This document shows, piece after piece, positions 1 to 64,000 of a stretch of DNA of 64,000 nt (position 1 is its first letter; the number at the start of each line of letters is the position of its first letter). A program made the translations under genes and the position numbers. Origin of the DNA: Tunicatimonas pelagia (GTDB taxonomy: Bacteria; Bacteroidota; Bacteroidia; Cytophagales; Cyclobacteriaceae). The DNA is taken from the NCBI RefSeq assembly GCF_030506325.1, contig NZ_CP120683.1, positions 5,646,501 to 5,710,500 on the forward strand, written 5' to 3'. Below the pieces are notes generated by a model. The model searched no databases, was not told the DNA's origin, and saw nothing but the letters and a program-made list of their open reading frames with translations.

Positions 1-72
1 GTGACCCTAACCGTAGAAAACTCAACCGGAACTTCCCAGCGAACCCGCTACTGGGAGGTAATGGTTCCTTGA
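1..72 (+). CDS. C-terminal end of an upstream gene (partial)
   Basis: An open frame runs from base 1 to a TGA at 70-72 and ends in the residues RTRYWEVMVP. Only 23 codons are visible. The next gene, pbpC, starts 9 bases after the stop, so the two are probably co-transcribed. In many bacteria pbpC follows a gene for a bacterial alpha-2-macroglobulin, a periplasmic protease trap. That makes such a protein the most likely owner of this tail, but the 23 residues alone do not prove it. Confidence 0.5.
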   Translation: MTLTVENSTGTSQRTRYWEVMVP

Positions 73-81
73 CAATACCAC

Positions 82-2460
82 ATGTTAAAGAAAAGAACAT
101 ACCAACTACCACGAAAGTACTGGTTAACCGCTGGGATTGGATTAGCTATTCTCCTAGTTTATTACTTTTCTTTGCCTTTCCCCAAATTTGATACTCCCTA
201 CACGACAGTAGTAGAAGACCGAAAAGGAAATTTGCTGGGAGCCAGTATTGCTGATGATGGTCAGTGGCGATTCCCGCCTTCCGATACGGTGAGTGAGAAG
301 TTTCGGCAGGCTATTCTGCACTTTGAAGATCAGTACTTCTACCAGCATCCCGGCTTCAATCCAGTGTCGCTTATTCGAGCCGCCTACCAGAATGTAAGCG
401 CAGGAAGCATCGTGAGCGGGGGAAGCACTCTCACGATGCAAGTTATCCGGTTAGCCCGAAAAAAAGACCGGACAATAGTGGAGAAGCTACGGGAGATACT
501 GCTGGCAACTCGATTAGAACTAGCATTGTCTAAAGATGAGATTCTTAATTTATACGCCTCCCAAGCTCCTTTCGGAGGAAATATTGTAGGGTTAGATGCG
601 GCTGCCTGGCGGTACTTTGGTGTTCAGCCCGCGCAGCTTTCCTGGGCCGAAAGTGCTTTGTTGGCGGTACTGCCTAACAGCCCAGCCTTGCTGTACCCAG
701 GTAAGAATGAGGAACTACTCCTGCGAAAGCGTAACCGTCTACTGAACAAACTGTATACCCGTCAGGTAATTGACTCGTTGACACTTCAACTAGCCCTGGG
801 CGAACCGCTGCCAAGTGCTCCCCATCCACTACCGCAGAAAGCTTCTCATCTGCTAACTCGGGTACTGCAAGAAGGGAAGAAGGGCACTCGAGTTGCTACT
901 ACAGTAGAAGCCTCGCTCCAGCAGCAAGTGACGGCTTTAGTAAAAAAGCACTCTCAGAAGCTGAGAGGAAACCATATTTATAATGCTGCCGCGCTAGTGG
1001 TAGATGTTAAAACCGGGCAAACCCAAGCGTATGTAGGCAACAGTGAACCGGGAGTGGAGCATGGATCTTCGGTGGACATTATCACCGCGCCGCGTAGTAC
1101 GGGTAGTGTGCTCAAACCAATCCTCTACGCGGCTATGCTGCACGAAGGCGGCCTTTTGCCCCACTCACTGGTACCGGATATTCCTACGTATATTGATGGT
1201 TTTGTTCCCCAGAATTTCAGTAAGCAGTTTGAAGGAGCCGTTCCTGCCGATCAGGTAGTTTCGCGCTCACTCAATGTTCCAGCGGTGCGGATGCTACAAG
1301 ACTACGGTGTAGAAAAGTTACACCATAAACTAAAGCAATTCGGTATGACCACGCTGACCCAGCCACCGGGTCACTACGGCTTAAGTTTGATTTTAGGCGG
1401 AGCTGAAGTTACCCTCTGGGACTTGGTGGGTATCTACGCTAGTATGGCTCGGTCGTTAAACCAATACTTTCGTAACCCCGAACCCAATCGCTACAGCCAT
1501 TCCGATATTCACCCACTCAGTTACGAAGCACAAGCTGATTCAGCGAAGGTTTCAGTACAATCTGAATATGGTCATTTAGGCGCATCATCACTGTGGTTTG
1601 CCTTTCGAGCCATGCAGGAAGTAGCTCGGCCCGAAAATGAAACGGGCTGGCAGTATTTTTCATCGTCCCAGTCGTTAGCTTGGAAAACCGGAACCAGCTA
1701 CGGTCACCGTGATGCCTGGGCGGTAGGATTAACCCCTCGCTATGTCGTTGGCGTTTGGGTAGGTAATGCCGACGGGGAAGGGCGATCGGGTTTAACCGGA
1801 GTGACTGCTGCGGCTCCGCTATTGTTTGATATTGTACAGTTAATGCCCGCTACCGATTGGTTTGACGTGCCTCGTAGCGATATGGCGAAAGTAGTAGTTA
1901 GTACTTCCAGTGGTTATCGTGCTCCGCGTCATGCTACTGATACTATTAGCCGCTGGGTTCCGTTGGCTGGATTGAAAACACCTATCTCGCCCTACCACCA
2001 GCAGGTTCAGCTAGATGCTAGTGGAGCTTATCAGGTGCAAAGTAATTGTGAATCCGTTCACCAGATGCAAGCTCAGCAGTGGTTTGCACTGCCCCCGGTG
2101 CAAGAGTGGTATTATCAGCGTAAGCACCCCAGCTATCGCCCCTTACCACCTTATCGGGCTGACTGTCGTCCAGTTACTAATAACCGCATTCCAATGGATA
2201 TTATCTATCCGAAAGCTCATGCGAAAATATATATCCCTAACGAACTACAAGGTGAGCGGGGACGAACGATTTTTGAGGCGGCCCATCGCGATAATCAACA
2301 AACGCTTTATTGGCACGTAGATGCTACCTATCTAGGAGAAACTAGAGGCGAACATCAGATGGCGTTACTGCTAGAGGCAGGAGAGCATACGCTGCATGTG
2401 ATAGATGGACTAGGAAATTCGTTAGCGCATCCGTTTGAGATTGTGGCAGGGGAAGATTAG
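82..2460 (+). CDS. pbpC: Penicillin-binding protein 1C (bifunctional glycosyltransferase/transpeptidase)
   Basis: Class A penicillin-binding protein of 792 residues, close to the usual PbpC length. It polymerises and cross-links peptidoglycan at the outer face of the inner membrane. Residues 15-33 form one membrane anchor. The GT51 glycosyltransferase domain follows, with the catalytic glutamate in FEDQYFYQHPG (E82) and the GGSTLTMQ motif (113-120). The transpeptidase domain has the nucleophile motif SVLK (S342-K345), SLN (396-398) and KTG (535-537). The last ~90 residues match the PbpC-specific C-terminal domain in position. All catalytic residues are present, so the enzyme should be active. 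The ATG at 82 gives a short basic N-terminus directly before the membrane segment. Only 9 bp separate it from the upstream gene. Confidence 0.95.
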   Translation: MLKKRTYQLPRKYWLTAGIGLAILLVYYFSLPFPKFDTPYTTVVEDRKGNLLGASIADDGQWRFPPSDTVSEKFRQAILHFEDQYFYQHPGFNPVSLIRAAYQNVSAGSIVSGGSTLTMQVIRLARKKDRTIVEKLREILLATRLELALSKDEILNLYASQAPFGGNIVGLDAAAWRYFGVQPAQLSWAESALLAVLPNSPALLYPGKNEELLLRKRNRLLNKLYTRQVIDSLTLQLALGEPLPSAPHPLPQKASHLLTRVLQEGKKGTRVATTVEASLQQQVTALVKKHSQKLRGNHIYNAAALVVDVKTGQTQAYVGNSEPGVEHGSSVDIITAPRSTGSVLKPILYAAMLHEGGLLPHSLVPDIPTYIDGFVPQNFSKQFEGAVPADQVVSRSLNVPAVRMLQDYGVEKLHHKLKQFGMTTLTQPPGHYGLSLILGGAEVTLWDLVGIYASMARSLNQYFRNPEPNRYSHSDIHPLSYEAQADSAKVSVQSEYGHLGASSLWFAFRAMQEVARPENETGWQYFSSSQSLAWKTGTSYGHRDAWAVGLTPRYVVGVWVGNADGEGRSGLTGVTAAAPLLFDIVQLMPATDWFDVPRSDMAKVVVSTSSGYRAPRHATDTISRWVPLAGLKTPISPYHQQVQLDASGAYQVQSNCESVHQMQAQQWFALPPVQEWYYQRKHPSYRPLPPYRADCRPVTNNRIPMDIIYPKAHAKIYIPNELQGERGRTIFEAAHRDNQQTLYWHVDATYLGETRGEHQMALLLEAGEHTLHVIDGLGNSLAHPFEIVAGED

Positions 2461-2474
2461 TTCAATTAGCTTAT

Positions 2475-3935
2475 CTACCAATTCTTACTGCTTAACTCAT
2501 CGAACTTTTCGGTTATTTCGTCTATTGTATTAGGTCTTTCTTTTAGATATTTATCAAAAAAGTTTACCGAGCATTGATTAATAATTTCAATCGCCCGGTG
2601 GCTGTCGATAGAACCAGTTTGGGTAAGTGGTGTATAATTCGACCAAAGGGATAGATCAGAAAAGTTAGTATGAGTAGCGTTTCCTATGCTTAGATGGTAG
2701 AAATCACCTTCTGATACCTGACTGTAGATAAAAGAGTCTATATCTGCGGAGGAAGCAGACAAATCTTTTTCCGCCGTAATCCACAAGAACGGTTGAATGA
2801 TCGCGTGGTCTAATAAGTTTCCCCACTGAGAACCATCTAAATTGATACCGGCTTTAATACGGCTATCTAACGCACAAGCTACCGCTGATGTAGCACCTCC
2901 TACCGAATGTCCCATTACGCCAATATTGTCTTGATCTATCTTACGAAAGAATAATTGATCGTATTGGTTAGCTTTATTCTGTAATTCACCGATTACAAAG
3001 TGGACGTCTTCGGTCCATGAATTAACTCGAGCAGTATAGGGAACTTGGGTGAGGTATTGACTTACGTACTGACGTTGGGCGGTAGTGTCCGATGTTTCTC
3101 TAAAAGCCACGATACTCGCCTGTACGTCATCCCAAGAAGTATTCTTCCAAATATCAGTGTACTCTGGGTTAAGGAATCGCAAATCGTCATCAGGGAAGAT
3201 AGATAAGGGGGTTTCATAAGTGTAGTCAATGCCGAATACAATATATCCATGACTAGCTAAAGTCTCTGTCAGAGAAGTATACATGGATGAGTGCGACGTA
3301 TATCCGGGGGAAAATATGATAACTGGAAACGATTCTATCTCTAAGGCTACGGGAGCGTTCTCTAAAGCATGAGTTTCAATTAAAGCAAAGTGAGAAAGCA
3401 TAAACGCCGGTAAGCCGCGATTTCTCGCTAATACTTTGGTCAGTTCTGGATGCATGTAGGAATAAGTACTTTGGTGCTCCGCTTGGGCTGGATACCAAAC
3501 TCTGACCATAAGTTCTCGTACATCGTTGGGGTCGTCGGTAATCGGTTCAGATCGGGTGCTGTCTTGCAAATGCCAGTAGGTAGTACCTACTGCAAATGAG
3601 CCGGAAGGTTTGGGTAGCTGAAACACCGGTAGAAGATACCCTAGTAATAGTGAGAGTGCAACTAATAAGCTACCTAACGACGATAGAATGACTTTCAAAT
3701 GGCGGGGTAAATGTAAGGTGGGCGATGCTAAAAAAGTGAGCGCGAGCGTTAATGCTATTCCGTAGGCTGGTACCATTTGCCATCGCGTACCTTCTACCAA
3801 TCCGTGCAATAAAGACAGCGACAATGGAAGAAGAAGTAACCATCTGGCGTTCCTAAGATCAGGAATTGGCTTTAGTACGACAACCAGTAACACAGCTAAT
3901 TCAATTAGTACAATAAGTATCTCTAATGTTCTCAT
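2475..3935 (-). CDS. Membrane-anchored alpha/beta hydrolase, platelet-activating-factor acetylhydrolase-like
   Basis: 486 residues. The first ~105 residues hold four hydrophobic segments (about 4-21, 32-46, 54-71, 82-104) that anchor the protein in the membrane. The remainder is an alpha/beta hydrolase of the PAF-acetylhydrolase/dienelactone hydrolase type. The nucleophile elbow is GHSVGG with S344. D367 in INLDGS and H422 in NATHTNFSD complete a triad spaced as in PAF-AH enzymes. The sequence SPGYTSHSSMY near 209-219 fits the oxyanion loop. Such enzymes cleave short acyl chains from phospholipids or other esters; the substrate here is unknown. The gene converges on pbpC with 14 bp between stops. 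The start is the only ATG before the first membrane segment. Confidence 0.85.
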   Translation of the reverse strand: MRTLEILIVLIELAVLLVVVLKPIPDLRNARWLLLLPLSLSLLHGLVEGTRWQMVPAYGIALTLALTFLASPTLHLPRHLKVILSSLGSLLVALSLLLGYLLPVFQLPKPSGSFAVGTTYWHLQDSTRSEPITDDPNDVRELMVRVWYPAQAEHQSTYSYMHPELTKVLARNRGLPAFMLSHFALIETHALENAPVALEIESFPVIIFSPGYTSHSSMYTSLTETLASHGYIVFGIDYTYETPLSIFPDDDLRFLNPEYTDIWKNTSWDDVQASIVAFRETSDTTAQRQYVSQYLTQVPYTARVNSWTEDVHFVIGELQNKANQYDQLFFRKIDQDNIGVMGHSVGGATSAVACALDSRIKAGINLDGSQWGNLLDHAIIQPFLWITAEKDLSASSADIDSFIYSQVSEGDFYHLSIGNATHTNFSDLSLWSNYTPLTQTGSIDSHRAIEIINQCSVNFFDKYLKERPNTIDEITEKFDELSSKNW

Positions 3936-3966
3936 AAAAAGATATAGAATTAGATTGATGCGAAAG

Positions 3967-4176
3967 TTATTCGGTAGTTGTAACCTGGTTTAGCCAGCGA
4001 GTAAAGCCCTGTCGAACTAAATAAGAAAATAGAAAGATGAACAAGCCGTAGAGGCTGGGAATGGAGGAAGTCTGTAAACCAGTGAATAAGATGTCGGGGG
4101 AAACGCTACCCCACTCTTCGATAGCTACAAAGGCGCCGTATAGACCTAACAGTTGAGTAAAGAGTCCAAAGATCAG
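3967..4176 (-). pseudogene. Remnant of a MotA/TolQ/ExbB-like membrane protein
   Basis: On the minus strand 69 codons read cleanly to a TAA at 3967-3969: LIFGLFTQLLGLYGAF, then SVSPDILFTGL and SLYGLFIFLFSYL. This pattern (glycine-rich helix, GAF-AIE, SPDIL-GL, second helix) is typical of the C-terminal part of ExbB/TolQ-like proteins of Bacteroidota. There is no start codon. An in-frame TAG at 4178-4180 lies immediately upstream, where the sequence changes character. I read it as the 3' remnant of a gene whose 5' part was deleted, perhaps when the LytTR gene region was joined here. The family assignment is by eye. Confidence 0.6.
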
Positions 4177-4274
4177 CTATATTTCAAGGTGAAATCCAGA
4201 CGGAAACTGGTATTTCGTCGACTTTTACTGATTACCACCGATAAAATAGCCATGTTTACGGCAAACGTTTCTTC

Positions 4275-5039
4275 ATGAAAGTATTAGCTCACACATTATT
4301 CTGGTTACTTGTTATAGCTTTACTTACGTTGATATTTGGTAGCTCATACTCAAATTACAGTGAGCCATTTCTCTTTGTGGGTATGCTGATCCCGGTGGTA
4401 ATAGGCACTGCGTATTTTTTCAATCACTATTTGGTACCTCGCTACCTGTTTAAGAAGAAGATAGCTAAGTTTGTATTGTATTCTTGTTATTTGCTGGTAG
4501 TCTCTCTTTATATGGAAATGCTTGTAGTGACAGCAGCATTTACACTGCTAGCTCATTATCGATACGACAATATGTTGCCGTTAGCAACTGATTTCCCGGT
4601 TCTGGCGATTATTCTCTACTGCATGGTTTTATTGTATTCCTTTATATCGTTAGCTAGACAGTTAATTATTAATCAACAGAAGACTCGAGATTGGCAGGAT
4701 GAGAAAAGAAAGCAAGAAAATCCCGTTTTGCTAGTACGGGCGCAGCGTAAGGTTAACCGAATATTGCCAGATGACATCGATTACTTAGAGAGTTTGGGTG
4801 ATTACGTTAAAATCCATATTGCTTCCTCCGCTCCAATTACTACCAAAGAGAAGATTAGCAAGTTAGCAACCACACTGCCCGATTCTTTCCTTCGCATTCA
4901 CCGCTCCTACATTGTCAACGCTGACAAAGTTTTATCCTACACCAAAGAGCAAATACAAGTAAAGGAAATTAATCTACCTATCAGCCGAACCTACAAGAAG
5001 AGCGTAATAAATGCTTTAAGTAGACACTATCCAAAGTAG
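4275..5039 (+). CDS. Membrane-bound LytTR-family transcriptional regulator
   Basis: 254 residues. Four hydrophobic segments occupy about 5-22, 33-50, 65-93 and 106-127. A LytTR DNA-binding domain occupies about 150-250, shown by DDIDYLESLGDYVKIH, the loop KISKLATTLP, then FLRIHRSYIVN and LPISRTYKK. The membrane part, including FNHYLVPRYLFKKK, resembles the N-terminal module of LytS/YehU-type sensor kinases. Here it is joined directly to the DNA-binding domain with no kinase or receiver. LytTR domains bind direct repeats in promoters. A membrane-tethered one-component sensor is the likely mode. The input signal is unknown. Confidence 0.85.
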   Translation: MKVLAHTLFWLLVIALLTLIFGSSYSNYSEPFLFVGMLIPVVIGTAYFFNHYLVPRYLFKKKIAKFVLYSCYLLVVSLYMEMLVVTAAFTLLAHYRYDNMLPLATDFPVLAIILYCMVLLYSFISLARQLIINQQKTRDWQDEKRKQENPVLLVRAQRKVNRILPDDIDYLESLGDYVKIHIASSAPITTKEKISKLATTLPDSFLRIHRSYIVNADKVLSYTKEQIQVKEINLPISRTYKKSVINALSRHYPK

Positions 5040-5066
5040 CTCAGTATAAACTTTGACTACTTTAGA

Positions 5067-6197
5067 CTAAGACCTTTTGTTCTTCTTTTCAATTAACTGT
5101 ACCACTTCTTTCAACTTCTGTTGCAATTCTTCGCGGTCACGCTGATTTTCTTGCAATAACCGAAATAGTCGTCTGACTTCATTTTCGGGGCGTAGCCGGA
5201 AGATTCGTTGAACAAAATCTACGAAGATGAGCCCTTGCCGAGCTTTAGTGACCACACCCCGCAGCTTAAACGAGCGAGTAGCGTACTTGAGGCGGGCAAT
5301 TTGCGAAATACGGAGCGTTCGCAGAAAAGAGATAAAGGGCAGCAGAATAATGAGTAGATCAATCCAGTTCTTTTTTACGTAGTTCATTTTGCGGCGGCTG
5401 ATAGAAATCATCAGTATAAACTCAAAGGTAAAAGCACACCAGATAAACGTCTGGACTGCTTCTAAAATTAGATTGATCTTTAACTGGGGAAAGGTGGTTT
5501 GAACTTCATCTAAAAGCTTCCACTCAATAATAAGTACGGGAATGATGAGCACAGCAATACCGATCATCGGGAGCACAAATCGCTTTTTAAGCTCGATGAA
5601 CAAGCCCTCATTTACCTTGCACCATCGCCAGCCTGGCATCCAACTGTATTGACCTTCCGTAATATCGCGAGAACCAATACGCAGCGGAGGGAAAAGTAAT
5701 GTTAATAGCCGTCTCCTCTTTTCTGGTTTATTCATTATTACTCTGTCCTGACGGCTTTTGTAGAAGAGCAGAAGTACATCAACAACGAACAGAAAATAGA
5801 TAAAACCTAAGGCACCACCCAACCAGGATAGCCAAGCTAATAATGAGCGCGAAGGGGTTTCTTCAGTGTAAGCAATAATTAGTGCTCCGATAAGTAATAA
5901 GCTCAGCACCGCCAGATAAAACATACTACTAGCTACTTTAGCATCGTAGCGACGAAGTGCATTGGTTCGTTGAATAGTCAACTGAGTTTGAACGGAGTAG
6001 TCTTCGTTTTCTCTTTCTTTTACTAACCGCTGTACCTGCGGAGAGTGAATGATTCTATCGAGTGTTTCTTGGTCTTCCAGTACTGTTTTTATCTGTTCCA
6101 GAATAAGCGGGTTATCTGTCGAATGAAGCTGTTTGATTAAATGCTCCTTTAGGCTCTCCCGTCGTACAATGTTCGCTATTTTTGTTTCTTCATTCAT
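5067..6197 (-). CDS. Voltage-sensor-like membrane protein without an obvious pore
   Basis: 376 residues. Residues 1-80 are charged and helical. Hydrophobic segments lie at about 91-110, 121-146, 207-225 and 243-267, and near 278-292 follows KKNWIDLLIILLPFISFLRT. That last part resembles the S3-S4 region of ion-transport-family voltage sensors: an N-W-x-D helix, then regularly spaced arginines and lysines (FLRTLRISQIARLKYATRSFK). After it the chain is basic and ends in a coiled coil (about 340-374). No P-loop or TVGYG-type filter is visible, so channel activity is doubtful. It converges on the LytTR gene with a 27-bp gap. Function unknown. Confidence 0.6.
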   Translation of the reverse strand: MNEETKIANIVRRESLKEHLIKQLHSTDNPLILEQIKTVLEDQETLDRIIHSPQVQRLVKERENEDYSVQTQLTIQRTNALRRYDAKVASSMFYLAVLSLLLIGALIIAYTEETPSRSLLAWLSWLGGALGFIYFLFVVDVLLLFYKSRQDRVIMNKPEKRRRLLTLLFPPLRIGSRDITEGQYSWMPGWRWCKVNEGLFIELKKRFVLPMIGIAVLIIPVLIIEWKLLDEVQTTFPQLKINLILEAVQTFIWCAFTFEFILMISISRRKMNYVKKNWIDLLIILLPFISFLRTLRISQIARLKYATRSFKLRGVVTKARQGLIFVDFVQRIFRLRPENEVRRLFRLLQENQRDREELQQKLKEVVQLIEKKNKRS

Positions 6198-6814
6198 GAA
6201 CTGTTACTCATTCTTTCTAGTCGTAAAGTTAATCAACAAGAACCAAAGGGGCTGGTTTATGCAGAGTAAACGTAGCTCAAATATCTGAGTGTTGGCGAGT
6301 AAATAGTAGTTGGTTCGGCTAAGTTTATCATTTCTCTACTACTCCAGTGCAGTACTTTGTGTAGATCAGTCACAAAATCAATAATTGCCTCTTCAGTTAG
6401 GCTTACCCTCCTTCAATACTAGGGCGTATTGACATGTAAATTTGAACAGCATTTTTGGCCTCTTTTTAGGTCACTATGCGTTACTTTCGGCGGCCAATGC
6501 GTAGGTATGCCCTTTTCAAGTGTCGCGGAACGATGGCCTTTATTATCCTAAAAATAGCCTCGAAATTCCTCATTAATCTATAGAGGATATTCCGATAAAC
6601 TTCCAAGGTTCGTGTCGTCACAAACCTCGGGGGTAAATAATTATCAGAATAAGGTTTTATATGTCAACACGCTCTGGTTATAGATTGGATGATAACCATA
6701 TTCAGTACTTGAAGGATCGCGGGTATATTTACTTTTCTGTACTTTTTTAAAAATAAATTTATAGAGATGCTCACATATTTCACATGGTATATACTAATAA
6801 TCAAAAAATGAACA
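6198..6814. other. 617-bp intergenic region upstream of the curli genes
   Basis: No convincing gene was found. It lies between two divergently transcribed genes, so it should hold the promoters for the voltage-sensor-like gene (minus) and for csgE (plus). The last 100 bases before csgE are strongly A/T-rich. A minus-strand frame of about 50 codons around 6280-6430 reads protein-like but has no start codon. No clear operator was identified. Confidence 0.4.
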
Positions 6815-7249
6815 ATGCGGGCTGACAACAACCTTTTACTTACCCTATGTTTAATGACCTCTCAAGCCGTAGCTCAGCAAGCGCGCCCCGATGATATTGG
6901 CCAAGATGGTTCGGAAGGGGTTGAAATCAACGGATTAGTAGTAGACGAAACAGTGACGAAGGTCGGGCGGGATTTTTACGAGTTGTTTTACCAACAGTGG
7001 AACGCCCCAATTAGCACCATCAACTACAGTTTATTCATTCGGGAGCGACCTATGAATGGACTGGGGAGTCAAATTGCCATCTACATCAATGAAACGGAGA
7101 TATTTGCTCAAGCCGTACAGCCCCGCCACGAGGTAGTGGAATCCCTGGCTCACTATGCGGTGAGCTTGGCCAACCAATATGTGCAAAACTACGAAAGTAT
7201 CGTACAGCAACTAGGTAACCAAGACCAACAAGGAAGTGGCATATTCTAA
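6815..7249 (+). CDS. csgE: Curli assembly protein CsgE
   Basis: 144 residues, the normal size for CsgE, the periplasmic adaptor that caps the CsgG pore and directs curlin subunits into it. Residues 1-20 form a signal peptide ending in AVAQ. The mature part shows the family core: INGLVVDETVTKVGRDFYELF, then YSLFIRERP, GLGSQIAIYIN and QPRHEVVESLAHYAV. It is the first gene of a plus-strand curli locus; csgF follows after 32 bp. The ATG at 6815 gives a short signal peptide; no better start lies upstream. Confidence 0.93.
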   Translation: MRADNNLLLTLCLMTSQAVAQQARPDDIGQDGSEGVEINGLVVDETVTKVGRDFYELFYQQWNAPISTINYSLFIRERPMNGLGSQIAIYINETEIFAQAVQPRHEVVESLAHYAVSLANQYVQNYESIVQQLGNQDQQGSGIF

Positions 7250-7281
7250 ATCAGCAATAATAACAACACTATATCTTAACT

Positions 7282-7701
7282 ATGTTACATCATCGCCTAT
7301 TCATCATTTTTTCGCTATGGCTGGTCAATGTGACCGCCCCCGCCCAAGATTTTGTCTATCAGCCCACCAATCCTGCCTTTGGGGGTAGTTACCTTAACTA
7401 CAACTGGATGCTCTCATCCGCCCAGGCTCAAAATGACTTTCAGGAGGAGGGGGACTCATCCAGGGGGCGTTTTGAGCGCGATCCGCTGGACGACTTTGAA
7501 GAGAGCCTTAATCGTCAACTGCTCAGCCAACTGTCGCGCAACCTGTACCAAGACCAATTTGGCGAAGGCGGTTTGGAAGAAGGGCAGTACGAATTAGGTA
7601 ACTATCTCATTGATGTGGCACCCACTGGCGAGGGCATTCAGATCACCATTCTGGATACCGGCACCGGTAGCGAAACCACCGTCAGTGTCCCTTACTTTTA
7701 G
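7282..7701 (+). CDS. csgF: Curli assembly protein CsgF
   Basis: 139 residues with a signal peptide (1-21, ending APAQ). The mature N-terminus FVYQPTNPAFGGSYLNYNW is the hallmark of CsgF. In Escherichia coli this segment inserts into the CsgG channel and forms a second constriction, while the rest couples secretion to nucleation at the cell surface. The middle (QEEGDSSRGRFERDPLDDFEESLNRQLLSQL) and the beta-rich tail are also family-like. It lies between csgE and csgG in the same direction. Confidence 0.93.
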   Translation: MLHHRLFIIFSLWLVNVTAPAQDFVYQPTNPAFGGSYLNYNWMLSSAQAQNDFQEEGDSSRGRFERDPLDDFEESLNRQLLSQLSRNLYQDQFGEGGLEEGQYELGNYLIDVAPTGEGIQITILDTGTGSETTVSVPYF

Positions 7702-7741
7702 TTTATAGTCTACAGACCACAGTTGACAGACGACAGTCAAC
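7702..7741. repeat. Heptad repeat, ACAG word
   Basis: Directly after the csgF stop the sequence repeats every 7 bases with the core ACAG: CTACAGA, CCACAGT, TGACAGA, CGACAGT. GTTGAC (7723-7728) and GTCAAC (7736-7741) form a small inverted repeat. It shares the period and intergenic position of the other heptad hairpins in the window but uses another word. Confidence 0.6.
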
Positions 7742-7746
7742 GGTTT

Positions 7747-7800
7747 AATGATCCGCGAAGAGTAACCTGTAATTCTGATTACTATCGACCATGGATCATT
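7747..7800 (+). other. Potential RNA hairpin in the csgF-csgG spacer
   Basis: AATGATCC at 7747-7754 and GGATCATT at 7793-7800 are perfect 8-bp complements, with a weaker inner GTAA/TTAC pairing. The structure would lie in the leader of csgG, 18 bases before its ATG, and could affect csgG translation. This is seen by eye only. Confidence 0.35.
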
Positions 7801-7818
7801 ACACTAACAATTACCCCC

Positions 7819-9195
7819 ATGAAAACACGTATTCACCTGCTAGTCCTTGGCTTGATAACCACTTGGTTCTTCACCGCCTGTGCACCGTATCTCAACCAAC
7901 CCCTGCAAAATTCGCAAGCTCGCTTGGGTTCCGAATCGGGCATGTACGAAGCTTTAACATCCCTGCCGGAACCCCAGGAAAAAGTGGTGGCAGCCGTTTA
8001 TAAGTTTCGCGACCAAACCGGACAGTACCGCCCTACCGAGGTGGGAGCGAGTTGGTCGACGGCTGTTACCCAAGGAGGTACCTCTATCTTGCTACGCGCC
8101 CTAGAAGAATCAGGCTGGTACACCACCATAGAGCGGGAAGGGCTGTCCAATTTGCTGAATGAACGAAAGATTATCCGTTCCTCGCGTCAGGCGTATAATG
8201 AGCAGCAGGGTGGGGAAGTAGATACCGCATTGCCGCCCTTGTTATTTGCCGGCGTGATTCTGGAAGGAGGCATTATCTCGTATGATGCCAATACGATGAC
8301 GGGCGGTGCTGGGGCTCGTTACTTTGGGGTAGGGGGCTCAGTGCAGTACCGCCAAGACCGGGTGACAGTCTACTTGCGGGCGATCTCTACCAGCACCGGA
8401 CGCATTCTAAGAACGGTGTATACCTCTCGAACCGTTCTTTCCCAAAAGTTGGATGCTGGACTGTTTAAATTTGTGAGCTTTCAGCGGTTGTTAGAAGCCG
8501 AAACCGGTTTTACCTACAACGAGCCTACCGAGATTGCGGTGCGGGAAGCCATTGAAAAAGCGGTGCATAGTTTGACTATTGAAGGCATCCGGGAGGGGTT
8601 ATGGAACCTAAAGCATCCCGAAGAGATGAATGCCCCAGTGATTCAGCAGTATGTGCGGGAGGCGGAGATAAATCCGAATCGGGACTTTTTAGGAAGGCGC
8701 AGAAATCAGTTTGAGCGAGGTCGCATAGCGGTGGGGGGTAGTTTAGGCACCTTTCGCTACGCGGGGGACTATCCCAACCCCTTGTACCAGCTATCGGGCG
8801 AGGCGCATGTTCAGTGGCAGTTGAGCTCTTTCTTGTCAGCCGGAGTAGAAGTCGGGCGGGGCACGTTGGCGGGGGAGGGCTTTTACCAAGAAGACTTCAA
8901 TTATGGTTTAGTGAATACGGTATGGCGGACGTTTCCTCAGATGCGGTTCAGCCCACATATCCGCCTAAGTGGCGGGGCGATCAGTGCCCAGTCGCAACGG
9001 CGTTGGTTGCCCAAAGCCGTGGTGGGGTTGGGAGCAGAATATTTGTTGAACAATACGGTAGGTATTCAGGCGGGGGTGCAGTATCACTACGTCTTTAGTG
9101 ATGAGCTGGACCAGATGGCGCAGGGCAAATTTAACGACTACTTCTATTCAGCCAACGTAGGCATCAACCTCTATTTGGGTAGAAGAACACGATAA
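7819..9195 (+). CDS. csgG: Curli secretion channel CsgG with C-terminal barrel-like extension
   Basis: Outer-membrane lipoprotein that forms the curli export pore. I chose the ATG at 7819 because it gives a lipoprotein signal with lipobox FTAC (lipidated C21); a longer frame from a TTG at 7723 would bury it. That gives 458 residues. Residues ~55-262 match CsgG closely: VAAVYKFRDQTGQY, REGLSNLLNERKIIRSSR, GGAGARYFGVGGSVQYRQD and STGRILRTVYTSRTVLS. The last is the transmembrane hairpin region. E. coli CsgG ends near this point. Here ~195 further residues follow, and from ~300 they look like a small outer-membrane beta-barrel (alternating GG-L-V-V strands, ending NVGINLYLGRR). At the eyelet the E. 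coli N55-F56 pair appears as Ser-Trp (GASWSTAV). Confidence 0.93.
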   Translation: MKTRIHLLVLGLITTWFFTACAPYLNQPLQNSQARLGSESGMYEALTSLPEPQEKVVAAVYKFRDQTGQYRPTEVGASWSTAVTQGGTSILLRALEESGWYTTIEREGLSNLLNERKIIRSSRQAYNEQQGGEVDTALPPLLFAGVILEGGIISYDANTMTGGAGARYFGVGGSVQYRQDRVTVYLRAISTSTGRILRTVYTSRTVLSQKLDAGLFKFVSFQRLLEAETGFTYNEPTEIAVREAIEKAVHSLTIEGIREGLWNLKHPEEMNAPVIQQYVREAEINPNRDFLGRRRNQFERGRIAVGGSLGTFRYAGDYPNPLYQLSGEAHVQWQLSSFLSAGVEVGRGTLAGEGFYQEDFNYGLVNTVWRTFPQMRFSPHIRLSGGAISAQSQRRWLPKAVVGLGAEYLLNNTVGIQAGVQYHYVFSDELDQMAQGKFNDYFYSANVGINLYLGRRTR

Positions 9196-9275
9196 TGAAT
9201 GATGATTAATGAATAATGACGCATGAGCAATATCTGATATACTACTCATCAATCATCATTCATCCATCATCATCA
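9192..9275. repeat. Heptad hairpin, ATGAnTA type (copy a)
   Basis: Starts in the csgG stop codon. The left arm (about 9193-9222) is a run of ATGA-type heptads, followed by a spacer. The right arm (about 9244-9275) is its reverse complement: about 19 of 21 aligned positions pair. It lies between csgG and the major curlin gene. Confidence 0.7.
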
Positions 9276-9281
9276 ATACAG

Positions 9282-9298
9282 ATTTATTTATTTATTTG
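9282..9298 (+). promoter_or_regulatory. ATTT tetranucleotide run in the csgA leader or promoter
   Basis: Four perfect ATTT units (9282-9297) followed by G give TTTATTTG, one base from the Bacteroidota -7 box TAnnTTTG. The run is 24 bp before the csgA ATG. It could be a promoter element whose register may vary with repeat number. Weak evidence. Confidence 0.25.
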
Positions 9299-9321
9299 TT
9301 TTATTTTAACCAATTTTCATC

Positions 9322-10182
9322 ATGAACACATTCAAGCAATTTTTCACCACTGCACTACTGGCTAGTGCTAGTCTAGGAGCCTATGCTCAGAGCATAGACA
9401 ACGAAGTATTTATTGAACAGGTAGGAGCCACTAACCAAGCCGACGTAGAAGTTGGTGTATCGGGGGGATTAACTTTTGCTGCTTCAGCTGAAGATAATCT
9501 AGCCGATATTTATCAGGAAGGAGAAAGTAATGTAGCCTATATCGGACAGGGTAATTTAGGTAGCTCGGCTAATGACAACGAGGCTGAAATTGACCAAAAC
9601 GGTAATGGTAACAATGCAGAAATTGAGCAAGGTACTGACATAGGTAGTGCGGATAAAAGCGTAGCTTCCATTGATCAAGATGGAACTATTAACGAGGCTG
9701 ATATTTCTCAGGGCGCATTGGGAAGTTCGGAAGAAGACGAGGCAACGATTGGCCAAACAGGTATCGATAATAAAGCTGTGATTAGCCAAGGAGTTGACGG
9801 TAGCTCGGAAACCAGTACTGCCTCCATTCATCAAGACGGTAATGCCAATTATGGTCATATTCGTCAGGGGGTTGATGGTATATCAGTTTCAAATACGGCA
9901 GCGATTAGTCAGACCGGCGATGCAAATACTGCTACTATAAATCAAGCCTTCCCCGGTCTAGCTGATGATAACACCGCAGATATTGAGCAGATAGGTAATG
10001 AGAATACCGCCTTAATTGAGCAGACAGGTTTCGCATCTTCATCAGAGATGAATACCGCTGATATTCTTCAGCAAGGTGATTTAAATCAGGCTACAGTAAC
10101 TCAATTTGGTGTAGGCGATCTTGCCAATATTAACCAGAACGGAACCGCTAATGTGGCTACCGTAACTATGGGAGCACCATAA
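9322..10182 (+). CDS. csgA: Major curlin-type amyloid subunit
   Basis: 286 residues with signal peptide 1-22 (ending AYAQ). The mature part is almost entirely curlin-like repeats in which strand-turn-strand units of the form N-A-I-Q-G-N-A-I-Q recur, for example NEAEIDQNGNGNNAEIEQG. About ten such units of ~19 residues are separated by 7-8 residue linkers rich in Gly and Ser (LGSSEE, DGSSET), giving a ~27-residue period instead of the compact 22-23 of E. coli CsgA. The product should be secreted through CsgG and stack as an extracellular amyloid. It is acidic and has no Cys in the mature part. The symbol is given by role; csgA and csgB are hard to separate by sequence in this phylum. Confidence 0.88.
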   Translation: MNTFKQFFTTALLASASLGAYAQSIDNEVFIEQVGATNQADVEVGVSGGLTFAASAEDNLADIYQEGESNVAYIGQGNLGSSANDNEAEIDQNGNGNNAEIEQGTDIGSADKSVASIDQDGTINEADISQGALGSSEEDEATIGQTGIDNKAVISQGVDGSSETSTASIHQDGNANYGHIRQGVDGISVSNTAAISQTGDANTATINQAFPGLADDNTADIEQIGNENTALIEQTGFASSSEMNTADILQQGDLNQATVTQFGVGDLANINQNGTANVATVTMGAP

Positions 10183-10201
10183 TTAGTCCAGTTTACTCAT
10201 G

Positions 10202-10281
10202 GAAAGTGAGAAGAAGGCACTTAGCAGAAGCTAAACTTCTGTTAGGTGTCTCTTCATCTTTAAATACGCCTCGTCACTTTC
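10202..10281 (+). terminator. Nested hairpin after csgA (attenuator or 3' stabiliser)
   Basis: An outer stem GAAAGTGA (10202-10209) with TCACTTTC (10274-10281) encloses an inner stem in which CAGAAG (10225-10230) pairs with CTTCTG (10236-10241). The inner stem continues outward for about ten more pairs, including G-U pairs. The T-run after it is poor, so partial termination or protection of the csgA message 3' end is more likely than full termination. Confidence 0.5.
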
Positions 10282-10318
10282 TTACACTTCTAAGTACTAA
10301 CTCTATACCTATTCGGCT

Positions 10319-10846
10319 ATGAAATTCCAATGGATATTCATTTTTTGCTTACTGCCCAGCCCACTACTAGCGCAAGCCCCCATCGAGGAAGCATTGTTAC
10401 AGCAGTTAACCAGTCCAACCTTGCCCTCGGTGCAAAACCAAGTGCTAATTCAGCAGGAGGGAATAAGCCATCGGGCAACCATAGTGCAAATTGAAGCCCA
10501 GCGAAGTCAGATTCAAGTTCAGCAAGTAGGAGAGGCTCATCAGGTGGAAATACAGCAACAGGGGCAAGATAACCAATGGAATATTCAGCAGGAGGGAGAA
10601 CGGCATCAATTTACCGGTACCCTGTACGGAGACAACAATCAAGTGCAGATACAGCAATTTGGGCAGCAGAATACTATTCAGCAAGACCTTATTGGCAACG
10701 GTATGGATTATTCAATCACGCAGGAAGGTAGTCAATTAGAATTGATTCAGATCGAGTACAGCCCCCTTGCTCCGGCCTACGACGTACACCAACAGGGTCA
10801 GGGAATGACTGTGATTATTGAACAAGGCTTCTCTCCCAATGAGTAA
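10319..10846 (+). CDS. csgB: Minor curlin (CsgB-like) subunit
   Basis: 175 residues, signal peptide 1-18 (ending LLAQ). The mature chain has repeated strands of the curlin type with Gln-rich alternation (NQVLIQQEG, SQIQVQQVG, HQVEIQQQG, NQVQIQQFG). It lacks the Ser-rich linkers of the larger subunit next to it. Its smaller size, irregular C-terminal third and position fit a minor subunit or nucleator, as CsgB is in E. coli. That role is inferred. It follows the hairpin after csgA by 37 bp. Its last codons (AAT GAG TAA) are the start of a heptad hairpin. Confidence 0.72.
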   Translation: MKFQWIFIFCLLPSPLLAQAPIEEALLQQLTSPTLPSVQNQVLIQQEGISHRATIVQIEAQRSQIQVQQVGEAHQVEIQQQGQDNQWNIQQEGERHQFTGTLYGDNNQVQIQQFGQQNTIQQDLIGNGMDYSITQEGSQLELIQIEYSPLAPAYDVHQQGQGMTVIIEQGFSPNE

Positions 10847-10932
10847 TGACTGATGAATAATGATCTATTATCTGTCGATACTCCGCATCGTGGCTGGCAT
10901 CAATCATTAGTCATTACTCATCATTCATCAAT
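10841..10932. repeat. Heptad hairpin, ATGAnTA type (copy b)
   Basis: The left arm begins in the last codons of the csgB-like gene (AATGAGTAATGACTG) and the right arm lies at about 10901-10932. ATGAGTA-ATGACTG of the left arm pairs with the reverse complement of the right arm with about 3 mismatches in 21. A non-repetitive loop of ~40 bases separates them. Confidence 0.7.
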
Positions 10933-10944
10933 ACACTTACAAAG

Positions 10945-11292
10945 ATGATAAAAACTCTTTTGTTAACAATTACCCTTTGCACCCTCGGGCAGTCTGCTGC
11001 TCACAGGGCTTGGATAGACTATGCTGAGCAGGATGGACAGCTACGGGTTCAGGGCAAATTCCTCAACCAGAGCACCCGAGTGGATACGCTGCAATATAAG
11101 CTCACTACAGTGCGACAAGGGCAGGCCGGAAACTCGCAGAGCACCCAGGCGGGACGGTTTGTTGCCCCGATCAACAAAGAAATTGTACTAACGCAAACTA
11201 CTGTCAGTGTTGAGTTGGGCGATACCTATACCATCCAACTTGAAATTTTTCGGGGTGATACGGTTTACATCCAAGATCAAGTTGTACACTAA
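10945..11292 (+). CDS. csgH: CsgH/CsgC-like curli assembly inhibitor
   Basis: 115 residues with signal peptide 1-18. The mature ~95 residues form a small all-beta domain. The pattern YKLTTVRQGQAGNSQSTQAG followed by a V-L-T-x-T-x-V-S-V strand and GDTYTIQLEIF resembles CsgH of alphaproteobacteria and, more distantly, CsgC. These periplasmic proteins stop curlin subunits from forming amyloid before export. Position directly after the curlin genes supports this. Two Cys are absent from the mature part, unlike E. coli CsgC. The symbol is by resemblance and context. Confidence 0.65.
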   Translation: MIKTLLLTITLCTLGQSAAHRAWIDYAEQDGQLRVQGKFLNQSTRVDTLQYKLTTVRQGQAGNSQSTQAGRFVAPINKEIVLTQTTVSVELGDTYTIQLEIFRGDTVYIQDQVVH

Positions 11293-11313
11293 CCTAAAAA
11301 GAGACACCCTATC

Positions 11314-13035
11314 ATGAAAAAACTAGTAATGGTTACCGCTATTTTATTATCGGTAGCTTGCCAAGAGACAACCATCGAGCCAGAACTATTCGGTAGCATT
11401 AGTGGATTAGTTATGGACGACACCGACCAACCTCTCACATCCGCTATTATCGCTACTATTCCGCCTACCGCCATTACCATGACCGATAGTAGTGGGCAAT
11501 TTACCCTTGAAGCAGTACCCGAAGGTGAGTACACGGTAACTGCCGAAAAAGGCGGTTATTTAAACGAAAATACTAGCATTTTAGTAAATGCTGCTCAGGC
11601 TACCCAGCTAGTTGTATATCTAACTAAAAGACAAACCCCACTCGGCACACTGCAAGGAGTGTTGTTAGATGCCCTCACGCAAAACCCTATTGCCGGAGCT
11701 AACATAACCACCCAACCGCCTTCGGTAGCTTTGCTTACAGATGCTAGTGGACAGTTTAGCGTAGATTCCCTACCGGAAGGCGACTACACCCTAATTGCTA
11801 AGAAGGCAGGGTATACCAAAGATAGCGTTGCCGTTGCCGTATCGCCGGGTAAGACTACCGATATTACGCTGCTCATGGAGCCAAAAACTACCACCATATT
11901 TAATCGGCCGGTTCAGCCACTACCCACCGCTCGTTCCGGTGGGCACACTGATTCGGTTACGCTACGTTGGGGTATTGAAAACCAACTAGCCGAAGCCAAC
12001 CTTCAGTTTGATGTACTTTTGTATACAGCCGATGCAGGAGGAAAGCAGCAAGTAGCGTCCCAACTAGCAGATACATTAGTTACGGTATCTGGTTTGCTGT
12101 GGAACACCACCTATTTCTGGCAAGTAGTGGCGCAGGATCAGCATGGCAATGTTACCACTGGAGATGTGTGGAGCTTCACAACAATTCCTTTTCCTGAAAC
12201 TGCTTACCTTTTTGGCCAGATTACGGATAATAATGCTGAATTATACGCAGCCGATGCTAGCGGTCAGCACATTACTCGACTAACTAACCATCCGGCTCGC
12301 GATGGGTATCCGCGCTTGAGTCCTAACGGCCAGTCCATTGCTTTTGTATCGGATCGAGATGGGAAGCAGCAGCTATACACCATGAAGCCCGACGGTAGCG
12401 AAGTGAGCCGGGTAACTACTTTACCTTTAGCTGGGTACCATCAGTACGGAGAAGGGTTCTGCTGGTCGCCCGACGGCGGGCAATTGCTCTACAGCCACTA
12501 CGACAAGCTCTACCGTATTCACCACGACGGAACCAATCTAACTGAGGTAGCTACGGCTCCTGCTAATTATCATTTTAAAGCGGTAGACTGGTCGGGGGTG
12601 AATGGTAAAATTATAGCTCAGGTGGTGAGCTCGAGTATTAATGATACCGACTTCTACCTCATGAATGAAGATGGAAGTAATGTCCAGCCTATATTGGACA
12701 GCGTTACTAATCGTTTAGAGTCACCTACTTTCTCCATTGACGGTAAACAGTTGCTGTTCACACAAGATGTATCAGGTTTTGTCTCATCTACTGGTCGTCA
12801 GCTAGATGCCCGTATTTTTATGCTGGATTTAGCTACCGAACAAGTGACAGAAATGTCTGGAGATAAAGCAGTTGGTTATAATGATCTGAATCCTCGTTTC
12901 TCCCCCAACGGTGCCCAAATAGTGTTTGAGCATACTTCTAACGAAGAGGGTACGACTAAAACCGTTTGGATAATGGACTACGACGGGCAAAATCGACAAT
13001 TACTTTTCAGTGAAGCCATGATGCCTGACATGTAG
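11314..13035 (+). CDS. Lipoprotein with two carboxypeptidase-regulatory-like domains and a TolB-like propeller
   Basis: 573 residues. Residues 1-16 form a lipoprotein signal ending SVAC (C16). Two carboxypeptidase-regulatory-like (transthyretin-type) domains follow, about 25-105 and 113-190, both with the signature D-x-x-G-Q-F and EG-Y-T-L. A fibronectin-type segment lies near 195-290 (TTYFWQVVAQDQHGN). From ~300 a six-bladed TolB/PD40-type propeller repeats phrases such as YPRLSPNGQSIAFVSDRDGK and FCWSPDGGQLLYS. It starts 21 bp after the csgH-like gene and is probably in the same transcript. A periplasmic or surface lipoprotein accessory to curli is an inference from context; no catalytic residues are evident. 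Confidence 0.8.
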   Translation: MKKLVMVTAILLSVACQETTIEPELFGSISGLVMDDTDQPLTSAIIATIPPTAITMTDSSGQFTLEAVPEGEYTVTAEKGGYLNENTSILVNAAQATQLVVYLTKRQTPLGTLQGVLLDALTQNPIAGANITTQPPSVALLTDASGQFSVDSLPEGDYTLIAKKAGYTKDSVAVAVSPGKTTDITLLMEPKTTTIFNRPVQPLPTARSGGHTDSVTLRWGIENQLAEANLQFDVLLYTADAGGKQQVASQLADTLVTVSGLLWNTTYFWQVVAQDQHGNVTTGDVWSFTTIPFPETAYLFGQITDNNAELYAADASGQHITRLTNHPARDGYPRLSPNGQSIAFVSDRDGKQQLYTMKPDGSEVSRVTTLPLAGYHQYGEGFCWSPDGGQLLYSHYDKLYRIHHDGTNLTEVATAPANYHFKAVDWSGVNGKIIAQVVSSSINDTDFYLMNEDGSNVQPILDSVTNRLESPTFSIDGKQLLFTQDVSGFVSSTGRQLDARIFMLDLATEQVTEMSGDKAVGYNDLNPRFSPNGAQIVFEHTSNEEGTTKTVWIMDYDGQNRQLLFSEAMMPDM

Positions 13036-13233
13036 TTGCTGAAATGTACTGATGATTCTTCACCCGAGGCATCATTTTGTAGCATCTGCGGTAGCGGGCT
13101 ATTCCACTGTCTGATAGAAATACAGCTAAGCACTGTTGGCTGGCACATTGATTATAGCGGTGCTTGTTTGCTGTTTCTAAATTTACGTAAGAAGATTTTA
13201 TCATCACATTAAGATTAGAGGTTTTTAATACAT

Positions 13234-13257
13234 AGAATTTTGATGCATCAAAATTCT
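13234..13257. promoter_or_regulatory. 24-bp perfect palindrome, probable PadR operator
   Basis: AGAATTTTGATG is followed directly by its exact reverse complement CATCAAAATTCT. The palindrome ends 15 bases before the padR ATG. GAATTTTG inside it differs in one base from the -7 box TAnnTTTG, so a bound dimer would cover the promoter. PadR-family proteins commonly repress their own operon from such dyads. That this is the site is inferred from symmetry and position. Confidence 0.7.
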
Positions 13258-13272
13258 TTTTATATTCGTGAT

Positions 13273-13626
13273 ATGAATTCTACTGAACTGCTGAAAGGCA
13301 CACTGAACACAATCATCCTCAAACTATTAGCTGACCACGGGAAAATGTATGGCTACGAGATCACCCAAAAAGTGAAGGAACTGACTGATGATAAAATTCT
13401 TATCAAAGAAGGCTCGCTGTATCCGGCCTTACACAAATTATTAAGGGATGGGTTGGTAGAGGTGGAGACGGTAAACATTGGTAAGCGAGTACGTAAATAC
13501 TACGCCATCACCCAACAGGGGCAAGCTAAAAAGCAGTTGCAGTTTGAGGAGCTAAAAGAATTTATGCAAACTATTCAGCAATTGGTATTCCCTCAATCCA
13601 AGCAGCTTTCGGCCTATGCTAAGTGA
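13273..13626 (+). CDS. PadR-family transcriptional regulator
   Basis: The ATG at 13273 gives 117 residues beginning MNSTELLKGTLNTIILKLL, the usual PadR N-terminus; a longer frame from a TTG at 13240 would start inside the palindrome. The winged helix is clear: KMYGYEITQKVKEL, then IKEGSLYPALHKLLRDGLVE as recognition helix and wing, and RKYYAITQQGQAK. The C-terminal helix is short, as in the small PadR subfamily 2, and should dimerise. The stop overlaps the next gene by 11 bp, so both are translated together. Likely a repressor of this operon (13273-17193). Confidence 0.92.
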   Translation: MNSTELLKGTLNTIILKLLADHGKMYGYEITQKVKELTDDKILIKEGSLYPALHKLLRDGLVEVETVNIGKRVRKYYAITQQGQAKKQLQFEELKEFMQTIQQLVFPQSKQLSAYAK

Positions 13627-14221
13627 TGAGCAGGTAGAGCAGATTCAGCAAGATATTGAGCGAAGTAGCCTATCGGTACAGATGGTGAAGGATGACTTGC
13701 TAGATCACTTCTGTTGCAAAGTAGAAAGTAAGCTAGAGCAGGGCGATACGTTTGAAAGCGCGTATCAGCAAGCCTGGAAACAGATTTGCCCTAATGGTTT
13801 GAATGAAATTCAGGAGGAAACAATATATCTGTTAAATGCATCAAAAATAATTATTATGAGAAAAGTGATGTATTCCATCGGGCTAATTGCTTCTATCTGT
13901 ATCAGCATTGGCTGGCTGTTTAGAATTTTAGACTGGCTCGGCGGAGATCAACTCTTCGTTTACGGATTTCTGGGATTTGTCTTGATATTTCTGCCCATGC
14001 TGGCTATTGACCGATATAAAGCAAATATTGAGCGAGCAAAACCTGAAAAGCTTAAAATCATACTTGGTTTTTCTAGTGCTATTATCACGGGTTTGGCAAT
14101 TCTATTTAAACTGATGCACCTACAGGGAGCATCAATTATGCTGATTTTAGGAGTACTGCTATTTAGCTTTGGTTTTTTACCCTTTCTGTTTTTTGGGATG
14201 TATAGGAAAGCCGTTGAGTAG
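13616..14221 (+). CDS. Membrane protein of the PadR operon, paralogue 1
   Basis: 201 residues. The N-terminal ~85 residues are soluble and carry KDDLLDHFCCKVE and CPNGLNEIQEETIYLLN, a pattern seen in Bacteroidota proteins that follow PadR genes. Four hydrophobic segments fill 84-195. It is very similar along its length to the protein at 16103-16723. The pair of helices with WLGGD and LQGAS corresponds to WPGG and WPGA in the paralogue, a motif also seen in GldL-type membrane proteins. The start overlaps padR by 11 bp. The conserved Asp-His-Cys-Cys might bind a metal or sense redox state; that is speculation. Function unknown. Confidence 0.75.
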   Translation: MLSDEQVEQIQQDIERSSLSVQMVKDDLLDHFCCKVESKLEQGDTFESAYQQAWKQICPNGLNEIQEETIYLLNASKIIIMRKVMYSIGLIASICISIGWLFRILDWLGGDQLFVYGFLGFVLIFLPMLAIDRYKANIERAKPEKLKIILGFSSAIITGLAILFKLMHLQGASIMLILGVLLFSFGFLPFLFFGMYRKAVE

Positions 14222-14276
14222 CCTTACTACAGTATTAGATTCAATTACCTTCAAATTGCGAAACCTTACGTAAAGC

Positions 14277-16079
14277 ATGAAAATAAAGTTAGCGCTGATC
14301 AACCTGTCACTCATCATTTTTGTAATCGGACTATTCTCGGCGGTTGGAATTGGGATGCAGTCCGGAGCTGTTATTGTTTTAGTGTCCTCGGCTCTAATTC
14401 TTACTGTTTACGTAATTCAAATTATCCAGTCCACCGGGCAAAATAGATTATGGAGGTTTCGTAACCTGCTTTATACATTGGCTATTCCTGTTTTGGCCGT
14501 AATTTTTATTCATGGTTTTGGGATTTCAATAGATATGCCCTTTTTGGGTAATGTGCCTGGCTTCAGCTCGGCGTACTTAGCAGCAGGGCTACTATTAGTC
14601 TTTCTTTTTCTGACGGGCAGCATTCGAGCAGTAAGTAAACTCGATAGTCGCAGGAAACGCCTCCTTCTAATTACTATACTTTCGATAGTCGCCGGAATTT
14701 CGGCCTTAGGGCTTTTCGGCATGGCGGGGATAGTTCCTTTTTCCGGTTGGGTTATTACTTACAGTTTACTGTTTTTGGCCTTATCCTATCTGATATTCTT
14801 TATTACGATGGTTTTCTCGAGTACAGAAGAAAACAAAGCCGAAAGTTTGGTGCTGGTGATACTTAGTGGAGTAATGACATTTTTTTTAATAGCGAAAATC
14901 TACTTCCCTCATATGATACCTCTAGGTCTCGCCAGTGCAATTATTACTTTCGGATTTGTGCCGGTCCTCGTCCTGCCTCTATCAATATCATATACCGACA
15001 AGTTTTATTTTTTTACGGTATTCGTTCTCTACTTCGTGCTCCTGGATTTATACTTTATTCATGTGGATAGAAATTTTAGTTATCTGGTAAATGTAGGAGT
15101 AAACGGCTGCGTGGGATACGAAGATGCAACGGCCTATCCGATTAATTCCGATCCGGGTATCGCGCTGGAAGAATTGCTTAAGGAGCCCACGGCAAATGAG
15201 TTGAGTGCTATTTTGACAGAATGGAGAGAAAAGGATTTCACCCCCAGTCAAGTACAAACAGAATTTTCCGAAGTACAACCCAATGGGGATTCGCTTAAAG
15301 TTGTATCTCACCTGGTTAACGGACTGAAACACTACGGCCTGATTCGCATTCCCAAAGGCATTAATATTTCCCAAGCCCCCATCTTGCTAGGTCTTATGGG
15401 GGGTGGAACCGGAATCGATGTATTGAAAACGAGTGATATGAATCGTTTGTCGAGCGGAAAGTGTCGTGAACTTCTAGATGACTACATTTCGATCATGCCA
15501 TCCTTCCGAGGCAATATAGTAAGGGGGGAAGATTTTTGCTTCCGTTCCGAAGGATATGCCGGAGACGTCTGGATGGGTGCAGCAGAAGATGCTGTGGCAT
15601 TTTTGGAGGTTGTAAAATTGATGTATAACAAAACTACCAATGTCAAAACGTTGGTAAAGGGCACCAGTAGAGGCGCAACTGTCGCATTAATCATAGGCGG
15701 TCTAACCAAAAAATCCGATTACATCATAGCCACTTCGGCTCACACGAAATTTTTAGACCCGTATGTGGTAGACAACGAACTAGTGGGTAATTCTTATAGC
15801 CGGGCTTTTTATACACCCAAAGCTAGTCCTGAAGAAATCAGGAGACGCCTTATTACCAGCTCCCCTTACTACTTTTTAAATAATCTTCCTGCATTTGAAG
15901 TGCATCAAGGCACCGAGGATCAAAAAACTACTATCTGGCACGCAAGGGTTTTAGAAGATCGATTGAGCGAAATCGGTAGAAACGCTAGCACTAATCATGT
16001 TTACGTTTACGATGGTAAAGGACATGCTTATGATGATGATGATATTGTTTGTGCTAGTCTTAGGAGATTCTTGAAATAA
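14277..16079 (+). CDS. Integral-membrane serine hydrolase
   Basis: 600 residues. About eight hydrophobic segments fill residues 1-265. The rest is an alpha/beta hydrolase with nucleophile elbow GTSRG (S464), a likely acid at D548 in HQGTEDQ and H583 in GKGHAYDDDD, in the order and spacing of prolyl-oligopeptidase or acyl-peptidase folds. A Gly-rich LMGGGTGIDVL segment near 370 fits the oxyanion hole strand. Two Cys in the extracytoplasmic segment might pair. It sits between two nearly identical small membrane proteins in the PadR operon, which suggests a complex. Substrate unknown; an esterase or peptidase acting at the membrane is possible. Confidence 0.72.
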   Translation: MKIKLALINLSLIIFVIGLFSAVGIGMQSGAVIVLVSSALILTVYVIQIIQSTGQNRLWRFRNLLYTLAIPVLAVIFIHGFGISIDMPFLGNVPGFSSAYLAAGLLLVFLFLTGSIRAVSKLDSRRKRLLLITILSIVAGISALGLFGMAGIVPFSGWVITYSLLFLALSYLIFFITMVFSSTEENKAESLVLVILSGVMTFFLIAKIYFPHMIPLGLASAIITFGFVPVLVLPLSISYTDKFYFFTVFVLYFVLLDLYFIHVDRNFSYLVNVGVNGCVGYEDATAYPINSDPGIALEELLKEPTANELSAILTEWREKDFTPSQVQTEFSEVQPNGDSLKVVSHLVNGLKHYGLIRIPKGINISQAPILLGLMGGGTGIDVLKTSDMNRLSSGKCRELLDDYISIMPSFRGNIVRGEDFCFRSEGYAGDVWMGAAEDAVAFLEVVKLMYNKTTNVKTLVKGTSRGATVALIIGGLTKKSDYIIATSAHTKFLDPYVVDNELVGNSYSRAFYTPKASPEEIRRRLITSSPYYFLNNLPAFEVHQGTEDQKTTIWHARVLEDRLSEIGRNASTNHVYVYDGKGHAYDDDDIVCASLRRFLK

Positions 16080-16102
16080 TGAAAAGCAATCTAACATAAT
16101 AC

Positions 16103-16723
16103 ATGAAATTACAGTCGGATAAAGGCAAACGCGCCAATATCGAAAGGAGCAATCTTTCTTTCCAGCTGGCGAAAGATGATATGCTGGATCATTTTTGCTG
16201 CGTAGTAGAAGATAGAATGATGCCGGAGCCTTCGTTCGTGGATGCTTACTATTTAGCCTGGAAGAAAAATAGCCCTAATGGTTTGAATGAAATTCAGGAA
16301 AAAACAATATATCTGTTAAACGCATTGAGAAGAGTTGTTATGAAAAAAGTCATGTATTCCATTGGACTAGTTGCCTGCATTTGCATCAGTGTCGGTTGGC
16401 TATTTACTTTACTACATTGGCCCGGTGGTGGTAAGTTGTTCACCTACGGATTTTTAGGGTTTGCGATGATCTTTCTTCCCATGTTCGCTTTAGATAGATA
16501 CAAAGCGAGTGTGGGTAAGCCAATGTCGGAAAGGTGGAAGATCATACTTGGTTTTTCCAGCGCATTACTGACCGGGTTATCAGTCTTTTTTAAGCTAATG
16601 TATTGGCCGGGAGCTACTATGCTCTTAATAGTGGGAGTAGGGCTTTTCAGCATAGGATTTCTTCCTTTTCTATTCTTCGGTATGTATAAAAAGGCTGTTG
16701 ATAAAGGTAAGGCAATAAGCTAA
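16103..16723 (+). CDS. Membrane protein of the PadR operon, paralogue 2
   Basis: 206 residues, closely similar to the product of 13616-14221 (shared KDD-LDHFCC-VE, SPNGLNEIQEKTIYLLNA, KKVMYSIGLVA, ICIS-GWLF, YGFLGF, KIILGFSSA, GFLPFLFFGMYKKAV). The start differs: the first ~12 residues are unrelated. Four membrane segments lie after residue ~85. It has the WPGG and WPGA turns that paralogue 1 has lost. It begins 23 bp after the hydrolase gene and ends 5 bp before the next. The pair must come from a duplication followed by divergence or insertion of the hydrolase gene. Function unknown. Confidence 0.75.
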   Translation: MKLQSDKGKRANIERSNLSFQLAKDDMLDHFCCVVEDRMMPEPSFVDAYYLAWKKNSPNGLNEIQEKTIYLLNALRRVVMKKVMYSIGLVACICISVGWLFTLLHWPGGGKLFTYGFLGFAMIFLPMFALDRYKASVGKPMSERWKIILGFSSALLTGLSVFFKLMYWPGATMLLIVGVGLFSIGFLPFLFFGMYKKAVDKGKAIS

Positions 16724-16728
16724 GCAGA

Positions 16729-17193
16729 ATGCAGTATAGTAAGGGCAAATTAGTTCATATTCCGTTCATTCTTCTGGCATTATTCATCATACTTGACTTT
16801 ATTCTTCCCGGCAATACGCACGTTAGTAAAGTTCTTGATGTTAAGAAGGAGCTACAGCAGTACTACAATGCTGCTGGTAACTATCATTATTCGTACCGGA
16901 TATTGACAGCCGAGCATAGTTTTTCTATCTCGGAAGAGTTTGCCCGAGTAGTTCAGAAAGAACAGGAAATTCGCTACGAAGTATCTTGGTTATTCGAGGA
17001 GATTAACAATTACGGTTTAGTTGCTTCAACAGCTCGTAACATCTACTTATTACGGGTTTTATCAGGACTGATACTGCCTTTACTAGCGATTGTTGTATCA
17101 GTGCTTGCCTACAAATACGAGCGTAAAGTAAGCGTTGTAATATTTGTCTTTCAGCTACTTCTGCTAGGTGATCTGCTGTTCTTAATAATCTGA
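16729..17193 (+). CDS. Small membrane protein, last gene of the PadR operon
   Basis: 154 residues, starting 5 bp after the preceding stop. One hydrophobic segment near 10-28, an extracytoplasmic domain of ~75 residues (30-105) rich in Tyr and Glu (HYSYRILTAEHSFSIS), then two further membrane segments (about 107-127 and 134-153). No family was recognised. Tight spacing puts it in the same transcript as the hydrolase, so a partner role is likely. Confidence 0.65.
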   Translation: MQYSKGKLVHIPFILLALFIILDFILPGNTHVSKVLDVKKELQQYYNAAGNYHYSYRILTAEHSFSISEEFARVVQKEQEIRYEVSWLFEEINNYGLVASTARNIYLLRVLSGLILPLLAIVVSVLAYKYERKVSVVIFVFQLLLLGDLLFLII

Positions 17194-17374
17194 AATTACA
17201 TCTTGTTAACGCGAGTGTGAGTACTATACATGCTCTGAACCTACTCAGCAGCGATGGCTGATTGTGGAACCAATGAGCTGCAATAGCAAATTAGTTGATG
17301 CCTCCGTGGTTACTTCCATTGCTAATTATGCGAAATTAAGGTCGCAAAATCTTAGCAAAAAATAAAAGTTGTGT

Positions 17375-17491
17375 ATGTTTACGAAAGTAGACGTTGGACT
17401 TCAGATATTGGCTATCTGGTACGGATTGCTAGTAGCTGATTTTCAACCCTGGAATCCTGTCTGGGGTCAACTTTTAATTTTCACTGCATGA
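17375..17491 (+). CDS. Possible 38-residue membrane peptide translationally coupled to the antiporter
   Basis: ATG at 17375 opens 38 codons, ending in a TGA that overlaps the ATG of the antiporter gene (ATGA at 17488-17491). The product has a central hydrophobic stretch, VGLQILAIWYGLLVADF, and a short polar end. The ATGA overlap is the classic sign of coupled translation, but a chance frame of this length is possible. It could be an upstream regulator of antiporter translation or a small subunit. Confidence 0.35.
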   Translation: MFTKVDVGLQILAIWYGLLVADFQPWNPVWGQLLIFTA

Positions 17492-18738
17492 ACATTTTTA
17501 CTATCATTACCATTTTGGTAGTTCTCTCCTCAATTTTCTCTTACATCAACGTGCGCTTTTTGCGGTTGCCATCCACCATCGGCTTGATGATTATGGCTAT
17601 CATCCTAACCCTAATTGTACTGCTGGTCGGGACATTTGATGCCCGGCTAACGAATACCGCCGAGAACCTAATGCGAAGTATTGACTTGGGGGGATTGATC
17701 TTAGATGTAATGCTCAGCTTTCTGTTGTTTGCCGGGGCATTACATACCGATTGGGGGCGACTAAAGGAGCAAGCCGCTCCCATAATCACATTTGCTACCA
17801 TCGGAGTATTGGCCTCTACGTTTGTGGTGGGCACGCTATTTTTCTGGGTTTCTAATCATCTGGTCGGTTACGAAATTGGCTACATCTACTGTTTGCTGTT
17901 CGGAGCACTTATCTCGCCCACGGATCCCATAGCGGTACTGGGTATTCTGAAGAAAATTGGCGTACCCAAACAACTGGAAGTGAAGTTTGTCGGTGAGTCG
18001 TTATTTAACGATGGAGTGGGCGTGGTAATTTTTCTCACACTGTTTAGCATTGCCGAGCGAGGAATAGAAAATGTGGGAGCTTCGGAGATTGCACTGCTTT
18101 TTGCCGAAGAAGTATTGGGGGGAGTAGCCCTCGGCTTAGCCCTTGGCTATATTACTTTACATCTCACTCGCAGTATTGACGACTACGAAACCGAGGTGAT
18201 GATTACCCTAGCTATTGTGATGGGGGGGTACCTACTGGCTAGTCGTTTGCATTTTTCTGGACCATTGGCAGTAGTAGTAGCTGGATTGTTTATTGGCAAT
18301 AGTGCGCGTGAAACCGCGATGTCAGAGACGACACGTCTCTATCTAGATCGTTTTTGGGAGTTGGTGGATGTTTTCTTAAACGCCATTCTCTTCGTTCTGA
18401 TCGGGCTAGAACTGTTAATTATCTCCTTTGCCCCTAGCTACTTAATTGCCGGAGCAATAGCGATTGTAATTGTTTTAATTTCTCGCTTTTTAGTACTAAA
18501 AACCCCCATCTATTTTTTCAAAGATAAACTTGGTTTTGTCAATCGTACCGATCTGATTATGACTTGGGGTGGACTGCGGGGCGGAATTTCTGTGGCGTTA
18601 GCCCTATCGCTTACCGATGACATGAATCGGGAGTACCTGCTGACCGTTACCTACATTGTGGTGGTATTCTCCATCATCGTTCAGGGATTGACGGTTGAGA
18701 AGTTGATAAAACGCTTAGGAGTCATGGGCGCATCGTAA
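17488..18738 (+). CDS. Sodium/proton antiporter, CPA1 (NhaP) family
   Basis: 416 residues with about twelve membrane segments and no long C-terminal tail. CPA1 antiporters exchange cytoplasmic Na+ or K+ for H+. The family landmarks are present: SPTDPIAVLGILKKIG, GESLFNDGVGVVIF with the Asn-Asp ion site, FSGPLAVVVAGLFIGN, and TWGGLRGGISVALALS with the conserved arginine. The start is 4 bp inside the preceding small frame. It ends 16 bp before a convergent gene. Confidence 0.92.
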   Translation: MNIFTIITILVVLSSIFSYINVRFLRLPSTIGLMIMAIILTLIVLLVGTFDARLTNTAENLMRSIDLGGLILDVMLSFLLFAGALHTDWGRLKEQAAPIITFATIGVLASTFVVGTLFFWVSNHLVGYEIGYIYCLLFGALISPTDPIAVLGILKKIGVPKQLEVKFVGESLFNDGVGVVIFLTLFSIAERGIENVGASEIALLFAEEVLGGVALGLALGYITLHLTRSIDDYETEVMITLAIVMGGYLLASRLHFSGPLAVVVAGLFIGNSARETAMSETTRLYLDRFWELVDVFLNAILFVLIGLELLIISFAPSYLIAGAIAIVIVLISRFLVLKTPIYFFKDKLGFVNRTDLIMTWGGLRGGISVALALSLTDDMNREYLLTVTYIVVVFSIIVQGLTVEKLIKRLGVMGAS

Positions 18739-18754
18739 GTAACTGCCTTAGTGA

Positions 18755-19147
18755 TCACCAAAATAGCGGAATCTTTAATCCTCCTTCCACCGAGTCGCTA
18801 TTATGGTGTATATACCGAGCATATTTCGGGGTTGGTTTTGGTTGTACCGGCAATATTACCGCAAGGTTAGGGTCAGCGGCAGATTTACTTGATGGTTCGG
18901 AGCGACCCCAAAATGCTAAAGCAGTATTATATTCTGACTCAGGGGATAGCTGTATATTGTCTAAACAAAAGGCGTGGCCTACATTGGCATCTAACGAGCA
19001 AATTCCGTCAAACAACTTGTCATTAATATAATCCACCGAATCATCACTGTGAAGAGGGACAGTTAACAACCAGTTGCTAAACTCAGTAGCATTGGTAGTT
19101 AGTGGTTTTACTAAAAACAATAGACAGATTAGGCCAATGATTTTCAT
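18755..19147 (-). CDS. Uncharacterised secreted protein
   Basis: 130 residues with a clear signal peptide (MKIIGLICLLFLVKPL, cleavage probably after NA near 20). The mature part has two Cys (near 50 and 61), is polar and ends in IPLFW. No family was recognised. It is a single gene on the minus strand with its own 160-bp upstream region. Confidence 0.55.
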   Translation of the reverse strand: MKIIGLICLLFLVKPLTTNATEFSNWLLTVPLHSDDSVDYINDKLFDGICSLDANVGHAFCLDNIQLSPESEYNTALAFWGRSEPSSKSAADPNLAVILPVQPKPTPKYARYIHHNSDSVEGGLKIPLFW

Positions 19148-19314
19148 AATAGCAAAAGATAGTATTGCTATTTAATACGATTGTAAAGTTATTATGTTTA
19201 GTTTAGAGTAAACTACCGTCTAGCTGATGAGCATTACTAGTGCAAAAAGGGCTTTGACTTAACTACAGCCAACTATTAAAAATATTGCCCGTTACCTAAG
19301 TAGAAACTATCACT

Positions 19315-21021
19315 ATGCAATTTAACCCTCAGAAAATGGTGGGTTGGTACCAAGTTAAACAATTGGTATTTACCGGCTTGAAAGCTCTGCTTTCGTATAT
19401 TTTTGGCAATTACTCAGATCGGCGTGAAGTGCAGGCTGCCTTGAGTGGTTCGGATCGTTTTGATCTCAGCCAGACCGATGAATTGTGGTTTGATTATGTA
19501 TCGGACGTAGGAGATGGCTTTAATTCTACGTACTCGGTAGCTAAACTATTAGGTCAGGAACAGTTGGTTTTTGGTAATGAAACTACCCAGCGGGGTAATG
19601 TCTTGATCATGGGGGGCGACCAAGTGTACCCAACCCCCGAAATGCACGAGTACGAAAACCGTTTGAAGGGGCCGTATCAATCCGCACTTCCCCGCAACGA
19701 CCAACAGCCATCGCCCGCACTGTTTGCCATTCCGGGTAATCACGATTGGTACGATGGGCTTACAAACTTTCTAAAGGTATTCTGCCAGGAGCGCCATATC
19801 GGGCAGTGGCAGACGTTTCAGAAGCGAAGCTACTGGGCTATTCAACTGCCGCACCGCTACTGGATTTGGGGTATCGATATTCAGCTAAATTCAGATATTG
19901 ACCAACCGCAAAAAAACTATTTTGCCGATATTGTTGATCGCTACATGCAAGCGGGCGATAGGGTAATTCTTTGTACCGCTGAACCTAGCTGGGTGTTCAA
20001 AGATCGCTACCGTGAGGAAGATTCTTACGAGCGATTACGTTTTTTTGAGCAACGGTTTATTCTGGATAATCAACTGGAACTAGTAGCTACACTCTCGGGC
20101 GATCTGCATCATTACGCGCGTTATGCTAAAATGGAAAATGGCGAGCAGACCGTGCAGCGAATTACCGCCGGCGGGGGTGGAGCCTTTTTACACCCTACCC
20201 ATAACCTCAACGAGCACCTCCGAAAAGTAGAAGATGAAGATTTGGATTTACAAGCGGTGTTTCCTGATAAAGAAACTTCGCGAAAGCTAGGCTTTAAGAA
20301 CATACTGTTTCCTTACCTAAACCCAAGTTTCTCCTTCTTTCTGGGTGCATACTACTTGTTGCTTACTTGGGTGTTAGAAACTGATGCCAGTCGAGGAGCG
20401 GCGTCGCTACTAGAGCAGTTGAGTGAGATTAGTGGGCTATGGCTAGCTTTTGACGCATTTTTTCACGTGCTGATTCGGAGTCCACTTGCCTTTATTTTAG
20501 GAACGTTGCTGGTAGCTAGTTTTACTTGGTTTGCCGACGAAAATGCCGGAAAATCTAAGTACACCTGGATGATAGGGTTTTTGCACGGTGGGCTGCATTT
20601 GGTGGTGTGTAGTTTGCTAATTTGGGGTTTTGCCACCATTAATCTGCACTACCTAAACTTGGAGGTAATTAGTGTTGTGCAGGTAGTTTTGTTTGCCGCT
20701 GAAATGGTAGTTATTGGCAGTATTTGCGCTGGAATTTTGGTTGGTTTGTACTTAATGCTGAGTAACTTGGTGCTGGGTATTCACGATAATGAATCATTTT
20801 CGGCACTGCACGAAGAAGATTACAAAAACTTTCTTCGCTTTCACCTGACACCAACGCAGCTCACGTTGTATCCCATTGGCATAAAACAAGTGAACAAACA
20901 CTGGGAAAGAAAAAGTAAGTTTGCTTTTAGCGGTAAACTTCCCAAAGCCCACCTGATTGAGCAACCCATTGTTGTAAAGATGACTGCCGCTGAGCAATCG
21001 GAACAGGAAGTTTCGGTATGA
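19315..21021 (+). CDS. Membrane-anchored calcineurin-like metallophosphoesterase
   Basis: 568 residues. The N-terminal ~320 residues hold a calcineurin-like phosphoesterase with metal-binding motifs in order: DVGDGFNS (D64-D67 region), MGGDQVYP (D102), PGNHDWYD (141-147), and SGDLHHYAR near 262. After it come about five hydrophobic segments (roughly 335-350, 385-410, 418-445, 450-490) and a polar tail. The active site begins close to the N-terminus without a signal peptide, so it may face the cytoplasm. Substrates of such enzymes range from nucleotides to phospholipids; here it is unknown. It converges on ppiD with a terminator between them. Confidence 0.82.
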   Translation: MQFNPQKMVGWYQVKQLVFTGLKALLSYIFGNYSDRREVQAALSGSDRFDLSQTDELWFDYVSDVGDGFNSTYSVAKLLGQEQLVFGNETTQRGNVLIMGGDQVYPTPEMHEYENRLKGPYQSALPRNDQQPSPALFAIPGNHDWYDGLTNFLKVFCQERHIGQWQTFQKRSYWAIQLPHRYWIWGIDIQLNSDIDQPQKNYFADIVDRYMQAGDRVILCTAEPSWVFKDRYREEDSYERLRFFEQRFILDNQLELVATLSGDLHHYARYAKMENGEQTVQRITAGGGGAFLHPTHNLNEHLRKVEDEDLDLQAVFPDKETSRKLGFKNILFPYLNPSFSFFLGAYYLLLTWVLETDASRGAASLLEQLSEISGLWLAFDAFFHVLIRSPLAFILGTLLVASFTWFADENAGKSKYTWMIGFLHGGLHLVVCSLLIWGFATINLHYLNLEVISVVQVVLFAAEMVVIGSICAGILVGLYLMLSNLVLGIHDNESFSALHEEDYKNFLRFHLTPTQLTLYPIGIKQVNKHWERKSKFAFSGKLPKAHLIEQPIVVKMTAAEQSEQEVSV

Positions 21022-21028
21022 GTCGCAT

Positions 21029-21058
21029 AAAAAAGCGAAAGAACAATGCCCTTCGCTT
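21029..21058 (-). terminator. Rho-independent terminator of ppiD
   Basis: TTCGCTT (21052-21058) pairs with AAGCGAA (21033-21039). On the minus strand the stem is followed by a run of six T (21029-21034). It lies 25 bp beyond the ppiD stop, in the right direction. Confidence 0.8.
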
Positions 21059-21082
21059 CTGCTAGCAGTTGTTTCCAACTGA

Positions 21083-23197
21083 TTAATAAAACTTATATCG
21101 TTCATCTTCAATATCAGCCGCATCTTCTACTGCTTCGGCAATATTGAAAGCTACCCGCGAGCCACGTTGCTGCTGGAGCTGATCTTTATACGTAGCGTAA
21201 TCAGCTATTTCGGGGGCATCAGTGAGTGCTTCTAGCTTGATAATCGCCACTCCGTTTTCGGTAGTAATAGGCTCAGACACTTGGCCAGTTTCCATAGCAA
21301 ACGCTTTTCCTATAGCTTCTGGAGCAAAGCCTACGTTGGGCAAGGTGTTGGTACTAAATTTCAGATCGCTGCTGGAGTATACGTTAGCGTCGGCTCCGTA
21401 AGCATCCGCAATCTCCTGTAAGCTGCCTGATAATCCGTTAAGTTTCTCTACAATTACTTCGCCCTTCTTCTTCGCTTTTACCTTAGCTTCAATCTCGGGG
21501 CGAACATTGGCTAACTTAGCGGAACCTTCTTCGGTTTTTCCGGTCAGCACTGCCACTACGTACGCGTCTTCCAGTTCAAATACCTTAGAAATATCTCCTA
21601 ATGAGGCATCTTTAAACGCCCACTGCACTACCTCGCGTGCCCCGGTTAATCCGGTAATGGTTTGAGCATTCTTTTCAATATCCTCCGCCACGCGAACATC
21701 CAGAGAGTCTTGTTCAGCCTGGCTAGAGAAGGTATCTGGACCGTCAATTCCGCTAGCGAACAAATCGGCAGCGACAAAAGCCTCATTGCGGGTTTGGTCA
21801 CTTGGATACAATTCTCGCTCTACTACCGCTATTTTGTAAGCTTGGTTGGTTGGAGCCTCAGTAACGGTAATGATATGGTAGCCGTACTCAGTTTTGATTA
21901 ATCGCCGAATCAAGCCCGTCTCGCTTTGGCCGAATACTGCATCCTCAAAGGGAGCTACCATTCTACCTTCTGAAAACCAGCCCAAATCACCACCTTGAGC
22001 GGAAGAGCCGTCTTCGCTAGATTCACGAGCTAGCTCGGCAAAGTCAGCTCCGTTGCGTAGCTGGTTAAGTAAACCTTGCGCCTCACTGCGAGCCTCGGCT
22101 TCAGTACGAGAATCATCGGTTTTAATCAGTATATGGCTAGCTCGAGCGTAAGAAATGCTGTCCTCGTACACTTCATCTACTTTGTAAAGGGTATAAACCT
22201 CACCTTGGGTAAACGGACCGTACACACTTCCTTCGGCTAGTATTGAGGCACTATTAGCCAAAGTGGCGGGTAAGTTACTCGGATTGAAAGACTGGTAGGG
22301 GGCACCTCCCGTAACCGGATCTGATTGAATTACGGCAAAGGTTGAATCATTGGTTGCTTCCGCAAAATCAAGCTTCAACTCTTCCAACTCAGCCGCAAAA
22401 TCTTCGGTGTCAATGGCTGAGGGTACAATAGGAAAACGCACAAACTGTATGGCCCTGCTTTCTTCCACTTCGTATTCTTCCCGGTGTTCATCTAAGTAAC
22501 TTTGTAATTCGACATCGGTCACATCAACTACCGAATCGCTTACTGCGTAATACGGGATATACAAGTATTCTACTTCAGCTACTTTATTTTCGGCCTGATA
22601 CTGACGCTTAGCTTCCTCCTGGGTTACGTAGTTTCCGGCAATAAGCAAGTTGTCGTACTTCAATCGCTCGCGGGCATCGCGGAGGTTCTGCTCGTAAAGT
22701 TGCCACGATATTTGTTGGTCAGGCTGTAGCTGAGGCAGCGCCTGAAGGTAATTTAGTAGCTGATTACGATCAAACTCTCCGGTGTTAGGATCAGTAAATG
22801 ATTGACGAATACCCGGATCAATATTGTTACCCTGCACCATATCAATCAGCTCCCGCTCAGTAACGGTAATGCCTAGTTTTTCGAACTGCTCACCAAACGC
22901 CTTTTCGGCAATAAGCTTACTCCAAGCCTGCTGACGAATTGAGGTCATTTCCTGCTCAGAGGGTTGGCGTTGGGCACGCAGGGCAAAATTTGCTTTTTGC
23001 TCGTTAATGGCTTGTAAATATTCGTCCTGAGAAACTTCTTGTCCGGCAATTTCGCCCACAGTGGTATCGGGACCACCGAGAATCTGACCACCCGAACCGC
23101 TCAGCAGGTCGCCACCCACTACAAACAAGGTAAGGCCTATTGCTACCGCACCAACAATGAGTGCCGTCTTTTCCCGAATCTTTCCAATCAATGACAT
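21083..23197 (-). CDS. ppiD: Peptidyl-prolyl isomerase, PpiD/SurA type
   Basis: 704 residues. A single membrane anchor near 12-30 ([19 protein letters not shown]) is followed by a periplasmic SurA_N-like region with [16 protein letters not shown] parvulin domain follows at about 348-445: [42 protein letters not shown] and [10 protein letters not shown]. The C-terminal third is a second, degenerate parvulin-like region. PpiD is an inner-membrane foldase for proteins on their way to the outer membrane. The start codon ATG at 23197 is directly before the basic-hydrophobic anchor. It is the last gene of the minus-strand block and is followed by a terminator. Confidence 0.9.
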
Positions 23198-23224
23198 ATT
23201 CTATCGTGTATTATTTTTTGTTTG

Positions 23225-23313
23225 GACATACTAGTGATGAGCAATGATTGATGAACAATAGCCTCACAATATATCGTTCATTTGTCACTACTTCGCGCCA
23301 CGAGAGCATTACT
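23225..23313. repeat. Heptad hairpin, degenerate (copy c)
   Basis: In the spacer upstream of ppiD, AGTGATGAGCAATGATTGATG at its left edge has ATGA-type heptads. Scattered complements (TTCATTTGTCACTA, ATTACTCATC) lie 40-60 bases to the right. It is the most decayed copy of the family in the window. Confidence 0.45.
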
Positions 23314-23439
23314 CATCTTTTTGAAACGAATCGCAAAGATAAAAATTTCAGTTAATTTCCTGATAAATTTTATGGCCGGTATTACTGATTGCTCGGAATA
23401 GAGTATAAACTAAGCAAAATAGTCGCATGGAATAGCTCG

Positions 23440-24732
23440 TTACTCAGAGGCTTTTTTAGCTGGAATAGTCACTTTCACGTTGTCGATGCGATTATCGCTC
23501 ATAGACATGATCGTGAATGTGTAGGCATCAGCCGGAACTACATCTCCTTTTTCGGGTATTTCGCCGGTGAGACTTAGAATATGGCCACCGAGGGTATCAT
23601 AATCGCCTTCCGGAATATTCCATTCGTATTTCTCATTAAGATAATCAATTTCGTGTCGGGCACTAATCAGGTAGTTCTCCTCATCAATCTTAAGTTCTAC
23701 CCAGTCTTCATCGTCGTGCTCATCCTGAATCTCCCCGAAAATCTCTTCAATAATATCTTCCATACTCACAATACCGGCGGTACCACCAAACTCATCTACT
23801 ACCAGAGCCAGACTCTTGTGCTCCGTAATGAACTGAATCATTAGCTCATTGGCCGGAATTGTTTCGGGTACAATAATAATAGGAGTTAAAATTTGCTGAA
23901 CAGTAGTCGGCTTTTTAAACAGCTCCAGGGAGTGGCAGTAGCCAATAACGTTGTCGATGGTTTCTTGGTAAACCAGTATTTTAGAGTGCCCACTTTCAAT
24001 AAATGCTTCTTTCAGTTTCTCTATATCATCTTCAATATCAATTGCTACTACTTCTGTGCGAGGAATTAAGCACTCTCGTACTTTTACAGTTTTAAACTCG
24101 AGTGCGTTAGTGAAAATTTTAGCATTGATCTTGGGGGCGTTTTCATCAGTTTGCTGTTCTCGCAGCGCTTCGCTTAGGGTATTTTTTACGTAATTATTCA
24201 AATCGGTTAGGCCGAACACCGGTTTGTCGTTACGATACTCAAAGCCCAGCACATGAATGATAACCCACCGGGATACCTTATCAATAATCCAGACCGGAAA
24301 GTAGAGCAACCCGTAAATAAGTGTGAACGGTAGTGTTAGCAATGATAAAAGTCCATTGGGATCAATCAGAAAGACACTCTTGGGGGTAAACTCAGCAACG
24401 ATTAGCACCACAAAGGTGGCAATTACTGTTTGCGTAAGCAGAACCACTACATCATTATTAATGGCTGCCGGAATATGATTTACCAATAGAGGCTCTAAAA
24501 ATGTGGCTATAAAGAATGAGTAAAGCACCAGTGCCAGGTTGTTCCCAACGAGGGTAGTGCCGATAAAACGAGTGGGGTGCTGGGTGAAGTAAGAGAGGAT
24601 GCGCCCGGAGAGTGAACCTTGCTGCCCCGCCAACTCTATCCGAAGTTTATCAGCCGAGATAAAAGCAATCTCAATACCGGAGAAAAAGGCTGAGAAAAGA
24701 AGGCAAATGGCTACGATAATCAGAATGTCCAT
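23440..24732 (-). CDS. CNNM/CorC-type membrane protein with CBS pair (HlyC/CorC or GldE family)
   Basis: 430 residues. Residues 1-~190 form a DUF21/CNNM domain with about four membrane segments, including ISADKLRIELAGQQGSLSGRIL and the conserved AEFTPKSVF. A CBS pair follows at about 205-330 (VRECLIPRTEVVAID, VDEFGGTAGIVSMEDIIEEIFGEI). A CorC/HlyC-type C-terminal domain fills about 345-425 (GDYDTLGGHILSLTGEIP). Members have been linked to Mg2+ or Co2+ transport, and in Bacteroidota a close relative, GldE, is linked to gliding. I cannot separate these by eye. It lies between the 59-residue protein gene and ppiD in one block. Confidence 0.85.
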   Translation of the reverse strand: MDILIIVAICLLFSAFFSGIEIAFISADKLRIELAGQQGSLSGRILSYFTQHPTRFIGTTLVGNNLALVLYSFFIATFLEPLLVNHIPAAINNDVVVLLTQTVIATFVVLIVAEFTPKSVFLIDPNGLLSLLTLPFTLIYGLLYFPVWIIDKVSRWVIIHVLGFEYRNDKPVFGLTDLNNYVKNTLSEALREQQTDENAPKINAKIFTNALEFKTVKVRECLIPRTEVVAIDIEDDIEKLKEAFIESGHSKILVYQETIDNVIGYCHSLELFKKPTTVQQILTPIIIVPETIPANELMIQFITEHKSLALVVDEFGGTAGIVSMEDIIEEIFGEIQDEHDDEDWVELKIDEENYLISARHEIDYLNEKYEWNIPEGDYDTLGGHILSLTGEIPEKGDVVPADAYTFTIMSMSDNRIDNVKVTIPAKKASE

Positions 24733-24734
24733 TT

Positions 24735-24915
24735 ATGATGACTGATGACTAGTGATTGATGAATAATATGTACTACAATGTGATTATTAATGGTAACGTT
24801 TGAGTTTCTCTGCAAAAGAATGTAACTGTCTGAAAATCAGTGATAAATTTTCTGCAAAACAATAATTGTGAAATACTACCTTATTAATCATTACTCATCA
24901 GTCATTAATCATCAC
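24735..24915. repeat. Heptad hairpin with long loop (copy d)
   Basis: The left arm (24735-24768) lies just upstream of the CNNM gene start. The right arm (24882-24915) overlaps the stop codon of the 59-residue gene. The arms pair with about three mismatches in 21 and are separated by 113 bases of non-repetitive A/T-rich sequence, so this copy may have been split by an insertion. Confidence 0.65.
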
Positions 24916-25084
24916 TTTTTCTTCGGCGGAAATTAAACCAGAGTAACAGCCCTACTGAAATCATAAATATCCAGTAAGAATAGCTAAGACCAACCGTCAT
25001 AGTTTCGTATACGCCAATGATAAACACTCCAACGCAAAGCGAAAAAATAATATAGTCAACTAGTTTTGTATCAACTAACTTCAT
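24905..25084 (-). CDS. 59-residue membrane protein between lptC and the CNNM gene
   Basis: The ATG (complement of 25082-25084) opens 59 codons to a TAA at 24905-24907. The start lies one base after the lptC stop, so translation is probably coupled. The product has two hydrophobic segments (about 10-26 and 33-51) joined by a short ETMTVGLSYSY loop, and a basic C-terminus NFRRRKSDD. I recall small proteins of this shape next to lptC in Cytophagales, but I cannot name a family. Positions and codons look real: no in-frame interruption and good start context. Confidence 0.7.
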   Translation of the reverse strand: MKLVDTKLVDYIIFSLCVGVFIIGVYETMTVGLSYSYWIFMISVGLLLWFNFRRRKSDD

Positions 25085-25085
25085 A

Positions 25086-25616
25086 CTATTCTAAAGAAAA
25101 TACGCCGGTGGGTTTAAGAATTTCGTACGAAGAAAAATCTTCTTTAGCTTCTAGCCCTTCGCCCATCAGCAATTCACCGTCTGACTCAATTTCTACGTAA
25201 CGATCCGTATTAATGCTATGTTTATCTTTTTCCCAGTGCAGTAGTTCGGTTTCTAACTTCTCACCCGTCTCCAAGTTTTTTACCACTACCTCGCCCGTGG
25301 CGGTATATTTATTCTCTTCCTGGCTGTAGTAGCCCTGGTTGGCCTCAATGGAAGTGCTCTTCACGCCGTTTTCATCAAAAAACTCAATATAAATACCCTC
25401 GGGAAAGTTCATATCGCCGTTTCCGTATTGCAGTTGTCTTTGGGCTTGGAGTTTAATCCGCACTTGAGCCGAATCACTGTATAGAATTTCGGTGTTGGTC
25501 GCTTCCATAGTGGGGCCTTCGTACTCTTTAAAGTCTTCGGCGGTTTTACTATCGTCGTCACATGCCCCAATAAAACCGGCTATAATAAACAATAAAATGT
25601 AATACTGCTTACTCAT
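25086..25616 (-). CDS. lptC: LPS export ABC transporter periplasmic protein LptC
   Basis: The ATG at 25616 (MSKQYYILL) gives 176 residues with a lipobox IGAC; a GTG nine bases upstream is less likely. The mature part is a single LptC/OstA-type beta-jellyroll: EGPTMEATNTEILYSDSAQVRIKL, FPEGIYIEFFDENG, SIEANQGYYSQEENKYTATGEVVVKN, and KLETELLHWEKDKHSINT. LptC links the inner-membrane LptBFG complex to LptA in LPS transport. In Bacteroidota it is often a lipoprotein, as here. It starts a transcription unit downstream of the terminator at 25657-25703. Confidence 0.9.
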   Translation of the reverse strand: MSKQYYILLFIIAGFIGACDDDSKTAEDFKEYEGPTMEATNTEILYSDSAQVRIKLQAQRQLQYGNGDMNFPEGIYIEFFDENGVKSTSIEANQGYYSQEENKYTATGEVVVKNLETGEKLETELLHWEKDKHSINTDRYVEIESDGELLMGEGLEAKEDFSSYEILKPTGVFSLE

Positions 25617-25656
25617 AAACAACACACGGTGCTAGATTCTTACTATTCCTTCTGAC

Positions 25657-25703
25657 GAAAAAAAGCCATTTCCCGTTGCAGACTTTGCTAACAGGAAATG
25701 GCT
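25657..25703 (-). terminator. Rho-independent terminator after the TPR gene
   Basis: GGAAATGGCT (25694-25703) and AGCCATTTCC (25664-25673) are perfect 10-bp complements with a 20-base loop. On the minus strand the stem runs into seven T (25658-25664). It separates the TPR gene from lptC, so lptC should have its own promoter. Confidence 0.85.
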
Positions 25704-25723
25704 CACATTTTAAAGACTAATGC

Positions 25724-27046
25724 TTAGTCGCGGGTTCGGATGGTTACAGTTTCGCCAACCCAGCATCCCACAGTAATTTGGTCACCTACCTCTTTGTTGT
25801 AGGTGAACACTTCCTCCTTAGAAGGAAACTGCTCTTTAGCATTGGCCATTGCTGATGAATTACCTGCTTTGCGGTACATTTCGTAAGCAGCGATAAATAC
25901 GGCTCGGTCTTGCACCACATCTTGCCCGCCCTTACACTGGTCATAACTCTGCATGTACATTCCACCAATAGTTGAGTAAGCTTTTCCGGCTAATGCATCA
26001 TCCATGTTAGCCGCTTGCAGAAAATGCTTACGTGCGGTAGATCTTTGTCCTTCTTTAAGGGCAATGGTTCCCAAGTCAAAAGTAATATCAGCCTTTTGTT
26101 CGTCGTTAGAAGAGATTTCAATTGCCTTATTAAACCACTCTTTGGCTTTATCGTAATCTTCGGCTACCATAGCGCGGGTTCCGAGGGCTTTGGCTAAACC
26201 AGGATCTTCTTCACCATTATCAAACAGGGTTTCTGCCGCAGTCATAAAGAAGTCTTGGTCGGTACAGGAAGAAGCCAGTGATAGTGAAATAACTCGCTTA
26301 GCTAAATCTACATCGCTAGGATTTTGCTCTAACTTGGGCATCAGCTTCTGCTGAATCTGATCGCAGCTCATGGTAAAGAACCCAGCGAAGATACTATCAA
26401 TATTCTCACCCGCTTGGGCGTATTTACCGGCATTTTTTCCACCCGCAGCCACTTGCTTTTCTATCATTTGCCCCAGGCGATCGTAATAATCTAGCAGCTG
26501 CTCATCGTTAATCTCGCCCTTTTCGTATCGGTTCTTTAGCACCGACATAAAAGGGACAATGTTGTAGTAAACTAGCACATCATCACTTTCGTCCATTGCG
26601 CTGGTGAACAACTCCATTAGGCGACCGTACTCACTAGGGTCTTTATATAGTAGTTTAAATGCAGTGTTTGCCTTACGATTAGCAACATCGGCGGCATCTT
26701 CTCCTTCAAAGTACTGGAGGCGTAAATCATACATTTGTAGTGCCTTGCTAATATATTCTTCTTTCTTAGCGGCATCAGATTCTTTTTCAGCCAGTTCTTC
26801 GTAAATGGTGGCACCATCTACGTAGATAGCAGGGTTAAGATCAGGAGCATTTTCGTGCAACCACGTAATAGGCTCTACAGCGGCTTCGTAGTTTTTTTGC
26901 TTTTTGGCATCGGTGTACAGCACGTAGTTGGTTTGTGCAGTCGATTTATCTTCGGGCCAATTGAAGTTTTGGGCCTTTAATCCGGCGGTCGTAATGAGTA
27001 GAAACAATACCGACCAAAAAGCAGTAGAACAAGCTCTGTATTTCAT
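25724..27046 (-). CDS. Periplasmic or outer-membrane TPR protein
   Basis: 440 residues with a signal peptide (1-25, ending GLKAQ). The mature chain is helical with tetratricopeptide-like repeats, clearest at about 270-370 (DYDKAKEWFNKAIEISSNDEQ, TARKHFLQAANMDD, AGKAYSTIGGMYMQ). The C-terminus ends WVGETVTIRTRD. A protein of this type regularly lies between the coaX/outer-membrane-protein pair and lptC in this phylum. A scaffold role in envelope assembly is likely but not shown. Confidence 0.8.
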   Translation of the reverse strand: MKYRACSTAFWSVLFLLITTAGLKAQNFNWPEDKSTAQTNYVLYTDAKKQKNYEAAVEPITWLHENAPDLNPAIYVDGATIYEELAEKESDAAKKEEYISKALQMYDLRLQYFEGEDAADVANRKANTAFKLLYKDPSEYGRLMELFTSAMDESDDVLVYYNIVPFMSVLKNRYEKGEINDEQLLDYYDRLGQMIEKQVAAGGKNAGKYAQAGENIDSIFAGFFTMSCDQIQQKLMPKLEQNPSDVDLAKRVISLSLASSCTDQDFFMTAAETLFDNGEEDPGLAKALGTRAMVAEDYDKAKEWFNKAIEISSNDEQKADITFDLGTIALKEGQRSTARKHFLQAANMDDALAGKAYSTIGGMYMQSYDQCKGGQDVVQDRAVFIAAYEMYRKAGNSSAMANAKEQFPSKEEVFTYNKEVGDQITVGCWVGETVTIRTRD

Positions 27047-27349
27047 GATATTCTTTTTGGTTAAACTATTTATTTAAATTATACAATTCGCAGAGAATAA
27101 TACTTAATTCAAAAACAATTCCGATTCATTGCAAATATGACAATGTAAGCTTTATTCTTTAGACGAAACGTAAATATAATACAATTTTTGTAGAATATAG
27201 AAAGATGCGGAGGGCAAATTCATTAGAAAATTGCCTCTAACTCGTCTAAAGGTAAACAAGTTTGATACCAAAGTTGCACCTGAATAATGAACTTGGCAAG
27301 AATGTAACCGCTTGTATGCCAAAATGTTGATAAGCTGTTATGAAAAATA
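27047..27349. other. 303-bp spacer between the TPR and outer-membrane protein genes
   Basis: A/T-rich, no gene seen. On the minus strand CATATTTG (27132-27139) is one base from the -7 box TAnnTTTG and lies 86 bases before the TPR start, so a promoter for that gene is plausible. No matching -33 TTG was identified at the right distance. Confidence 0.35.
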
Positions 27350-28615
27350 TTAGTCAAATTTTCGGCGAATAAACCAGCGATCATTAAACGTAATACCTGC
27401 CGAAACTTTAAAATAGTCTTCTCGGATTAATCCGGCATCTACCGTACCCCGTCGGCCTAATTCTAAGGAAATATTGGTGCTGGAAAGGTTGCTCATAGGT
27501 AAGGAAAAGCCTAGGTTTAGACCAAAATCGGTAATTTGGCGGTCTTCTACTGCAAAGGGCGTATTGCGGTAGAAAAACCCAAGTCGGTAGGCCATCCGAG
27601 CTAAGTAACTATTAATAGAGCTAATGTTAGGAATCAACTGCCCACCTACGGCGAGTTCGTAGCTATTCCGCATTCCGTCGTTACCACCGCTAAACGATTG
27701 ATAACTTTCCCAAGGCTGGGTCAAAAAATCCACACCTATCAAGTACTTTAGCGATTTCTCCACAGAAATGCCTACTCCTAGTCGCGAAGGTAAGGTAATA
27801 CTGCCACCGATTGAATCAATAGTTTCACTTTGTGTAAAACGAGGATCGGGTGGAATGGTACTAAGTATCACTTCGCGGGTGGCTCGTACTTGAGTTTCAG
27901 GCTGATACGTAGCCCCTAAGTTGAGTAGCGTTTGGTCGCCTATTTTTATTCCGTACGATATACTCGGCTCAAAGAGCAGGTCAGAGTAGTAGATTTGGTC
28001 TTCCAACTCGGTACGCTGCCCGGAGAGATCATTCACCAATATCGTTCTGGTTTCGGTAATAGGGCCAAACAAATAACTTACTCGTACCCCAATTCCTAGG
28101 CCGCCTACTATTCTAAATCCACTGGAGAAAGAAGCCACATTAAGCCCTCCATCACCATTAATCACCTGAATACCTTCGTCAGAAGTGCCACCAATGGCAA
28201 GAGCTTCTTCAATGCGATAGCTGACTACACTAAACGGGGCTACTCCTAAACTCATTGTCCACCGATTAGGAATGATCGGAAAGGAAAATACCCCGTAGCG
28301 TAACCCACCGTTGGTTTGGCTAACGCTCTCTTCTTCGCGCTGCACGTTATTCTGCTCCAGGCTAAACGCTACATCGAACGAAGTAAGGTTGTTCTTGTAC
28401 AGAAAAGAAGGGTTCATATAGTTGATAAACAGGGCATTTCCGCTGCCGATACCAATACCACCCATGCCTTGGTTGTGTACTAAGGTGGGGCGGATCAAAC
28501 TTCCTATTCCTTGCGATGAGTACGGGGAGACACCAATTTGTGCTTGGGCTGAAACCACGAAGCCTGCCAAGCCGACGAGCAAAAAAGCGCACAGAAAAAT
28601 GCTACTAACCCTCAT
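27350..28615 (-). CDS. Outer-membrane beta-barrel protein
   Basis: 421 residues, signal peptide 1-25 (ending SAQAQ). After an N-terminal plug-like stretch (SPYSSQGIGSL, NPSFLYKNNLTSFDVAF) the chain has many alternating amphipathic strands and ends in ...VSAGITFNDRWFIRRKF, typical of a barrel. The N-terminal layout (GMGGIGIG, alternation with NALFINYMNPSF) is that of FadL-like or Bacteroidota PorV-like barrels, but no ligand can be named. The start overlaps coaX by 11 bp, so the two are translated together. There is no T9SS sorting domain. Confidence 0.75.
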   Translation of the reverse strand: MRVSSIFLCAFLLVGLAGFVVSAQAQIGVSPYSSQGIGSLIRPTLVHNQGMGGIGIGSGNALFINYMNPSFLYKNNLTSFDVAFSLEQNNVQREEESVSQTNGGLRYGVFSFPIIPNRWTMSLGVAPFSVVSYRIEEALAIGGTSDEGIQVINGDGGLNVASFSSGFRIVGGLGIGVRVSYLFGPITETRTILVNDLSGQRTELEDQIYYSDLLFEPSISYGIKIGDQTLLNLGATYQPETQVRATREVILSTIPPDPRFTQSETIDSIGGSITLPSRLGVGISVEKSLKYLIGVDFLTQPWESYQSFSGGNDGMRNSYELAVGGQLIPNISSINSYLARMAYRLGFFYRNTPFAVEDRQITDFGLNLGFSLPMSNLSSTNISLELGRRGTVDAGLIREDYFKVSAGITFNDRWFIRRKFD

Positions 28616-29333
28616 ATTGTACTATACTGTTTAATCCTATCAATACTAGTTCCGGAATATAGATGTGATCCGAAAAGAGCCACGGCTGAAGATATTTAAT
28701 ATCACCTCCGCAGGCTACGACTTGCAAAGCTGCAAATTTGTCGGCATACCTCCGAATTATTTGATCAATTTCCGCAGCCATTCCTACCAATCCTCCACTT
28801 TTCAGACCTTCTTCGGTGGTTTTACCAATAAAAGCAAGCTTTTTACTTGCTTCGGGCGATGCTACCGATACTAACGGTAGGCGAGCGGTAAAAGTGTGCA
28901 TCGCCTGCCAACGCATACGTAAACCGGGCGAGATGTTGCCCCCCAAGTAGCAACCTTTGTCGGTCAGCAAATCATACGTAACACAAGTACCAGCATCAAT
29001 TATCAACAGATTCCGATCCGGAAATTGCGCCTGAGCCCCAGCTACCGCTGCAATACGGTCGGTGCCCAACGTAGTAGGAGTATGGTAACTATTCTGAAAG
29101 GGCAGGGGAGTAGTGCCATCGAGCACAACCAAGCGAGAACTAGCGGGCACAATTTTGTTGAGCTGCTGGGCGTGGGCAGATACGGAAGATACAATGATCC
29201 GATCCGGTGGATGCTGATGCATTCGGGCCGATAATTCTGCTATATCAGTTTTGGATTGTAGCTCGATTAATTGGTGGTGGTCAAACCAGCCGGCCTTCAT
29301 ATGGGTATTGCCAATATCAATAGCTAAGTTCAT
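28605..29333 (-). CDS. coaX: Type III pantothenate kinase
   Basis: 242 residues, the usual length. It phosphorylates pantothenate in the first step of coenzyme A synthesis. The ATP-binding motif AIDIGNTHMKAG is near the N-terminus (residues 4-15). The catalytic region LGTDRIAAVAGA (about 93-104) and IIDAGTCVTYDLL with GGNISPG are present, including the acidic residues of the active site. It is the first gene of the minus-strand block. Type III kinases use K+ or NH4+ and are not inhibited by CoA. Confidence 0.95.
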   Translation of the reverse strand: MNLAIDIGNTHMKAGWFDHHQLIELQSKTDIAELSARMHQHPPDRIIVSSVSAHAQQLNKIVPASSRLVVLDGTTPLPFQNSYHTPTTLGTDRIAAVAGAQAQFPDRNLLIIDAGTCVTYDLLTDKGCYLGGNISPGLRMRWQAMHTFTARLPLVSVASPEASKKLAFIGKTTEEGLKSGGLVGMAAEIDQIIRRYADKFAALQVVACGGDIKYLQPWLFSDHIYIPELVLIGLNSIVQYEG

Positions 29334-29391
29334 GAAAATATGCTAATCTGTTGGTGTTTCTCGCTTACTTTGGTAATTTGCTTGCGCCTCT

Positions 29392-29412
29392 TTTTGGGAA
29401 ATTTACCCAAAA
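29392..29412. promoter_or_regulatory. Inverted repeat between coaX and the antiporter gene
   Basis: TTTTGGG (29392-29398) and CCCAAAA (29406-29412) flank AAATTTA. The dyad lies in the 204-bp divergent spacer, 59 bp from coaX and 126 bp from nhaD. It could be an operator for a dimeric regulator. Nothing else supports it. Confidence 0.3.
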
Positions 29413-29537
29413 TAGTAAAACTGCTTATTTTTCAGATACAACACAGATGGTGGCTGATAGATTGAAGTAGCAAATTTATTTTTCTGCTACCTTCTACCCA
29501 GGCCAAAACATCTTCCGAAGATAACTAACCTTATTCA

Positions 29538-31055
29538 ATGAAGCGATTGGTGCTCAGTGCTATATTTTCATTACTACTTTGCTCGGTTTATACTCCCTCT
29601 TATTCCTTAGATCAGCACCAAGAAGTCCCGGTTCAGCTTGTTCAGCATCAGGAAGAAGAACATCCAAATCAGGAAGCCCACCACGCCGAGGGGGAAGAAC
29701 ATGCCGAGGGACACGGGGAAGAGCACGCGGCAGCTCCCGCTTGGACAGTCATTCCGTTTGCGCTGTTGCTGTTGATGATTGCCACTGGGCCGCTGTTCTA
29801 CGAACATTTCTGGCATAAAAACTACCCTCTTTTGGCGGTGCTGCTGGCCGCAATTGTTATTTCTTACTACATTTTTATATTAGGAAACACCGGTGAACCC
29901 GTTCACGCCCTGTTTGAGTACCTACAATTTATTGCGCTACTCTCATCCCTATTCATTGCCTCCGGAGGTATTCTAATAAAAATTGATCGGAAAGCTACTC
30001 CCATTATTAACTCCGCCATCCTGTTGATTGGCTCGGTTATTTCTAACCTGATTGGCACTACCGGAGCATCCATGCTGCTAATTCGCCCGTATATTCGGCT
30101 TAATCAACACCGGATTCGGTCGTACCATATTATCTTCTTCATTTTTATGGTAAGTAACGTAGGTGGAGCCCTCACGCCTATTGGCGATCCCCCTTTGTTC
30201 TTGGGTTTTTTACGAGGGGTTCCTTTTTTCTGGACAATCTCGCACGTGGTTCTCGAGTGGGTCTTTGCCTTAGGGGTGCTAGTGGCTGTGTTTTTTATTC
30301 TGGACAAGCGGAATGTTTCAGAGCCAAATGGTGACGATGAGGAACAATCGCATACGGGGAAAATTAGTGTGATTGGCAAGCGAAATTTTGTGTGGTTGGC
30401 CGTGGTTATTGCGGCGGTATTCATCGACCCTAATAAAATTGAGTGGTTGCCCCACATCAATTACCACGGCACCCGTTTCTCCTTTGTGCGGGAGCTAATT
30501 ATGTTTGCGGTGGCATTTTTATCCTTCCGCCTGGCTAAGAAAGAGGCGATAAAAGGGAATGAGTTTAGCTTTGAGCCTATCCGGGAGGTCGCCTTTATTT
30601 TTATCGGCATTTTTGGTACCATGATGCCTGCCTTAGAACTAGTAGGGGACTTTGCTAAATCGGATGCAGGCCGGGATTTGATTACGCACAATACGTTGTA
30701 CTGGGGTACCGGAATTCTATCAGGTTTTCTGGACAATGCCCCCACATACCTGAATTTCTTAGCAGCAGCAATGGCCTCGGTAGGGGCTAGCGTGAATGAT
30801 TCGCAAGATGTGCTGGCTTTCTCTCAGGGAGAGTACGCTGATAGTATTATGAACCTGATGGCAATTTCGGTAGCAGCCGTATTTTTTGGTGCCATGAGCT
30901 ACATTGGTAATGGACCTAACTTTATGGTAAAATCTATTGCTGAGCAAGTCGGTATTCGGATGCCCTCATTCTTCGGCTACATTATCCGGTTCTCGCTGCC
31001 GATTCTGTTGCCTATTTTGCTGCTGGTTTGGCTGATCTTCTTTGCCTTCCACTGA
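29538..31055 (+). CDS. nhaD: NhaD-type sodium/proton antiporter with His/Glu-rich N-terminal segment
   Basis: 505 residues. A signal-like first helix (1-23) is followed by a His-, Glu- and Gln-rich segment at 25-66 (EEHPNQEAHHAEGEEHAEGHGEEH). It would face the periplasm and may bind metal ions or sense pH. The rest has about twelve membrane segments and NhaD/ion-transporter landmarks SNLIGTTGASMLLIRPYIR, SNVGGALTPIGDPP and SGFLDNAPTYLNFLA. NhaD exchanges Na+ or Li+ for H+ at alkaline pH. The last 90 bases overlap the recF gene on the other strand. Confidence 0.85.
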   Translation: MKRLVLSAIFSLLLCSVYTPSYSLDQHQEVPVQLVQHQEEEHPNQEAHHAEGEEHAEGHGEEHAAAPAWTVIPFALLLLMIATGPLFYEHFWHKNYPLLAVLLAAIVISYYIFILGNTGEPVHALFEYLQFIALLSSLFIASGGILIKIDRKATPIINSAILLIGSVISNLIGTTGASMLLIRPYIRLNQHRIRSYHIIFFIFMVSNVGGALTPIGDPPLFLGFLRGVPFFWTISHVVLEWVFALGVLVAVFFILDKRNVSEPNGDDEEQSHTGKISVIGKRNFVWLAVVIAAVFIDPNKIEWLPHINYHGTRFSFVRELIMFAVAFLSFRLAKKEAIKGNEFSFEPIREVAFIFIGIFGTMMPALELVGDFAKSDAGRDLITHNTLYWGTGILSGFLDNAPTYLNFLAAAMASVGASVNDSQDVLAFSQGEYADSIMNLMAISVAAVFFGAMSYIGNGPNFMVKSIAEQVGIRMPSFFGYIIRFSLPILLPILLLVWLIFFAFH

Positions 31056-32156
31056 TGTTTCAGTGACCTCACCTTTCTGAACTACAAAATATTTCTTTTC
31101 CCCCTCAATATTTCCGAAAATGCTTCGGGTGCGCTCGGGGCGGGCATCGGTAACGAATAGTTGCCCAAACGACTGTTGCACTACCATTTCGGTAAGTTTG
31201 CCAATCCGAAAATCGTCTAGCTTATCAAAAATATCATCCAGTAGTAAAATAGGCTTAAGCTGCTTTTTGTCGCGTAGCACATCAAACTGAGCCAGTTTCA
31301 ACGCAATTACAAAGGATTTTTGCTGGCCCTGCGAGCCGTAGCGTTTGGTCGGAAAGTCATCAATCCGAAAATCATAATCGTCGCGGTGCACGCCCCGAGT
31401 AGAGCGTTGTAGCACTAAATCTTTCCGGTAGGCTTTGTAAAAGGCGGAACGGTAGTCTGCCTCGGCAAAGTGAGAAGTATAGCGTATGCCTACCTCTTCT
31501 TTCTTTCCTGAAAGATTATTGTAGTGACGGCTAAAGTGCGGAATAAATATTTCGAGAAAGTCGGCTCGCTTGTGGTACAACCGATGCCCGACATCCAGCA
31601 ACTGATCGCTGTAGGAGTCGAGCAAGTCCGAATCGTAGGTATTACGCTCGGCAAACTGTTTTAGCAGCGCATTACGTTGTCGCAGCAGGTGGTTGTAGCT
31701 CATGAAGTCTATCAAATAATCAGGGTCAATTTGCGACAAAAGCCCATCGAAGAAACGGCGGCGCAACTCACTCGCTCCCCGAATCAGATCAGTATCATCC
31801 GGTGAAATTAGCACGACCGGAAAGTGGCCAATATGCTCGCTCAGTTTCTCATAGTGAATCCGACTATTCTGAACCTGCTTTTTCTGACCGCGTTGCCAAC
31901 TACAGCTCACTGTGTAGTGTTGCTTCTCCCGAAAGAATACTCCTTTTACGAGAAAATAAGGTGCGCCGTGTCGGACATTCTGCGTTTCTACGCTGCTAAA
32001 TGCACTTTTAGTCACCGATAGGTAGTAAATTGCATCTAGCAGATTAGTCTTGCCACTACCATTTTCTCCTAGAATACAGTTAATCTGCGACGAGAAATCC
32101 AGGGATAGTTCTTCGTAGTTCTTATAGTTGAGCAAATGGATTTTTTCCAGCTTCAT
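30966..32156 (-). CDS. recF: DNA replication and repair protein RecF
   Basis: 396 residues. RecF is an SMC-like ATPase that loads RecA at single-strand gaps. Walker A is GENGSGKTN (30-38); the ABC-type signature region and Walker B (PILLLDDIFDKLDD, followed by FVTDARPERT) are intact. The N-terminus MKLEKIHLLNYKNYE is typical. The final ~30 residues (from about 368) are a Gln/Asn/Arg-rich tail after the normal fold end, encoded within the last 90 bases of the antiporter gene on the other strand. It is divergent from pdhA. Confidence 0.95.
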   Translation of the reverse strand: MKLEKIHLLNYKNYEELSLDFSSQINCILGENGSGKTNLLDAIYYLSVTKSAFSSVETQNVRHGAPYFLVKGVFFREKQHYTVSCSWQRGQKKQVQNSRIHYEKLSEHIGHFPVVLISPDDTDLIRGASELRRRFFDGLLSQIDPDYLIDFMSYNHLLRQRNALLKQFAERNTYDSDLLDSYSDQLLDVGHRLYHKRADFLEIFIPHFSRHYNNLSGKKEEVGIRYTSHFAEADYRSAFYKAYRKDLVLQRSTRGVHRDDYDFRIDDFPTKRYGSQGQQKSFVIALKLAQFDVLRDKKQLKPILLLDDIFDKLDDFRIGKLTEMVVQQSFGQLFVTDARPERTRSIFGNIEGEKKYFVVQKGEVTETSVEGKEDQPNQQQNRQQNRQREPDNVAEE

Positions 32157-32260
32157 GCCTTCTTTGTTCGTGTTTTTGTATTAATTTGCGCGAACGTAAA
32201 CAGGATAACCTTTCGGCACGTTACACTCTTGTAGCACTTTTATCTAAGCAAGTAATTATT

Positions 32261-33304
32261 ATGGCAGTTAGTACCAAAGAAAAGACTAATAAAAAAACTA
32301 AAAAAACTTCTAACCAACGGGAATTTTCTAAGGAGACTTATATGTGGTGGTACGAAACCATGTACCTGATGCGCCGCTTTGAAGAAAAGGCCGGGCAGCA
32401 GTACGGTCGTCAGAAGATTCGGGGTTTTTGCCATTTATACATTGGTCAGGAAGCCTGTGCGGCTGGTTCGGTTTCCGCTCTGCGCGATACCGATAGTTTT
32501 ATTACTGCCTACCGCGACCATGCTCATCCGCTAGCGTTGGGTACTGACCCTAAGAAAGTGATGGCCGAGTTGTTTGCTAAGCAAACCGGAGTCTCTAAAG
32601 GTAAGGGTGGCTCTATGCACATGTTTGACAAAGAGCGTAACTTTTACGGCGGTCATGGCATTGTGGGCGGGCAGATTCCGCTCGGTGCCGGAATTGCTTT
32701 TGCCGAACAATACAAAGGTACCGATAACGTATGTGCTACAATTATGGGAGACGGAGCGGTGCGCCAGGGGGCTTTCCACGAAACGCTCAATATGGCCATG
32801 ACCATGAAGATTCCCACTATCTTTATGATTGAGAATAACGGTTACGCTATGGGTACTTCGGTAGAGCGGACCAGTAACGTGCGGGATCTGTACACCTTAG
32901 GTGAGGCTTACGATATGCCTTCTTTTCCGGTAGATGCCATGAACGTAGAGAACGTACATATTGCGGTAGAAGAAGCGGCCGAACGTGCTCGTAAAGGCGA
33001 TGGCCCTACCTTACTGGAGTTTCGCACCTACCGCTACAAAGGTCACTCTATCTCTGATCCGGCGAAGTATCGCACTAAAGAAGAGTTAGAAGAGTATAAG
33101 GAGCAAGATCCGATTATTCAGTGTGCCAATGCGATCATAGAGAAAGATTACGCTACGGAAGAAGACCTGAAAGCGATTGAAAAGAAAGTGAAAGAGCAGG
33201 TGGAAGAATCCATCAAATTTGCGGATGAATCGCCTTTCCCTCCGGCTGAAGAAGCACTGCAAGATGTCTACATGCAGGAAGATTACCCATTTATTTTGGA
33301 CTAA
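32261..33304 (+). CDS. pdhA: Pyruvate dehydrogenase E1 component, alpha subunit
   Basis: The ATG at 32261 (MAVSTKEKTNKK) gives 347 residues; a longer frame from 32186 would add an unlikely 25 residues overlapping the recF promoter. The thiamine-diphosphate fold is clear: YLMRRFEEKAGQQYGRQKIRGFCHLYIGQEA, the GDG motif IMGDGAVRQGAFHE and NNGYAMGTSVER. Phosphorylation-loop-type Ser (KGHSISDPAKYR) is conserved. The enzyme decarboxylates pyruvate as an alpha2beta2 heterotetramer and transfers the acetyl group to lipoyl-E2. The beta subunit gene is not in the window. A terminator follows the gene. Confidence 0.95.
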   Translation: MAVSTKEKTNKKTKKTSNQREFSKETYMWWYETMYLMRRFEEKAGQQYGRQKIRGFCHLYIGQEACAAGSVSALRDTDSFITAYRDHAHPLALGTDPKKVMAELFAKQTGVSKGKGGSMHMFDKERNFYGGHGIVGGQIPLGAGIAFAEQYKGTDNVCATIMGDGAVRQGAFHETLNMAMTMKIPTIFMIENNGYAMGTSVERTSNVRDLYTLGEAYDMPSFPVDAMNVENVHIAVEEAAERARKGDGPTLLEFRTYRYKGHSISDPAKYRTKEELEEYKEQDPIIQCANAIIEKDYATEEDLKAIEKKVKEQVEESIKFADESPFPPAEEALQDVYMQEDYPFILD

Positions 33305-33333
33305 GCGATTACTTCAAAATAAATCTGGTATTT

Positions 33334-33358
33334 AAGAGAGTCCTGCGGGGCTCTTTTT
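33334..33358 (+). terminator. Rho-independent terminator of pdhA
   Basis: AGAGTCC (33337-33343) pairs with GGGCTCT (33348-33354) with one G-U pair and a TGCG tetraloop. The adjoining A/G bases pair with the T-run, which is five T long (33354-33358). It is 30 bp after the pdhA stop. Confidence 0.85.
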
Positions 33359-33439
33359 CATTCACACTACAAGATGGTTTAATCTCGTTAGTCTAATGAA
33401 ACGCAATGGATAGTTTTTCTGTTTACCGAAAAATTATTC

Positions 33440-33447
33440 TAACTTTG
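33440..33447 (+). promoter_or_regulatory. Bacteroidota-type -7 box
   Basis: TAACTTTG matches TAnnTTTG exactly. It lies 19 bases before the ATG at 33467, so the predicted leader is about 13 bases. The -33 element is not clear. Confidence 0.6.
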
Positions 33448-33466
33448 CAGCCCAAAATTACCAATT

Positions 33467-34201
33467 ATGGCCAATAGAGTTCGAGGCTCTCGTAGCAAAA
33501 AGGACGTACAACAAAATTTAAGCACTACCGAAGAACTGCTGGAAACCCCTGAGGCATTACAGGATCGGATTGTTGATACGGAAGAATATATTAAGCAGCA
33601 CTCCACAGTATTTATTATCGGGGCAGCTATTATTGTGCTGGCAGTGGCGGGTTACTTCGGCTATCAGTATTACCAAACTAGCCAGAACCAGTCGGCGCAG
33701 GAGGAGATGTTTCAGGCAATCTACTACTTTGAGTCAGATAGTTTGAACCTGGCACTGAATGGTGACGGTAACAATTACGGTTTTCTGGAAATTATAGATG
33801 AGTTTGGCGGAACTGATGCTTCTAACTTAGCTCACTACTACGCAGGAGTTATCGAGTTACGACAGGGTAACTATGAGTCGGCTATTGAGTATCTGGACGA
33901 TTTCAGTGCGTCTGATCTGCTGGTACAGGCTCAGGCTTATGCCCTGATCGGGGATGCCTACCTGGAGTTGGGTGAACACCAATCAGCGGCCAGCCAGTAC
34001 GAAAAAGCGGCTGACTACAATACTAATCAGTTCTTTTCCCCTCAGTATTTAGTTAAAGCCGCTATGGCTTACGAAGCAGCTGGTGATTACGCTCAGGCCG
34101 CCACCCGCTACCAGCGAATTATTAATAAGTTTCCCGAAGCATATGAGTATCAGGAGGCTCAAAAGCAACGCGCTCGTTTGGAAGCGTTGGCTTCAAACTA
34201 A
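33467..34201 (+). CDS. Membrane-anchored TPR protein, YfgM-like
   Basis: 244 residues. A cytoplasmic N-terminal ~46 residues (rich in Glu, with EALQDRIVDTEEYIKQHS) is followed by one membrane segment (about 48-66). The remainder is an extracytoplasmic TPR domain (YAGVIELRQGNYESAIEYLDDF, AYALIGDAYLELGEHQSAASQYEKAADY, AMAYEAAGDYAQAATRYQRII). This layout matches YfgM-type proteins, inner-membrane partners of the Sec translocon and PpiD. It lies between terminators at 33334 and 34237, so it is a single-gene unit. Confidence 0.82.
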   Translation: MANRVRGSRSKKDVQQNLSTTEELLETPEALQDRIVDTEEYIKQHSTVFIIGAAIIVLAVAGYFGYQYYQTSQNQSAQEEMFQAIYYFESDSLNLALNGDGNNYGFLEIIDEFGGTDASNLAHYYAGVIELRQGNYESAIEYLDDFSASDLLVQAQAYALIGDAYLELGEHQSAASQYEKAADYNTNQFFSPQYLVKAAMAYEAAGDYAQAATRYQRIINKFPEAYEYQEAQKQRARLEALASN

Positions 34202-34236
34202 TACCAGAGTGAATAAAAGTTTTCAAGAATAGATGA

Positions 34237-34266
34237 GGATAAGACCACAGTGGCCTTATCCTTTTT
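34237..34266 (+). terminator. Rho-independent terminator of the TPR gene
   Basis: GGATAAG (34237-34243) and CTTATCC (34255-34261) are perfect complements; CCAC and GTGG inside could extend the stem. Five T follow (34262-34266). It is 35 bp after the stop. Confidence 0.85.
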
Positions 34267-34279
34267 ACTTTAACTCTCT

Positions 34280-34762
34280 ATGGCTACCGTTAACCAAAAC
34301 TTGAGCGAGCACGACGACTCACATTTACCCGATATTTCTAATCGACGCTTTTCTATTGTTACCGCAGAATGGAACCACGAGGTGACTCAACCTCTGTTAG
34401 ATGGAACCATTGCTACCTTACTGAAGCATGGGGCGAAAGAAGAAAATATTCGTACTAAGTGGGTGCCGGGCAGCTTTGAGCTATCATTAGGAGCGCAGTG
34501 GGAAGCGGCTCGCCCCAAAATAGATGCGGTAATCTGTTTGGGCTGCGTTATTCAGGGTGAAACGCCTCATTTTGACTACATTTGCCAGTCGGTAGCCCAA
34601 GGCATGAAAGACGTAATGCTTAAGTACGATAAGCCCGTTATTTTCGGAGTACTCACTACCTTAGATCAGCAACAAGCCTTGGCCCGGGCCGGAGGTAAAC
34701 ACGGTAACAAGGGAGATGAAGCAGCCATCACTGCCATCAAGATGCTGGGATTTAACGAGTAA
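34280..34762 (+). CDS. ribH: 6,7-dimethyl-8-ribityllumazine synthase
   Basis: 160 residues, the family length. It condenses 5-amino-6-ribitylamino-uracil with 3,4-dihydroxy-2-butanone-4-phosphate in riboflavin synthesis, as a pentameric or icosahedral shell. Motifs seen: FSIVTAEWNHEVTQ, VPGSFELSLGAQ, CLGCVIQGETPHFDYICQ, FGVLTTLDQQQALARAGG and NKGDEAA. It starts 13 bp after the T-run of the terminator. Confidence 0.96.
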   Translation: MATVNQNLSEHDDSHLPDISNRRFSIVTAEWNHEVTQPLLDGTIATLLKHGAKEENIRTKWVPGSFELSLGAQWEAARPKIDAVICLGCVIQGETPHFDYICQSVAQGMKDVMLKYDKPVIFGVLTTLDQQQALARAGGKHGNKGDEAAITAIKMLGFNE

Positions 34763-34816
34763 GGGCTTGGAGCGGGGAGCAAGGAGCGGCAAATCTTTAC
34801 TCCCCGCTCCAAGCCC
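34763..34816. repeat. G/C-rich heptad hairpin (GGAGC word)
   Basis: Starts directly at the ribH stop. GGGCTTGGAGCGGGGAG (34763-34779) and CTCCCCGCTCCAAGCCC (34800-34816) are perfect 17-bp complements with a 20-base loop. The left side repeats every 7 bases with core GAGC: TTGGAGC, GGGGAGC, AAGGAGC. It has the same layout as the A/T-rich copies. It could act as a terminator stem but has no T-run. Confidence 0.8.
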
Positions 34817-34857
34817 CCAGCCAAATAACAATCGAACCATTCAACAATTGAATTTCT

Positions 34858-36186
34858 ATGAAAGTCTTAAAATTTGGCGGTACGTCGGTAGGTTCACCGG
34901 AACGGATGCACCGGGTCGCCGAATTAGTAACCCAGTCAGCCGAACCCAAAATTGTAGTATTATCAGCCGTATCGGGTACGACTAATACTTTGGTACAGAT
35001 TGGAAAGGCTCTCCAAACGCAGCAAACAGATGAAGCTAACCGTTTGATTACGGAACTAAGACAACACTACAATACATTTTGCCAAAGCTTATTAAGCGAA
35101 GGTAGTGCTCAGCAAGAGGGCGAGGCCATTATTGCGGCTCACTTCGAAAGTTTAAGTAACATAACTTCAGAGCCGTTTGGCACTGATGTAGAAAAGGAAA
35201 TACTGGCTCAGGGTGAATTACTTTCTACCAAACTATTCACGGCTTACCTAAAATCTCAGGATACTCCGGTGATACTGCTTCCCGCACTGGAATTCATGCG
35301 AATTGATGCTAATCAGGAACCCAACGAAGATTTCATTCGCGAAAAACTGATGCGGTTGCTCAGTCAACACCCAAATACTAAACTATTTGTTACACAAGGC
35401 TATATCTGCTTGAACAGCCAAAACCGGATTGATAACCTACAGCGGGGAGGAAGTGATTACACCGCTTCGCTAATTGGGGCTGTAGTAGGAGCGAAAGAAA
35501 TCCAAATCTGGACCGATATTGACGGGATGCACAATAACGACCCACGAATTGCGGACAGAACCTTCCGGATAGATAATCTTTCTTTTAACGAAGCGGCTGA
35601 GCTAGCGTATTTTGGGGCGAAAATTCTGCATCCCTTCACGGTTCGTCCGGCCCAGCGGGCTAATATTCCGGTACGTTTGCTAAACACAATGGACGCCCAG
35701 GCTCCCGGCACATTGATCTCTGACCAGCAACAGGACCGACCTATTACGGCCGTAGCTGCTAAAGATGGTATTACTGCGATTAAAATTAAGTCGTCGAGAA
35801 TGTTGCTCGCTTATGGTTTTTTACGGAAGGTGTTTGAAATTTTTGAGAAGTATCAAACTCCCATCGATCTGATTACCACCTCCGAAGTAGGTATTTCACT
35901 TACCATCGACAATCAGCAGTATCTGGCGGATATTCAGCAAGAGCTGAGAGCGTTTGGTGAGGTAGAAGTAGATAGCAACCACACGATTGTTTGCGTGGTA
36001 GGTAATATGCCGTTTCAGAAGGTAGGGGTGCTGAAAAAAATTGTAGATGCTATTGATGATATTCCCATACGGATGCTTTCCTACGGAGGGAGCAAGTTTA
36101 ACATCTCGTTACTGATTGATAGCCAATTTAAGAATGAAACACTCAATCGGCTAAACGAGCATATTTTTACTTTTCCTAACGAATAA
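34858..36186 (+). CDS. lysC: Aspartate kinase (monofunctional)
   Basis: 442 residues. It phosphorylates aspartate at the entry to lysine, threonine and methionine synthesis. The N-terminal KFGGTSVGSPERM nucleotide/substrate motif, LITTSEVGISLTID of the first ACT-like unit and the regulatory C-terminal ACT domain are present. There is no homoserine dehydrogenase fused. The kinase signature RGGSDYTASLIGAV and the WTDIDGMHNNDPR loop are intact. It follows ribH by 95 bp with a strong hairpin between. Confidence 0.95.
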   Translation: MKVLKFGGTSVGSPERMHRVAELVTQSAEPKIVVLSAVSGTTNTLVQIGKALQTQQTDEANRLITELRQHYNTFCQSLLSEGSAQQEGEAIIAAHFESLSNITSEPFGTDVEKEILAQGELLSTKLFTAYLKSQDTPVILLPALEFMRIDANQEPNEDFIREKLMRLLSQHPNTKLFVTQGYICLNSQNRIDNLQRGGSDYTASLIGAVVGAKEIQIWTDIDGMHNNDPRIADRTFRIDNLSFNEAAELAYFGAKILHPFTVRPAQRANIPVRLLNTMDAQAPGTLISDQQQDRPITAVAAKDGITAIKIKSSRMLLAYGFLRKVFEIFEKYQTPIDLITTSEVGISLTIDNQQYLADIQQELRAFGEVEVDSNHTIVCVVGNMPFQKVGVLKKIVDAIDDIPIRMLSYGGSKFNISLLIDSQFKNETLNRLNEHIFTFPNE

Positions 36187-36237
36187 AATCCGTATATTTC
36201 TAACTGATGTTTAAGCTGTTTGCCACGCAAATTATCT

Positions 36238-36291
36238 ATCATGATGAATAATGATTAGTCATTCATCATCAACCATTATTCATTATTAAGA
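36238..36291. repeat. Heptad hairpin, ATGAnTA type (copy e)
   Basis: In the 115-bp spacer between lysC and the DUF721 gene. Left arm ATGATGAATAATGATTA (36241-36257); right arm from about 36265 to 36289 pairs as ATGAATAATGGTTGATGATGA. The loop is very short. Confidence 0.65.
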
Positions 36292-36301
36292 AACTAACCA
36301 C

Positions 36302-36622
36302 ATGCCCAAATTTACTGACCCTAATCAGCGGGGACGTACTGCCGAAGTATCTACTGTGGGGGAAGCCTTACATCAGCTACTGGATACCTACCAATTAAAA
36401 GCTAAATACGAACAAACCCAACTCATCCAGTCGTGGGAGCGGTTAATGGGCCATCCAATTGCTCGTCGTACCGATAAAATTTACGTGAGTAATCGTGTGC
36501 TTTACGTTAAACTTAGCTCGGCTCCCCTGAAGCAAGAGCTTAATATGTCTCGCTCTAAAATTCTGGCTCTATTTCTTCAAGAGTTTGGCGAAGCCATTGT
36601 AGAGGATGTTGTCTTCCTATAA
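36302..36622 (+). CDS. DUF721 (DciA-like) protein
   Basis: 106 residues of the DUF721 family, related to DciA, which helps load the replicative helicase in bacteria without DnaC. Typical features: TVGEALHQLLDTYQLK, IQSWERLMGHPIARRTDKIYV and VLYVKLSSAPLKQELNMSRSKIL. In Bacteroidota it is usually beside recF; here recF is 4.1 kb away. Whether it acts in replication here is an inference. Confidence 0.8.
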   Translation: MPKFTDPNQRGRTAEVSTVGEALHQLLDTYQLKAKYEQTQLIQSWERLMGHPIARRTDKIYVSNRVLYVKLSSAPLKQELNMSRSKILALFLQEFGEAIVEDVVFL

Positions 36623-36768
36623 TTTTTTTCAGCTCAAAGAAATTTTATCGTCAGCAAATTATAAGTGATTAGTGCTTTTTTTGGCAGTATTTTTCGGAAA
36701 ATTTCAGCCATAAGGTAACATAGTAGTTTATCTATCGTATTGTGATAGTAATACTATTATTTTTTCTC

Positions 36769-37221
36769 ATGAAAGCATTTAAATATACTCTGCCGTTACT
36801 AATAGGATTCGTTTTTTTTGCTTGCAATAACGATGACGATGGGGCATCTCCTGATAATCCGGGCGCTCAGCCTATTGCTACTGAAGAAGTAACTGGCAAT
36901 TGGGAGGTTACCCTCTTTCGAGATGATAACGAAGATGAAACCGATGACTTTGCTGGACTTACCTTCGAGTTTCAGGAGGGAGGTGATCTGATTATCTCCG
37001 ATGGCAATCAAAGCACTACTGCTCGGTGGTCTATCACAAATAGCAACCGTCGGGTTGAGATTGACTTAGACGACGATGATCTCACGGTATTTGGTAACCG
37101 CGATGAGTTAGAAGACTTAGACGACGACTGGATAGTGGTAGAAAAAAGCGATAACCTACTCTATCTTCGGGAAGACGATGACGATAGTGACCGTGATGAA
37201 GTACGCTTCGAGCGCATCTGA
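36769..37221 (+). CDS. Acidic lipoprotein, lipocalin-like
   Basis: The ATG at 36769 gives 150 residues with lipoprotein signal MKAFKYTLPLL...FFAC (C20). The mature part begins with an Asp-rich tail (NNDDDG), then a beta-rich domain: TGNWEVTLFRDDN, LTFEFQEGGDLIISDGNQSTTARW, and a very acidic end (DLDDDD, DDDDSDRDE). The pattern W-E-V and T-ARW resembles the lipocalin-like domain common in Bacteroidota lipoproteins. The acidic clusters may bind Ca2+. Confidence 0.7.
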   Translation: MKAFKYTLPLLIGFVFFACNNDDDGASPDNPGAQPIATEEVTGNWEVTLFRDDNEDETDDFAGLTFEFQEGGDLIISDGNQSTTARWSITNSNRRVEIDLDDDDLTVFGNRDELEDLDDDWIVVEKSDNLLYLREDDDDSDRDEVRFERI

Positions 37222-37428
37222 TACCTTCTTTTTTTTACTCACTATTACCTATACTTTAGTGTAGGCTCGCGAGCTACCGCTCTTTCGCATAGCTAAGTTT
37301 TCCGATGCTAGAGCGAAGACAATTATGGTATACGTGCCAACAATTTAATCTTACTCAATTAGTGGCTTTCTTTTATCCGAAATTATTTTCGGACACTCGC
37401 CTCTATGTTTTACTTAAATCAGTTACTC

Positions 37429-38055
37429 ATGAAAAATGCATCTTTAAAATTAAATTTATTATTAGTATTAGCCTTTGTATGTATATCTATTGCTAGCCAC
37501 GCACAAGACGAAACCGAACCTAAAACATTATTTAATAACTCTGTTTCACTATCAAAATTAGGATTCTACGTAAATCCCACTTACCAAATTGGTAGCATTG
37601 ATGAAGCTACTGCCCATATCTTTGGGGTACGTGGTGGAGTAGTGCTCAATCCAAACTGGACGGTAGGTGGTGGCTATCACTGGACAGTTAACAATATTGA
37701 TCCGGCTAGTGAACCTATTAACAATCTTTACCTGGATATGCGAATGGGCGGAGCATTTGTAGAGTATACGGTTTGGTCAAACCAGTTATTTCACCTTACT
37801 TTTCCACTGATGATTGGTGTAGGTGAGGTAGAAATGGATCGGGAGACTAGCAATGATACCAATCCGTTTGGGGAAGAAAACTTCTTCTTTGTAGAGCCAT
37901 CCGCTCAACTTGAAGTAAACCTTATGAAGAATATACGCTTTCATACGGGTATAGCGTACCGTATTGTAGGCAACATGGATTACCGAATGCTAGATCAGTC
38001 TGATATTAGCGGCCTGACGGGAGTAGCTGGTCTAAAGATTGGGCTGTTCCGATAG
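37429..38055 (+). CDS. Small outer-membrane beta-barrel protein
   Basis: The ATG at 37429 gives 208 residues with signal peptide ending ASHAQ (about 25). The mature chain shows alternating strands such as GFYVNPTYQIG, IFGVRGGVVLNPNWTVGGGYHW, LYLDMRMGGAFVEYTVW and ends VAGLKIGLFR with a final aromatic/Arg, as in small 8-stranded barrels of the OmpW/OmpX class. No specific family was recognised. Confidence 0.65.
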   Translation: MKNASLKLNLLLVLAFVCISIASHAQDETEPKTLFNNSVSLSKLGFYVNPTYQIGSIDEATAHIFGVRGGVVLNPNWTVGGGYHWTVNNIDPASEPINNLYLDMRMGGAFVEYTVWSNQLFHLTFPLMIGVGEVEMDRETSNDTNPFGEENFFFVEPSAQLEVNLMKNIRFHTGIAYRIVGNMDYRMLDQSDISGLTGVAGLKIGLFR

Positions 38056-38144
38056 TTATTAGTTATTTGCTAAGTACAGAGAGGAAGAGGGAAAGTGTAG
38101 TCTACGCCAAGCCCCTTGCTCTTTTTCTTTTTCACCTTTTGTTT

Positions 38145-39557
38145 CTATTCAATAGTGAGTACAACTCTTCGGTAGCCTACTAAACTTGGGGAGCCATTAT
38201 CGGTGAGTTCTAACAATAAGTGTGCTGTTTTGCTACTCAGATTTGCTTGGGGAATACGAAGAGTAATAACTGGCTCACTGGTAGCACCCTGAATAAAGGA
38301 GCTGGGATTTTCTACAGTGCCCGCCTCTTCGTAAAAATACCACTGGTACGATAGGCCATCACCATCTGGATCGTACGAGGAGGTTGCATCGAGATGAGTC
38401 ACCTCTCCTGCTGCTATAGTTTTTTGAAGAATATAATCATCAGACTGCCCTTCAATCACCGGAATAGGAGGGTGATTGGCATTTTCGTAGTTGGTAGTGG
38501 CCCACTGTACTCGAGCAGCGAAATCATGCTGGAAAGCGGGGCGCCATCGGAAGACTGTTACAATAGGCAATGTCTTAGCCTCTTCGGTGACTCTATCAAG
38601 ATAGGTATCTTCCGCATCAGTGTAAAAGCCAGAACGGGTCTCTTGGTATCGCCCGCCCCAACCACCCCACGAGGGATAGGTTGGGTGATTTAATCCGTTC
38701 CGAAGAAAGTAAAGCCATGCTGGGGTATCGCCTTCCTTCAGTGCGTTATTAGGGTTTCTGCTCTTGCCTCCGGTATAAGCTTCGGTTGGGTACTGATTAG
38801 CGAGCGGATTTTTCCCCAGTATGTGCTCGTTGAGCCAAGCGCGCGATGTTAATGACAAATCACCACCTAAAAACATGCCTCGGTAGGCCGAAGCCCATTT
38901 ATCACCCGAAGTAGAAAACCCTAAGATAACGGTGAGTTTCGGAAACTCTTCAATGATCCAATCACAGGAAGAATCTTGCTTGTTGATGAAGTAAACCACC
39001 ATTCGCTCAACGAAAGTGGCTAATTTTTCTTCCGGCAAAGTGGCTCGAGCTTTCCAGAGGGCTTGAGCCAGATCAGCCCCACCCCCCCAAACACTAATGG
39101 CGGTAGGCCCATTGTTCTCAAGAACCTTCTCTAGTATCCAATCAGACCCTTCGGTGTCTTTTCCTTGGCCAATATACGATAACACCGGAGCTGAAACGCT
39201 GTTGCCCGCACACCCCTTTTTCACTACCGAATGCAAATGAGTAGCCGATGGGTAGCTCTTGTTGTGTAAGCGTAGGTTATCCTCGATTTTTGCGTAATCA
39301 TCAATCAGTTGATGGATAATACTATCTTTTATAATTGGTAATTCGTAGTCGTTATTGGCATCAGCATTGGCAATTATTCCCACAATATCAAATTCATTTG
39401 CATAGTGAAGGAGACGAACGAGCGACTGCTGATCGTCGGGGTCTTGCCCAATATCGGTGGTAACAATCAGGCGGGTGGGTTGTGCAGAAGCCTTAGTCAT
39501 TAACCCTCCGAAAATAACCAGAAAGGCAATGAGGTTGTACCTAGTAATTTTCCGCAT
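38145..39557 (-). CDS. DUF1593 protein, nucleoside-hydrolase-like with C-terminal Ig-like domain
   Basis: The ATG at 39557 gives 470 residues; a TTG three codons upstream is less likely. Signal peptide 1-25 (ending KASAQ). The mature N-terminus PTRLIVTTDIGQDPDDQQSLVRLLHYA has the Asp cluster of inosine-uridine nucleoside hydrolases that binds Ca2+ and the ribose. DUF1593 proteins combine this fold with a C-terminal PKD-like beta domain, seen here as DATSSYDPDGDGLSYQWYFYEEAG. A secreted glycosidase role is likely; the substrate is unknown. It is convergent with the barrel gene. Confidence 0.82.
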   Translation of the reverse strand: MRKITRYNLIAFLVIFGGLMTKASAQPTRLIVTTDIGQDPDDQQSLVRLLHYANEFDIVGIIANADANNDYELPIIKDSIIHQLIDDYAKIEDNLRLHNKSYPSATHLHSVVKKGCAGNSVSAPVLSYIGQGKDTEGSDWILEKVLENNGPTAISVWGGGADLAQALWKARATLPEEKLATFVERMVVYFINKQDSSCDWIIEEFPKLTVILGFSTSGDKWASAYRGMFLGGDLSLTSRAWLNEHILGKNPLANQYPTEAYTGGKSRNPNNALKEGDTPAWLYFLRNGLNHPTYPSWGGWGGRYQETRSGFYTDAEDTYLDRVTEEAKTLPIVTVFRWRPAFQHDFAARVQWATTNYENANHPPIPVIEGQSDDYILQKTIAAGEVTHLDATSSYDPDGDGLSYQWYFYEEAGTVENPSSFIQGATSEPVITLRIPQANLSSKTAHLLLELTDNGSPSLVGYRRVVLTIE

Positions 39558-39732
39558 AATATGCAACCGAGTAGGTGATTAGCAAACATAGCGCAAAGTA
39601 CGTGAGAATACAAAATTTGATTATCTCAGATAAAATTCCCACCAAAAACACTACAATGGGTGTCTTTAATTCAGTATCCACCGGAGACTGAATTAAGTCG
39701 ATTATTTATGGGTGGGTACTAATGAAGATAAG

Positions 39733-39740
39733 TACTTTTG
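39733..39740 (+). promoter_or_regulatory. Bacteroidota-type -7 box before the sensor kinase gene
   Basis: TACTTTTG matches TAnnTTTG and lies 36 bases before the kinase ATG at 39777. No convincing -33 TTG is seen. Confidence 0.45.
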
Positions 39741-39776
39741 ACGACAAATTACACTCTGGTTACGGTCTTGTTCACT

Positions 39777-41831
39777 ATGCGCGCATTCTTTCTTTTCAGT
39801 GTCATTGCCTTCACTGTTACGCTCCCCTCTTTTGCCCAGCCAGAAATCGAAGAAGCTGATAGCCTGCGTAAGCTCTTATCAACCCAAGTATCCAACTCAG
39901 ATCGGGTGGAAGTACTATATCGTTTGATGTACGCATATACTGCTTCTCCTCAGCGAGATAGTATACAGTATTATGCGAATGCATTACTAAAGCATATCCA
40001 TATACACGGTGCGGAAACATTACCCTACCAATCTATAACGCAGGGATTTCTAGCCCTCAGTCAGCAGCACTACGATACCGCACTCATGATTTTTCAACAA
40101 GCTGATCTGTACTTCGCGGAGAATAAAAATCACTGGCTTCAATTCAGCTTATACGACGGACTGGGAAGTGCGTACGAAGCGATTGAAGACTGGGGAAAAG
40201 CCGGGCAAAGTTACGAGCGGAGTATACAACCAGCTCAATACCAGGGAGATTCTACCTGCGTCGCTTACTTTTGTTTTAATACGGCTCGTATGTACGCCGA
40301 ACAAGAGCAGTCTGCCTCAGCGGCTGATCTTTTCTTACGAGCACTAACCATTGAAACTGAACGAGAAAATTTTCCAAAAGTAGCAAAGATCAACTATGCG
40401 ATTGGGACATTATTCAGTGCTCAGGTACGTTGGAAAGAAGCCGAAAAGTACTTTTTGGAAGCACTAGAAATGGCCGAACGTATACAATACTACGAAATCG
40501 TTGGAGCGTCGCTCAATATATTAGCAGTTCAGAATAAACAACAGCAGAACTACCAAAAGGCAGAAGAGTACTATCAGCGAGCTTTACGAATCGCGCAGCA
40601 GATTGGCAACCCAAATTTTGTAGCGATTGCTTGGAATAACCTAGGATCTTTGTCTATTGCTGAGGGAGATTTAGAGAAAGCAAAAATTTATCTGCAAAGA
40701 TCGTTGGCGTTAGCTGACTCTGCTAATGTAATGCAACGAATTACCCTCGGACCGTTATTGAATTTGGGCGATGTAGCGTTTCAACAGCGACACTACGCTC
40801 AAGCGCGGTTGTACTACGGCAAGACTTTGGCACTGGCTAAGACGATTGATCGGAAGGAGAGTATGATTGAAGCTAGCCAAAAGCTTACGGAATTGTACGA
40901 AGTTCAGGGAGATTTTGAGCAGGCATTAGCAATGCAACAGCAGTATACAGCTCTGAAAGATAGCCTGCAAAGTGAAACCAGCCAGCAGCATCTAAACCAA
41001 CTGGAGGTAAAATACCAAACGCTGCAAAAGACCCAAGAAATAGCTCAACTGACTGAGGCAGCCAAAATCAAGAATTTACAGACAAGTCGGCAAGCGGCAT
41101 TAATTGCCATCCTTCTTCTTTCTTTAGGGATGGTGGGTGGCATGCTGTTTTGGCAGCGCCGACAAGCTAGACTTAAGCAGCAGTTTGCCATTTTGCAAGC
41201 TCGGCAAAATGAGCGGGACGCTATAAGCCGAAAAATTGCGATGGACTTTCATGATGAGCTAAGCAATGAGTTGACGTCCATTGCTTTTATGGCTCGACAT
41301 TTAAATACGTATGCTTCGTCATCGGTTGGCGAACTCACCCAAAAGATAGAGAAAATTGCTAACAACCTGCATCAGGGCACCCGCGACTTTATCTGGCTGC
41401 TCGATCCTAACCATATGTACTTAGATCAGGTGTACACGCATTTGATTGATGTAGGCTCAGAGTGGTTTCTCTACGCAGATGCTCAATTTAGTGCTGATAC
41501 TCCTACTACGGGAATGAAACAATCATTGCCCTCAGGCTGGGGACGACATATCTTTTTGATTTTTAAAGAAGCGTTACAAAACATCCGACAGCACGCCCAA
41601 GCTGAGCATGTACAACTACAGGCCACCCTAGAAGGTAATCAGGTGCAGATCGTACTTACAGATGACGGAAAAGGGTTTACTAATCCGTCTCGTAAAAGTG
41701 GTTTAAATCATATGCAGCGACGTGCTAATAAAATAGAGGCTGATTTAACAATTTGCTCTCAACCTAATCAAGGCACTACTATCACTCTTTTATGTACTAT
41801 TCAACCCTCAATTATTACTAATGAGCTTTAA
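39777..41831 (+). CDS. TPR-containing sensor histidine kinase (NarX/LiaS-type)
   Basis: The ATG at 39777 gives 684 residues with a signal peptide (MRAFFLFSVIAFTVTL, ending SFAQ); a TTG at 39738 is less likely. A periplasmic part of about 400 residues has five or more TPR units (YFLEALEMAERIQYYEIVGASLNILA, EEYYQRALRIAQQIGNPNF). A coiled coil precedes one membrane helix (QAALIAILLLSLGMVGGMLFW). The HisKA_3-type dimerisation helix has the phosphorylated His in MDFHDELSNEL (H492). The ATPase domain has FKEALQNIRQHAQAEHV, DDGKGF and NHMQRRA. It overlaps the response regulator by 11 bp. Confidence 0.93.
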   Translation: MRAFFLFSVIAFTVTLPSFAQPEIEEADSLRKLLSTQVSNSDRVEVLYRLMYAYTASPQRDSIQYYANALLKHIHIHGAETLPYQSITQGFLALSQQHYDTALMIFQQADLYFAENKNHWLQFSLYDGLGSAYEAIEDWGKAGQSYERSIQPAQYQGDSTCVAYFCFNTARMYAEQEQSASAADLFLRALTIETERENFPKVAKINYAIGTLFSAQVRWKEAEKYFLEALEMAERIQYYEIVGASLNILAVQNKQQQNYQKAEEYYQRALRIAQQIGNPNFVAIAWNNLGSLSIAEGDLEKAKIYLQRSLALADSANVMQRITLGPLLNLGDVAFQQRHYAQARLYYGKTLALAKTIDRKESMIEASQKLTELYEVQGDFEQALAMQQQYTALKDSLQSETSQQHLNQLEVKYQTLQKTQEIAQLTEAAKIKNLQTSRQAALIAILLLSLGMVGGMLFWQRRQARLKQQFAILQARQNERDAISRKIAMDFHDELSNELTSIAFMARHLNTYASSSVGELTQKIEKIANNLHQGTRDFIWLLDPNHMYLDQVYTHLIDVGSEWFLYADAQFSADTPTTGMKQSLPSGWGRHIFLIFKEALQNIRQHAQAEHVQLQATLEGNQVQIVLTDDGKGFTNPSRKSGLNHMQRRANKIEADLTICSQPNQGTTITLLCTIQPSIITNEL

Positions 41832-42450
41832 AAAAACTAAAGTTATCTTGGTAGAAGACCACGTTGACACATGTGATCACTATCGTCGCGTTATTAACCG
41901 CTCTCCGACCTTACACGTAGTGCGTACCTACACGCATGGTGAAAGTGCCCTTAAAGAACTAGACGATGTGCGTCCCGATGTAATTCTCATGGATTTATCT
42001 CTTCCGGGTATATCAGGTATCACATGCACCAGATTAATACGACAGCAGCTTCCGCAGGCAGTAGTAGTTATAATAACAGTACACCACCAACCCGAGCAAG
42101 TATTTCAGGCTTTAGAAGCCGGAGCAGTGGGATATATTGTTAAAACCACTGACGATCAGCAAATTATCCGAGCTATTAGTGAGGCTTTGCAAGGAGGGGC
42201 GCCATTAAGTGGACCAATTGCCAGAATGATAGTAACCTCTTTTCGAAAAAACCAAGATACCCCGCTCACCGACCGTGAGGCCGAAGTATTACAAAAGTTG
42301 GCCGAAGGAAAAACCGCACCTCGCATTGCCGAAGAGCTTCATATCCATAAGGAAACTGTACGTACGCATGTTCGCCATATCTATGATAAGTTACACGCCC
42401 GCAGCAAGGCAGAGGCCATTCAGAAGGCGCGGCATGAGCGCTTGCTCTGA
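41821..42450 (+). CDS. NarL/FixJ-family response regulator
   Basis: 209 residues. The receiver domain has the acidic pair ED (12-13), phospho-acceptor D58 in ILMDLSLPG and the conserved Lys in GYIVKT. The LuxR-type helix-turn-helix follows (LTDREAEVLQKLAEGKTAPRIAEELHIHKETVRTHVRHIYDKL). It begins 11 bp inside the kinase gene, so the pair is translated together. Targets may include the surface-protein genes next door; that is a guess from proximity. Confidence 0.95.
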   Translation: MSFKKTKVILVEDHVDTCDHYRRVINRSPTLHVVRTYTHGESALKELDDVRPDVILMDLSLPGISGITCTRLIRQQLPQAVVVIITVHHQPEQVFQALEAGAVGYIVKTTDDQQIIRAISEALQGGAPLSGPIARMIVTSFRKNQDTPLTDREAEVLQKLAEGKTAPRIAEELHIHKETVRTHVRHIYDKLHARSKAEAIQKARHERLL

Positions 42451-42495
42451 ATTATCTTACAAGCGTACTATTTCCTTATCATTTGCTCTCAGGTT

Positions 42496-42511
42496 GGAGT
42501 AAATATACTCC
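42496..42511. promoter_or_regulatory. Short inverted repeat upstream of the IPT/Kelch gene
   Basis: GGAGTA, AATA, TACTCC. It lies 35 bp before the TACCTTTG box and 46 bp after the regulator gene. It could be an operator or a weak terminator stem; there is no T-run. Confidence 0.3.
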
Positions 42512-42545
42512 TTCTAAGGTGACAGACGGTACCCCGCCTTCCCGC

Positions 42546-42553
42546 TACCTTTG
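42546..42553 (+). promoter_or_regulatory. Bacteroidota-type -7 box before the IPT/Kelch gene
   Basis: TACCTTTG matches TAnnTTTG exactly, 66 bases before the ATG at 42620. No -33 element is clear. Confidence 0.5.
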
Positions 42554-42619
42554 TAATAACACATTATTCGGAAAGGTTTGCAGAACCATCTTTGAACACC
42601 ATTAAAAAGAGTAACACCC

Positions 42620-44833
42620 ATGAAAAGAACGTACCGTAATTTATCGTATATAGGAGCATATATCACTTTAATATTATTCAGCCTCATTGGTTGTAGTGAC
42701 GATGACAGTGATTCGCCAGCACCCGGCCCTCCCTCTCCCACCATCCAAACCCTGCTACCCGACAGTGGTCAGGTAGGCAGTCTCATCAGAATTGTAGGTA
42801 GCAGCTTTGGACAGGATGCCGCTAAAGTACAAGTCACCTTCAATACTCAAGTAGCTGCTATTGAATCGGTGAGTGATACTTTAGTAGAAGTGAAGGTGCC
42901 CGAAGGAGCCCAAACGGGGAAAGTACGGCTCACTGTTAACCAAGATACAGTATATTCCGGCCAAGACTTTCGTGTGCTCATAAGTTCCGGTGCCACTTCG
43001 GTCAGCGTGATGGCATTCTCCCCCGCGGCTGGGGTAGCAGGAGACACACTTACCATTACTGGAGCTGGCTTTAGCGAGTCGCCAGATAATGTTGAAGTAA
43101 AAATAGGCGAAGTAGTAGCGCAGGTCATCGCCACTTCTGCTACTGAGCTAAAGGTAATCGTGCCGGAAGAAGCCCAGACAGGTAAGATTTCGGTAAAAGT
43201 AGGAGAGCAAGCAGGTCGTTCAGACAACGACTTTGAAGTGGTAACGGTAGTACGAATTACATCATTATCTCCCGGTTCCGGCTCCGTAGGTGATACACTA
43301 ACGATCACGGGGGAGGGTTTTTCTACGGAGAAGGACGAGAACGAAGTGAAGTTAGGAGAGGTAATTATGACAATAGTAGCAGCCTCCTCGACTGAGTTAA
43401 AGGTGATTGTTCCGAAAGAAGCCAAGATGGGTAAGGTGACTGTAAAAGTCGGCGAAAAAGAGGCAAGTTCAGAAGAAGAATTTGAGATTGTTGTACCTGT
43501 TGCATTACGGATTACTTTAGTCTCGAGTACTGATTTAGTGGAAGGGGATACCTTAGTGATAGAAGGGGAAGGCTTTGGCGAAGTATTAACCGAGATTCAG
43601 GTCAAGATTGGGGATGAGTCGGTGGAAGTGGTCGAGGTGAATGAGACCAAGCTTAGCATTATTATTCCCCAGGGAATAATCGGTGGCAAGGTAAGTATTG
43701 AAGTGGGTGATCAGACGGTCAGTAGTGAAGAAAGTATCACCGTGCGTGAACCTTCGCTCATCATCACCAGGCTTGATCCCGCCAATGGTCATGAGGGGGT
43801 TACGGTTGTTATTACCGGCGAGGGCTTTGATGGCGATGACGATAAGAACGAGGTAAAGTTCAATGGGGTAAAGGCTACGGTTACGAAGGCAACACCGACT
43901 GAAATCACCGTAACAGTACCTCCCGGTACCTACACCGGGAAAGTGACAGTGACCGTCCGAGGGGAAACGGGTACCTCGGCAGAGGACTTTAAGATTGATT
44001 GGGTGAAAAAAGCAGACTTTCCTTTTACTGGGGGGCGCTATAGTCAGCACCGGGCTTTTTCTATTGACGAGAAAGGCTACGCTATAGATATGCGTCAACA
44101 TAAGCTATACCGATATGATCCGGTAGCGAACAACTGGAGTGAAAAAGCTGAGATGCCCAATCCAGACAACCCCGCGTATGATCGTCGAGATGCGGTAGTG
44201 ATGGTGATTAGTAATAAAGCCTACGCTGGGTCAGGCTGGAACATTAACTCAACCACTTTCTCTGACTGGTGGGAGTATGATCCAGCCACGGATAAGTGGA
44301 CGCGAAAAGCGGACTGTCCTTTTAATCGAGGAGTAGGTTTTGCTGTCAATGGCAAAGGGTACGTGCAGCGCACCAGAACCAATGAGGTTTACGAATACGA
44401 TCCAGTAGCGGATACCTGGACCCAAAAGCAAGACTTTGGTGGGGAAGGGTTCTGGGGGCACTCATCAGGATTTACTGTACAGGATAAGGGATACCTAGTA
44501 GCGGGTAACGGAGGATCAGAGATGTGGCAATACGATCCATCCGGTGATACTTGGGCTCAAAAGACAGACTTTCCAGGTAAAGGGAGAAGTAATCCAACCA
44601 GTTTTGTGATTAATGACAAAGCCTATGTTGGGGTTGGGGGGCACGGTGACCTGTGGAAGTACGATCCCCAGACTGATACTTGGAAAGAGCAACCTGCATT
44701 GCCAGTAGATGCGAATAGAAGAAACGCACTCAGCTTTGTAATTAACAGTAGAGCGTACGTAGGCAACGGAGCACGTCCATCAGGAATCAATTCGTTCTAT
44801 ATATTCAGCGACCTTTGGGAGTTCACGCCTTGA
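42620..44833 (+). CDS. IPT/TIG-repeat lipoprotein with Kelch propeller
   Basis: 737 residues. Lipoprotein signal with LIGC (C25). The first ~440 mature residues hold five IPT/TIG immunoglobulin-like domains in tandem, each with G-x-x-G-D-L-I-T-G-F and a closing V-P-G-K-V (FSPAAGVAGDTLTITGAGF, LSPGSGSVGDTLTITGEGF, LDPANGHEGVTVVITGEGF). The final ~260 residues are Kelch repeats forming a propeller: YRYDPVANNWSEKAEMPN, WEYDPATDKWTRKADCPF, WQYDPSGDTWAQKTDFPG, WKYDPQTDTWKEQPALP. Such proteins sit at the cell surface, bound by the lipid, and are usually adhesin- or glycan-binding-like. No catalytic site is seen. Confidence 0.88.
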   Translation: MKRTYRNLSYIGAYITLILFSLIGCSDDDSDSPAPGPPSPTIQTLLPDSGQVGSLIRIVGSSFGQDAAKVQVTFNTQVAAIESVSDTLVEVKVPEGAQTGKVRLTVNQDTVYSGQDFRVLISSGATSVSVMAFSPAAGVAGDTLTITGAGFSESPDNVEVKIGEVVAQVIATSATELKVIVPEEAQTGKISVKVGEQAGRSDNDFEVVTVVRITSLSPGSGSVGDTLTITGEGFSTEKDENEVKLGEVIMTIVAASSTELKVIVPKEAKMGKVTVKVGEKEASSEEEFEIVVPVALRITLVSSTDLVEGDTLVIEGEGFGEVLTEIQVKIGDESVEVVEVNETKLSIIIPQGIIGGKVSIEVGDQTVSSEESITVREPSLIITRLDPANGHEGVTVVITGEGFDGDDDKNEVKFNGVKATVTKATPTEITVTVPPGTYTGKVTVTVRGETGTSAEDFKIDWVKKADFPFTGGRYSQHRAFSIDEKGYAIDMRQHKLYRYDPVANNWSEKAEMPNPDNPAYDRRDAVVMVISNKAYAGSGWNINSTTFSDWWEYDPATDKWTRKADCPFNRGVGFAVNGKGYVQRTRTNEVYEYDPVADTWTQKQDFGGEGFWGHSSGFTVQDKGYLVAGNGGSEMWQYDPSGDTWAQKTDFPGKGRSNPTSFVINDKAYVGVGGHGDLWKYDPQTDTWKEQPALPVDANRRNALSFVINSRAYVGNGARPSGINSFYIFSDLWEFTP

Positions 44834-44851
44834 TATAGGCTAAATTGAAGC

Positions 44852-44877
44852 GACAAGGTCATCTTTTTGACCTTGTC
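44852..44877 (+). terminator. Rho-independent terminator of the IPT/Kelch gene
   Basis: GACAAGGTCA (44852-44861) and TGACCTTGTC (44868-44877) are perfect 10-bp complements with a 6-base T-rich loop. The T-run after it is short. It is 18 bp after the stop. Confidence 0.75.
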
Positions 44878-44957
44878 ATTCACTCCTCTCTTTTCAGCTA
44901 AGGCAGACTAACCCAAAGCAGTGAGGGGTGAAGGAATAAAGCAGAAAAATAAAAGCT

Positions 44958-47900
44958 ATGAAAAAGTTAGCACAACGGGCAACTTATAAGGTAATGGTAT
45001 CAGGGCTGCTGCTGTTTTTTACCGTAGGCTTCGGTGCTGAGAGTATAGCACAAAGAATTTCGGCAGACCCACAGGACAGCCTTTTGCTGGTGCAATTCCA
45101 GCAAGAATTACAGCTCCGTAATTGGCCGCAAATCTGGGGTTTCTCTGCGCCTGTGGAGGAATGGGTGGGAGTGAGGCTAGACAGTAGTTCTGGGAAAGTG
45201 AAGGCGTTAGAAATTGTAGGTGCCCAAATCAACTTCCGAACCGACAGCTTGCCGAGTTGTATCAAGACGTTGCAGGCCCTAGATAAACTAGAAGACCTGG
45301 CTTTTGTAGCCCTTGGCCTCAAGCACATTTCCCAAGAAATAGGTGGTTTTTCGCAGTTGACCAGCTTGGTTCTTGGTAATAACCAACTAGCAAGCATTCC
45401 CCAAGAAATCAATCAGCTAACAGAATTGAGATTTCTATCCGTTGGAATGAATCGATTGGTCATATCTCCTGATGTCCATAACCTGAAAAAATTAACGCAT
45501 TACAATCTAGGTGCCAATTACAATCTGCACACGCTACACCCCTCTACTTTTGGCCTAACAACGCTAACCACATTAGATATCGGCTATTGTGGCTTTACCC
45601 AGCTACCAAAAGAAATCGGCCAATTGACAAATCTGACAAATCTAAGGGTGAGTTCCAATCAATCGTTAGCCCTGTTACCATCTACCATTGGGCAATTGAC
45701 ATCACTAACGAAATTGGAATTAAATCATTGCGCGCTGACGGAGTTGCCTAGCACAGTGGGTGATTTGCGCAATCTGAAAAGCCTATCTGTTAACCAGAAC
45801 CAACTGACCGATCTGCCCGCCCGCCTAGAAAACCTCGACAACCTGGTTCAAATCGGTTTTTCGGAAAACCAACTCACTGCTTTTCCACCTGTGCTTGCCG
45901 AAATGAGCCGACTACGCTTCATTGCTGGACAAAATAACCGGATGCAAGGAAGTATACCAGAGCGAATATTGCTAAAAAGAGGATTACGGATGAATGTGGA
46001 AGGCAATGAGCTTTCGGGAGAATTACTGGTTAAATCTTGGCGAGTGCCCGAGCAATTATATGTGAGTAGAAATCGCTTTACTTTCAAAGACATGCATAAG
46101 GTGTTTGATTTCTTTGAGCCCAAGCACCCTTATCGCCCTACTTTTTTTGGGTTCCAGCCCCAGAAACGTATAGGCACTGCCCGAACCTTCAAACCACTGG
46201 CCGGTGAGAACTTTACATTATTTATTGACAATTATACACCCCTGGCTGGCTGTGAGTTTGCTTGGTACAGGAAAGCGAATCAAAATTCGCTCTCTGGCAC
46301 CAAGGTTTCAAATCAGCAAGAGCTGGAAATCCCCAGTATCGATCCTGCCCAACATAGTGGCATCTACTATTGCGAGGTGACGCATCCAAGTTTTCCCTCT
46401 ATCAAACTGAAGAGTAATGATATTAGGGTGATAAGCTTTGACCAGCCGCCTATCCTAACCATAAGAAATCAGACCTTACGGCAAGGTGACGTTCTCGGAC
46501 TGGATTTCTCTTACCAAGATGATTTTACGCCTAGCGATGAATTGAAGCTTTCCGTTCCTACGGAAACGACGCACCTCAGCCTCGTATTTGATTCGCAAAA
46601 CCGAAAGTATAGCGTCACGTCTAGAGATAACCAATGGCTAGGTACGGACAGCCTTACCATCTCGGTGACGGATGAAGCCAATCAGACTACCACTAAAAAA
46701 GTTGCCATCACCGTGATTTCTTCTACCAATCAACCGCCTGTTGTGAGTATTCCTTCTATTTACATGAATATTATAAATGATGCTCAACTACCGTGCACAC
46801 CAGGAACGCCTAATTGTAATCTGTCTTACATATTTGTGTCTACCACTCCACTGTATCACTTTGTAAAAGATGATCTGGCTATCAACACTACATCATTTTA
46901 TAAAATATTGGAAGCAAATCAGTTGGGTCAGATTAATGGCAATAGTAAAGTAACAGTCAGAGTTATTCCTTTTAGGAGTAGCGTTGCAATAGAGGCTGTG
47001 ATATTGGCTAAGCAAGACACTACTGTCAAGGTCACTTTAGAGGTAACCGATCGGGAGGGACTGAAGTCTGCACAGGAGATAACGTTCATTGCAAATGGTA
47101 TTTCCCCCAACCAATCACCAGAAATTGCTGAAATTCCTATTCAGTCTATTTTACAAGGAGAAAGGCAATTTTCGACACTCAATCTAAATAACTACGTCTC
47201 TGACGATTATCTGCCTAACGAATTACTTATTTGGGAAGCACGTAGCAGCCTACAAACCAACTTAGCAATATCAGTCTCAGACAGTCTTGCTCAAGCCTCC
47301 CCAATACACGCCGACAGTGCCTATACCGAAACGATCGTTTATGACGTATATGAAAAAACAAACTATAATAGATCTAGTAATGTGTCGGTAGTTTATGAAA
47401 TAGTAGAGGGCGCAATCTACGCAATTTCAGGCACCATTACCGTAGATGGTCAACCCCTGTCCGGTGTACAGTTGATTGGTCTTCCTTCCTCCCCGATTGT
47501 TACTGACAACGCGGGACAGTATACCGCTGAAGTGACATCGGGCTGGTCAGGTGAAGTCACGCCTACCCTGGCAGATTATAGCTTTGATCCTGCCAGCATC
47601 ACGTACACCAATGTATCGATGAATCTGGCAGGTAATAATTATGAAGCAATCTTTGATGAAGTACTAACTTATACGATTTCAGGGACAGTCACCGAAGGAG
47701 TGCAACCCTTATCGGGTGTGGAATTACAAGGGTTTCCTTCAGCATCAGTTGTCACCAACAATGTAGGTCAATATACAGCGGAAGTACCGATTGATTGGTC
47801 GGGTAGCGTAACTCCTGTATTGGAAGGTTACCATTTCACTCCGAGTAGTAGCAGTTACACCGAAGTAGTTGATGACTTGAACAATCAAGACTATGAGGCA

Positions 47901-48695
47901 TCATTAAATGGGATAATAACCTACACAATTTCAGGCACCATTACCGTAGACGGTCAACCTCTGTCAGGCGTACAGCTAAATGGTTTTCCGTTCTCTTCTA
48001 TCGTGACGGATAGTGTAGGCCAATATATGGCAGAAGTACCGTCTGATTGGTCAAGCACGGTGACTCCAGCACTGGAAGATTATCGTTTTGAACCTGAAAG
48101 TATCGTGTACACGACGGTAGCAATGGACATGGCCGGAGACTATTCGGGAACCTTTAATGGGCTAGTGACTTATAAAATCTCGGGTATAGTCTCGGCAGAA
48201 GGTCAACCGCTATCGGGTGTCCAATTAACAGGTTTCCCCTCCTCATCAGTCATCACCGATAATACAGGTCAGTACGTGGCTGAGGTGCCCTCCGGTTGGT
48301 CGGGTGAGGTGACTCCAGTGCTGGGAGACTATCAATTTAATCCAATAAGCATGTCTTATCAAAACGTAACCAGCGACCAGATCAACCAAAATTTTAACAC
48401 TCAGGTAGTAACCGGTATCAATCCTGACATTGATCAGGATCCTTGGCAAGTATTTCCTAACCCAAGTACCAATGAGGTATATTTTAGGGTGCATCATACT
48501 TCTTTTACAACCGGACAAATCATCATCTTTAGCACTTCGGGCGATCAAATGGAAGTTCTTCCCCTGAAGGTCGGAGTAGAGATGTACCGTTTACAAGTTA
48601 CAGGAGATGCCCGTTACGCTCCCGGAGTTTATATCGCTAAGCTCTATCTCGATAAAAATCTCAAGGCAACGGTCAAGGTCATAATCGCGGAATAA
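44958..48695 (+). CDS. Large secreted LRR protein with four 84-residue repeats and a T9SS sorting domain
   Basis: 1245 residues. Signal peptide 1-31 (ending ESIAQ). Leucine-rich repeats fill about 75-330 (LTNLTNLRVSSNQSLALLPSTIGQLTSL, PSTVGDLRNLKSLSVNQNQL). An Ig-like domain follows at about 395-490 (CEFAWYRKANQNSL, GIYYCEVTHPSFPS), then cadherin-like or Ig-like segments (QTLRQGDVLGLDFSYQDDF; QSILQGERQFSTLNLNNYVSDDYLPNELLIW). Four copies of an 84-residue beta domain follow (about 820-1150; SGTITVDGQPLSGVQLIGLP, TDNAGQYTAEVTSGWSGEVTP). The last ~80 residues form a type IX secretion sorting domain, beginning VFPNPSTNEVYF and ending VKVIIAE. It is therefore exported and probably attached to the cell surface. 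Confidence 0.9.
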   Translation: MKKLAQRATYKVMVSGLLLFFTVGFGAESIAQRISADPQDSLLLVQFQQELQLRNWPQIWGFSAPVEEWVGVRLDSSSGKVKALEIVGAQINFRTDSLPSCIKTLQALDKLEDLAFVALGLKHISQEIGGFSQLTSLVLGNNQLASIPQEINQLTELRFLSVGMNRLVISPDVHNLKKLTHYNLGANYNLHTLHPSTFGLTTLTTLDIGYCGFTQLPKEIGQLTNLTNLRVSSNQSLALLPSTIGQLTSLTKLELNHCALTELPSTVGDLRNLKSLSVNQNQLTDLPARLENLDNLVQIGFSENQLTAFPPVLAEMSRLRFIAGQNNRMQGSIPERILLKRGLRMNVEGNELSGELLVKSWRVPEQLYVSRNRFTFKDMHKVFDFFEPKHPYRPTFFGFQPQKRIGTARTFKPLAGENFTLFIDNYTPLAGCEFAWYRKANQNSLSGTKVSNQQELEIPSIDPAQHSGIYYCEVTHPSFPSIKLKSNDIRVISFDQPPILTIRNQTLRQGDVLGLDFSYQDDFTPSDELKLSVPTETTHLSLVFDSQNRKYSVTSRDNQWLGTDSLTISVTDEANQTTTKKVAITVISSTNQPPVVSIPSIYMNIINDAQLPCTPGTPNCNLSYIFVSTTPLYHFVKDDLAINTTSFYKILEANQLGQINGNSKVTVRVIPFRSSVAIEAVILAKQDTTVKVTLEVTDREGLKSAQEITFIANGISPNQSPEIAEIPIQSILQGERQFSTLNLNNYVSDDYLPNELLIWEARSSLQTNLAISVSDSLAQASPIHADSAYTETIVYDVYEKTNYNRSSNVSVVYEIVEGAIYAISGTITVDGQPLSGVQLIGLPSSPIVTDNAGQYTAEVTSGWSGEVTPTLADYSFDPASITYTNVSMNLAGNNYEAIFDEVLTYTISGTVTEGVQPLSGVELQGFPSASVVTNNVGQYTAEVPIDWSGSVTPVLEGYHFTPSSSSYTEVVDDLNNQDYEASLNGIITYTISGTITVDGQPLSGVQLNGFPFSSIVTDSVGQYMAEVPSDWSSTVTPALEDYRFEPESIVYTTVAMDMAGDYSGTFNGLVTYKISGIVSAEGQPLSGVQLTGFPSSSVITDNTGQYVAEVPSGWSGEVTPVLGDYQFNPISMSYQNVTSDQINQNFNTQVVTGINPDIDQDPWQVFPNPSTNEVYFRVHHTSFTTGQIIIFSTSGDQMEVLPLKVGVEMYRLQVTGDARYAPGVYIAKLYLDKNLKATVKVIIAE
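47418..48415 (+). repeat. Four in-gene repeats of about 252 bp
   Basis: Copies start at 47418, 47670, 47922 and 48171, that is at steps of 252, 252 and 249 bases. Each encodes an 84- or 83-residue carboxypeptidase-regulatory-like beta domain (SGTI-V-GQPLSGV-L-GFPSSS-VTDN-GQY-AEV). DNA identity between copies is high in the first half and lower in the second. Confidence 0.85.
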
Positions 48696-48907
48696 ACATT
48701 TTAATCAATTGTAGACTGCCCAGGATGTACGCCCTGTACTCGGCGCGGGGGTATTACGCTTATCTCCTTACTTTACATTGTATCAATAGGAAAGTAAAGA
48801 AATAGGTAACTATTTTCGGATTAACCCGATTAGTAGGTAAATAAGAAAAGTCAAATTGCGATAAGCTAAGAACAATTCTAGCTTGATTTTAACTAAATAG
48901 CCCTACT

Positions 48908-50026
48908 ATGTCTACCTCCGAAACCTACATTCCCCAAATTGTTGCTCAAAAGGAAAAGATGATCTCTAAGGAGCAAAAGAAGTTTAATCGGCAAACCAAA
49001 AAGATTCATAAGCTGAAAAGTGAGCTTGAAGAGCTAGAGAGAATTATTCCGAAGATTAACCAGTTGGTGCAAGCCCGGATTCGCCCAGTGATTGAGGAGA
49101 TTGGTCAGGCTAGGATAGAGTTCGTCAAGCAACTCGATCAATCTTACGATTTGAAGTTCTTCCGAGTACGGGAGAAAGAAAAATTGCAGGCAATCATTCT
49201 CGATCAAGCCTACGATCTGATTCAGAAGGGCATTGAAGAATTGGAGGCGATCTACGATAAGCATTCCGAGGTAAGCTTTCAAGAAGAGCAGCAAGATGCG
49301 CAGGAAATGCAGCGGGATATGGCACAGTCGATGTTTAAAAACTTGTTCGATCTAGACGTTGACTTGAATGATATTGACCCTGACAACTTTGAGGAGATGG
49401 GGCAACGCATCCGTGAACAGGCCGAAGCAAAACAGCAACAAGCTGAAGCCAAGCGTAAAAAGCGCAAGAAAACCCCCGCTCAGGAAGCCAAGGAGCAACG
49501 GATGAAAGAGGAAGTCCAGCACATTAGCAAAACTACTCGGTCGATTTATATGCAGCTCGTGAAAACCCACCACCCCGATCAAGAAACAGATGAGGCCGAG
49601 CAGCAACGTAAAACCGAAATTATGCAGCGGGTAACCCAAGCGTACAAAAACGATGATTTTTTTGAGCTATTGCGCCTTCAGTTAGAGCTACTTTCTGACG
49701 GAAAGCAGAAGGTGGAAGGTTTAACCGACCAACAACTGAAATACTATAACAAAATTCTGAAAGAGCAGATTGATGAGCTTCAACGGCAGTTATTTACACT
49801 CCAGAACCCGCCATCTATGGTCAGCCAAACCATCGGGCTGTACCTAAAGCAACCCAAACGGGCGAAGCAGTTGATTGAGCGTGACCGGTATCAGCTCGAG
49901 CAAGAGCTAAAGCAGATTAAGCAGGATGCCGAAGAACTTGCAGATAAACATCAGCTACGCGCCTTCTTACGGGATTATGAAATTCTTCGGGAGGATGATC
50001 TGGACTTTTTCTTTTTCCAAAGTTAG
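48908..50026 (+). CDS. Coiled-coil protein with a J-domain-like segment
   Basis: 372 residues, no signal peptide. Residues 15-120 form coiled coils; 125-200 are Gln/Glu/Lys-rich. Residues ~205-260 read as the core of a J domain: IYMQLVKTHHPDQETD with the HPD tripeptide (222-224), then a helix with MQRVTQAYKNDDFFELLRL. J domains bind DnaK-type chaperones through HPD. The first J-domain helix is short and the HPD is in the middle of the protein, unlike DnaJ. Another coiled coil follows. A DnaK co-chaperone is likely; its client is unknown. Confidence 0.75.
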   Translation: MSTSETYIPQIVAQKEKMISKEQKKFNRQTKKIHKLKSELEELERIIPKINQLVQARIRPVIEEIGQARIEFVKQLDQSYDLKFFRVREKEKLQAIILDQAYDLIQKGIEELEAIYDKHSEVSFQEEQQDAQEMQRDMAQSMFKNLFDLDVDLNDIDPDNFEEMGQRIREQAEAKQQQAEAKRKKRKKTPAQEAKEQRMKEEVQHISKTTRSIYMQLVKTHHPDQETDEAEQQRKTEIMQRVTQAYKNDDFFELLRLQLELLSDGKQKVEGLTDQQLKYYNKILKEQIDELQRQLFTLQNPPSMVSQTIGLYLKQPKRAKQLIERDRYQLEQELKQIKQDAEELADKHQLRAFLRDYEILREDDLDFFFFQS

Positions 50027-50059
50027 CAATCGTTAATGCCTGATAATTAGGGAAGTTCA

Positions 50060-52504
50060 TTATTCATTCCTCAGGGAGTCTACCGGGTTCGCCAATGCGG
50101 CTCGGACTGATTGGTAGCTCACCGTTAGCCAGGCAATCAGTAAGGCAGAAAATCCGGCTAGCACAAATATTCCTATTCCTACTTCGGTACGGTAAGCAAA
50201 ATTCTCTAACCACTGGGTGGCTAACCAGTACGATATTGGCGTAGCGATTACAAAGGCAATCAGCACCAGTCGGATAAAGTCCTTGGAAAGCAGATACGTG
50301 ATTTGCTGTACAGATGCTCCCAGCACTTTCCGGATACCCACCTCCTTGGTTCGTTGGGAGGCTACGAAAGAGGCCAGTCCTAGTAAACCTAAACAGGCCA
50401 CCAGAATGGCTAACACCGTGAATACGCTAAGTACCTTCCCCAGCCGTTGCTCTGCCCGGAACAGACGATCGAAATCTTCATCAAGAAAAGAGTAGACGAA
50501 AGGGTTATCTGGTTCAAACTGTGACCATATTTCTCTTACCTGCTCTACACCATCGGAAGCATCTCCAGTGGTAAGTCGTACCGCTACGTAGTCGCTTAGG
50601 AAGGTAGGGGAGAAGATCTTAAAAGCAATGGGTTTCACCCACTGATCAAACGACTCTAGATGAAAGTTTTTAATCACACCAAGTACTTGCAATCGTTCCT
50701 CATCATCAGCTCCCTGGTTTTTGATAATAGTCTTCCCAACGGGATCGGTCAGGCCAAGTACCCTTACCGCAGATTCATTCAGTAGTATTCCTTCCCGGTC
50801 AGAAGCCCGATCTTCCTGAAAACCGCGACCAGCAATTACCTCTAAGCCCAAGGTCGCAACATAATCGGGGTCAATTAGGAACCACTGCATACCCTGGCCA
50901 CCACTGGAGCCTTCGGGTCGAATATCGCGCATTACCCGATGTGGTTGAGATGGCATACCCGTAGCAAAACTCACCTGCTTCACCCGCGATTGATTCATCA
51001 GGGCATCCTTAAAATCTTCCCAGCGTTCCTGAATCTCCTTGTCATTTTTGATCACTAACACATTTTCCCGATCGTAGCCAATATCCTCAGTCTGAATAAA
51101 CCGAAGCTGCTGAATGACCAGCCCAGTGGTGATAATCAGACCAATAGATACGGCAAACTGGAAAATGATGAGCAGGTTACGCAGCTTTCCAGTCCGTAAA
51201 GAAGAAGCTGTTTTGCCCTTGAGTACCGCTACCGGGCGAAAAGCCGAAAGATAGAACGCGGGGTAACTACCGGCAATCAACCCTACCAAAATAACGCCCC
51301 CCACTAGCGATAGTAGTAAGCTTGGATGATTGAACCAATCAAATACAAGTTCTTTACCAGTCAAGGTATTGAAAGGAGTTCGTAAAGCCTCCACGCTACC
51401 AAGAGCCAATAAAACCGCTACTAGGGTGATTAGAATCGACTCAAATAGAAACTGAAAAACTAAATGCAAGCGGGGTGATCCCAGCACTTTCCGAACACCT
51501 ACCTCTTTCGCTCGTCGGTTTGCCTGAGCAGTTGATAGGTTCATAAAGTTGATACAGGCGAGTAGTAGAATAAGTACGCCAACAATTACTAGCGTGTATA
51601 CTGTAGTGATGCTTCCGTTGGCTTGGTGCTCGCGTAGTAAGTCGGAGTGCAAATGAATATCGGTGACTGCTTGTAATTCGTACGTCAGGTTAGTATCCTC
51701 ATTGGGGCCAAAATCATTTGTGTCTAGAAATGGTTTAGCGTATTGTTCAGCAATTTGATTGAGCTTATCGGCCAAGCTAGCCATCCGTTCTGGGTTGTCT
51801 ACTACGTCAGGACGGACTTTCAAGTAGGTATGCATGATGTTCCAAGCCCAGTTGCCACCGTCAGTAATTTCCTGATAACCTACTGTTGGAACCAGCATAT
51901 CGAAGGGAAAGTGAGTAGCCGAAGGAGGGGCAACCACCCCTGTAATCTGGCGAGCAGTACGATTTCCTCCAAACAGAATTTCTTTACCCAGCACTTCATC
52001 GCGTTCTACCGATCCAATTCCGAAGTATCGCTCGGCAGTAGCCTTTGTGAGTACTATTGCGTTAGGTACTTGTAGTGCCTGTTTATCACCAGCAATTAGG
52101 TTGAAATCCAGTACCCCTAAGAACGAAGAATCAGCAATGTAAATGGAGGTTTCTCGGAAAACCTTTTCTTGCCCATCATTTTCATCATTGGGCAGGCGCA
52201 TGGTGGAATGATTCCAAGTAAACACCCGAGCTACGGATTCTACTTCGGGAATATCTTGTTTGATGGCTTCGTACAGTGGTGGGGGAGTAGTGGCCAACTG
52301 GTAGCCTTCGCCACCGTTGGTAACAACACGGAAAACTCGTTCGACATCCTGATGAAATTGGTCGTAGCTCATTTCATCTACCACGTACCAGGTGATAAAT
52401 AGACTGGTTGCCAATCCTAAAGCTAATCCTACAATATTAATCGTAGTATGAAACTTTTGCCGATAAGCGTGACGTAGTGCGAGAGTGAAGTATTTTTTAA
52501 TCAT
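50060..52504 (-). CDS. MacB/FtsX-type ABC transporter permease, subtype A (A2)
   Basis: 814 residues. N-terminal membrane segment (INIVGLALGLATSLFITWYVV), a large periplasmic MacB_PCD domain (about 45-270), then an FtsX domain with three membrane segments around FMNLSTAQANRRAKEVGVRKVLGS. A second periplasmic domain follows, and a second FtsX domain (RTKEVGIRKVLGASVQQI) ends in NPVDSLRNE. No ATPase gene is in the window. Such two-unit permeases move lipids, peptides or drugs, or act in stress responses. Second-half phrases (NFAYRTEVGIGIFVLAG) match the product of 55801-58185 best. It shares a promoter region with the small gene at 52584-53033. Confidence 0.9.
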   Translation of the reverse strand: MIKKYFTLALRHAYRQKFHTTINIVGLALGLATSLFITWYVVDEMSYDQFHQDVERVFRVVTNGGEGYQLATTPPPLYEAIKQDIPEVESVARVFTWNHSTMRLPNDENDGQEKVFRETSIYIADSSFLGVLDFNLIAGDKQALQVPNAIVLTKATAERYFGIGSVERDEVLGKEILFGGNRTARQITGVVAPPSATHFPFDMLVPTVGYQEITDGGNWAWNIMHTYLKVRPDVVDNPERMASLADKLNQIAEQYAKPFLDTNDFGPNEDTNLTYELQAVTDIHLHSDLLREHQANGSITTVYTLVIVGVLILLLACINFMNLSTAQANRRAKEVGVRKVLGSPRLHLVFQFLFESILITLVAVLLALGSVEALRTPFNTLTGKELVFDWFNHPSLLLSLVGGVILVGLIAGSYPAFYLSAFRPVAVLKGKTASSLRTGKLRNLLIIFQFAVSIGLIITTGLVIQQLRFIQTEDIGYDRENVLVIKNDKEIQERWEDFKDALMNQSRVKQVSFATGMPSQPHRVMRDIRPEGSSGGQGMQWFLIDPDYVATLGLEVIAGRGFQEDRASDREGILLNESAVRVLGLTDPVGKTIIKNQGADDEERLQVLGVIKNFHLESFDQWVKPIAFKIFSPTFLSDYVAVRLTTGDASDGVEQVREIWSQFEPDNPFVYSFLDEDFDRLFRAEQRLGKVLSVFTVLAILVACLGLLGLASFVASQRTKEVGIRKVLGASVQQITYLLSKDFIRLVLIAFVIATPISYWLATQWLENFAYRTEVGIGIFVLAGFSALLIAWLTVSYQSVRAALANPVDSLRNE

Positions 52505-52509
52505 AACTT

Positions 52510-52582
52510 TTGGCTGGGGGCAGGGAGCGGCGAGCAGGGCTACTGTGGCGCAGAATGCGCCAAGCCCTCAGCTCCCCGCCAG
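52510..52582. repeat. G/C-rich heptad hairpin with nested stem (GRGC word)
   Basis: Between the permease start and the small secreted protein gene. Left arm 52511-52541 repeats every 7 bases with core RGC (TTGGCTG, GGGGCAG, GGAGCGG, CGAGCAG). The right arm 52562-52581 is a partial reverse complement. Inside, TGGCGCA (52546-52552) and TGCGCCA (52556-52562) form a perfect 7-bp stem with a GAA loop. Confidence 0.65.
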
Positions 52583-52583
52583 A

Positions 52584-53033
52584 TTAGTCAATTATTTCTA
52601 TCGTGTTAATGGCAAACGTGTTAGTCGCTAGGTCTTGGGAATAGGTGATTTGGATGGATTGAAAGCTAATAGCACCTCCCACCTGAAATGCTTCACTAAT
52701 GCCATTCGGTAGTTCTATTTTTCCCGTAGCTTGGGCTATTCTCTTTTTTCCAAATATTCCCAAAAACGACCGTCGGATATTGAGCGACTCGAAAGTTAGC
52801 TCTACTTCTTCTTTGGCCAGGAATCGGCAGGTATGGATTAAATCCTCCCGGGAAGTATTTTCGTCCAAGAGTATTTCGGTTGTAATTATTTGGTCACCGC
52901 TAGCATTGATTTTTGCCGTTCTGCTTATCGGTACTGGGTTTTCACTCAAGTCGTTAGCTAATATGGTGCAACTTCCAGTGAGTTCGATTAATACGGTCAG
53001 AGTTAGTATAATGACGTTGAAATTGAAAATCAT
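52584..53033 (-). CDS. Uncharacterised exported protein expressed with the permease
   Basis: 149 residues. A hydrophobic N-terminus (MIFNFNVIILTLTVLIELTG) is followed by a possible lipobox-like GSC or a cleavage site near 30. The mature part is mixed alpha/beta (INASGDQIITTEILLDENTS, HTCRFLAKEEVELTFESLNI, ITYSQDLATNTFAINTIEIID). No family was recognised. Its start is 22 bases from the predicted +1 of the sigma-54 promoter at 53066-53082, so it is the first gene of that transcript, ahead of permease A2. Confidence 0.65.
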   Translation of the reverse strand: MIFNFNVIILTLTVLIELTGSCTILANDLSENPVPISRTAKINASGDQIITTEILLDENTSREDLIHTCRFLAKEEVELTFESLNIRRSFLGIFGKKRIAQATGKIELPNGISEAFQVGGAISFQSIQITYSQDLATNTFAINTIEIID

Positions 53034-53065
53034 AATTATAAGCGTTTAGTTTCCACTAAGTTTTC

Positions 53066-53082
53066 TGCAAGCCTGATTCCAA
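53066..53082 (-). promoter_or_regulatory. Sigma-54 promoter (-24/-12)
   Basis: On the minus strand TTGGAATCAGGCTTGCA: GG at -24, exactly 10 bases, GC at -12, with TTGCA as in the consensus. The -24 box lacks the usual CAC. Predicted start near 53055, 22 bases before the ATG at 53033. The composite upstream motif lies about 102-140 bp upstream. Confidence 0.7.
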
Positions 53083-53156
53083 AAAAAATAGACTAATTGT
53101 AAGTGTCTAAAAGTGAACATGTTATAGGTGGTTTATCTGAAAGCCTACATGCTAAA

Positions 53157-53195
53157 TGTTCGTTTTTGATACAGTGCGGTGTCTGTTTCTGATAC
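53157..53195 (-). promoter_or_regulatory. Composite enhancer-like site, two 16-bp boxes
   Basis: On the minus strand, box 1 GTATCAGAAACAGACA (53180-53195), spacer CCGCACT, box 2 GTATCAAAAACGAACA (53157-53172). Boxes are 23 bp apart, about two helical turns. A near-identical arrangement occurs at 60818-60856. The position is typical for a bacterial enhancer-binding protein acting on sigma-54. Confidence 0.7.
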
Positions 53196-53243
53196 GCTGA
53201 GCCAAGTAGTTAATGTATTCTCTGTTCCCTGAGTCTTGCCCGA

Positions 53244-55712
53244 TTACTCATTTCGAAGACTATCTACTGGATTAGCCAAAGCGGCCTTCACTGACTGATA
53301 ACTAACTGTAAGCAGGGCGACCAGTGCTGAGAAACCGATAGCTACTACGAACGTACTAGCTCCAATATCAATCTGATAGGTGAAATTCATGAGCCACTGC
53401 TGCATTAGGTAGTAGGCGATAGGGGCAGCGAGCATGAACGCGATCCCTACTAACACGATAAATTCTTTAGAGAACAAAACCAGGATACTGCTAATGGAGG
53501 CTCCTAGCACCTTACGAATACCTACTTCTTTGGTGCGACGTACCGCCATGAAAGAAATTAGTCCGTAGAGACCCAAACAGCCAATGAAAATGGTGATTCC
53601 CGCTAGTATTTTAAATAATTGGGTGAGCCGGGCTTCTTCTTGATAGTAGGCGGCAATGCTTTCATCCAAAAAGCGATAGTCAAAAATATACTCAGGATAG
53701 GTAGCTGCCCAGGTCGCTTCTAGCTGCTGAATGGTTTCCGATAAGCTGGTAGATGCGTCTTTGGCAGATGCTAGGTTGAGCTTTATATTGACCGTATTGT
53801 AATCTCGTGGTCTCATCATAAAGCCAAGATAATTAATGTCTCCCTTCAGCGATCCAGTATGGAAATTCTCCACTACTCCAATAACCGTATAGGCATTTTC
53901 ACCTCCAGTTAATACAGTTTCGTTTAGAGCCTCAACTGGTTCGGAAAATCCCATTCTTTCACTTAGTTTTCGGTTGAGAATAACTTGTTTTGAAGTGTCA
54001 CTGGGAAGGAAATTTCTCCCGGCAAGTAAAGGAATTTGAAAAAGCTCTAGGTACTGCTCATCAATAGATTGTCGTTCAAATACGGTGCCCTCACTACCTT
54101 CCGCAGCACTCTTCCTTTTTATATCCCAGTGCGAGGTACTTCGCCTAAATCCAGATGGAGAACTGGAAGCAAAGCTAACGGATGCTACTGCCGGATTATT
54201 TTTCCATTGATTTTCCAATGTTTCTAGAGTGGATAATTCTGGGTTTTTCCCTTCGGGCAGGTGAGCGGTAATTACCGCTTCTTTATCAAAACCCAGCTCG
54301 GCATTGCGGAAGTAATCCATTTGCTTTATGACGATGATGGTGCTGATAATAAAAACTTGGGCGATTACGAACTGGAGCGTAACTAGTCCTCGTCGTAATT
54401 GTATACCTCGTTGGGTTCGTCCGCCTATTTTATTTTTAAGAGCAGCTACCGGATTGAACCGCGACATCATTAAGGCAGGGTAGATACCGGCTAGCAAAGC
54501 AACCCCAACAATGATAGCGATCAGGGAAATCAGCACGAACGAATCGGATAGTAACAACTCGGTGGTTTCTACTTGAAGTAAATCACTGGCGGATACAGTT
54601 ACTAGTTCTGCAGCGCCCAGAGCCAGTACCCCCGCCGTTAGCGTTACGATAAATGTTTCTCCCAGAAATTGAAAAGTCAGTTGGGCGCGGTTGCCCCCCA
54701 TCGTTTTACGAATACCTACCTCCTTAGAACGAAGTACTGACTGGGCTGTACTCAGATTGACAAAGTTGATACTTGCCGTACCGATGACAAACAGGCCAAT
54801 AATTAGTAATGCCCAGATGATTTCCGAACTGACCGTACGAGAGCGATAGTTACCGAAGCGAGCGTCAGTGTGTACCTCTCGAAGGGGCTGTAACTTATAG
54901 AGGCGGGTTTTTGCTAACTTTTCATCTACTCGAGCAGCATGAATTTCTAGTATCTGGGCCTCGGCTTCTGCAACAGTTATGCCTTCATTAAGCAGAACAT
55001 AACCGTAGTGTTCGTCTGAAACTGAATACCAGTCGGAAAAGCTGTTTTTAAACAGTCCTTCGGTATTCAGCGTGGCATAAGACACCATAATCTTAAATGG
55101 AAAATCCGAATTAGCCGGAAGGTCAGTGACTACGCCAGTCACCTTAACATCAATTAGATTATCTAATTTAAGAGTGTTGCCGAGCGCATTTCCTTCCGGA
55201 AAATATTTATTGGCCAGTGTCTGATTTAATACCGCGGTAAATGGTTCTTTCAGTGCAGTTTCAGGATTGCCAGCGATCCAGCGAAAACCAACATCTTTGA
55301 AATCAAAGACGCGAAAGAAATTTGCATCGGCAAAGGTAATCCCATCATCTTCCTGAAACTGCCGTTGAACTTCATCAGTGGTACCATCAATAATAGATAC
55401 TTGCATATCCCCTATATGAAATGTAGCAGTAACCCCCTTAGCTATGGTCATGTCTTCTTTCAAGGCATCAGGAACCGGATAAGAAATACCCGCCCGATAT
55501 TCGGTGGGGCCATCTCCTCCGCTCACTCGTACCACCCGATAAATTCGGTCGGCATCTGAGTGAAACTGGTCGTAGCTTCGCTCGTAGCGCACAATTGTCA
55601 GAATAATTAGTACACAACTAATTCCGAGAGCTAACCCCAGAACGTTCACACTGGTAGTAACCCGGTTTTTGAGTAAATGCCGTAGGGCGGTTTTTAGATA
55701 ATTCCTGAACAT
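53244..55712 (-). CDS. MacB/FtsX-type ABC transporter permease, subtype B (B2)
   Basis: 822 residues. First membrane segment VNVLGLALGISCVLIILTIV, periplasmic domain with RSYDQFHSDADRIYRVVRV, then an FtsX domain with FVNLSTAQSVLRSKEVGIRKTMGGNRAQL. A second unit ends FMAVRRTKEVGIRKVLGASISSI and NPVDSLRNE. In the second half it matches the product of 58261-60648 (FMAERKTKEIGVRKVLGASVTNI, NFTYKIDLGI) more closely than its direct neighbours. No promoter is seen in the 88-bp spacer upstream, so it should be read from the promoter at 60729-60744. Confidence 0.9.
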   Translation of the reverse strand: MFRNYLKTALRHLLKNRVTTSVNVLGLALGISCVLIILTIVRYERSYDQFHSDADRIYRVVRVSGGDGPTEYRAGISYPVPDALKEDMTIAKGVTATFHIGDMQVSIIDGTTDEVQRQFQEDDGITFADANFFRVFDFKDVGFRWIAGNPETALKEPFTAVLNQTLANKYFPEGNALGNTLKLDNLIDVKVTGVVTDLPANSDFPFKIMVSYATLNTEGLFKNSFSDWYSVSDEHYGYVLLNEGITVAEAEAQILEIHAARVDEKLAKTRLYKLQPLREVHTDARFGNYRSRTVSSEIIWALLIIGLFVIGTASINFVNLSTAQSVLRSKEVGIRKTMGGNRAQLTFQFLGETFIVTLTAGVLALGAAELVTVSASDLLQVETTELLLSDSFVLISLIAIIVGVALLAGIYPALMMSRFNPVAALKNKIGGRTQRGIQLRRGLVTLQFVIAQVFIISTIIVIKQMDYFRNAELGFDKEAVITAHLPEGKNPELSTLETLENQWKNNPAVASVSFASSSPSGFRRSTSHWDIKRKSAAEGSEGTVFERQSIDEQYLELFQIPLLAGRNFLPSDTSKQVILNRKLSERMGFSEPVEALNETVLTGGENAYTVIGVVENFHTGSLKGDINYLGFMMRPRDYNTVNIKLNLASAKDASTSLSETIQQLEATWAATYPEYIFDYRFLDESIAAYYQEEARLTQLFKILAGITIFIGCLGLYGLISFMAVRRTKEVGIRKVLGASISSILVLFSKEFIVLVGIAFMLAAPIAYYLMQQWLMNFTYQIDIGASTFVVAIGFSALVALLTVSYQSVKAALANPVDSLRNE

Positions 55713-55810
55713 AGTGAATGATCATTAATGATGGATGGGTAATGATTGACGACTAATGAGTAATATTTCTGGCGGTTCATTCATCATTAGTCACTAATCA
55801 TTATTCATTA
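55713..55810. repeat. Heptad hairpin, ATGAnTA type (copy f)
   Basis: Fills the spacer between permease B2 start and permease A1 stop. Left arm about 55714-55763; right arm about 55778-55806 runs into the A1 stop codon (complement of TTATTCATT). The loop (ATATTTCTGGCGGTTC) is nearly the same as that of copy g, so the two share a recent origin. Confidence 0.7.
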
Positions 55811-58185
55811 CGAAGACTATCTACCGGGTTGGCTAGGGCGGCTTTTATTGACTGAAAGCTTACGGTCATTCCTGCAATCAATAGGGCAACCACTCCGGCT
55901 AGTACAAATATTCCTAATTTAATCTCGGTGCGGTAGGCAAAATCAGCTAGCCACTGCTGCATCGCCCAGTAGGCCAGAGGAATAGCTACAATAAAAGCAA
56001 TGGCAACCAGCCGAGTGAAATCTTGAGAAAGCAATAGTACAATGTTTTTTACCGAAGCACCCAACACTTTCCGAATACCAATCTCCTTTGTGCGCTGTTC
56101 CGCCATAAAAGCCGCTAAAGCTAGTAGACCCAGACAGGCAATAATAATGGCTAATAAAGTGAAGCCACCGAAGATGATTCCTACTCGTTGGTCAGCCTGG
56201 AACAGTTGGTCAAAATCATCGTCCAGAAACGAATAATCAAACGGAGTGCCGTCCGCGTGCTGTTTCCATTGCTGTTCTAGCATAGCTAGGGTTTGGGGTA
56301 AGTTGTCAGAGGCTACCTTTACCTCTACAAAACTCTGTTCATCGGAAAGAATGATTACCAGAGGTTCTACGGCTGAGTGCAGAGATTTATAGTGAAAATC
56401 CTCTGCTACCCCAACCACTTGAGCTTCATACATATCGCCAATCTTTAACCTACTACCTAACGGGGTGCTCAACCCTAAGGCTTTCACCGCCTGTTCGTTC
56501 AGAATCACTACACCGTACGCCGAGTCTGAGGCTACTTCGCGCGAGAAGTTGCGCCCATCTTTCAGGCGAATGCCCATCGTAGATAGATAATCATGGCTGG
56601 CCGGAAGGCTGCTGAGTACTAATGCATCCTCTTCCCGGTAAATGCTATCGTTCTCAGTTTGTGGAGTGAAGATATACTCCGGATAGCCCGTCAGAGGCGA
56701 TACATCCGAAAAGCTCATACTTAATACCTCACTTTGATTTAGCAAAGCATTGTGAAAGGCATCGGTATTAGTTCCTAAGGCATCGCCAGCGTTCAGTACA
56801 ATAATGTTCTCTTTGTTAAAGCCCAGGTCTTTGTTACGAATAAACTGCAATTGCTCGTAAACCACTAGTGTGCAGATAATCAGCCCAATGGAAATAACAA
56901 ATTGAAAGACTACCAAGGAATTACGCAACCAAGTGTTTTTGCTGCTTCCCAATCGATGCCCTCTCATTACTTCAGCTGGCTTGAAACTAGTTAGGTAAAA
57001 AGCCGGGTAACTACCGGCCAGTATTCCTACAACAATGCCTAACAGCAAGGCTGCCGGAAGAAACCAAGCGGTGAATAGCGGTACGTGAATATCTTTACCC
57101 GCAATATGGCTAAAAGGAATTCTGAGCAATTCGGCTAACCCTAACGCCAGAAGCACCGAAAGTAAACTGAGCAGAACAGATTCTCCCAAAAACTGATGAA
57201 CCAGGGTAGTACGCATCGATCCCATTGTTTTGCGGATGCCTATCTCCTTGGCTCGGTCGGCGGAGCGAGCAGTAGAGAGGTTCATAAAGTTGGTGCTGGC
57301 AATCAGTAAAATGAAGAGCGCGATTGCCCCGAAAATATACAAATACTTAACGTTGCCGTTGGGTTCAAACTCGCCCAGAATGTGGGAGTACAGATGTATG
57401 TCAGTAAGCGGCTGGGTAAACATTTCTATCACGTAACCTCTTGCCTGAAACATTTCGTACTCTACCACATACTTTTTCAGTAAAGGGTCTAAACGAGCAT
57501 CTACTTCTTCTATGCGCGCATCTTCGTACAGCGAAAAGTAGGTAGCCGTAATAAGATTACCCCAGTTTTCGGTCTTACTTCTGGGATCAGACAAATAAGA
57601 ATACACAATATCAAAATGAATGTGCGAGGTTTCGGGTACTGGCTCCATTATACCAGTTACCTGAAAAGGTTTATCATCAATCAGAATACTTTGCCCCAGT
57701 GGGTTTTCCTCCTGGAAGTACTTGCGAGCCATTGCCTCCGTCATTACTACGGCGTTGGGCTCTTGTAGCACTTGGTTCGGGTTACCTTCTTTCAGAGGAA
57801 AGCTGAACAGACGGAAGAAATCGGGATCAGCCGCCAGCACCTTCTGTTCCTTGATAATTATGTCGTCTTTCTGGAAGATTTTATCGGCCTGATTGATTCT
57901 GACAACCATTTCTACCTGAGGGACTTCATCCTTTAGCGTGCCAGCCACCGCAGGGCTAACGGCTGCTCCTACAAATCCACTCTCCCCCATTTCTAAACGA
58001 GTAGCCAAGCGATAGATTTGGTCAGCCTTCTGATGAAAGCGGTCGTAGCTCAGTTCCTGTAAAACATATACTGAGATTAGCAAGGTACAAGCCATACCGA
58101 TCGCTAACCCTAAAATGTTAATAATGGTGTAGAACGGTCGCTTGCGTAAGCTACGGAAGGCGATAGTGAAGTGATTTCTTATCAT
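55801..58185 (-). CDS. MacB/FtsX-type ABC transporter permease, subtype A (A1)
   Basis: 794 residues. First membrane segment INILGLAIGMACTLLISVYV, periplasmic domain with LSYDRFHQKADQIYRLATRL, then FMNLSTARSADRAKEIGIRKTMGSM and a second FtsX unit with FMAEQRTKEIGIRKVLGASVKNI. It ends NPVDSLRNE. The second half shares NFAYRTEI/V-LGIFVLAG with the product of 50060-52504. It is the second gene of the transcript starting at about 60717, separated from the first gene by 75 bp with a heptad hairpin. Confidence 0.9.
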   Translation of the reverse strand: MIRNHFTIAFRSLRKRPFYTIINILGLAIGMACTLLISVYVLQELSYDRFHQKADQIYRLATRLEMGESGFVGAAVSPAVAGTLKDEVPQVEMVVRINQADKIFQKDDIIIKEQKVLAADPDFFRLFSFPLKEGNPNQVLQEPNAVVMTEAMARKYFQEENPLGQSILIDDKPFQVTGIMEPVPETSHIHFDIVYSYLSDPRSKTENWGNLITATYFSLYEDARIEEVDARLDPLLKKYVVEYEMFQARGYVIEMFTQPLTDIHLYSHILGEFEPNGNVKYLYIFGAIALFILLIASTNFMNLSTARSADRAKEIGIRKTMGSMRTTLVHQFLGESVLLSLLSVLLALGLAELLRIPFSHIAGKDIHVPLFTAWFLPAALLLGIVVGILAGSYPAFYLTSFKPAEVMRGHRLGSSKNTWLRNSLVVFQFVISIGLIICTLVVYEQLQFIRNKDLGFNKENIIVLNAGDALGTNTDAFHNALLNQSEVLSMSFSDVSPLTGYPEYIFTPQTENDSIYREEDALVLSSLPASHDYLSTMGIRLKDGRNFSREVASDSAYGVVILNEQAVKALGLSTPLGSRLKIGDMYEAQVVGVAEDFHYKSLHSAVEPLVIILSDEQSFVEVKVASDNLPQTLAMLEQQWKQHADGTPFDYSFLDDDFDQLFQADQRVGIIFGGFTLLAIIIACLGLLALAAFMAEQRTKEIGIRKVLGASVKNIVLLLSQDFTRLVAIAFIVAIPLAYWAMQQWLADFAYRTEIKLGIFVLAGVVALLIAGMTVSFQSIKAALANPVDSLRNE

Positions 58186-58186
58186 A

Positions 58187-58269
58187 ACATTTTGATGATT
58201 GATGAGTAATGACTAATGATTAATATCTTTGGCGGTTCATTTATCATTATTCACTAATCATTACTCATT
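58187..58269. repeat. Heptad hairpin, ATGAnTA type (copy g)
   Basis: Between permease A1 start and permease B1 stop. The left arm is four heptads from 58194 (ATGATTG, ATGAGTA, ATGACTA, ATGATTA). The right arm (58238-58269) is their near reverse complement, about 18 of 21 pairs in the best part, and includes the B1 stop codon. Loop shared with copy f. Confidence 0.75.
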
Positions 58270-60648
58270 CCGCAAACTATCTACAGGATTCGCCAGAGCG
58301 GCTTTGATCGATTGATAGCTTACGGTGAGTAAAGCGATAATTAGCGTGGCTCCGATACCGATCAGAAATAAGCCGATCCCCAAATCAATTTTATAAGTAA
58401 AGTTTTGTAACCAGCCACTCATCACTAAGTAAACCAGTGGGGCAGCCACAACGAAGGCGCTGCCAATGAGCTTGATAAACTCTATTGAGAACAAGCCAAT
58501 AATGTTGGTTACCGAAGCACCGAGTACTTTGCGAACTCCAATTTCTTTGGTCTTGCGTTCCGCCATAAAGGTAATGAGCCCATACAGGCCCAGGCAGCCG
58601 ATAAAGACCACTACTAGCGAAGCCCCGCCCAGCAGGCGCGATAACCGTCGTTCACTCGTATAAAACTCAGCAATTTCATCGTCGGCAAATATATAGGCGA
58701 AGGTGTACTCAGGATAGACAGTTTTCCATTGTTGTTCAATGGATTCTAGGGTCTCGGACAGGTTCGGTAAGCTGACCTGAGCGATGACTGCCTCGTAGCC
58801 CCGGGCATCGTTGAGAACCACGGTGGGAACAATCGCTTCCCGGAGTGAGCGGGTATGAAAGTCCTTTACCACACCCACAATGGGAATATCCGCGTCCCAC
58901 AAATTGATGGTTCTACCCACAATCTCTTCCGGAGTTAGTCCGTGACTAGCAGCTAAGGTTTCGTTCACTAGCACCTGGGTGAGCGTGTCGGTATCCGTCG
59001 TTAGGGGCGACCCGGCTATTACTGGGATTTGAAAAATGTCCAAATAATGGATGTCAGCGGCTTTTAGGTGGGTGGTTCGCTTTTCAGTTTCCCCTTCCAG
59101 TTTATAGCCCGTGGCCGACACCCATCCTGAGGCAGGGTTTGCGTAGCCTAAACTGGCTTTCTCCACGGCTGCGATCTGGGTGAGTTGTTGGCGAAAAGTC
59201 CGCTTCTGATCGAGCGTGCTTTCGGGTAAACGCATGGTCAATATAGCTTCTGAGCGAAATCCTAAGTTGGTTTGCTGTACATACTGCATCTGCCGAAATA
59301 GTACCAGCGTACCGATAATAAAAACCTGGGCAATTATAAACTGAAGCACCACTAGCCCTTTGCGAAGCGTAATGCCTCGGGTACGCTGTCCCTGCAATAC
59401 GTTTCGAAAGGTATGGACGGGCTTAAATCCTGACAGTACCGAGGCCGGATACCAGCCCGAAAGCAAACTGATAATCACCACTAAACCAATAAGCAGGGCG
59501 AGTAGTCTGGGGTTCTCCAGCAATTGTAACTCTAAGGAGCTGCTAAGCAAAGGGTTAACCTTGAGTAATAATAATTCTACTCCACCCAAGGCAATCAGGG
59601 CAGATAGTATGGTTATAATTGTAGTTTCACTTAGGAACTGACGAAGCAGTTGAGAGCGGGTGCTACCCAGCACTTTACGGACTCCTACTTCTTTGGCTCG
59701 TTGGGTAGCGGTGGCGGTAGCTAGGTTAACGAAGTTGATGCAGGCAATTAGAATGAGAAATACAGCTACCGCCGTCAGGATTCGTATTGTTTGCCAACTC
59801 ACACCTTGGTAGGTGTAGGTAGAAAAGCGCGGGTCAAAGTGCATCTCCCGCAAGGGTTGCAGATAGTGCTTGAATTCTTGTTCGTCGAGCGGGTCACCGT
59901 AGTGTTTTTCTATAAACACCGGAAACTGTGCGTCAATACTTTCGGGCGATTGCCTCTCAGCTAATAGCACATAGGCTTGATCGCCACTGCTAGTGCTGCC
60001 CCAATGCCCTTCCCAATCGCGAGTAAGATCGGAAATGAATATATCGAACGGGAGATCAGTATTGTCAGGATAATTCTCTATCACTCCGGTGACGATCAGC
60101 TCTTTCTCCCGATTTAAGGTAATTGTTTGTCCAATCGGGTCGCGTTCCCCGAAGTACTTTTGAGCCTGACGTTCGGATAGTACAATTTCATTCGGTTCAT
60201 CCAGTGCCGTAGCAGCATCACCTTTAATAAAGGAGCGGTCAAAGATCTGAAAGAACTGCGGCTCTACGTAGGCAATGTACTCATCTTCCTGAAAACTTTT
60301 TGCCTCGCCATTCTCATCGATAATGGTAAGTAGCGTTCCTTCCCAAGCGATCTCACCCACTAAAGCTACAGCTTCTACTGCGGGAAAATCAGTACGAAAA
60401 GCTTCGGGCAATGGTAACGGAACGCCCGGCATACCATCTCCAGAGGCTAGATCAGTTGACTCTTTTACAATCCGGTAGATACGATCGCGATTCGTATGGT
60501 AGCTATCAAAACTCAGCCAGTGACGAATCAGCAGAAAAAGCACCAGACTACAAGTAATGCCCAACGATAAGCCTAATACATTAATAGTGGTATAGCTCTT
60601 ATGCTTCCAGAGAGTACGAACAGCGGTTTTCCAGTAGTTACGCAACAT
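58261..60648 (-). CDS. MacB/FtsX-type ABC transporter permease, subtype B (B1)
   Basis: 795 residues. First membrane segment INVLGLSLGITCSLVLFLLI, periplasmic domain with LSFDSYHTNRDRIYRIVKE, then FVNLATATATQRAKEVGVRKVLGSTRSQL. The second FtsX unit is FMAERKTKEIGVRKVLGASVTNI, and it ends NPVDSLRNE. First gene of the array; its 5' leader (about 69 bases) contains a heptad hairpin and is preceded by a sigma-54 promoter and enhancer-like site. No ATPase partner nearby; energy coupling must come from an unlinked subunit, or the protein acts otherwise. Confidence 0.9.
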   Translation of the reverse strand: MLRNYWKTAVRTLWKHKSYTTINVLGLSLGITCSLVLFLLIRHWLSFDSYHTNRDRIYRIVKESTDLASGDGMPGVPLPLPEAFRTDFPAVEAVALVGEIAWEGTLLTIIDENGEAKSFQEDEYIAYVEPQFFQIFDRSFIKGDAATALDEPNEIVLSERQAQKYFGERDPIGQTITLNREKELIVTGVIENYPDNTDLPFDIFISDLTRDWEGHWGSTSSGDQAYVLLAERQSPESIDAQFPVFIEKHYGDPLDEQEFKHYLQPLREMHFDPRFSTYTYQGVSWQTIRILTAVAVFLILIACINFVNLATATATQRAKEVGVRKVLGSTRSQLLRQFLSETTIITILSALIALGGVELLLLKVNPLLSSSLELQLLENPRLLALLIGLVVIISLLSGWYPASVLSGFKPVHTFRNVLQGQRTRGITLRKGLVVLQFIIAQVFIIGTLVLFRQMQYVQQTNLGFRSEAILTMRLPESTLDQKRTFRQQLTQIAAVEKASLGYANPASGWVSATGYKLEGETEKRTTHLKAADIHYLDIFQIPVIAGSPLTTDTDTLTQVLVNETLAASHGLTPEEIVGRTINLWDADIPIVGVVKDFHTRSLREAIVPTVVLNDARGYEAVIAQVSLPNLSETLESIEQQWKTVYPEYTFAYIFADDEIAEFYTSERRLSRLLGGASLVVVFIGCLGLYGLITFMAERKTKEIGVRKVLGASVTNIIGLFSIEFIKLIGSAFVVAAPLVYLVMSGWLQNFTYKIDLGIGLFLIGIGATLIIALLTVSYQSIKAALANPVDSLRNE

Positions 60649-60651
60649 AAT

Positions 60652-60726
60652 CTAATAATTGATGAATAATGAGTAATGATTGATGACACCCATTATTCAT
60701 TCGTCATTAATCATTACTCATTATAC
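60652..60726. repeat. Heptad hairpin, ATGAnTA type (copy h)
   Basis: Left arm about 60656-60687 (ATGAATA, ATGAGTA, ATGATTG, ATGAC), right arm about 60691-60725. The best aligned part pairs 18 of 19. It lies between the predicted transcription start (60717) and the B1 start codon, so most of it is in the mRNA leader. Confidence 0.75.
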
Positions 60727-60728
60727 TG

Positions 60729-60744
60729 GCAACTTTACCTCCAA
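60729..60744 (-). promoter_or_regulatory. Sigma-54 promoter (-24/-12)
   Basis: On the minus strand TTGGAGGTAAAGTTGC: GG, 10 bases, GC. Predicted start near 60717, 69 bases before the B1 ATG at 60648. The same class as the one at 53066-53082, with the same distance to the upstream site. Confidence 0.7.
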
Positions 60745-60817
60745 TCTTGGAGAAAAATGTAAGTACTTGATTTATAAATTGTTAATTGCCCATTGCTAAT
60801 TATTCATTGAATGAAGT

Positions 60818-60856
60818 GTATCATTTTCATAACAGTGCGGTGTTCGGTTTTGATAC
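60818..60856 (-). promoter_or_regulatory. Composite enhancer-like site, two boxes
   Basis: On the minus strand box 1 GTATCAAAACCGAACA (60841-60856), spacer CCGCACT, box 2 degenerate GTTATGAAAATGATAC (60818-60833). Box 1 matches box 2 of the site at 53157-53195 in 15 of 16 bases, and the 7-base spacer is identical. It lies about 101-139 bp upstream of the predicted start. Confidence 0.7.
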
Positions 60857-60876
60857 AGTAGATGGTGTTTTGAAAT

Positions 60877-60958
60877 TCAAGGTTTAGAGTTTAAGGCTCT
60901 GTGTTTAGTCTTTCTTCTGAACTCTGAACCTTGAACTAATAAACTTAAACACAGTATC
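60877..60958. repeat. Heptad hairpin, GTTTAGA word
   Basis: The left part repeats every 7 bases (AAGGTTT, AGAGTTT, AAGGCTC, TGTGTTT). The right part has ACTCTGA, ACCTTGA. TTCAAGGTTTAGAGTTT pairs with the reverse complement of GAACTCTGAACCTTGAA with about 15 of 17 matches. It lies just upstream of the Ycf48-like gene. Confidence 0.7.
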
Positions 60959-60986
60959 ACTTTAGCACTTCGCAAAGTTTTTCGTG

Positions 60987-60994
60987 TATCTTCG
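60987..60994 (+). promoter_or_regulatory. -7 box directly before the Ycf48-like start
   Basis: TATCTTCG differs in one base from TAnnTTTG. The ATG begins 6 bases after its end, so the predicted message has almost no leader. Confidence 0.45.
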
Positions 60995-60999
60995 CAGCC

Positions 61000-62043
61000 A
61001 TGAGCATTAAGACTTGGGTAGTCATTTTCGGGGGACTCATTCTACTAGGATGTAACTCGAACGAACGTCGCATTTTTTCGCCAACTTGGGAAACCCTGAA
61101 TTCGGGTACTACGGTAAGCTTACGAGGACTAAGTGCCGTAAGTGATGAAGTGGCCTGGGCTAGTGGTCAGTTTGGAACCATACTTCGTACCGTAGACGGA
61201 GGGCAGACGTGGGAAAAAAAACAAATACCGGGTACGGATTCGGTAGACTTTCGGGATATTGAAGCGTTCAGCGACCAACTGGCTTACGTGCTTTCGGCTG
61301 GTAGTCCGGCCTACATTTTTAAAACCGAAAACGGAGGGAGCAATTGGGTGAAGCAATTGGAAGATACATTACCGAATATTTTTCTTGATGGCATGGCTTT
61401 CTGGAATGAGCAGCGCGGCATGGTCATAGGCGATCCTATAAACGAGAAATTTACTCTGTTGAGCACTACAAGCGGTGGGCAAAATTGGTCACCGATAGTG
61501 CCTACCGAACGGTCAATGCGACCTAGCACTGGTGAAGCAGGTTTTGCTGCCAGTGGCACTAATATTACGGTGCAGGGTAGTGGCTGTGTTTGGTTCGGTA
61601 CCGGTGGAACCAATGCCCGAATTTTCCGCTCGCTAGATGGCGGAGAAACCTGGGAGGTTAACCGTAGCCCTTTGGCTCAGGGTACTTCGTCTAAAGGAAT
61701 ATTCTCATTGGCATTCGTAGATACTTTGCGCGGAGTAGCGGTGGGTGGGGATTACCGAAACCCGAATGTGAATACCGAAAACTCAGCGTACACGGCTAAC
61801 GGAGGGCGTACTTGGTACTCAGCCATTACCCCGCCTCAGGGGTATCGCTCTGGTGTAGCCTATTTACCTAATGCCGGAACCTACGTAACGGTAGGCACCA
61901 CTGGTTCTGATTATTCTACTGATTTTGGTGCTACCTGGACTTTTATGGATACCGTAGGTTACCACAGTGTGCAGACAGCATCGAGTAGTTCGGTGGCTTG
62001 GGCGTGTGGGGCGGATGGAAAAATTGCCCGACTTACGTGGTAA
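61000..62043 (+). CDS. Ycf48/BNR-type beta-propeller lipoprotein
   Basis: 347 residues. Signal with LGC lipobox (MSIKTWVVIFGGLILLGC, C18). The rest is a seven-bladed propeller of the Ycf48/BNR type, with blades that carry VDGGQTWEKK, TENGGSNWVKQ, TTSGGQNWSPI, LDGGETWEVN, TANGGRTWYSA and TDFGATWTFM (S/G-x-x-G-x-T-W). Bacterial relatives of Ycf48 are often secreted or attached and are used in protein-complex assembly; the role here is unknown. A short leaderless-type promoter lies in front. Confidence 0.85.
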   Translation: MSIKTWVVIFGGLILLGCNSNERRIFSPTWETLNSGTTVSLRGLSAVSDEVAWASGQFGTILRTVDGGQTWEKKQIPGTDSVDFRDIEAFSDQLAYVLSAGSPAYIFKTENGGSNWVKQLEDTLPNIFLDGMAFWNEQRGMVIGDPINEKFTLLSTTSGGQNWSPIVPTERSMRPSTGEAGFAASGTNITVQGSGCVWFGTGGTNARIFRSLDGGETWEVNRSPLAQGTSSKGIFSLAFVDTLRGVAVGGDYRNPNVNTENSAYTANGGRTWYSAITPPQGYRSGVAYLPNAGTYVTVGTTGSDYSTDFGATWTFMDTVGYHSVQTASSSSVAWACGADGKIARLTW

Positions 62044-62146
62044 AACAGCGTTAGAGAGCAGACCGACACCAATGTCGTAGAAATGACGGGTGGTTGACGT
62101 AAGGAGATAATGCTCAATTTCCTTCTTTTGGGAAAAAGTAAATAAC

Positions 62147-62575
62147 ATGAAAGCGAGCGATACATTAGCCCAGCGAATTCGTGGGCGAAGAGTTCAGCGA
62201 GGGTACTCTCAGGAATTTCTGGCCGAAAGTGCTAATATTAGTACTCGTACTTTGCAAAGAGTAGAAGCTGGACAAACCGAACCGCGCGGCCATACGCTTA
62301 TTGCCTTAGCTCAAGCACTAGATATTGCGGTAGAAGATTTGATGGATTTTACGAAGGCGGAAAATAGTAACATCCTTCAGGCAATCAATTTGTCAGCTTT
62401 AGCCTACTGGGCTTTTCCTTTAGGAAATATTATCTTACCATTGATTCTCTGGATTATCAACAAAGATAAAGTGCGAGGTGCTAACCAGTTTGGCAAAAGA
62501 CAAGTGCTTATTCAAGTAGGGTGGACTGGGCTGATTTTTCTTGCCTATGTTATGTTCTTTTTAGTCCAAGATTAG
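62147..62575 (+). CDS. XRE-family HTH protein with DUF4870 membrane domain (C-terminus frameshifted)
   Basis: 142 residues to the TAG at 62575. Residues 8-65 form a HTH_3 domain (LAQRIRGRRVQRGYSQEFLAESANISTRTLQRVEAGQTEPR). Residues 78-140 begin a DUF4870 domain (LSALAYWAFPLGNIILPLILWIINKDKVRGANQFGKRQVLIQ). This family normally continues through two more hydrophobic segments, but here the frame stops. The missing end is in the next frame (see 62561-62718). It may be a local homopolymer loss in a run of five T (62558-62562), a sequencing error, or a real truncation. Confidence 0.8.
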   Translation: MKASDTLAQRIRGRRVQRGYSQEFLAESANISTRTLQRVEAGQTEPRGHTLIALAQALDIAVEDLMDFTKAENSNILQAINLSALAYWAFPLGNIILPLILWIINKDKVRGANQFGKRQVLIQVGWTGLIFLAYVMFFLVQD

Positions 62576-62718
62576 ATGACGGAGGCTTTGATATTAATGT
62601 TACCCTTCCTCTCATTACTACCTTCATCGTCTACGGGCTCAATGCCTGCTACATCCTCGTCGTGTCCCTTTTGATAGGTAGGAACATGCAGATACCATTC
62701 TTGGGATTGGGTCAGTAA
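62561..62718 (+). pseudogene. C-terminal part of the DUF4870 domain in the -1 frame
   Basis: From about 62561 the frame one base back reads SPRLDDGGFDINVTL, then a hydrophobic segment TTFIVYGLNACYILVVSLLIG and RNMQIPFLGLGQ, ending at TAA 62716-62718. It completes the membrane domain begun at 62147-62575, and a single added T in 62558-62562 would join the two. It is not an independent gene. Confidence 0.7.
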
Positions 62719-62925
62719 TAATTCATCCGGTTACTCATCCTTGCTTTGTCAAGAAGGTCTAATTCGTTGACTTCTTCTCTTTTCTAATTATCATCGCTGA
62801 TAAATAACATAATTGATTGAGCGAAGACACCACTCAATACTTTATTGATTAGTATGATTTCAGTGAATAGCAAGTTACCTTCGGTAAGCATCAGAATAAC
62901 TTGTGTTCAACCTTACCTTCTTCTC

Positions 62926-64000
62926 ATGATTTACAATTACTTGAAAGTAGCATGGCGGGCATTAGGCCGAAGCAAAGGGTACTCTTTTATCAACATTATG
63001 GGGCTGTCCATCGGTTTAGCCTCGGTGATACTTATCTTCATCTATATTCAAGATGAACTTACCTACGATACGGCTCACCCTGCTCCGGGTCAAACCTTCG
63101 GGATAGGAGTAGAAATCACTAATGAGCAGGGCGAAAAACGATTTCATACTACCGCACCCGCCGGGTTAGCCCATCTGCTAAAGGAGCAAATGCCCGATCA
63201 GGTAGCGCATATACTACGCTACTACCAGATGGTATGGTCATATAGTATGCGAAATCCAGAAAAGGACGAAGTTATTCTCTCGGAAGACGGTGAGCTATTC
63301 TTCGTAGAGGATACCTACTCCCAAGTGATGCACTTTCCGCTGATACAGGGCAATCGGGATGAAGCCTTGACTCAACCGAATAGCGTAGTATTATCCGAGA
63401 CAGCAGCACTGCGACTGTTTGGTGAGGTGGATGTGCTAGGGCGACAGTTGGAGATGCAGCACCGGGCGATTACCGAAGGGTACATTAGCCTCGAGGTAAC
63501 CGGAGTTATGCAGGATTATCCCGGCAATGTCCATATGCAGCCCGATTATCTGATATCGATGGGGACACTCAATCCCTTTCTCCAACGGAGAATGGAGGCA
63601 TCAGTCGCCGATGTTCTCTCCTCAATGGATAAATTATTCATGGCGACTTACATTCAGGTGGAAGATGGTGCTGACCTTGAGCAGGTAGAGGTTGCCGTAA
63701 AGCGTATTACCGATGAGCATTTCCAGGAGGCGAATTACAAAATTAATCCCTTTCTAAGAAACATTACCGATTTTCATTTTGACGATCAGGTGGATTGGTC
63801 GTGGTGGAATAGCCAGTCTGACTACAGCTACATCATCATTTTTGGTTCTATTGGCCTTATGATTCTGCTGATCGCCTGTATCAATTATATGAATCTGGCT
63901 ACAGCTAAGTCGGCTCGAAGAGCTCGGGAAATTGGGGTCCGGAAGGCTTTGGGAAGCAGCCGATGGAGCCTGGTATTTCAGTTCTTTCAAGAATCGTTGC
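62926..64000 (+). CDS. FtsX-type ABC transporter permease (partial, runs off the window)
   Basis: Frame open from the ATG at 62926 to the window end, 358 codons visible. Starts MIYNYLKVAWRALGRSKGYS, then INIMGLSIGLASVILIFIYI as first membrane segment, a MacB_PCD periplasmic domain with VVLSETAALRLFGEVDVLG, and the first FtsX unit beginning at about 300 (INYMNLATAKSARRAREIGVRKALGSSR). It is a different subfamily from the four minus-strand permeases, more like the Bacteroidota permeases that work with other membrane-stress operons. No sigma-54 motif was found in its upstream 200 bp. Confidence 0.9.
   Translation, partial: MIYNYLKVAWRALGRSKGYSFINIMGLSIGLASVILIFIYIQDELTYDTAHPAPGQTFGIGVEITNEQGEKRFHTTAPAGLAHLLKEQMPDQVAHILRYYQMVWSYSMRNPEKDEVILSEDGELFFVEDTYSQVMHFPLIQGNRDEALTQPNSVVLSETAALRLFGEVDVLGRQLEMQHRAITEGYISLEVTGVMQDYPGNVHMQPDYLISMGTLNPFLQRRMEASVADVLSSMDKLFMATYIQVEDGADLEQVEVAVKRITDEHFQEANYKINPFLRNITDFHFDDQVDWSWWNSQSDYSYIIIFGSIGLMILLIACINYMNLATAKSARRAREIGVRKALGSSRWSLVFQFFQESL

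Follow-up and report, generated by a model that had tools for sequence, protein, structure and literature searches.

Organization of the permease array

The window, meaning the whole 64,000-nucleotide stretch of Tunicatimonas pelagia DNA that was analysed, carries a minus-strand array of large permeases with two putative sigma-54 promoters, each preceded upstream by a two-box site (Table 1). Direct reading of the minus-strand sequence located both promoters, and showed both sites to be where the first-pass annotation of this DNA had placed them. Site 1 is present as described there, but its distal box begins at 60857, one base further than the end that had been given, and the boxes, described as 16 bp long, are by the present reading 17 and 18 bp in site 1. 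The period between the two boxes is 23 bp in both window sites, and a whole two-box site spans about 41 bp. Agreement at 27 of 41 positions makes sites 1 and 2 related; "near-identical", the earlier wording, was too strong.

Table 1. Features of the array and its two promoter regions (window positions).
Feature	Position	Strand	Description
Permease B1	58261..60648	-	795 aa, MacB_PCD and FtsX; behind promoter 1
Permease A1	55801..58185	-	794 aa; 75 bp past B1, presumed same transcript
Permease B2	53244..55712	-	822 aa; 88 bp past A1, presumed same transcript
P149	52584..53033	-	small protein; directly behind site 2
Permease A2	50060..52504	-	814 aa; behind site 2 and P149
P347	61000..62043	+	BNR/YCF48-like; divergent from B1; adjoins regulator gene in genomes G042 and G114
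Putative sigma-54 promoter 1	60729..60744	-	TTGGAGGTAAAGTTGC; GG-N10-GC, TTGG-N8-TTGC form; position and form compared in relatives
Site 1 distal box	60841..60857	-	TGTATCAAAACCGAACA, 17 bp
Site 1 proximal box	60817..60834	-	TGTTATGAAAATGATACA, 18 bp; two mismatches to TGTNNCGNNNNCGNTACA
Putative sigma-54 promoter 2	53067..53082	-	TTGGAATCAGGCTTGC; GG-N10-GC, TTGG-N8-TTGC form
Site 2 distal box	53180..53196	-	CGTATCAGAAACAGACA
Site 2 proximal box	53157..53173	-	TGTATCAAAAACGAACA
IHF-like sequence	60760..60772	-	AATCAAGTACTTA, boxes-promoter interval of site 1; weak evidence
Leader hairpin	60664..60726	-	promoter 1 to B1 start codon; fold of 60645-60728, -24.1 kcal/mol

Permeases of this kind are abundant in the T. 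pelagia genome (7.29 Mb), with 86 matches to B1, 78 of them near full length (at least 2300 nt). The four window permeases are nearest to the ADOP model (NCBIfam TIGR03434). They share with it a near full-length alignment over the 803-position profile and duplicated MacB_PCD and FtsX stretches, but their scores of 274.5-305.5 bits fall short of the 622.3-bit cut-off, and they are ADOP-like, not ADOP. DarB of the darobactin exporter DarBCD was second best for all four; in a paralogous locus (L083, described below), the adaptor and one ATPase had DarC and DarD as their best models. All Dar models remained below cut-off, and a further difference from that exporter is that none of the five genes behind the two promoters encodes an ATPase or adaptor. 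Since the permeases are ADOP-, DarB- and MacB-like yet under the cut-offs, their earlier classification as "lipid- or drug-type" remains a guess. We know of no established function or regulator for such permease arrays. Duplicated orphan permeases of unknown function are reported to be annotated in two Dyadobacter genomes, at 28 and 33 genes (PMC11573002). A Pfam search with P149 gave no match.

Conservation and spacing of the two-box sites

A two-box site followed by a TGG-N8-TTG promoter was found before B1-type permeases in three genera. Both sites recur in a related array in genomes G002 and G003, where P347 is divergent at site 1 and a P149 relative lies behind site 2 (71% and 68% identity, respectively); G003 has a 94% identical relative of A2 at the equivalent place. 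Between the sites, the permeases differ somewhat from those of the window in order and kind. Alignment showed that the boxes and promoter are kept while the interval between them has diverged. The distal box of site 1 aligns with those of G002 and G003 and takes other forms in G015, G042, G107, G114 and G149. The proximal-box consensus TGTNNCGNNNNCGNTACA occurs exactly in the G015, G114 and G149 loci and at C1:6166567 of the T. pelagia genome. P347 is present at the locus in T. pelagia, G002, G003, G015, G042 and G114, and did not appear in the G107 and G149 stretches that were fetched. A third T. pelagia site (C1:6166556) stands before a 181-aa gene followed by four further permeases, a separate array. 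It had been stated beforehand that the promoter assignment would fall if orthologous permeases lacked the motif upstream; the relatives carry it there.

Fourteen two-box sites, which are related by descent, were measured for the distance separating the promoter from the end of box 2; it was 71-75 bp in 11 of them. At the B1 end it is 72 bp in T. pelagia and 73 bp in both G002 and G003; at the second sites of the same genomes it is 73, 71 and 72 bp. Spacing is 73 bp in each of G114, G107 and G149, and 72 and 75 bp at the two sites of G015, whose second two-box site lies between P347 and an A1-like permease. The exceptions are G042 (61 bp), C1:6166556 (167 bp; L119) and a similar site, with no orthology implied, at G003:C22:71537 (166 bp; L174). 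A repeat-like element between boxes and promoter at the latter two adds about 94 bp, or about nine helical turns, and the exceptions overall differ by about one and about nine helical turns. These shifts, which comprise two kinds of length change, would fit looping on a fixed DNA face. Spacings near 61, 72 and 167 bp offer a test of such helical phasing.

The -12 element is TTGC at 11 of the 14 sites, TTGG in G107 and TTGA in G149 and at the second G015 site, so that these three fail GG-N10-GC. With the -12 element relaxed, TGG-N8-TTG was present at an offset of 100-103 or 110-116 from box 1 in 12 of 12 sites without the repeat-like element, compared to 0-0.5% of shuffles per site, the offset ranges and relaxed -12 having been fixed after the sites had been seen. 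The interval was also compared with the IHF consensus, WATCAANNNNTTR. With this consensus, exact matches on the same strand at an offset of 84-85 were found in three of seven sites, with one mismatch in one more. At the remaining three the match is on the other strand, at another place or poor; the best at T. pelagia site 2 has two mismatches.

Downstream of promoter 1, the predicted start 12 nt past the -12 element (~60717) falls inside the 5' arm of the B1 leader hairpin. Near-perfect AT-rich inverted repeats of at least 14 nt were seen in 11 of 81 permease upstream regions and 12 of 232 upstream regions of other genes. Words like AATGAATAAT/TAATGATTA occurred in 12 of the 81 and 6 of the 232.

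Occurrence of the motifs relative to chance

TTGG-N8-TTGC alone was found five times in the window against 2.66 expected, a count reached by 11 of 100 shuffles and not beyond chance. Upstream counts (400 bp) used 81 of the 86 B1 matches, five short fragments being omitted; site 2 falls outside these regions because it lies before P149, not a permease. The promoter pattern was present in 2/81 on the sense strand and 1/81 on the other strand, and a general sigma-54 rule for these permeases was rejected. At C1:446677, TTGGATGTCTTGTTGC stands 75 bp before an aligned permease start, without boxes, and may sit inside a longer open frame of that gene.

The loose composite GTATCA-N90-120-TTGG-N8-TTGC gave four matches in the whole T. 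pelagia genome, two of them those of the window, against two for a reversed-pattern control, and was not enriched. Across 39 genomes it matched in 34, mostly by chance judging by the controls; the informative matches were the pairs of array sites in G002 and G003. As neither promoter pattern nor composite is enriched, the evidence comes from the boxes and from conservation.

The two-box pattern was built from the window sites and their relatives. At up to two mismatches it was found twice in the window against 0.03 expected, and none of 100 shuffles reached two. At up to one mismatch it had four matches in the T. pelagia genome, each preceding permease genes: both window sites, C1:6166556 and C1:349136, with P149 or the 181-aa gene preceding the permeases in two cases. 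There were two matches in G002 and five in G003 (two of these being both strands of one place), and the reversed-pattern control gave none in these three genomes. Over 39 genomes including that of T. pelagia, 19 matches (11 in these three, eight single ones elsewhere) compared with three for the control; most of the eight may be chance. The pattern of the second box at up to two mismatches was not enriched as a count over the 39 genomes (11 matches, 16 in the control); at 0-1 mismatches it had three matches, all before permeases. One single two-box match (G014:C4) directly precedes a regulator gene of the L085/L083/L086 family, which is described below.

A candidate activator

RpoN is encoded in the T. 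pelagia genome (PF04552 at C1:910192, E 1.5e-56), where a second, weak PF04552 match is interrupted by a stop. Sigma-54 activator domains had 23 matches, 15 of them strong (below E 1e-60). None lies in the window, in agreement with the first-pass annotation, which had seen no activator gene there. The most likely activator of the window sites, judged from gene neighbourhoods in related genomes and from regulator grouping, is the NtrC-type regulator at C1:6630299-6631657 (L085). Like NtrC-type systems, it has a receiver, a Sigma54_activat (AAA+) domain and a Fis-type HTH, and the window has two dyad-like boxes upstream of GG-N10-GC at the usual distance. Differences are the GAFTDA motif in place of GAFTGA, found in all nine L085-group proteins with the threonine kept, and targets that are permease arrays without an ATPase. 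L085 also scored below cut-off in the best 25 of 88 NCBIfam models (AtoC, ZraR, NtrC and others). L085 is not an equivalog of AtoC or ZraR, the activator types named earlier for binding tests (356.3 vs 714 and 350.6 vs 760 bits).

In a tree of 39 activators, L083, L085 and L086 formed separate groups, each with members in T. pelagia, G001, G002, G003 and G015; the five-member L085 group had support of 100/100. L085 relatives at E <= 1e-165 were found in 10 of the 390 family genomes examined, namely four of the window's genus and G015, G042, G107, G114, G149 and G319. Nine of them grouped together in an enlarged tree with support of 96/76 (the SH-aLRT value of 76 being weak), and G319 fell outside.

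In all five L085-group genomes outside the genus (G015, G042, G107, G114 and G149), a B1-type permease (49-59% identity) lies near the regulator, and a two-box site with TGG-N8-TTG downstream stands before that permease. Regulator and permease are adjacent in G015 and G149, separated only by P347 in G042 and G114, and by a 107-aa frame in G107. The G042 locus, with P347-regulator-kinase divergent from B1-B2-permease-A2, has the window order apart from the regulator, the kinase and one permease. In G114 P347 and the long regulator frame overlap by 4 nt at the start of the latter, which suggests joint transcription. The G319 regulator neighbours a B1 relative of 38% identity, and a single dyad lies between the two.

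A kinase is encoded near the L085-type regulator in related genera, with none seen in G114, and also near those of G002 and G003. No frame of at least 90 aa in 16 kb around T. pelagia L085, or in 9.7 kb around its G001 counterpart, is related to the known partner kinases. Within the window's genus the permease arrays keep the sites and the regulator gene is found at another place; the simplest history would be that regulator and kinase left the array locus in this genus. The L085-type box is absent from the four regulator loci of the genus, so the activator assignment there comes from the grouping alone. G001, of the same genus, has the regulator; it lacks a two-box site at one mismatch, and its best B1 relatives, at 37-40% identity (E <= 1e-150), are not close.

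Proposed mechanism and alternative explanations

We propose, with a probability of about 0.8, that each site is the upstream activating sequence of a dedicated sigma-54 activator, an L085-type response regulator. The initial reading, one regulon with a sigma-54 promoter and two-box site before B1-A1-B2 and a second such pair ahead of the remaining array genes, is supported by the conserved boxes, promoter, spacing and regulator neighbourhood across genera. L085-type dimers would bind the two boxes, which at 23 bp apart lie on nearly the same DNA face, and assemble as a ring. The interval DNA would loop, an IHF/HU-like protein perhaps assisting, and the RpoN-polymerase complex at TTGG-N8-TTGC would be opened through ATP hydrolysis. 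B1-A1-B2 would be transcribed from promoter 1 and P149-A2 from promoter 2, and the third site would serve the separate four-permease array behind the 181-aa gene. Regulator, kinase (none seen in G114), often P347, and permeases share one locus in related genera; in the window's genus the regulator would have been relocated. A signal and a transported substrate are presumed. From sequence, this appears to be a conserved sigma-54 regulatory system of known kind, for which the activator and regulon are newly proposed.

The same enhancer mechanism might instead be driven by the paralog L086 (C1:355030-356448), which we consider unlikely. A two-box site with the same spacing precedes a permease near the L086 gene (C1:349136), another lies in G003 near an L086 relative (G003:C13:105796, L175; matching the pattern on both strands), and TGTATCA, the left half of the box in the window, is similar to the L086 box TGTNYCAAAATGAAACA. 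This L086 box, conserved in five of five relatives at the gene start or shortly upstream, however differs in its right half and was found at up to one mismatch in none of the nine L085 loci examined. In five other genomes, moreover, it is a gene of the L085 group that sits beside the B1-type permease and site. Neither two-box site in the L086 neighbourhoods showed a clear sigma-54 promoter. L086 could act on the window sites in addition to L085.

That the boxes are operators of another DNA-binding protein, either a repressor or a sigma-70 activator, with GG-N10-GC matching by chance, appears very improbable. GG-N10-GC alone is indeed not beyond chance, either in the window or in the regions upstream of 81 permeases, but the placement of TGG-N8-TTG at set offsets in all 12 sites without the repeat-like element, and the sigma-54 activator gene accompanying the site in five other genomes, argue against such operators. 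We give scarcely any weight to the conserved block being a mobile or structural repeat that rides with duplicated permease arrays and lacks a regulatory role. The permeases are heavily duplicated, as the 86 matches show, and some permease leaders have hairpins; the two-box pattern, however, is found at four places in 7.3 Mb at up to one mismatch, which is not a large repeat family, and boxes and spacing are kept where the interval to the promoter has diverged.

Enrichment of sigma-54 promoters at COG0577 FtsX-like permeases, including in the class Bacteroidia, has been reported and called the first evidence there, so a general link between sigma-54 and FtsX-like permeases is already in print (PMC12316311). 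The window shows the same link between permease family and sigma-54; the portion of that report covered here names no activator, enhancer motif or regulon. While the mechanism itself is ordinary sigma-54 biology, the activator assignment, regulon, motif and dyad differences were not found described in the literature searched, which included few subscription papers. A named activator with its sites and target arrays makes the regulation directly testable.

Possible dyad specificity of the paralogous regulators

The L083 locus (C1:2835874-2840560) encodes a regulator, a kinase, an HlyD-type adaptor, two ABC ATPases and an OEP-family outer membrane protein. Strong phylogenetic footprints with TGTACG-type dyads are present there in five genomes, as TTGGCATATTTGTTGGCA in four and a variant in G015. 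L083 was itself considered as the window activator, as its half-sites looked alike, and was rejected once the footprints proved to contain a different dyad, 16 bp long.

Intergenic parts of the fetched loci were scanned for the dyads of the three regulators at up to one mismatch. The 16-bp dyad TGTWCG-N4-CGWACA was found in 7 of 17 L083 loci and in none of the five L086 or nine L085 loci. TGTNYCANAATGAAACA (17 bp) occurred in all five L086 loci and in neither the 17 L083 nor the nine L085 loci. TGTNNCG-N4-CGNTACA (18 bp) was present in four of nine L085 loci, one of five L086 loci (that of T. pelagia) and 0/17 L083 loci. Because the dyads were derived from some of the scanned loci, agreement between each dyad and its own regulator is partly built in, and it is the near-zero counts for the other regulators that are informative. 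The ten L083 loci without the 16-bp dyad all lie outside the five nearest genomes. The 18-bp dyad is missing from five L085 loci: that of G042, where the box has two mismatches, and those of the four genomes in the window's genus, which carry the array at another place.

These differences suggest that related systems may address different subsets of the permease repertoire (78 near-full-length copies). Paralogous regulators with different dyads also provide a natural test of how sigma-54 activators gain specificity after duplication. A bolder version, which we consider doubtful, is that the diverged 16-, 18- and 17-bp dyads of L083, L085 and L086 form an address code splitting about 80 ADOP-like permeases into separately switched sets, with ATPase, adaptor and outer-membrane partners supplied from the L083 locus. 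Service of the window array by the ATPases, adaptor and outer membrane protein of that locus is a guess. If such a code exists, orphan permease arrays would act as interchangeable modules on a single exporter chassis, selected by envelope signals.

Another type of permease front was seen at C1:463557, C1:466829 and C1:3986154 (L089, L090 and L104), where one dyad like TGTATCAGAATGAAACA is followed by TTGGCACANTATTNTC, a -24-like element that lacks GC at -12. The gene behind it at C1:466829 is permease-like at its beginning only. At G018:C19:445259-445288 (L195), TGTATCGTAAACGATACA, a perfect 18-bp dyad, stands directly before a regulator gene of the same family.
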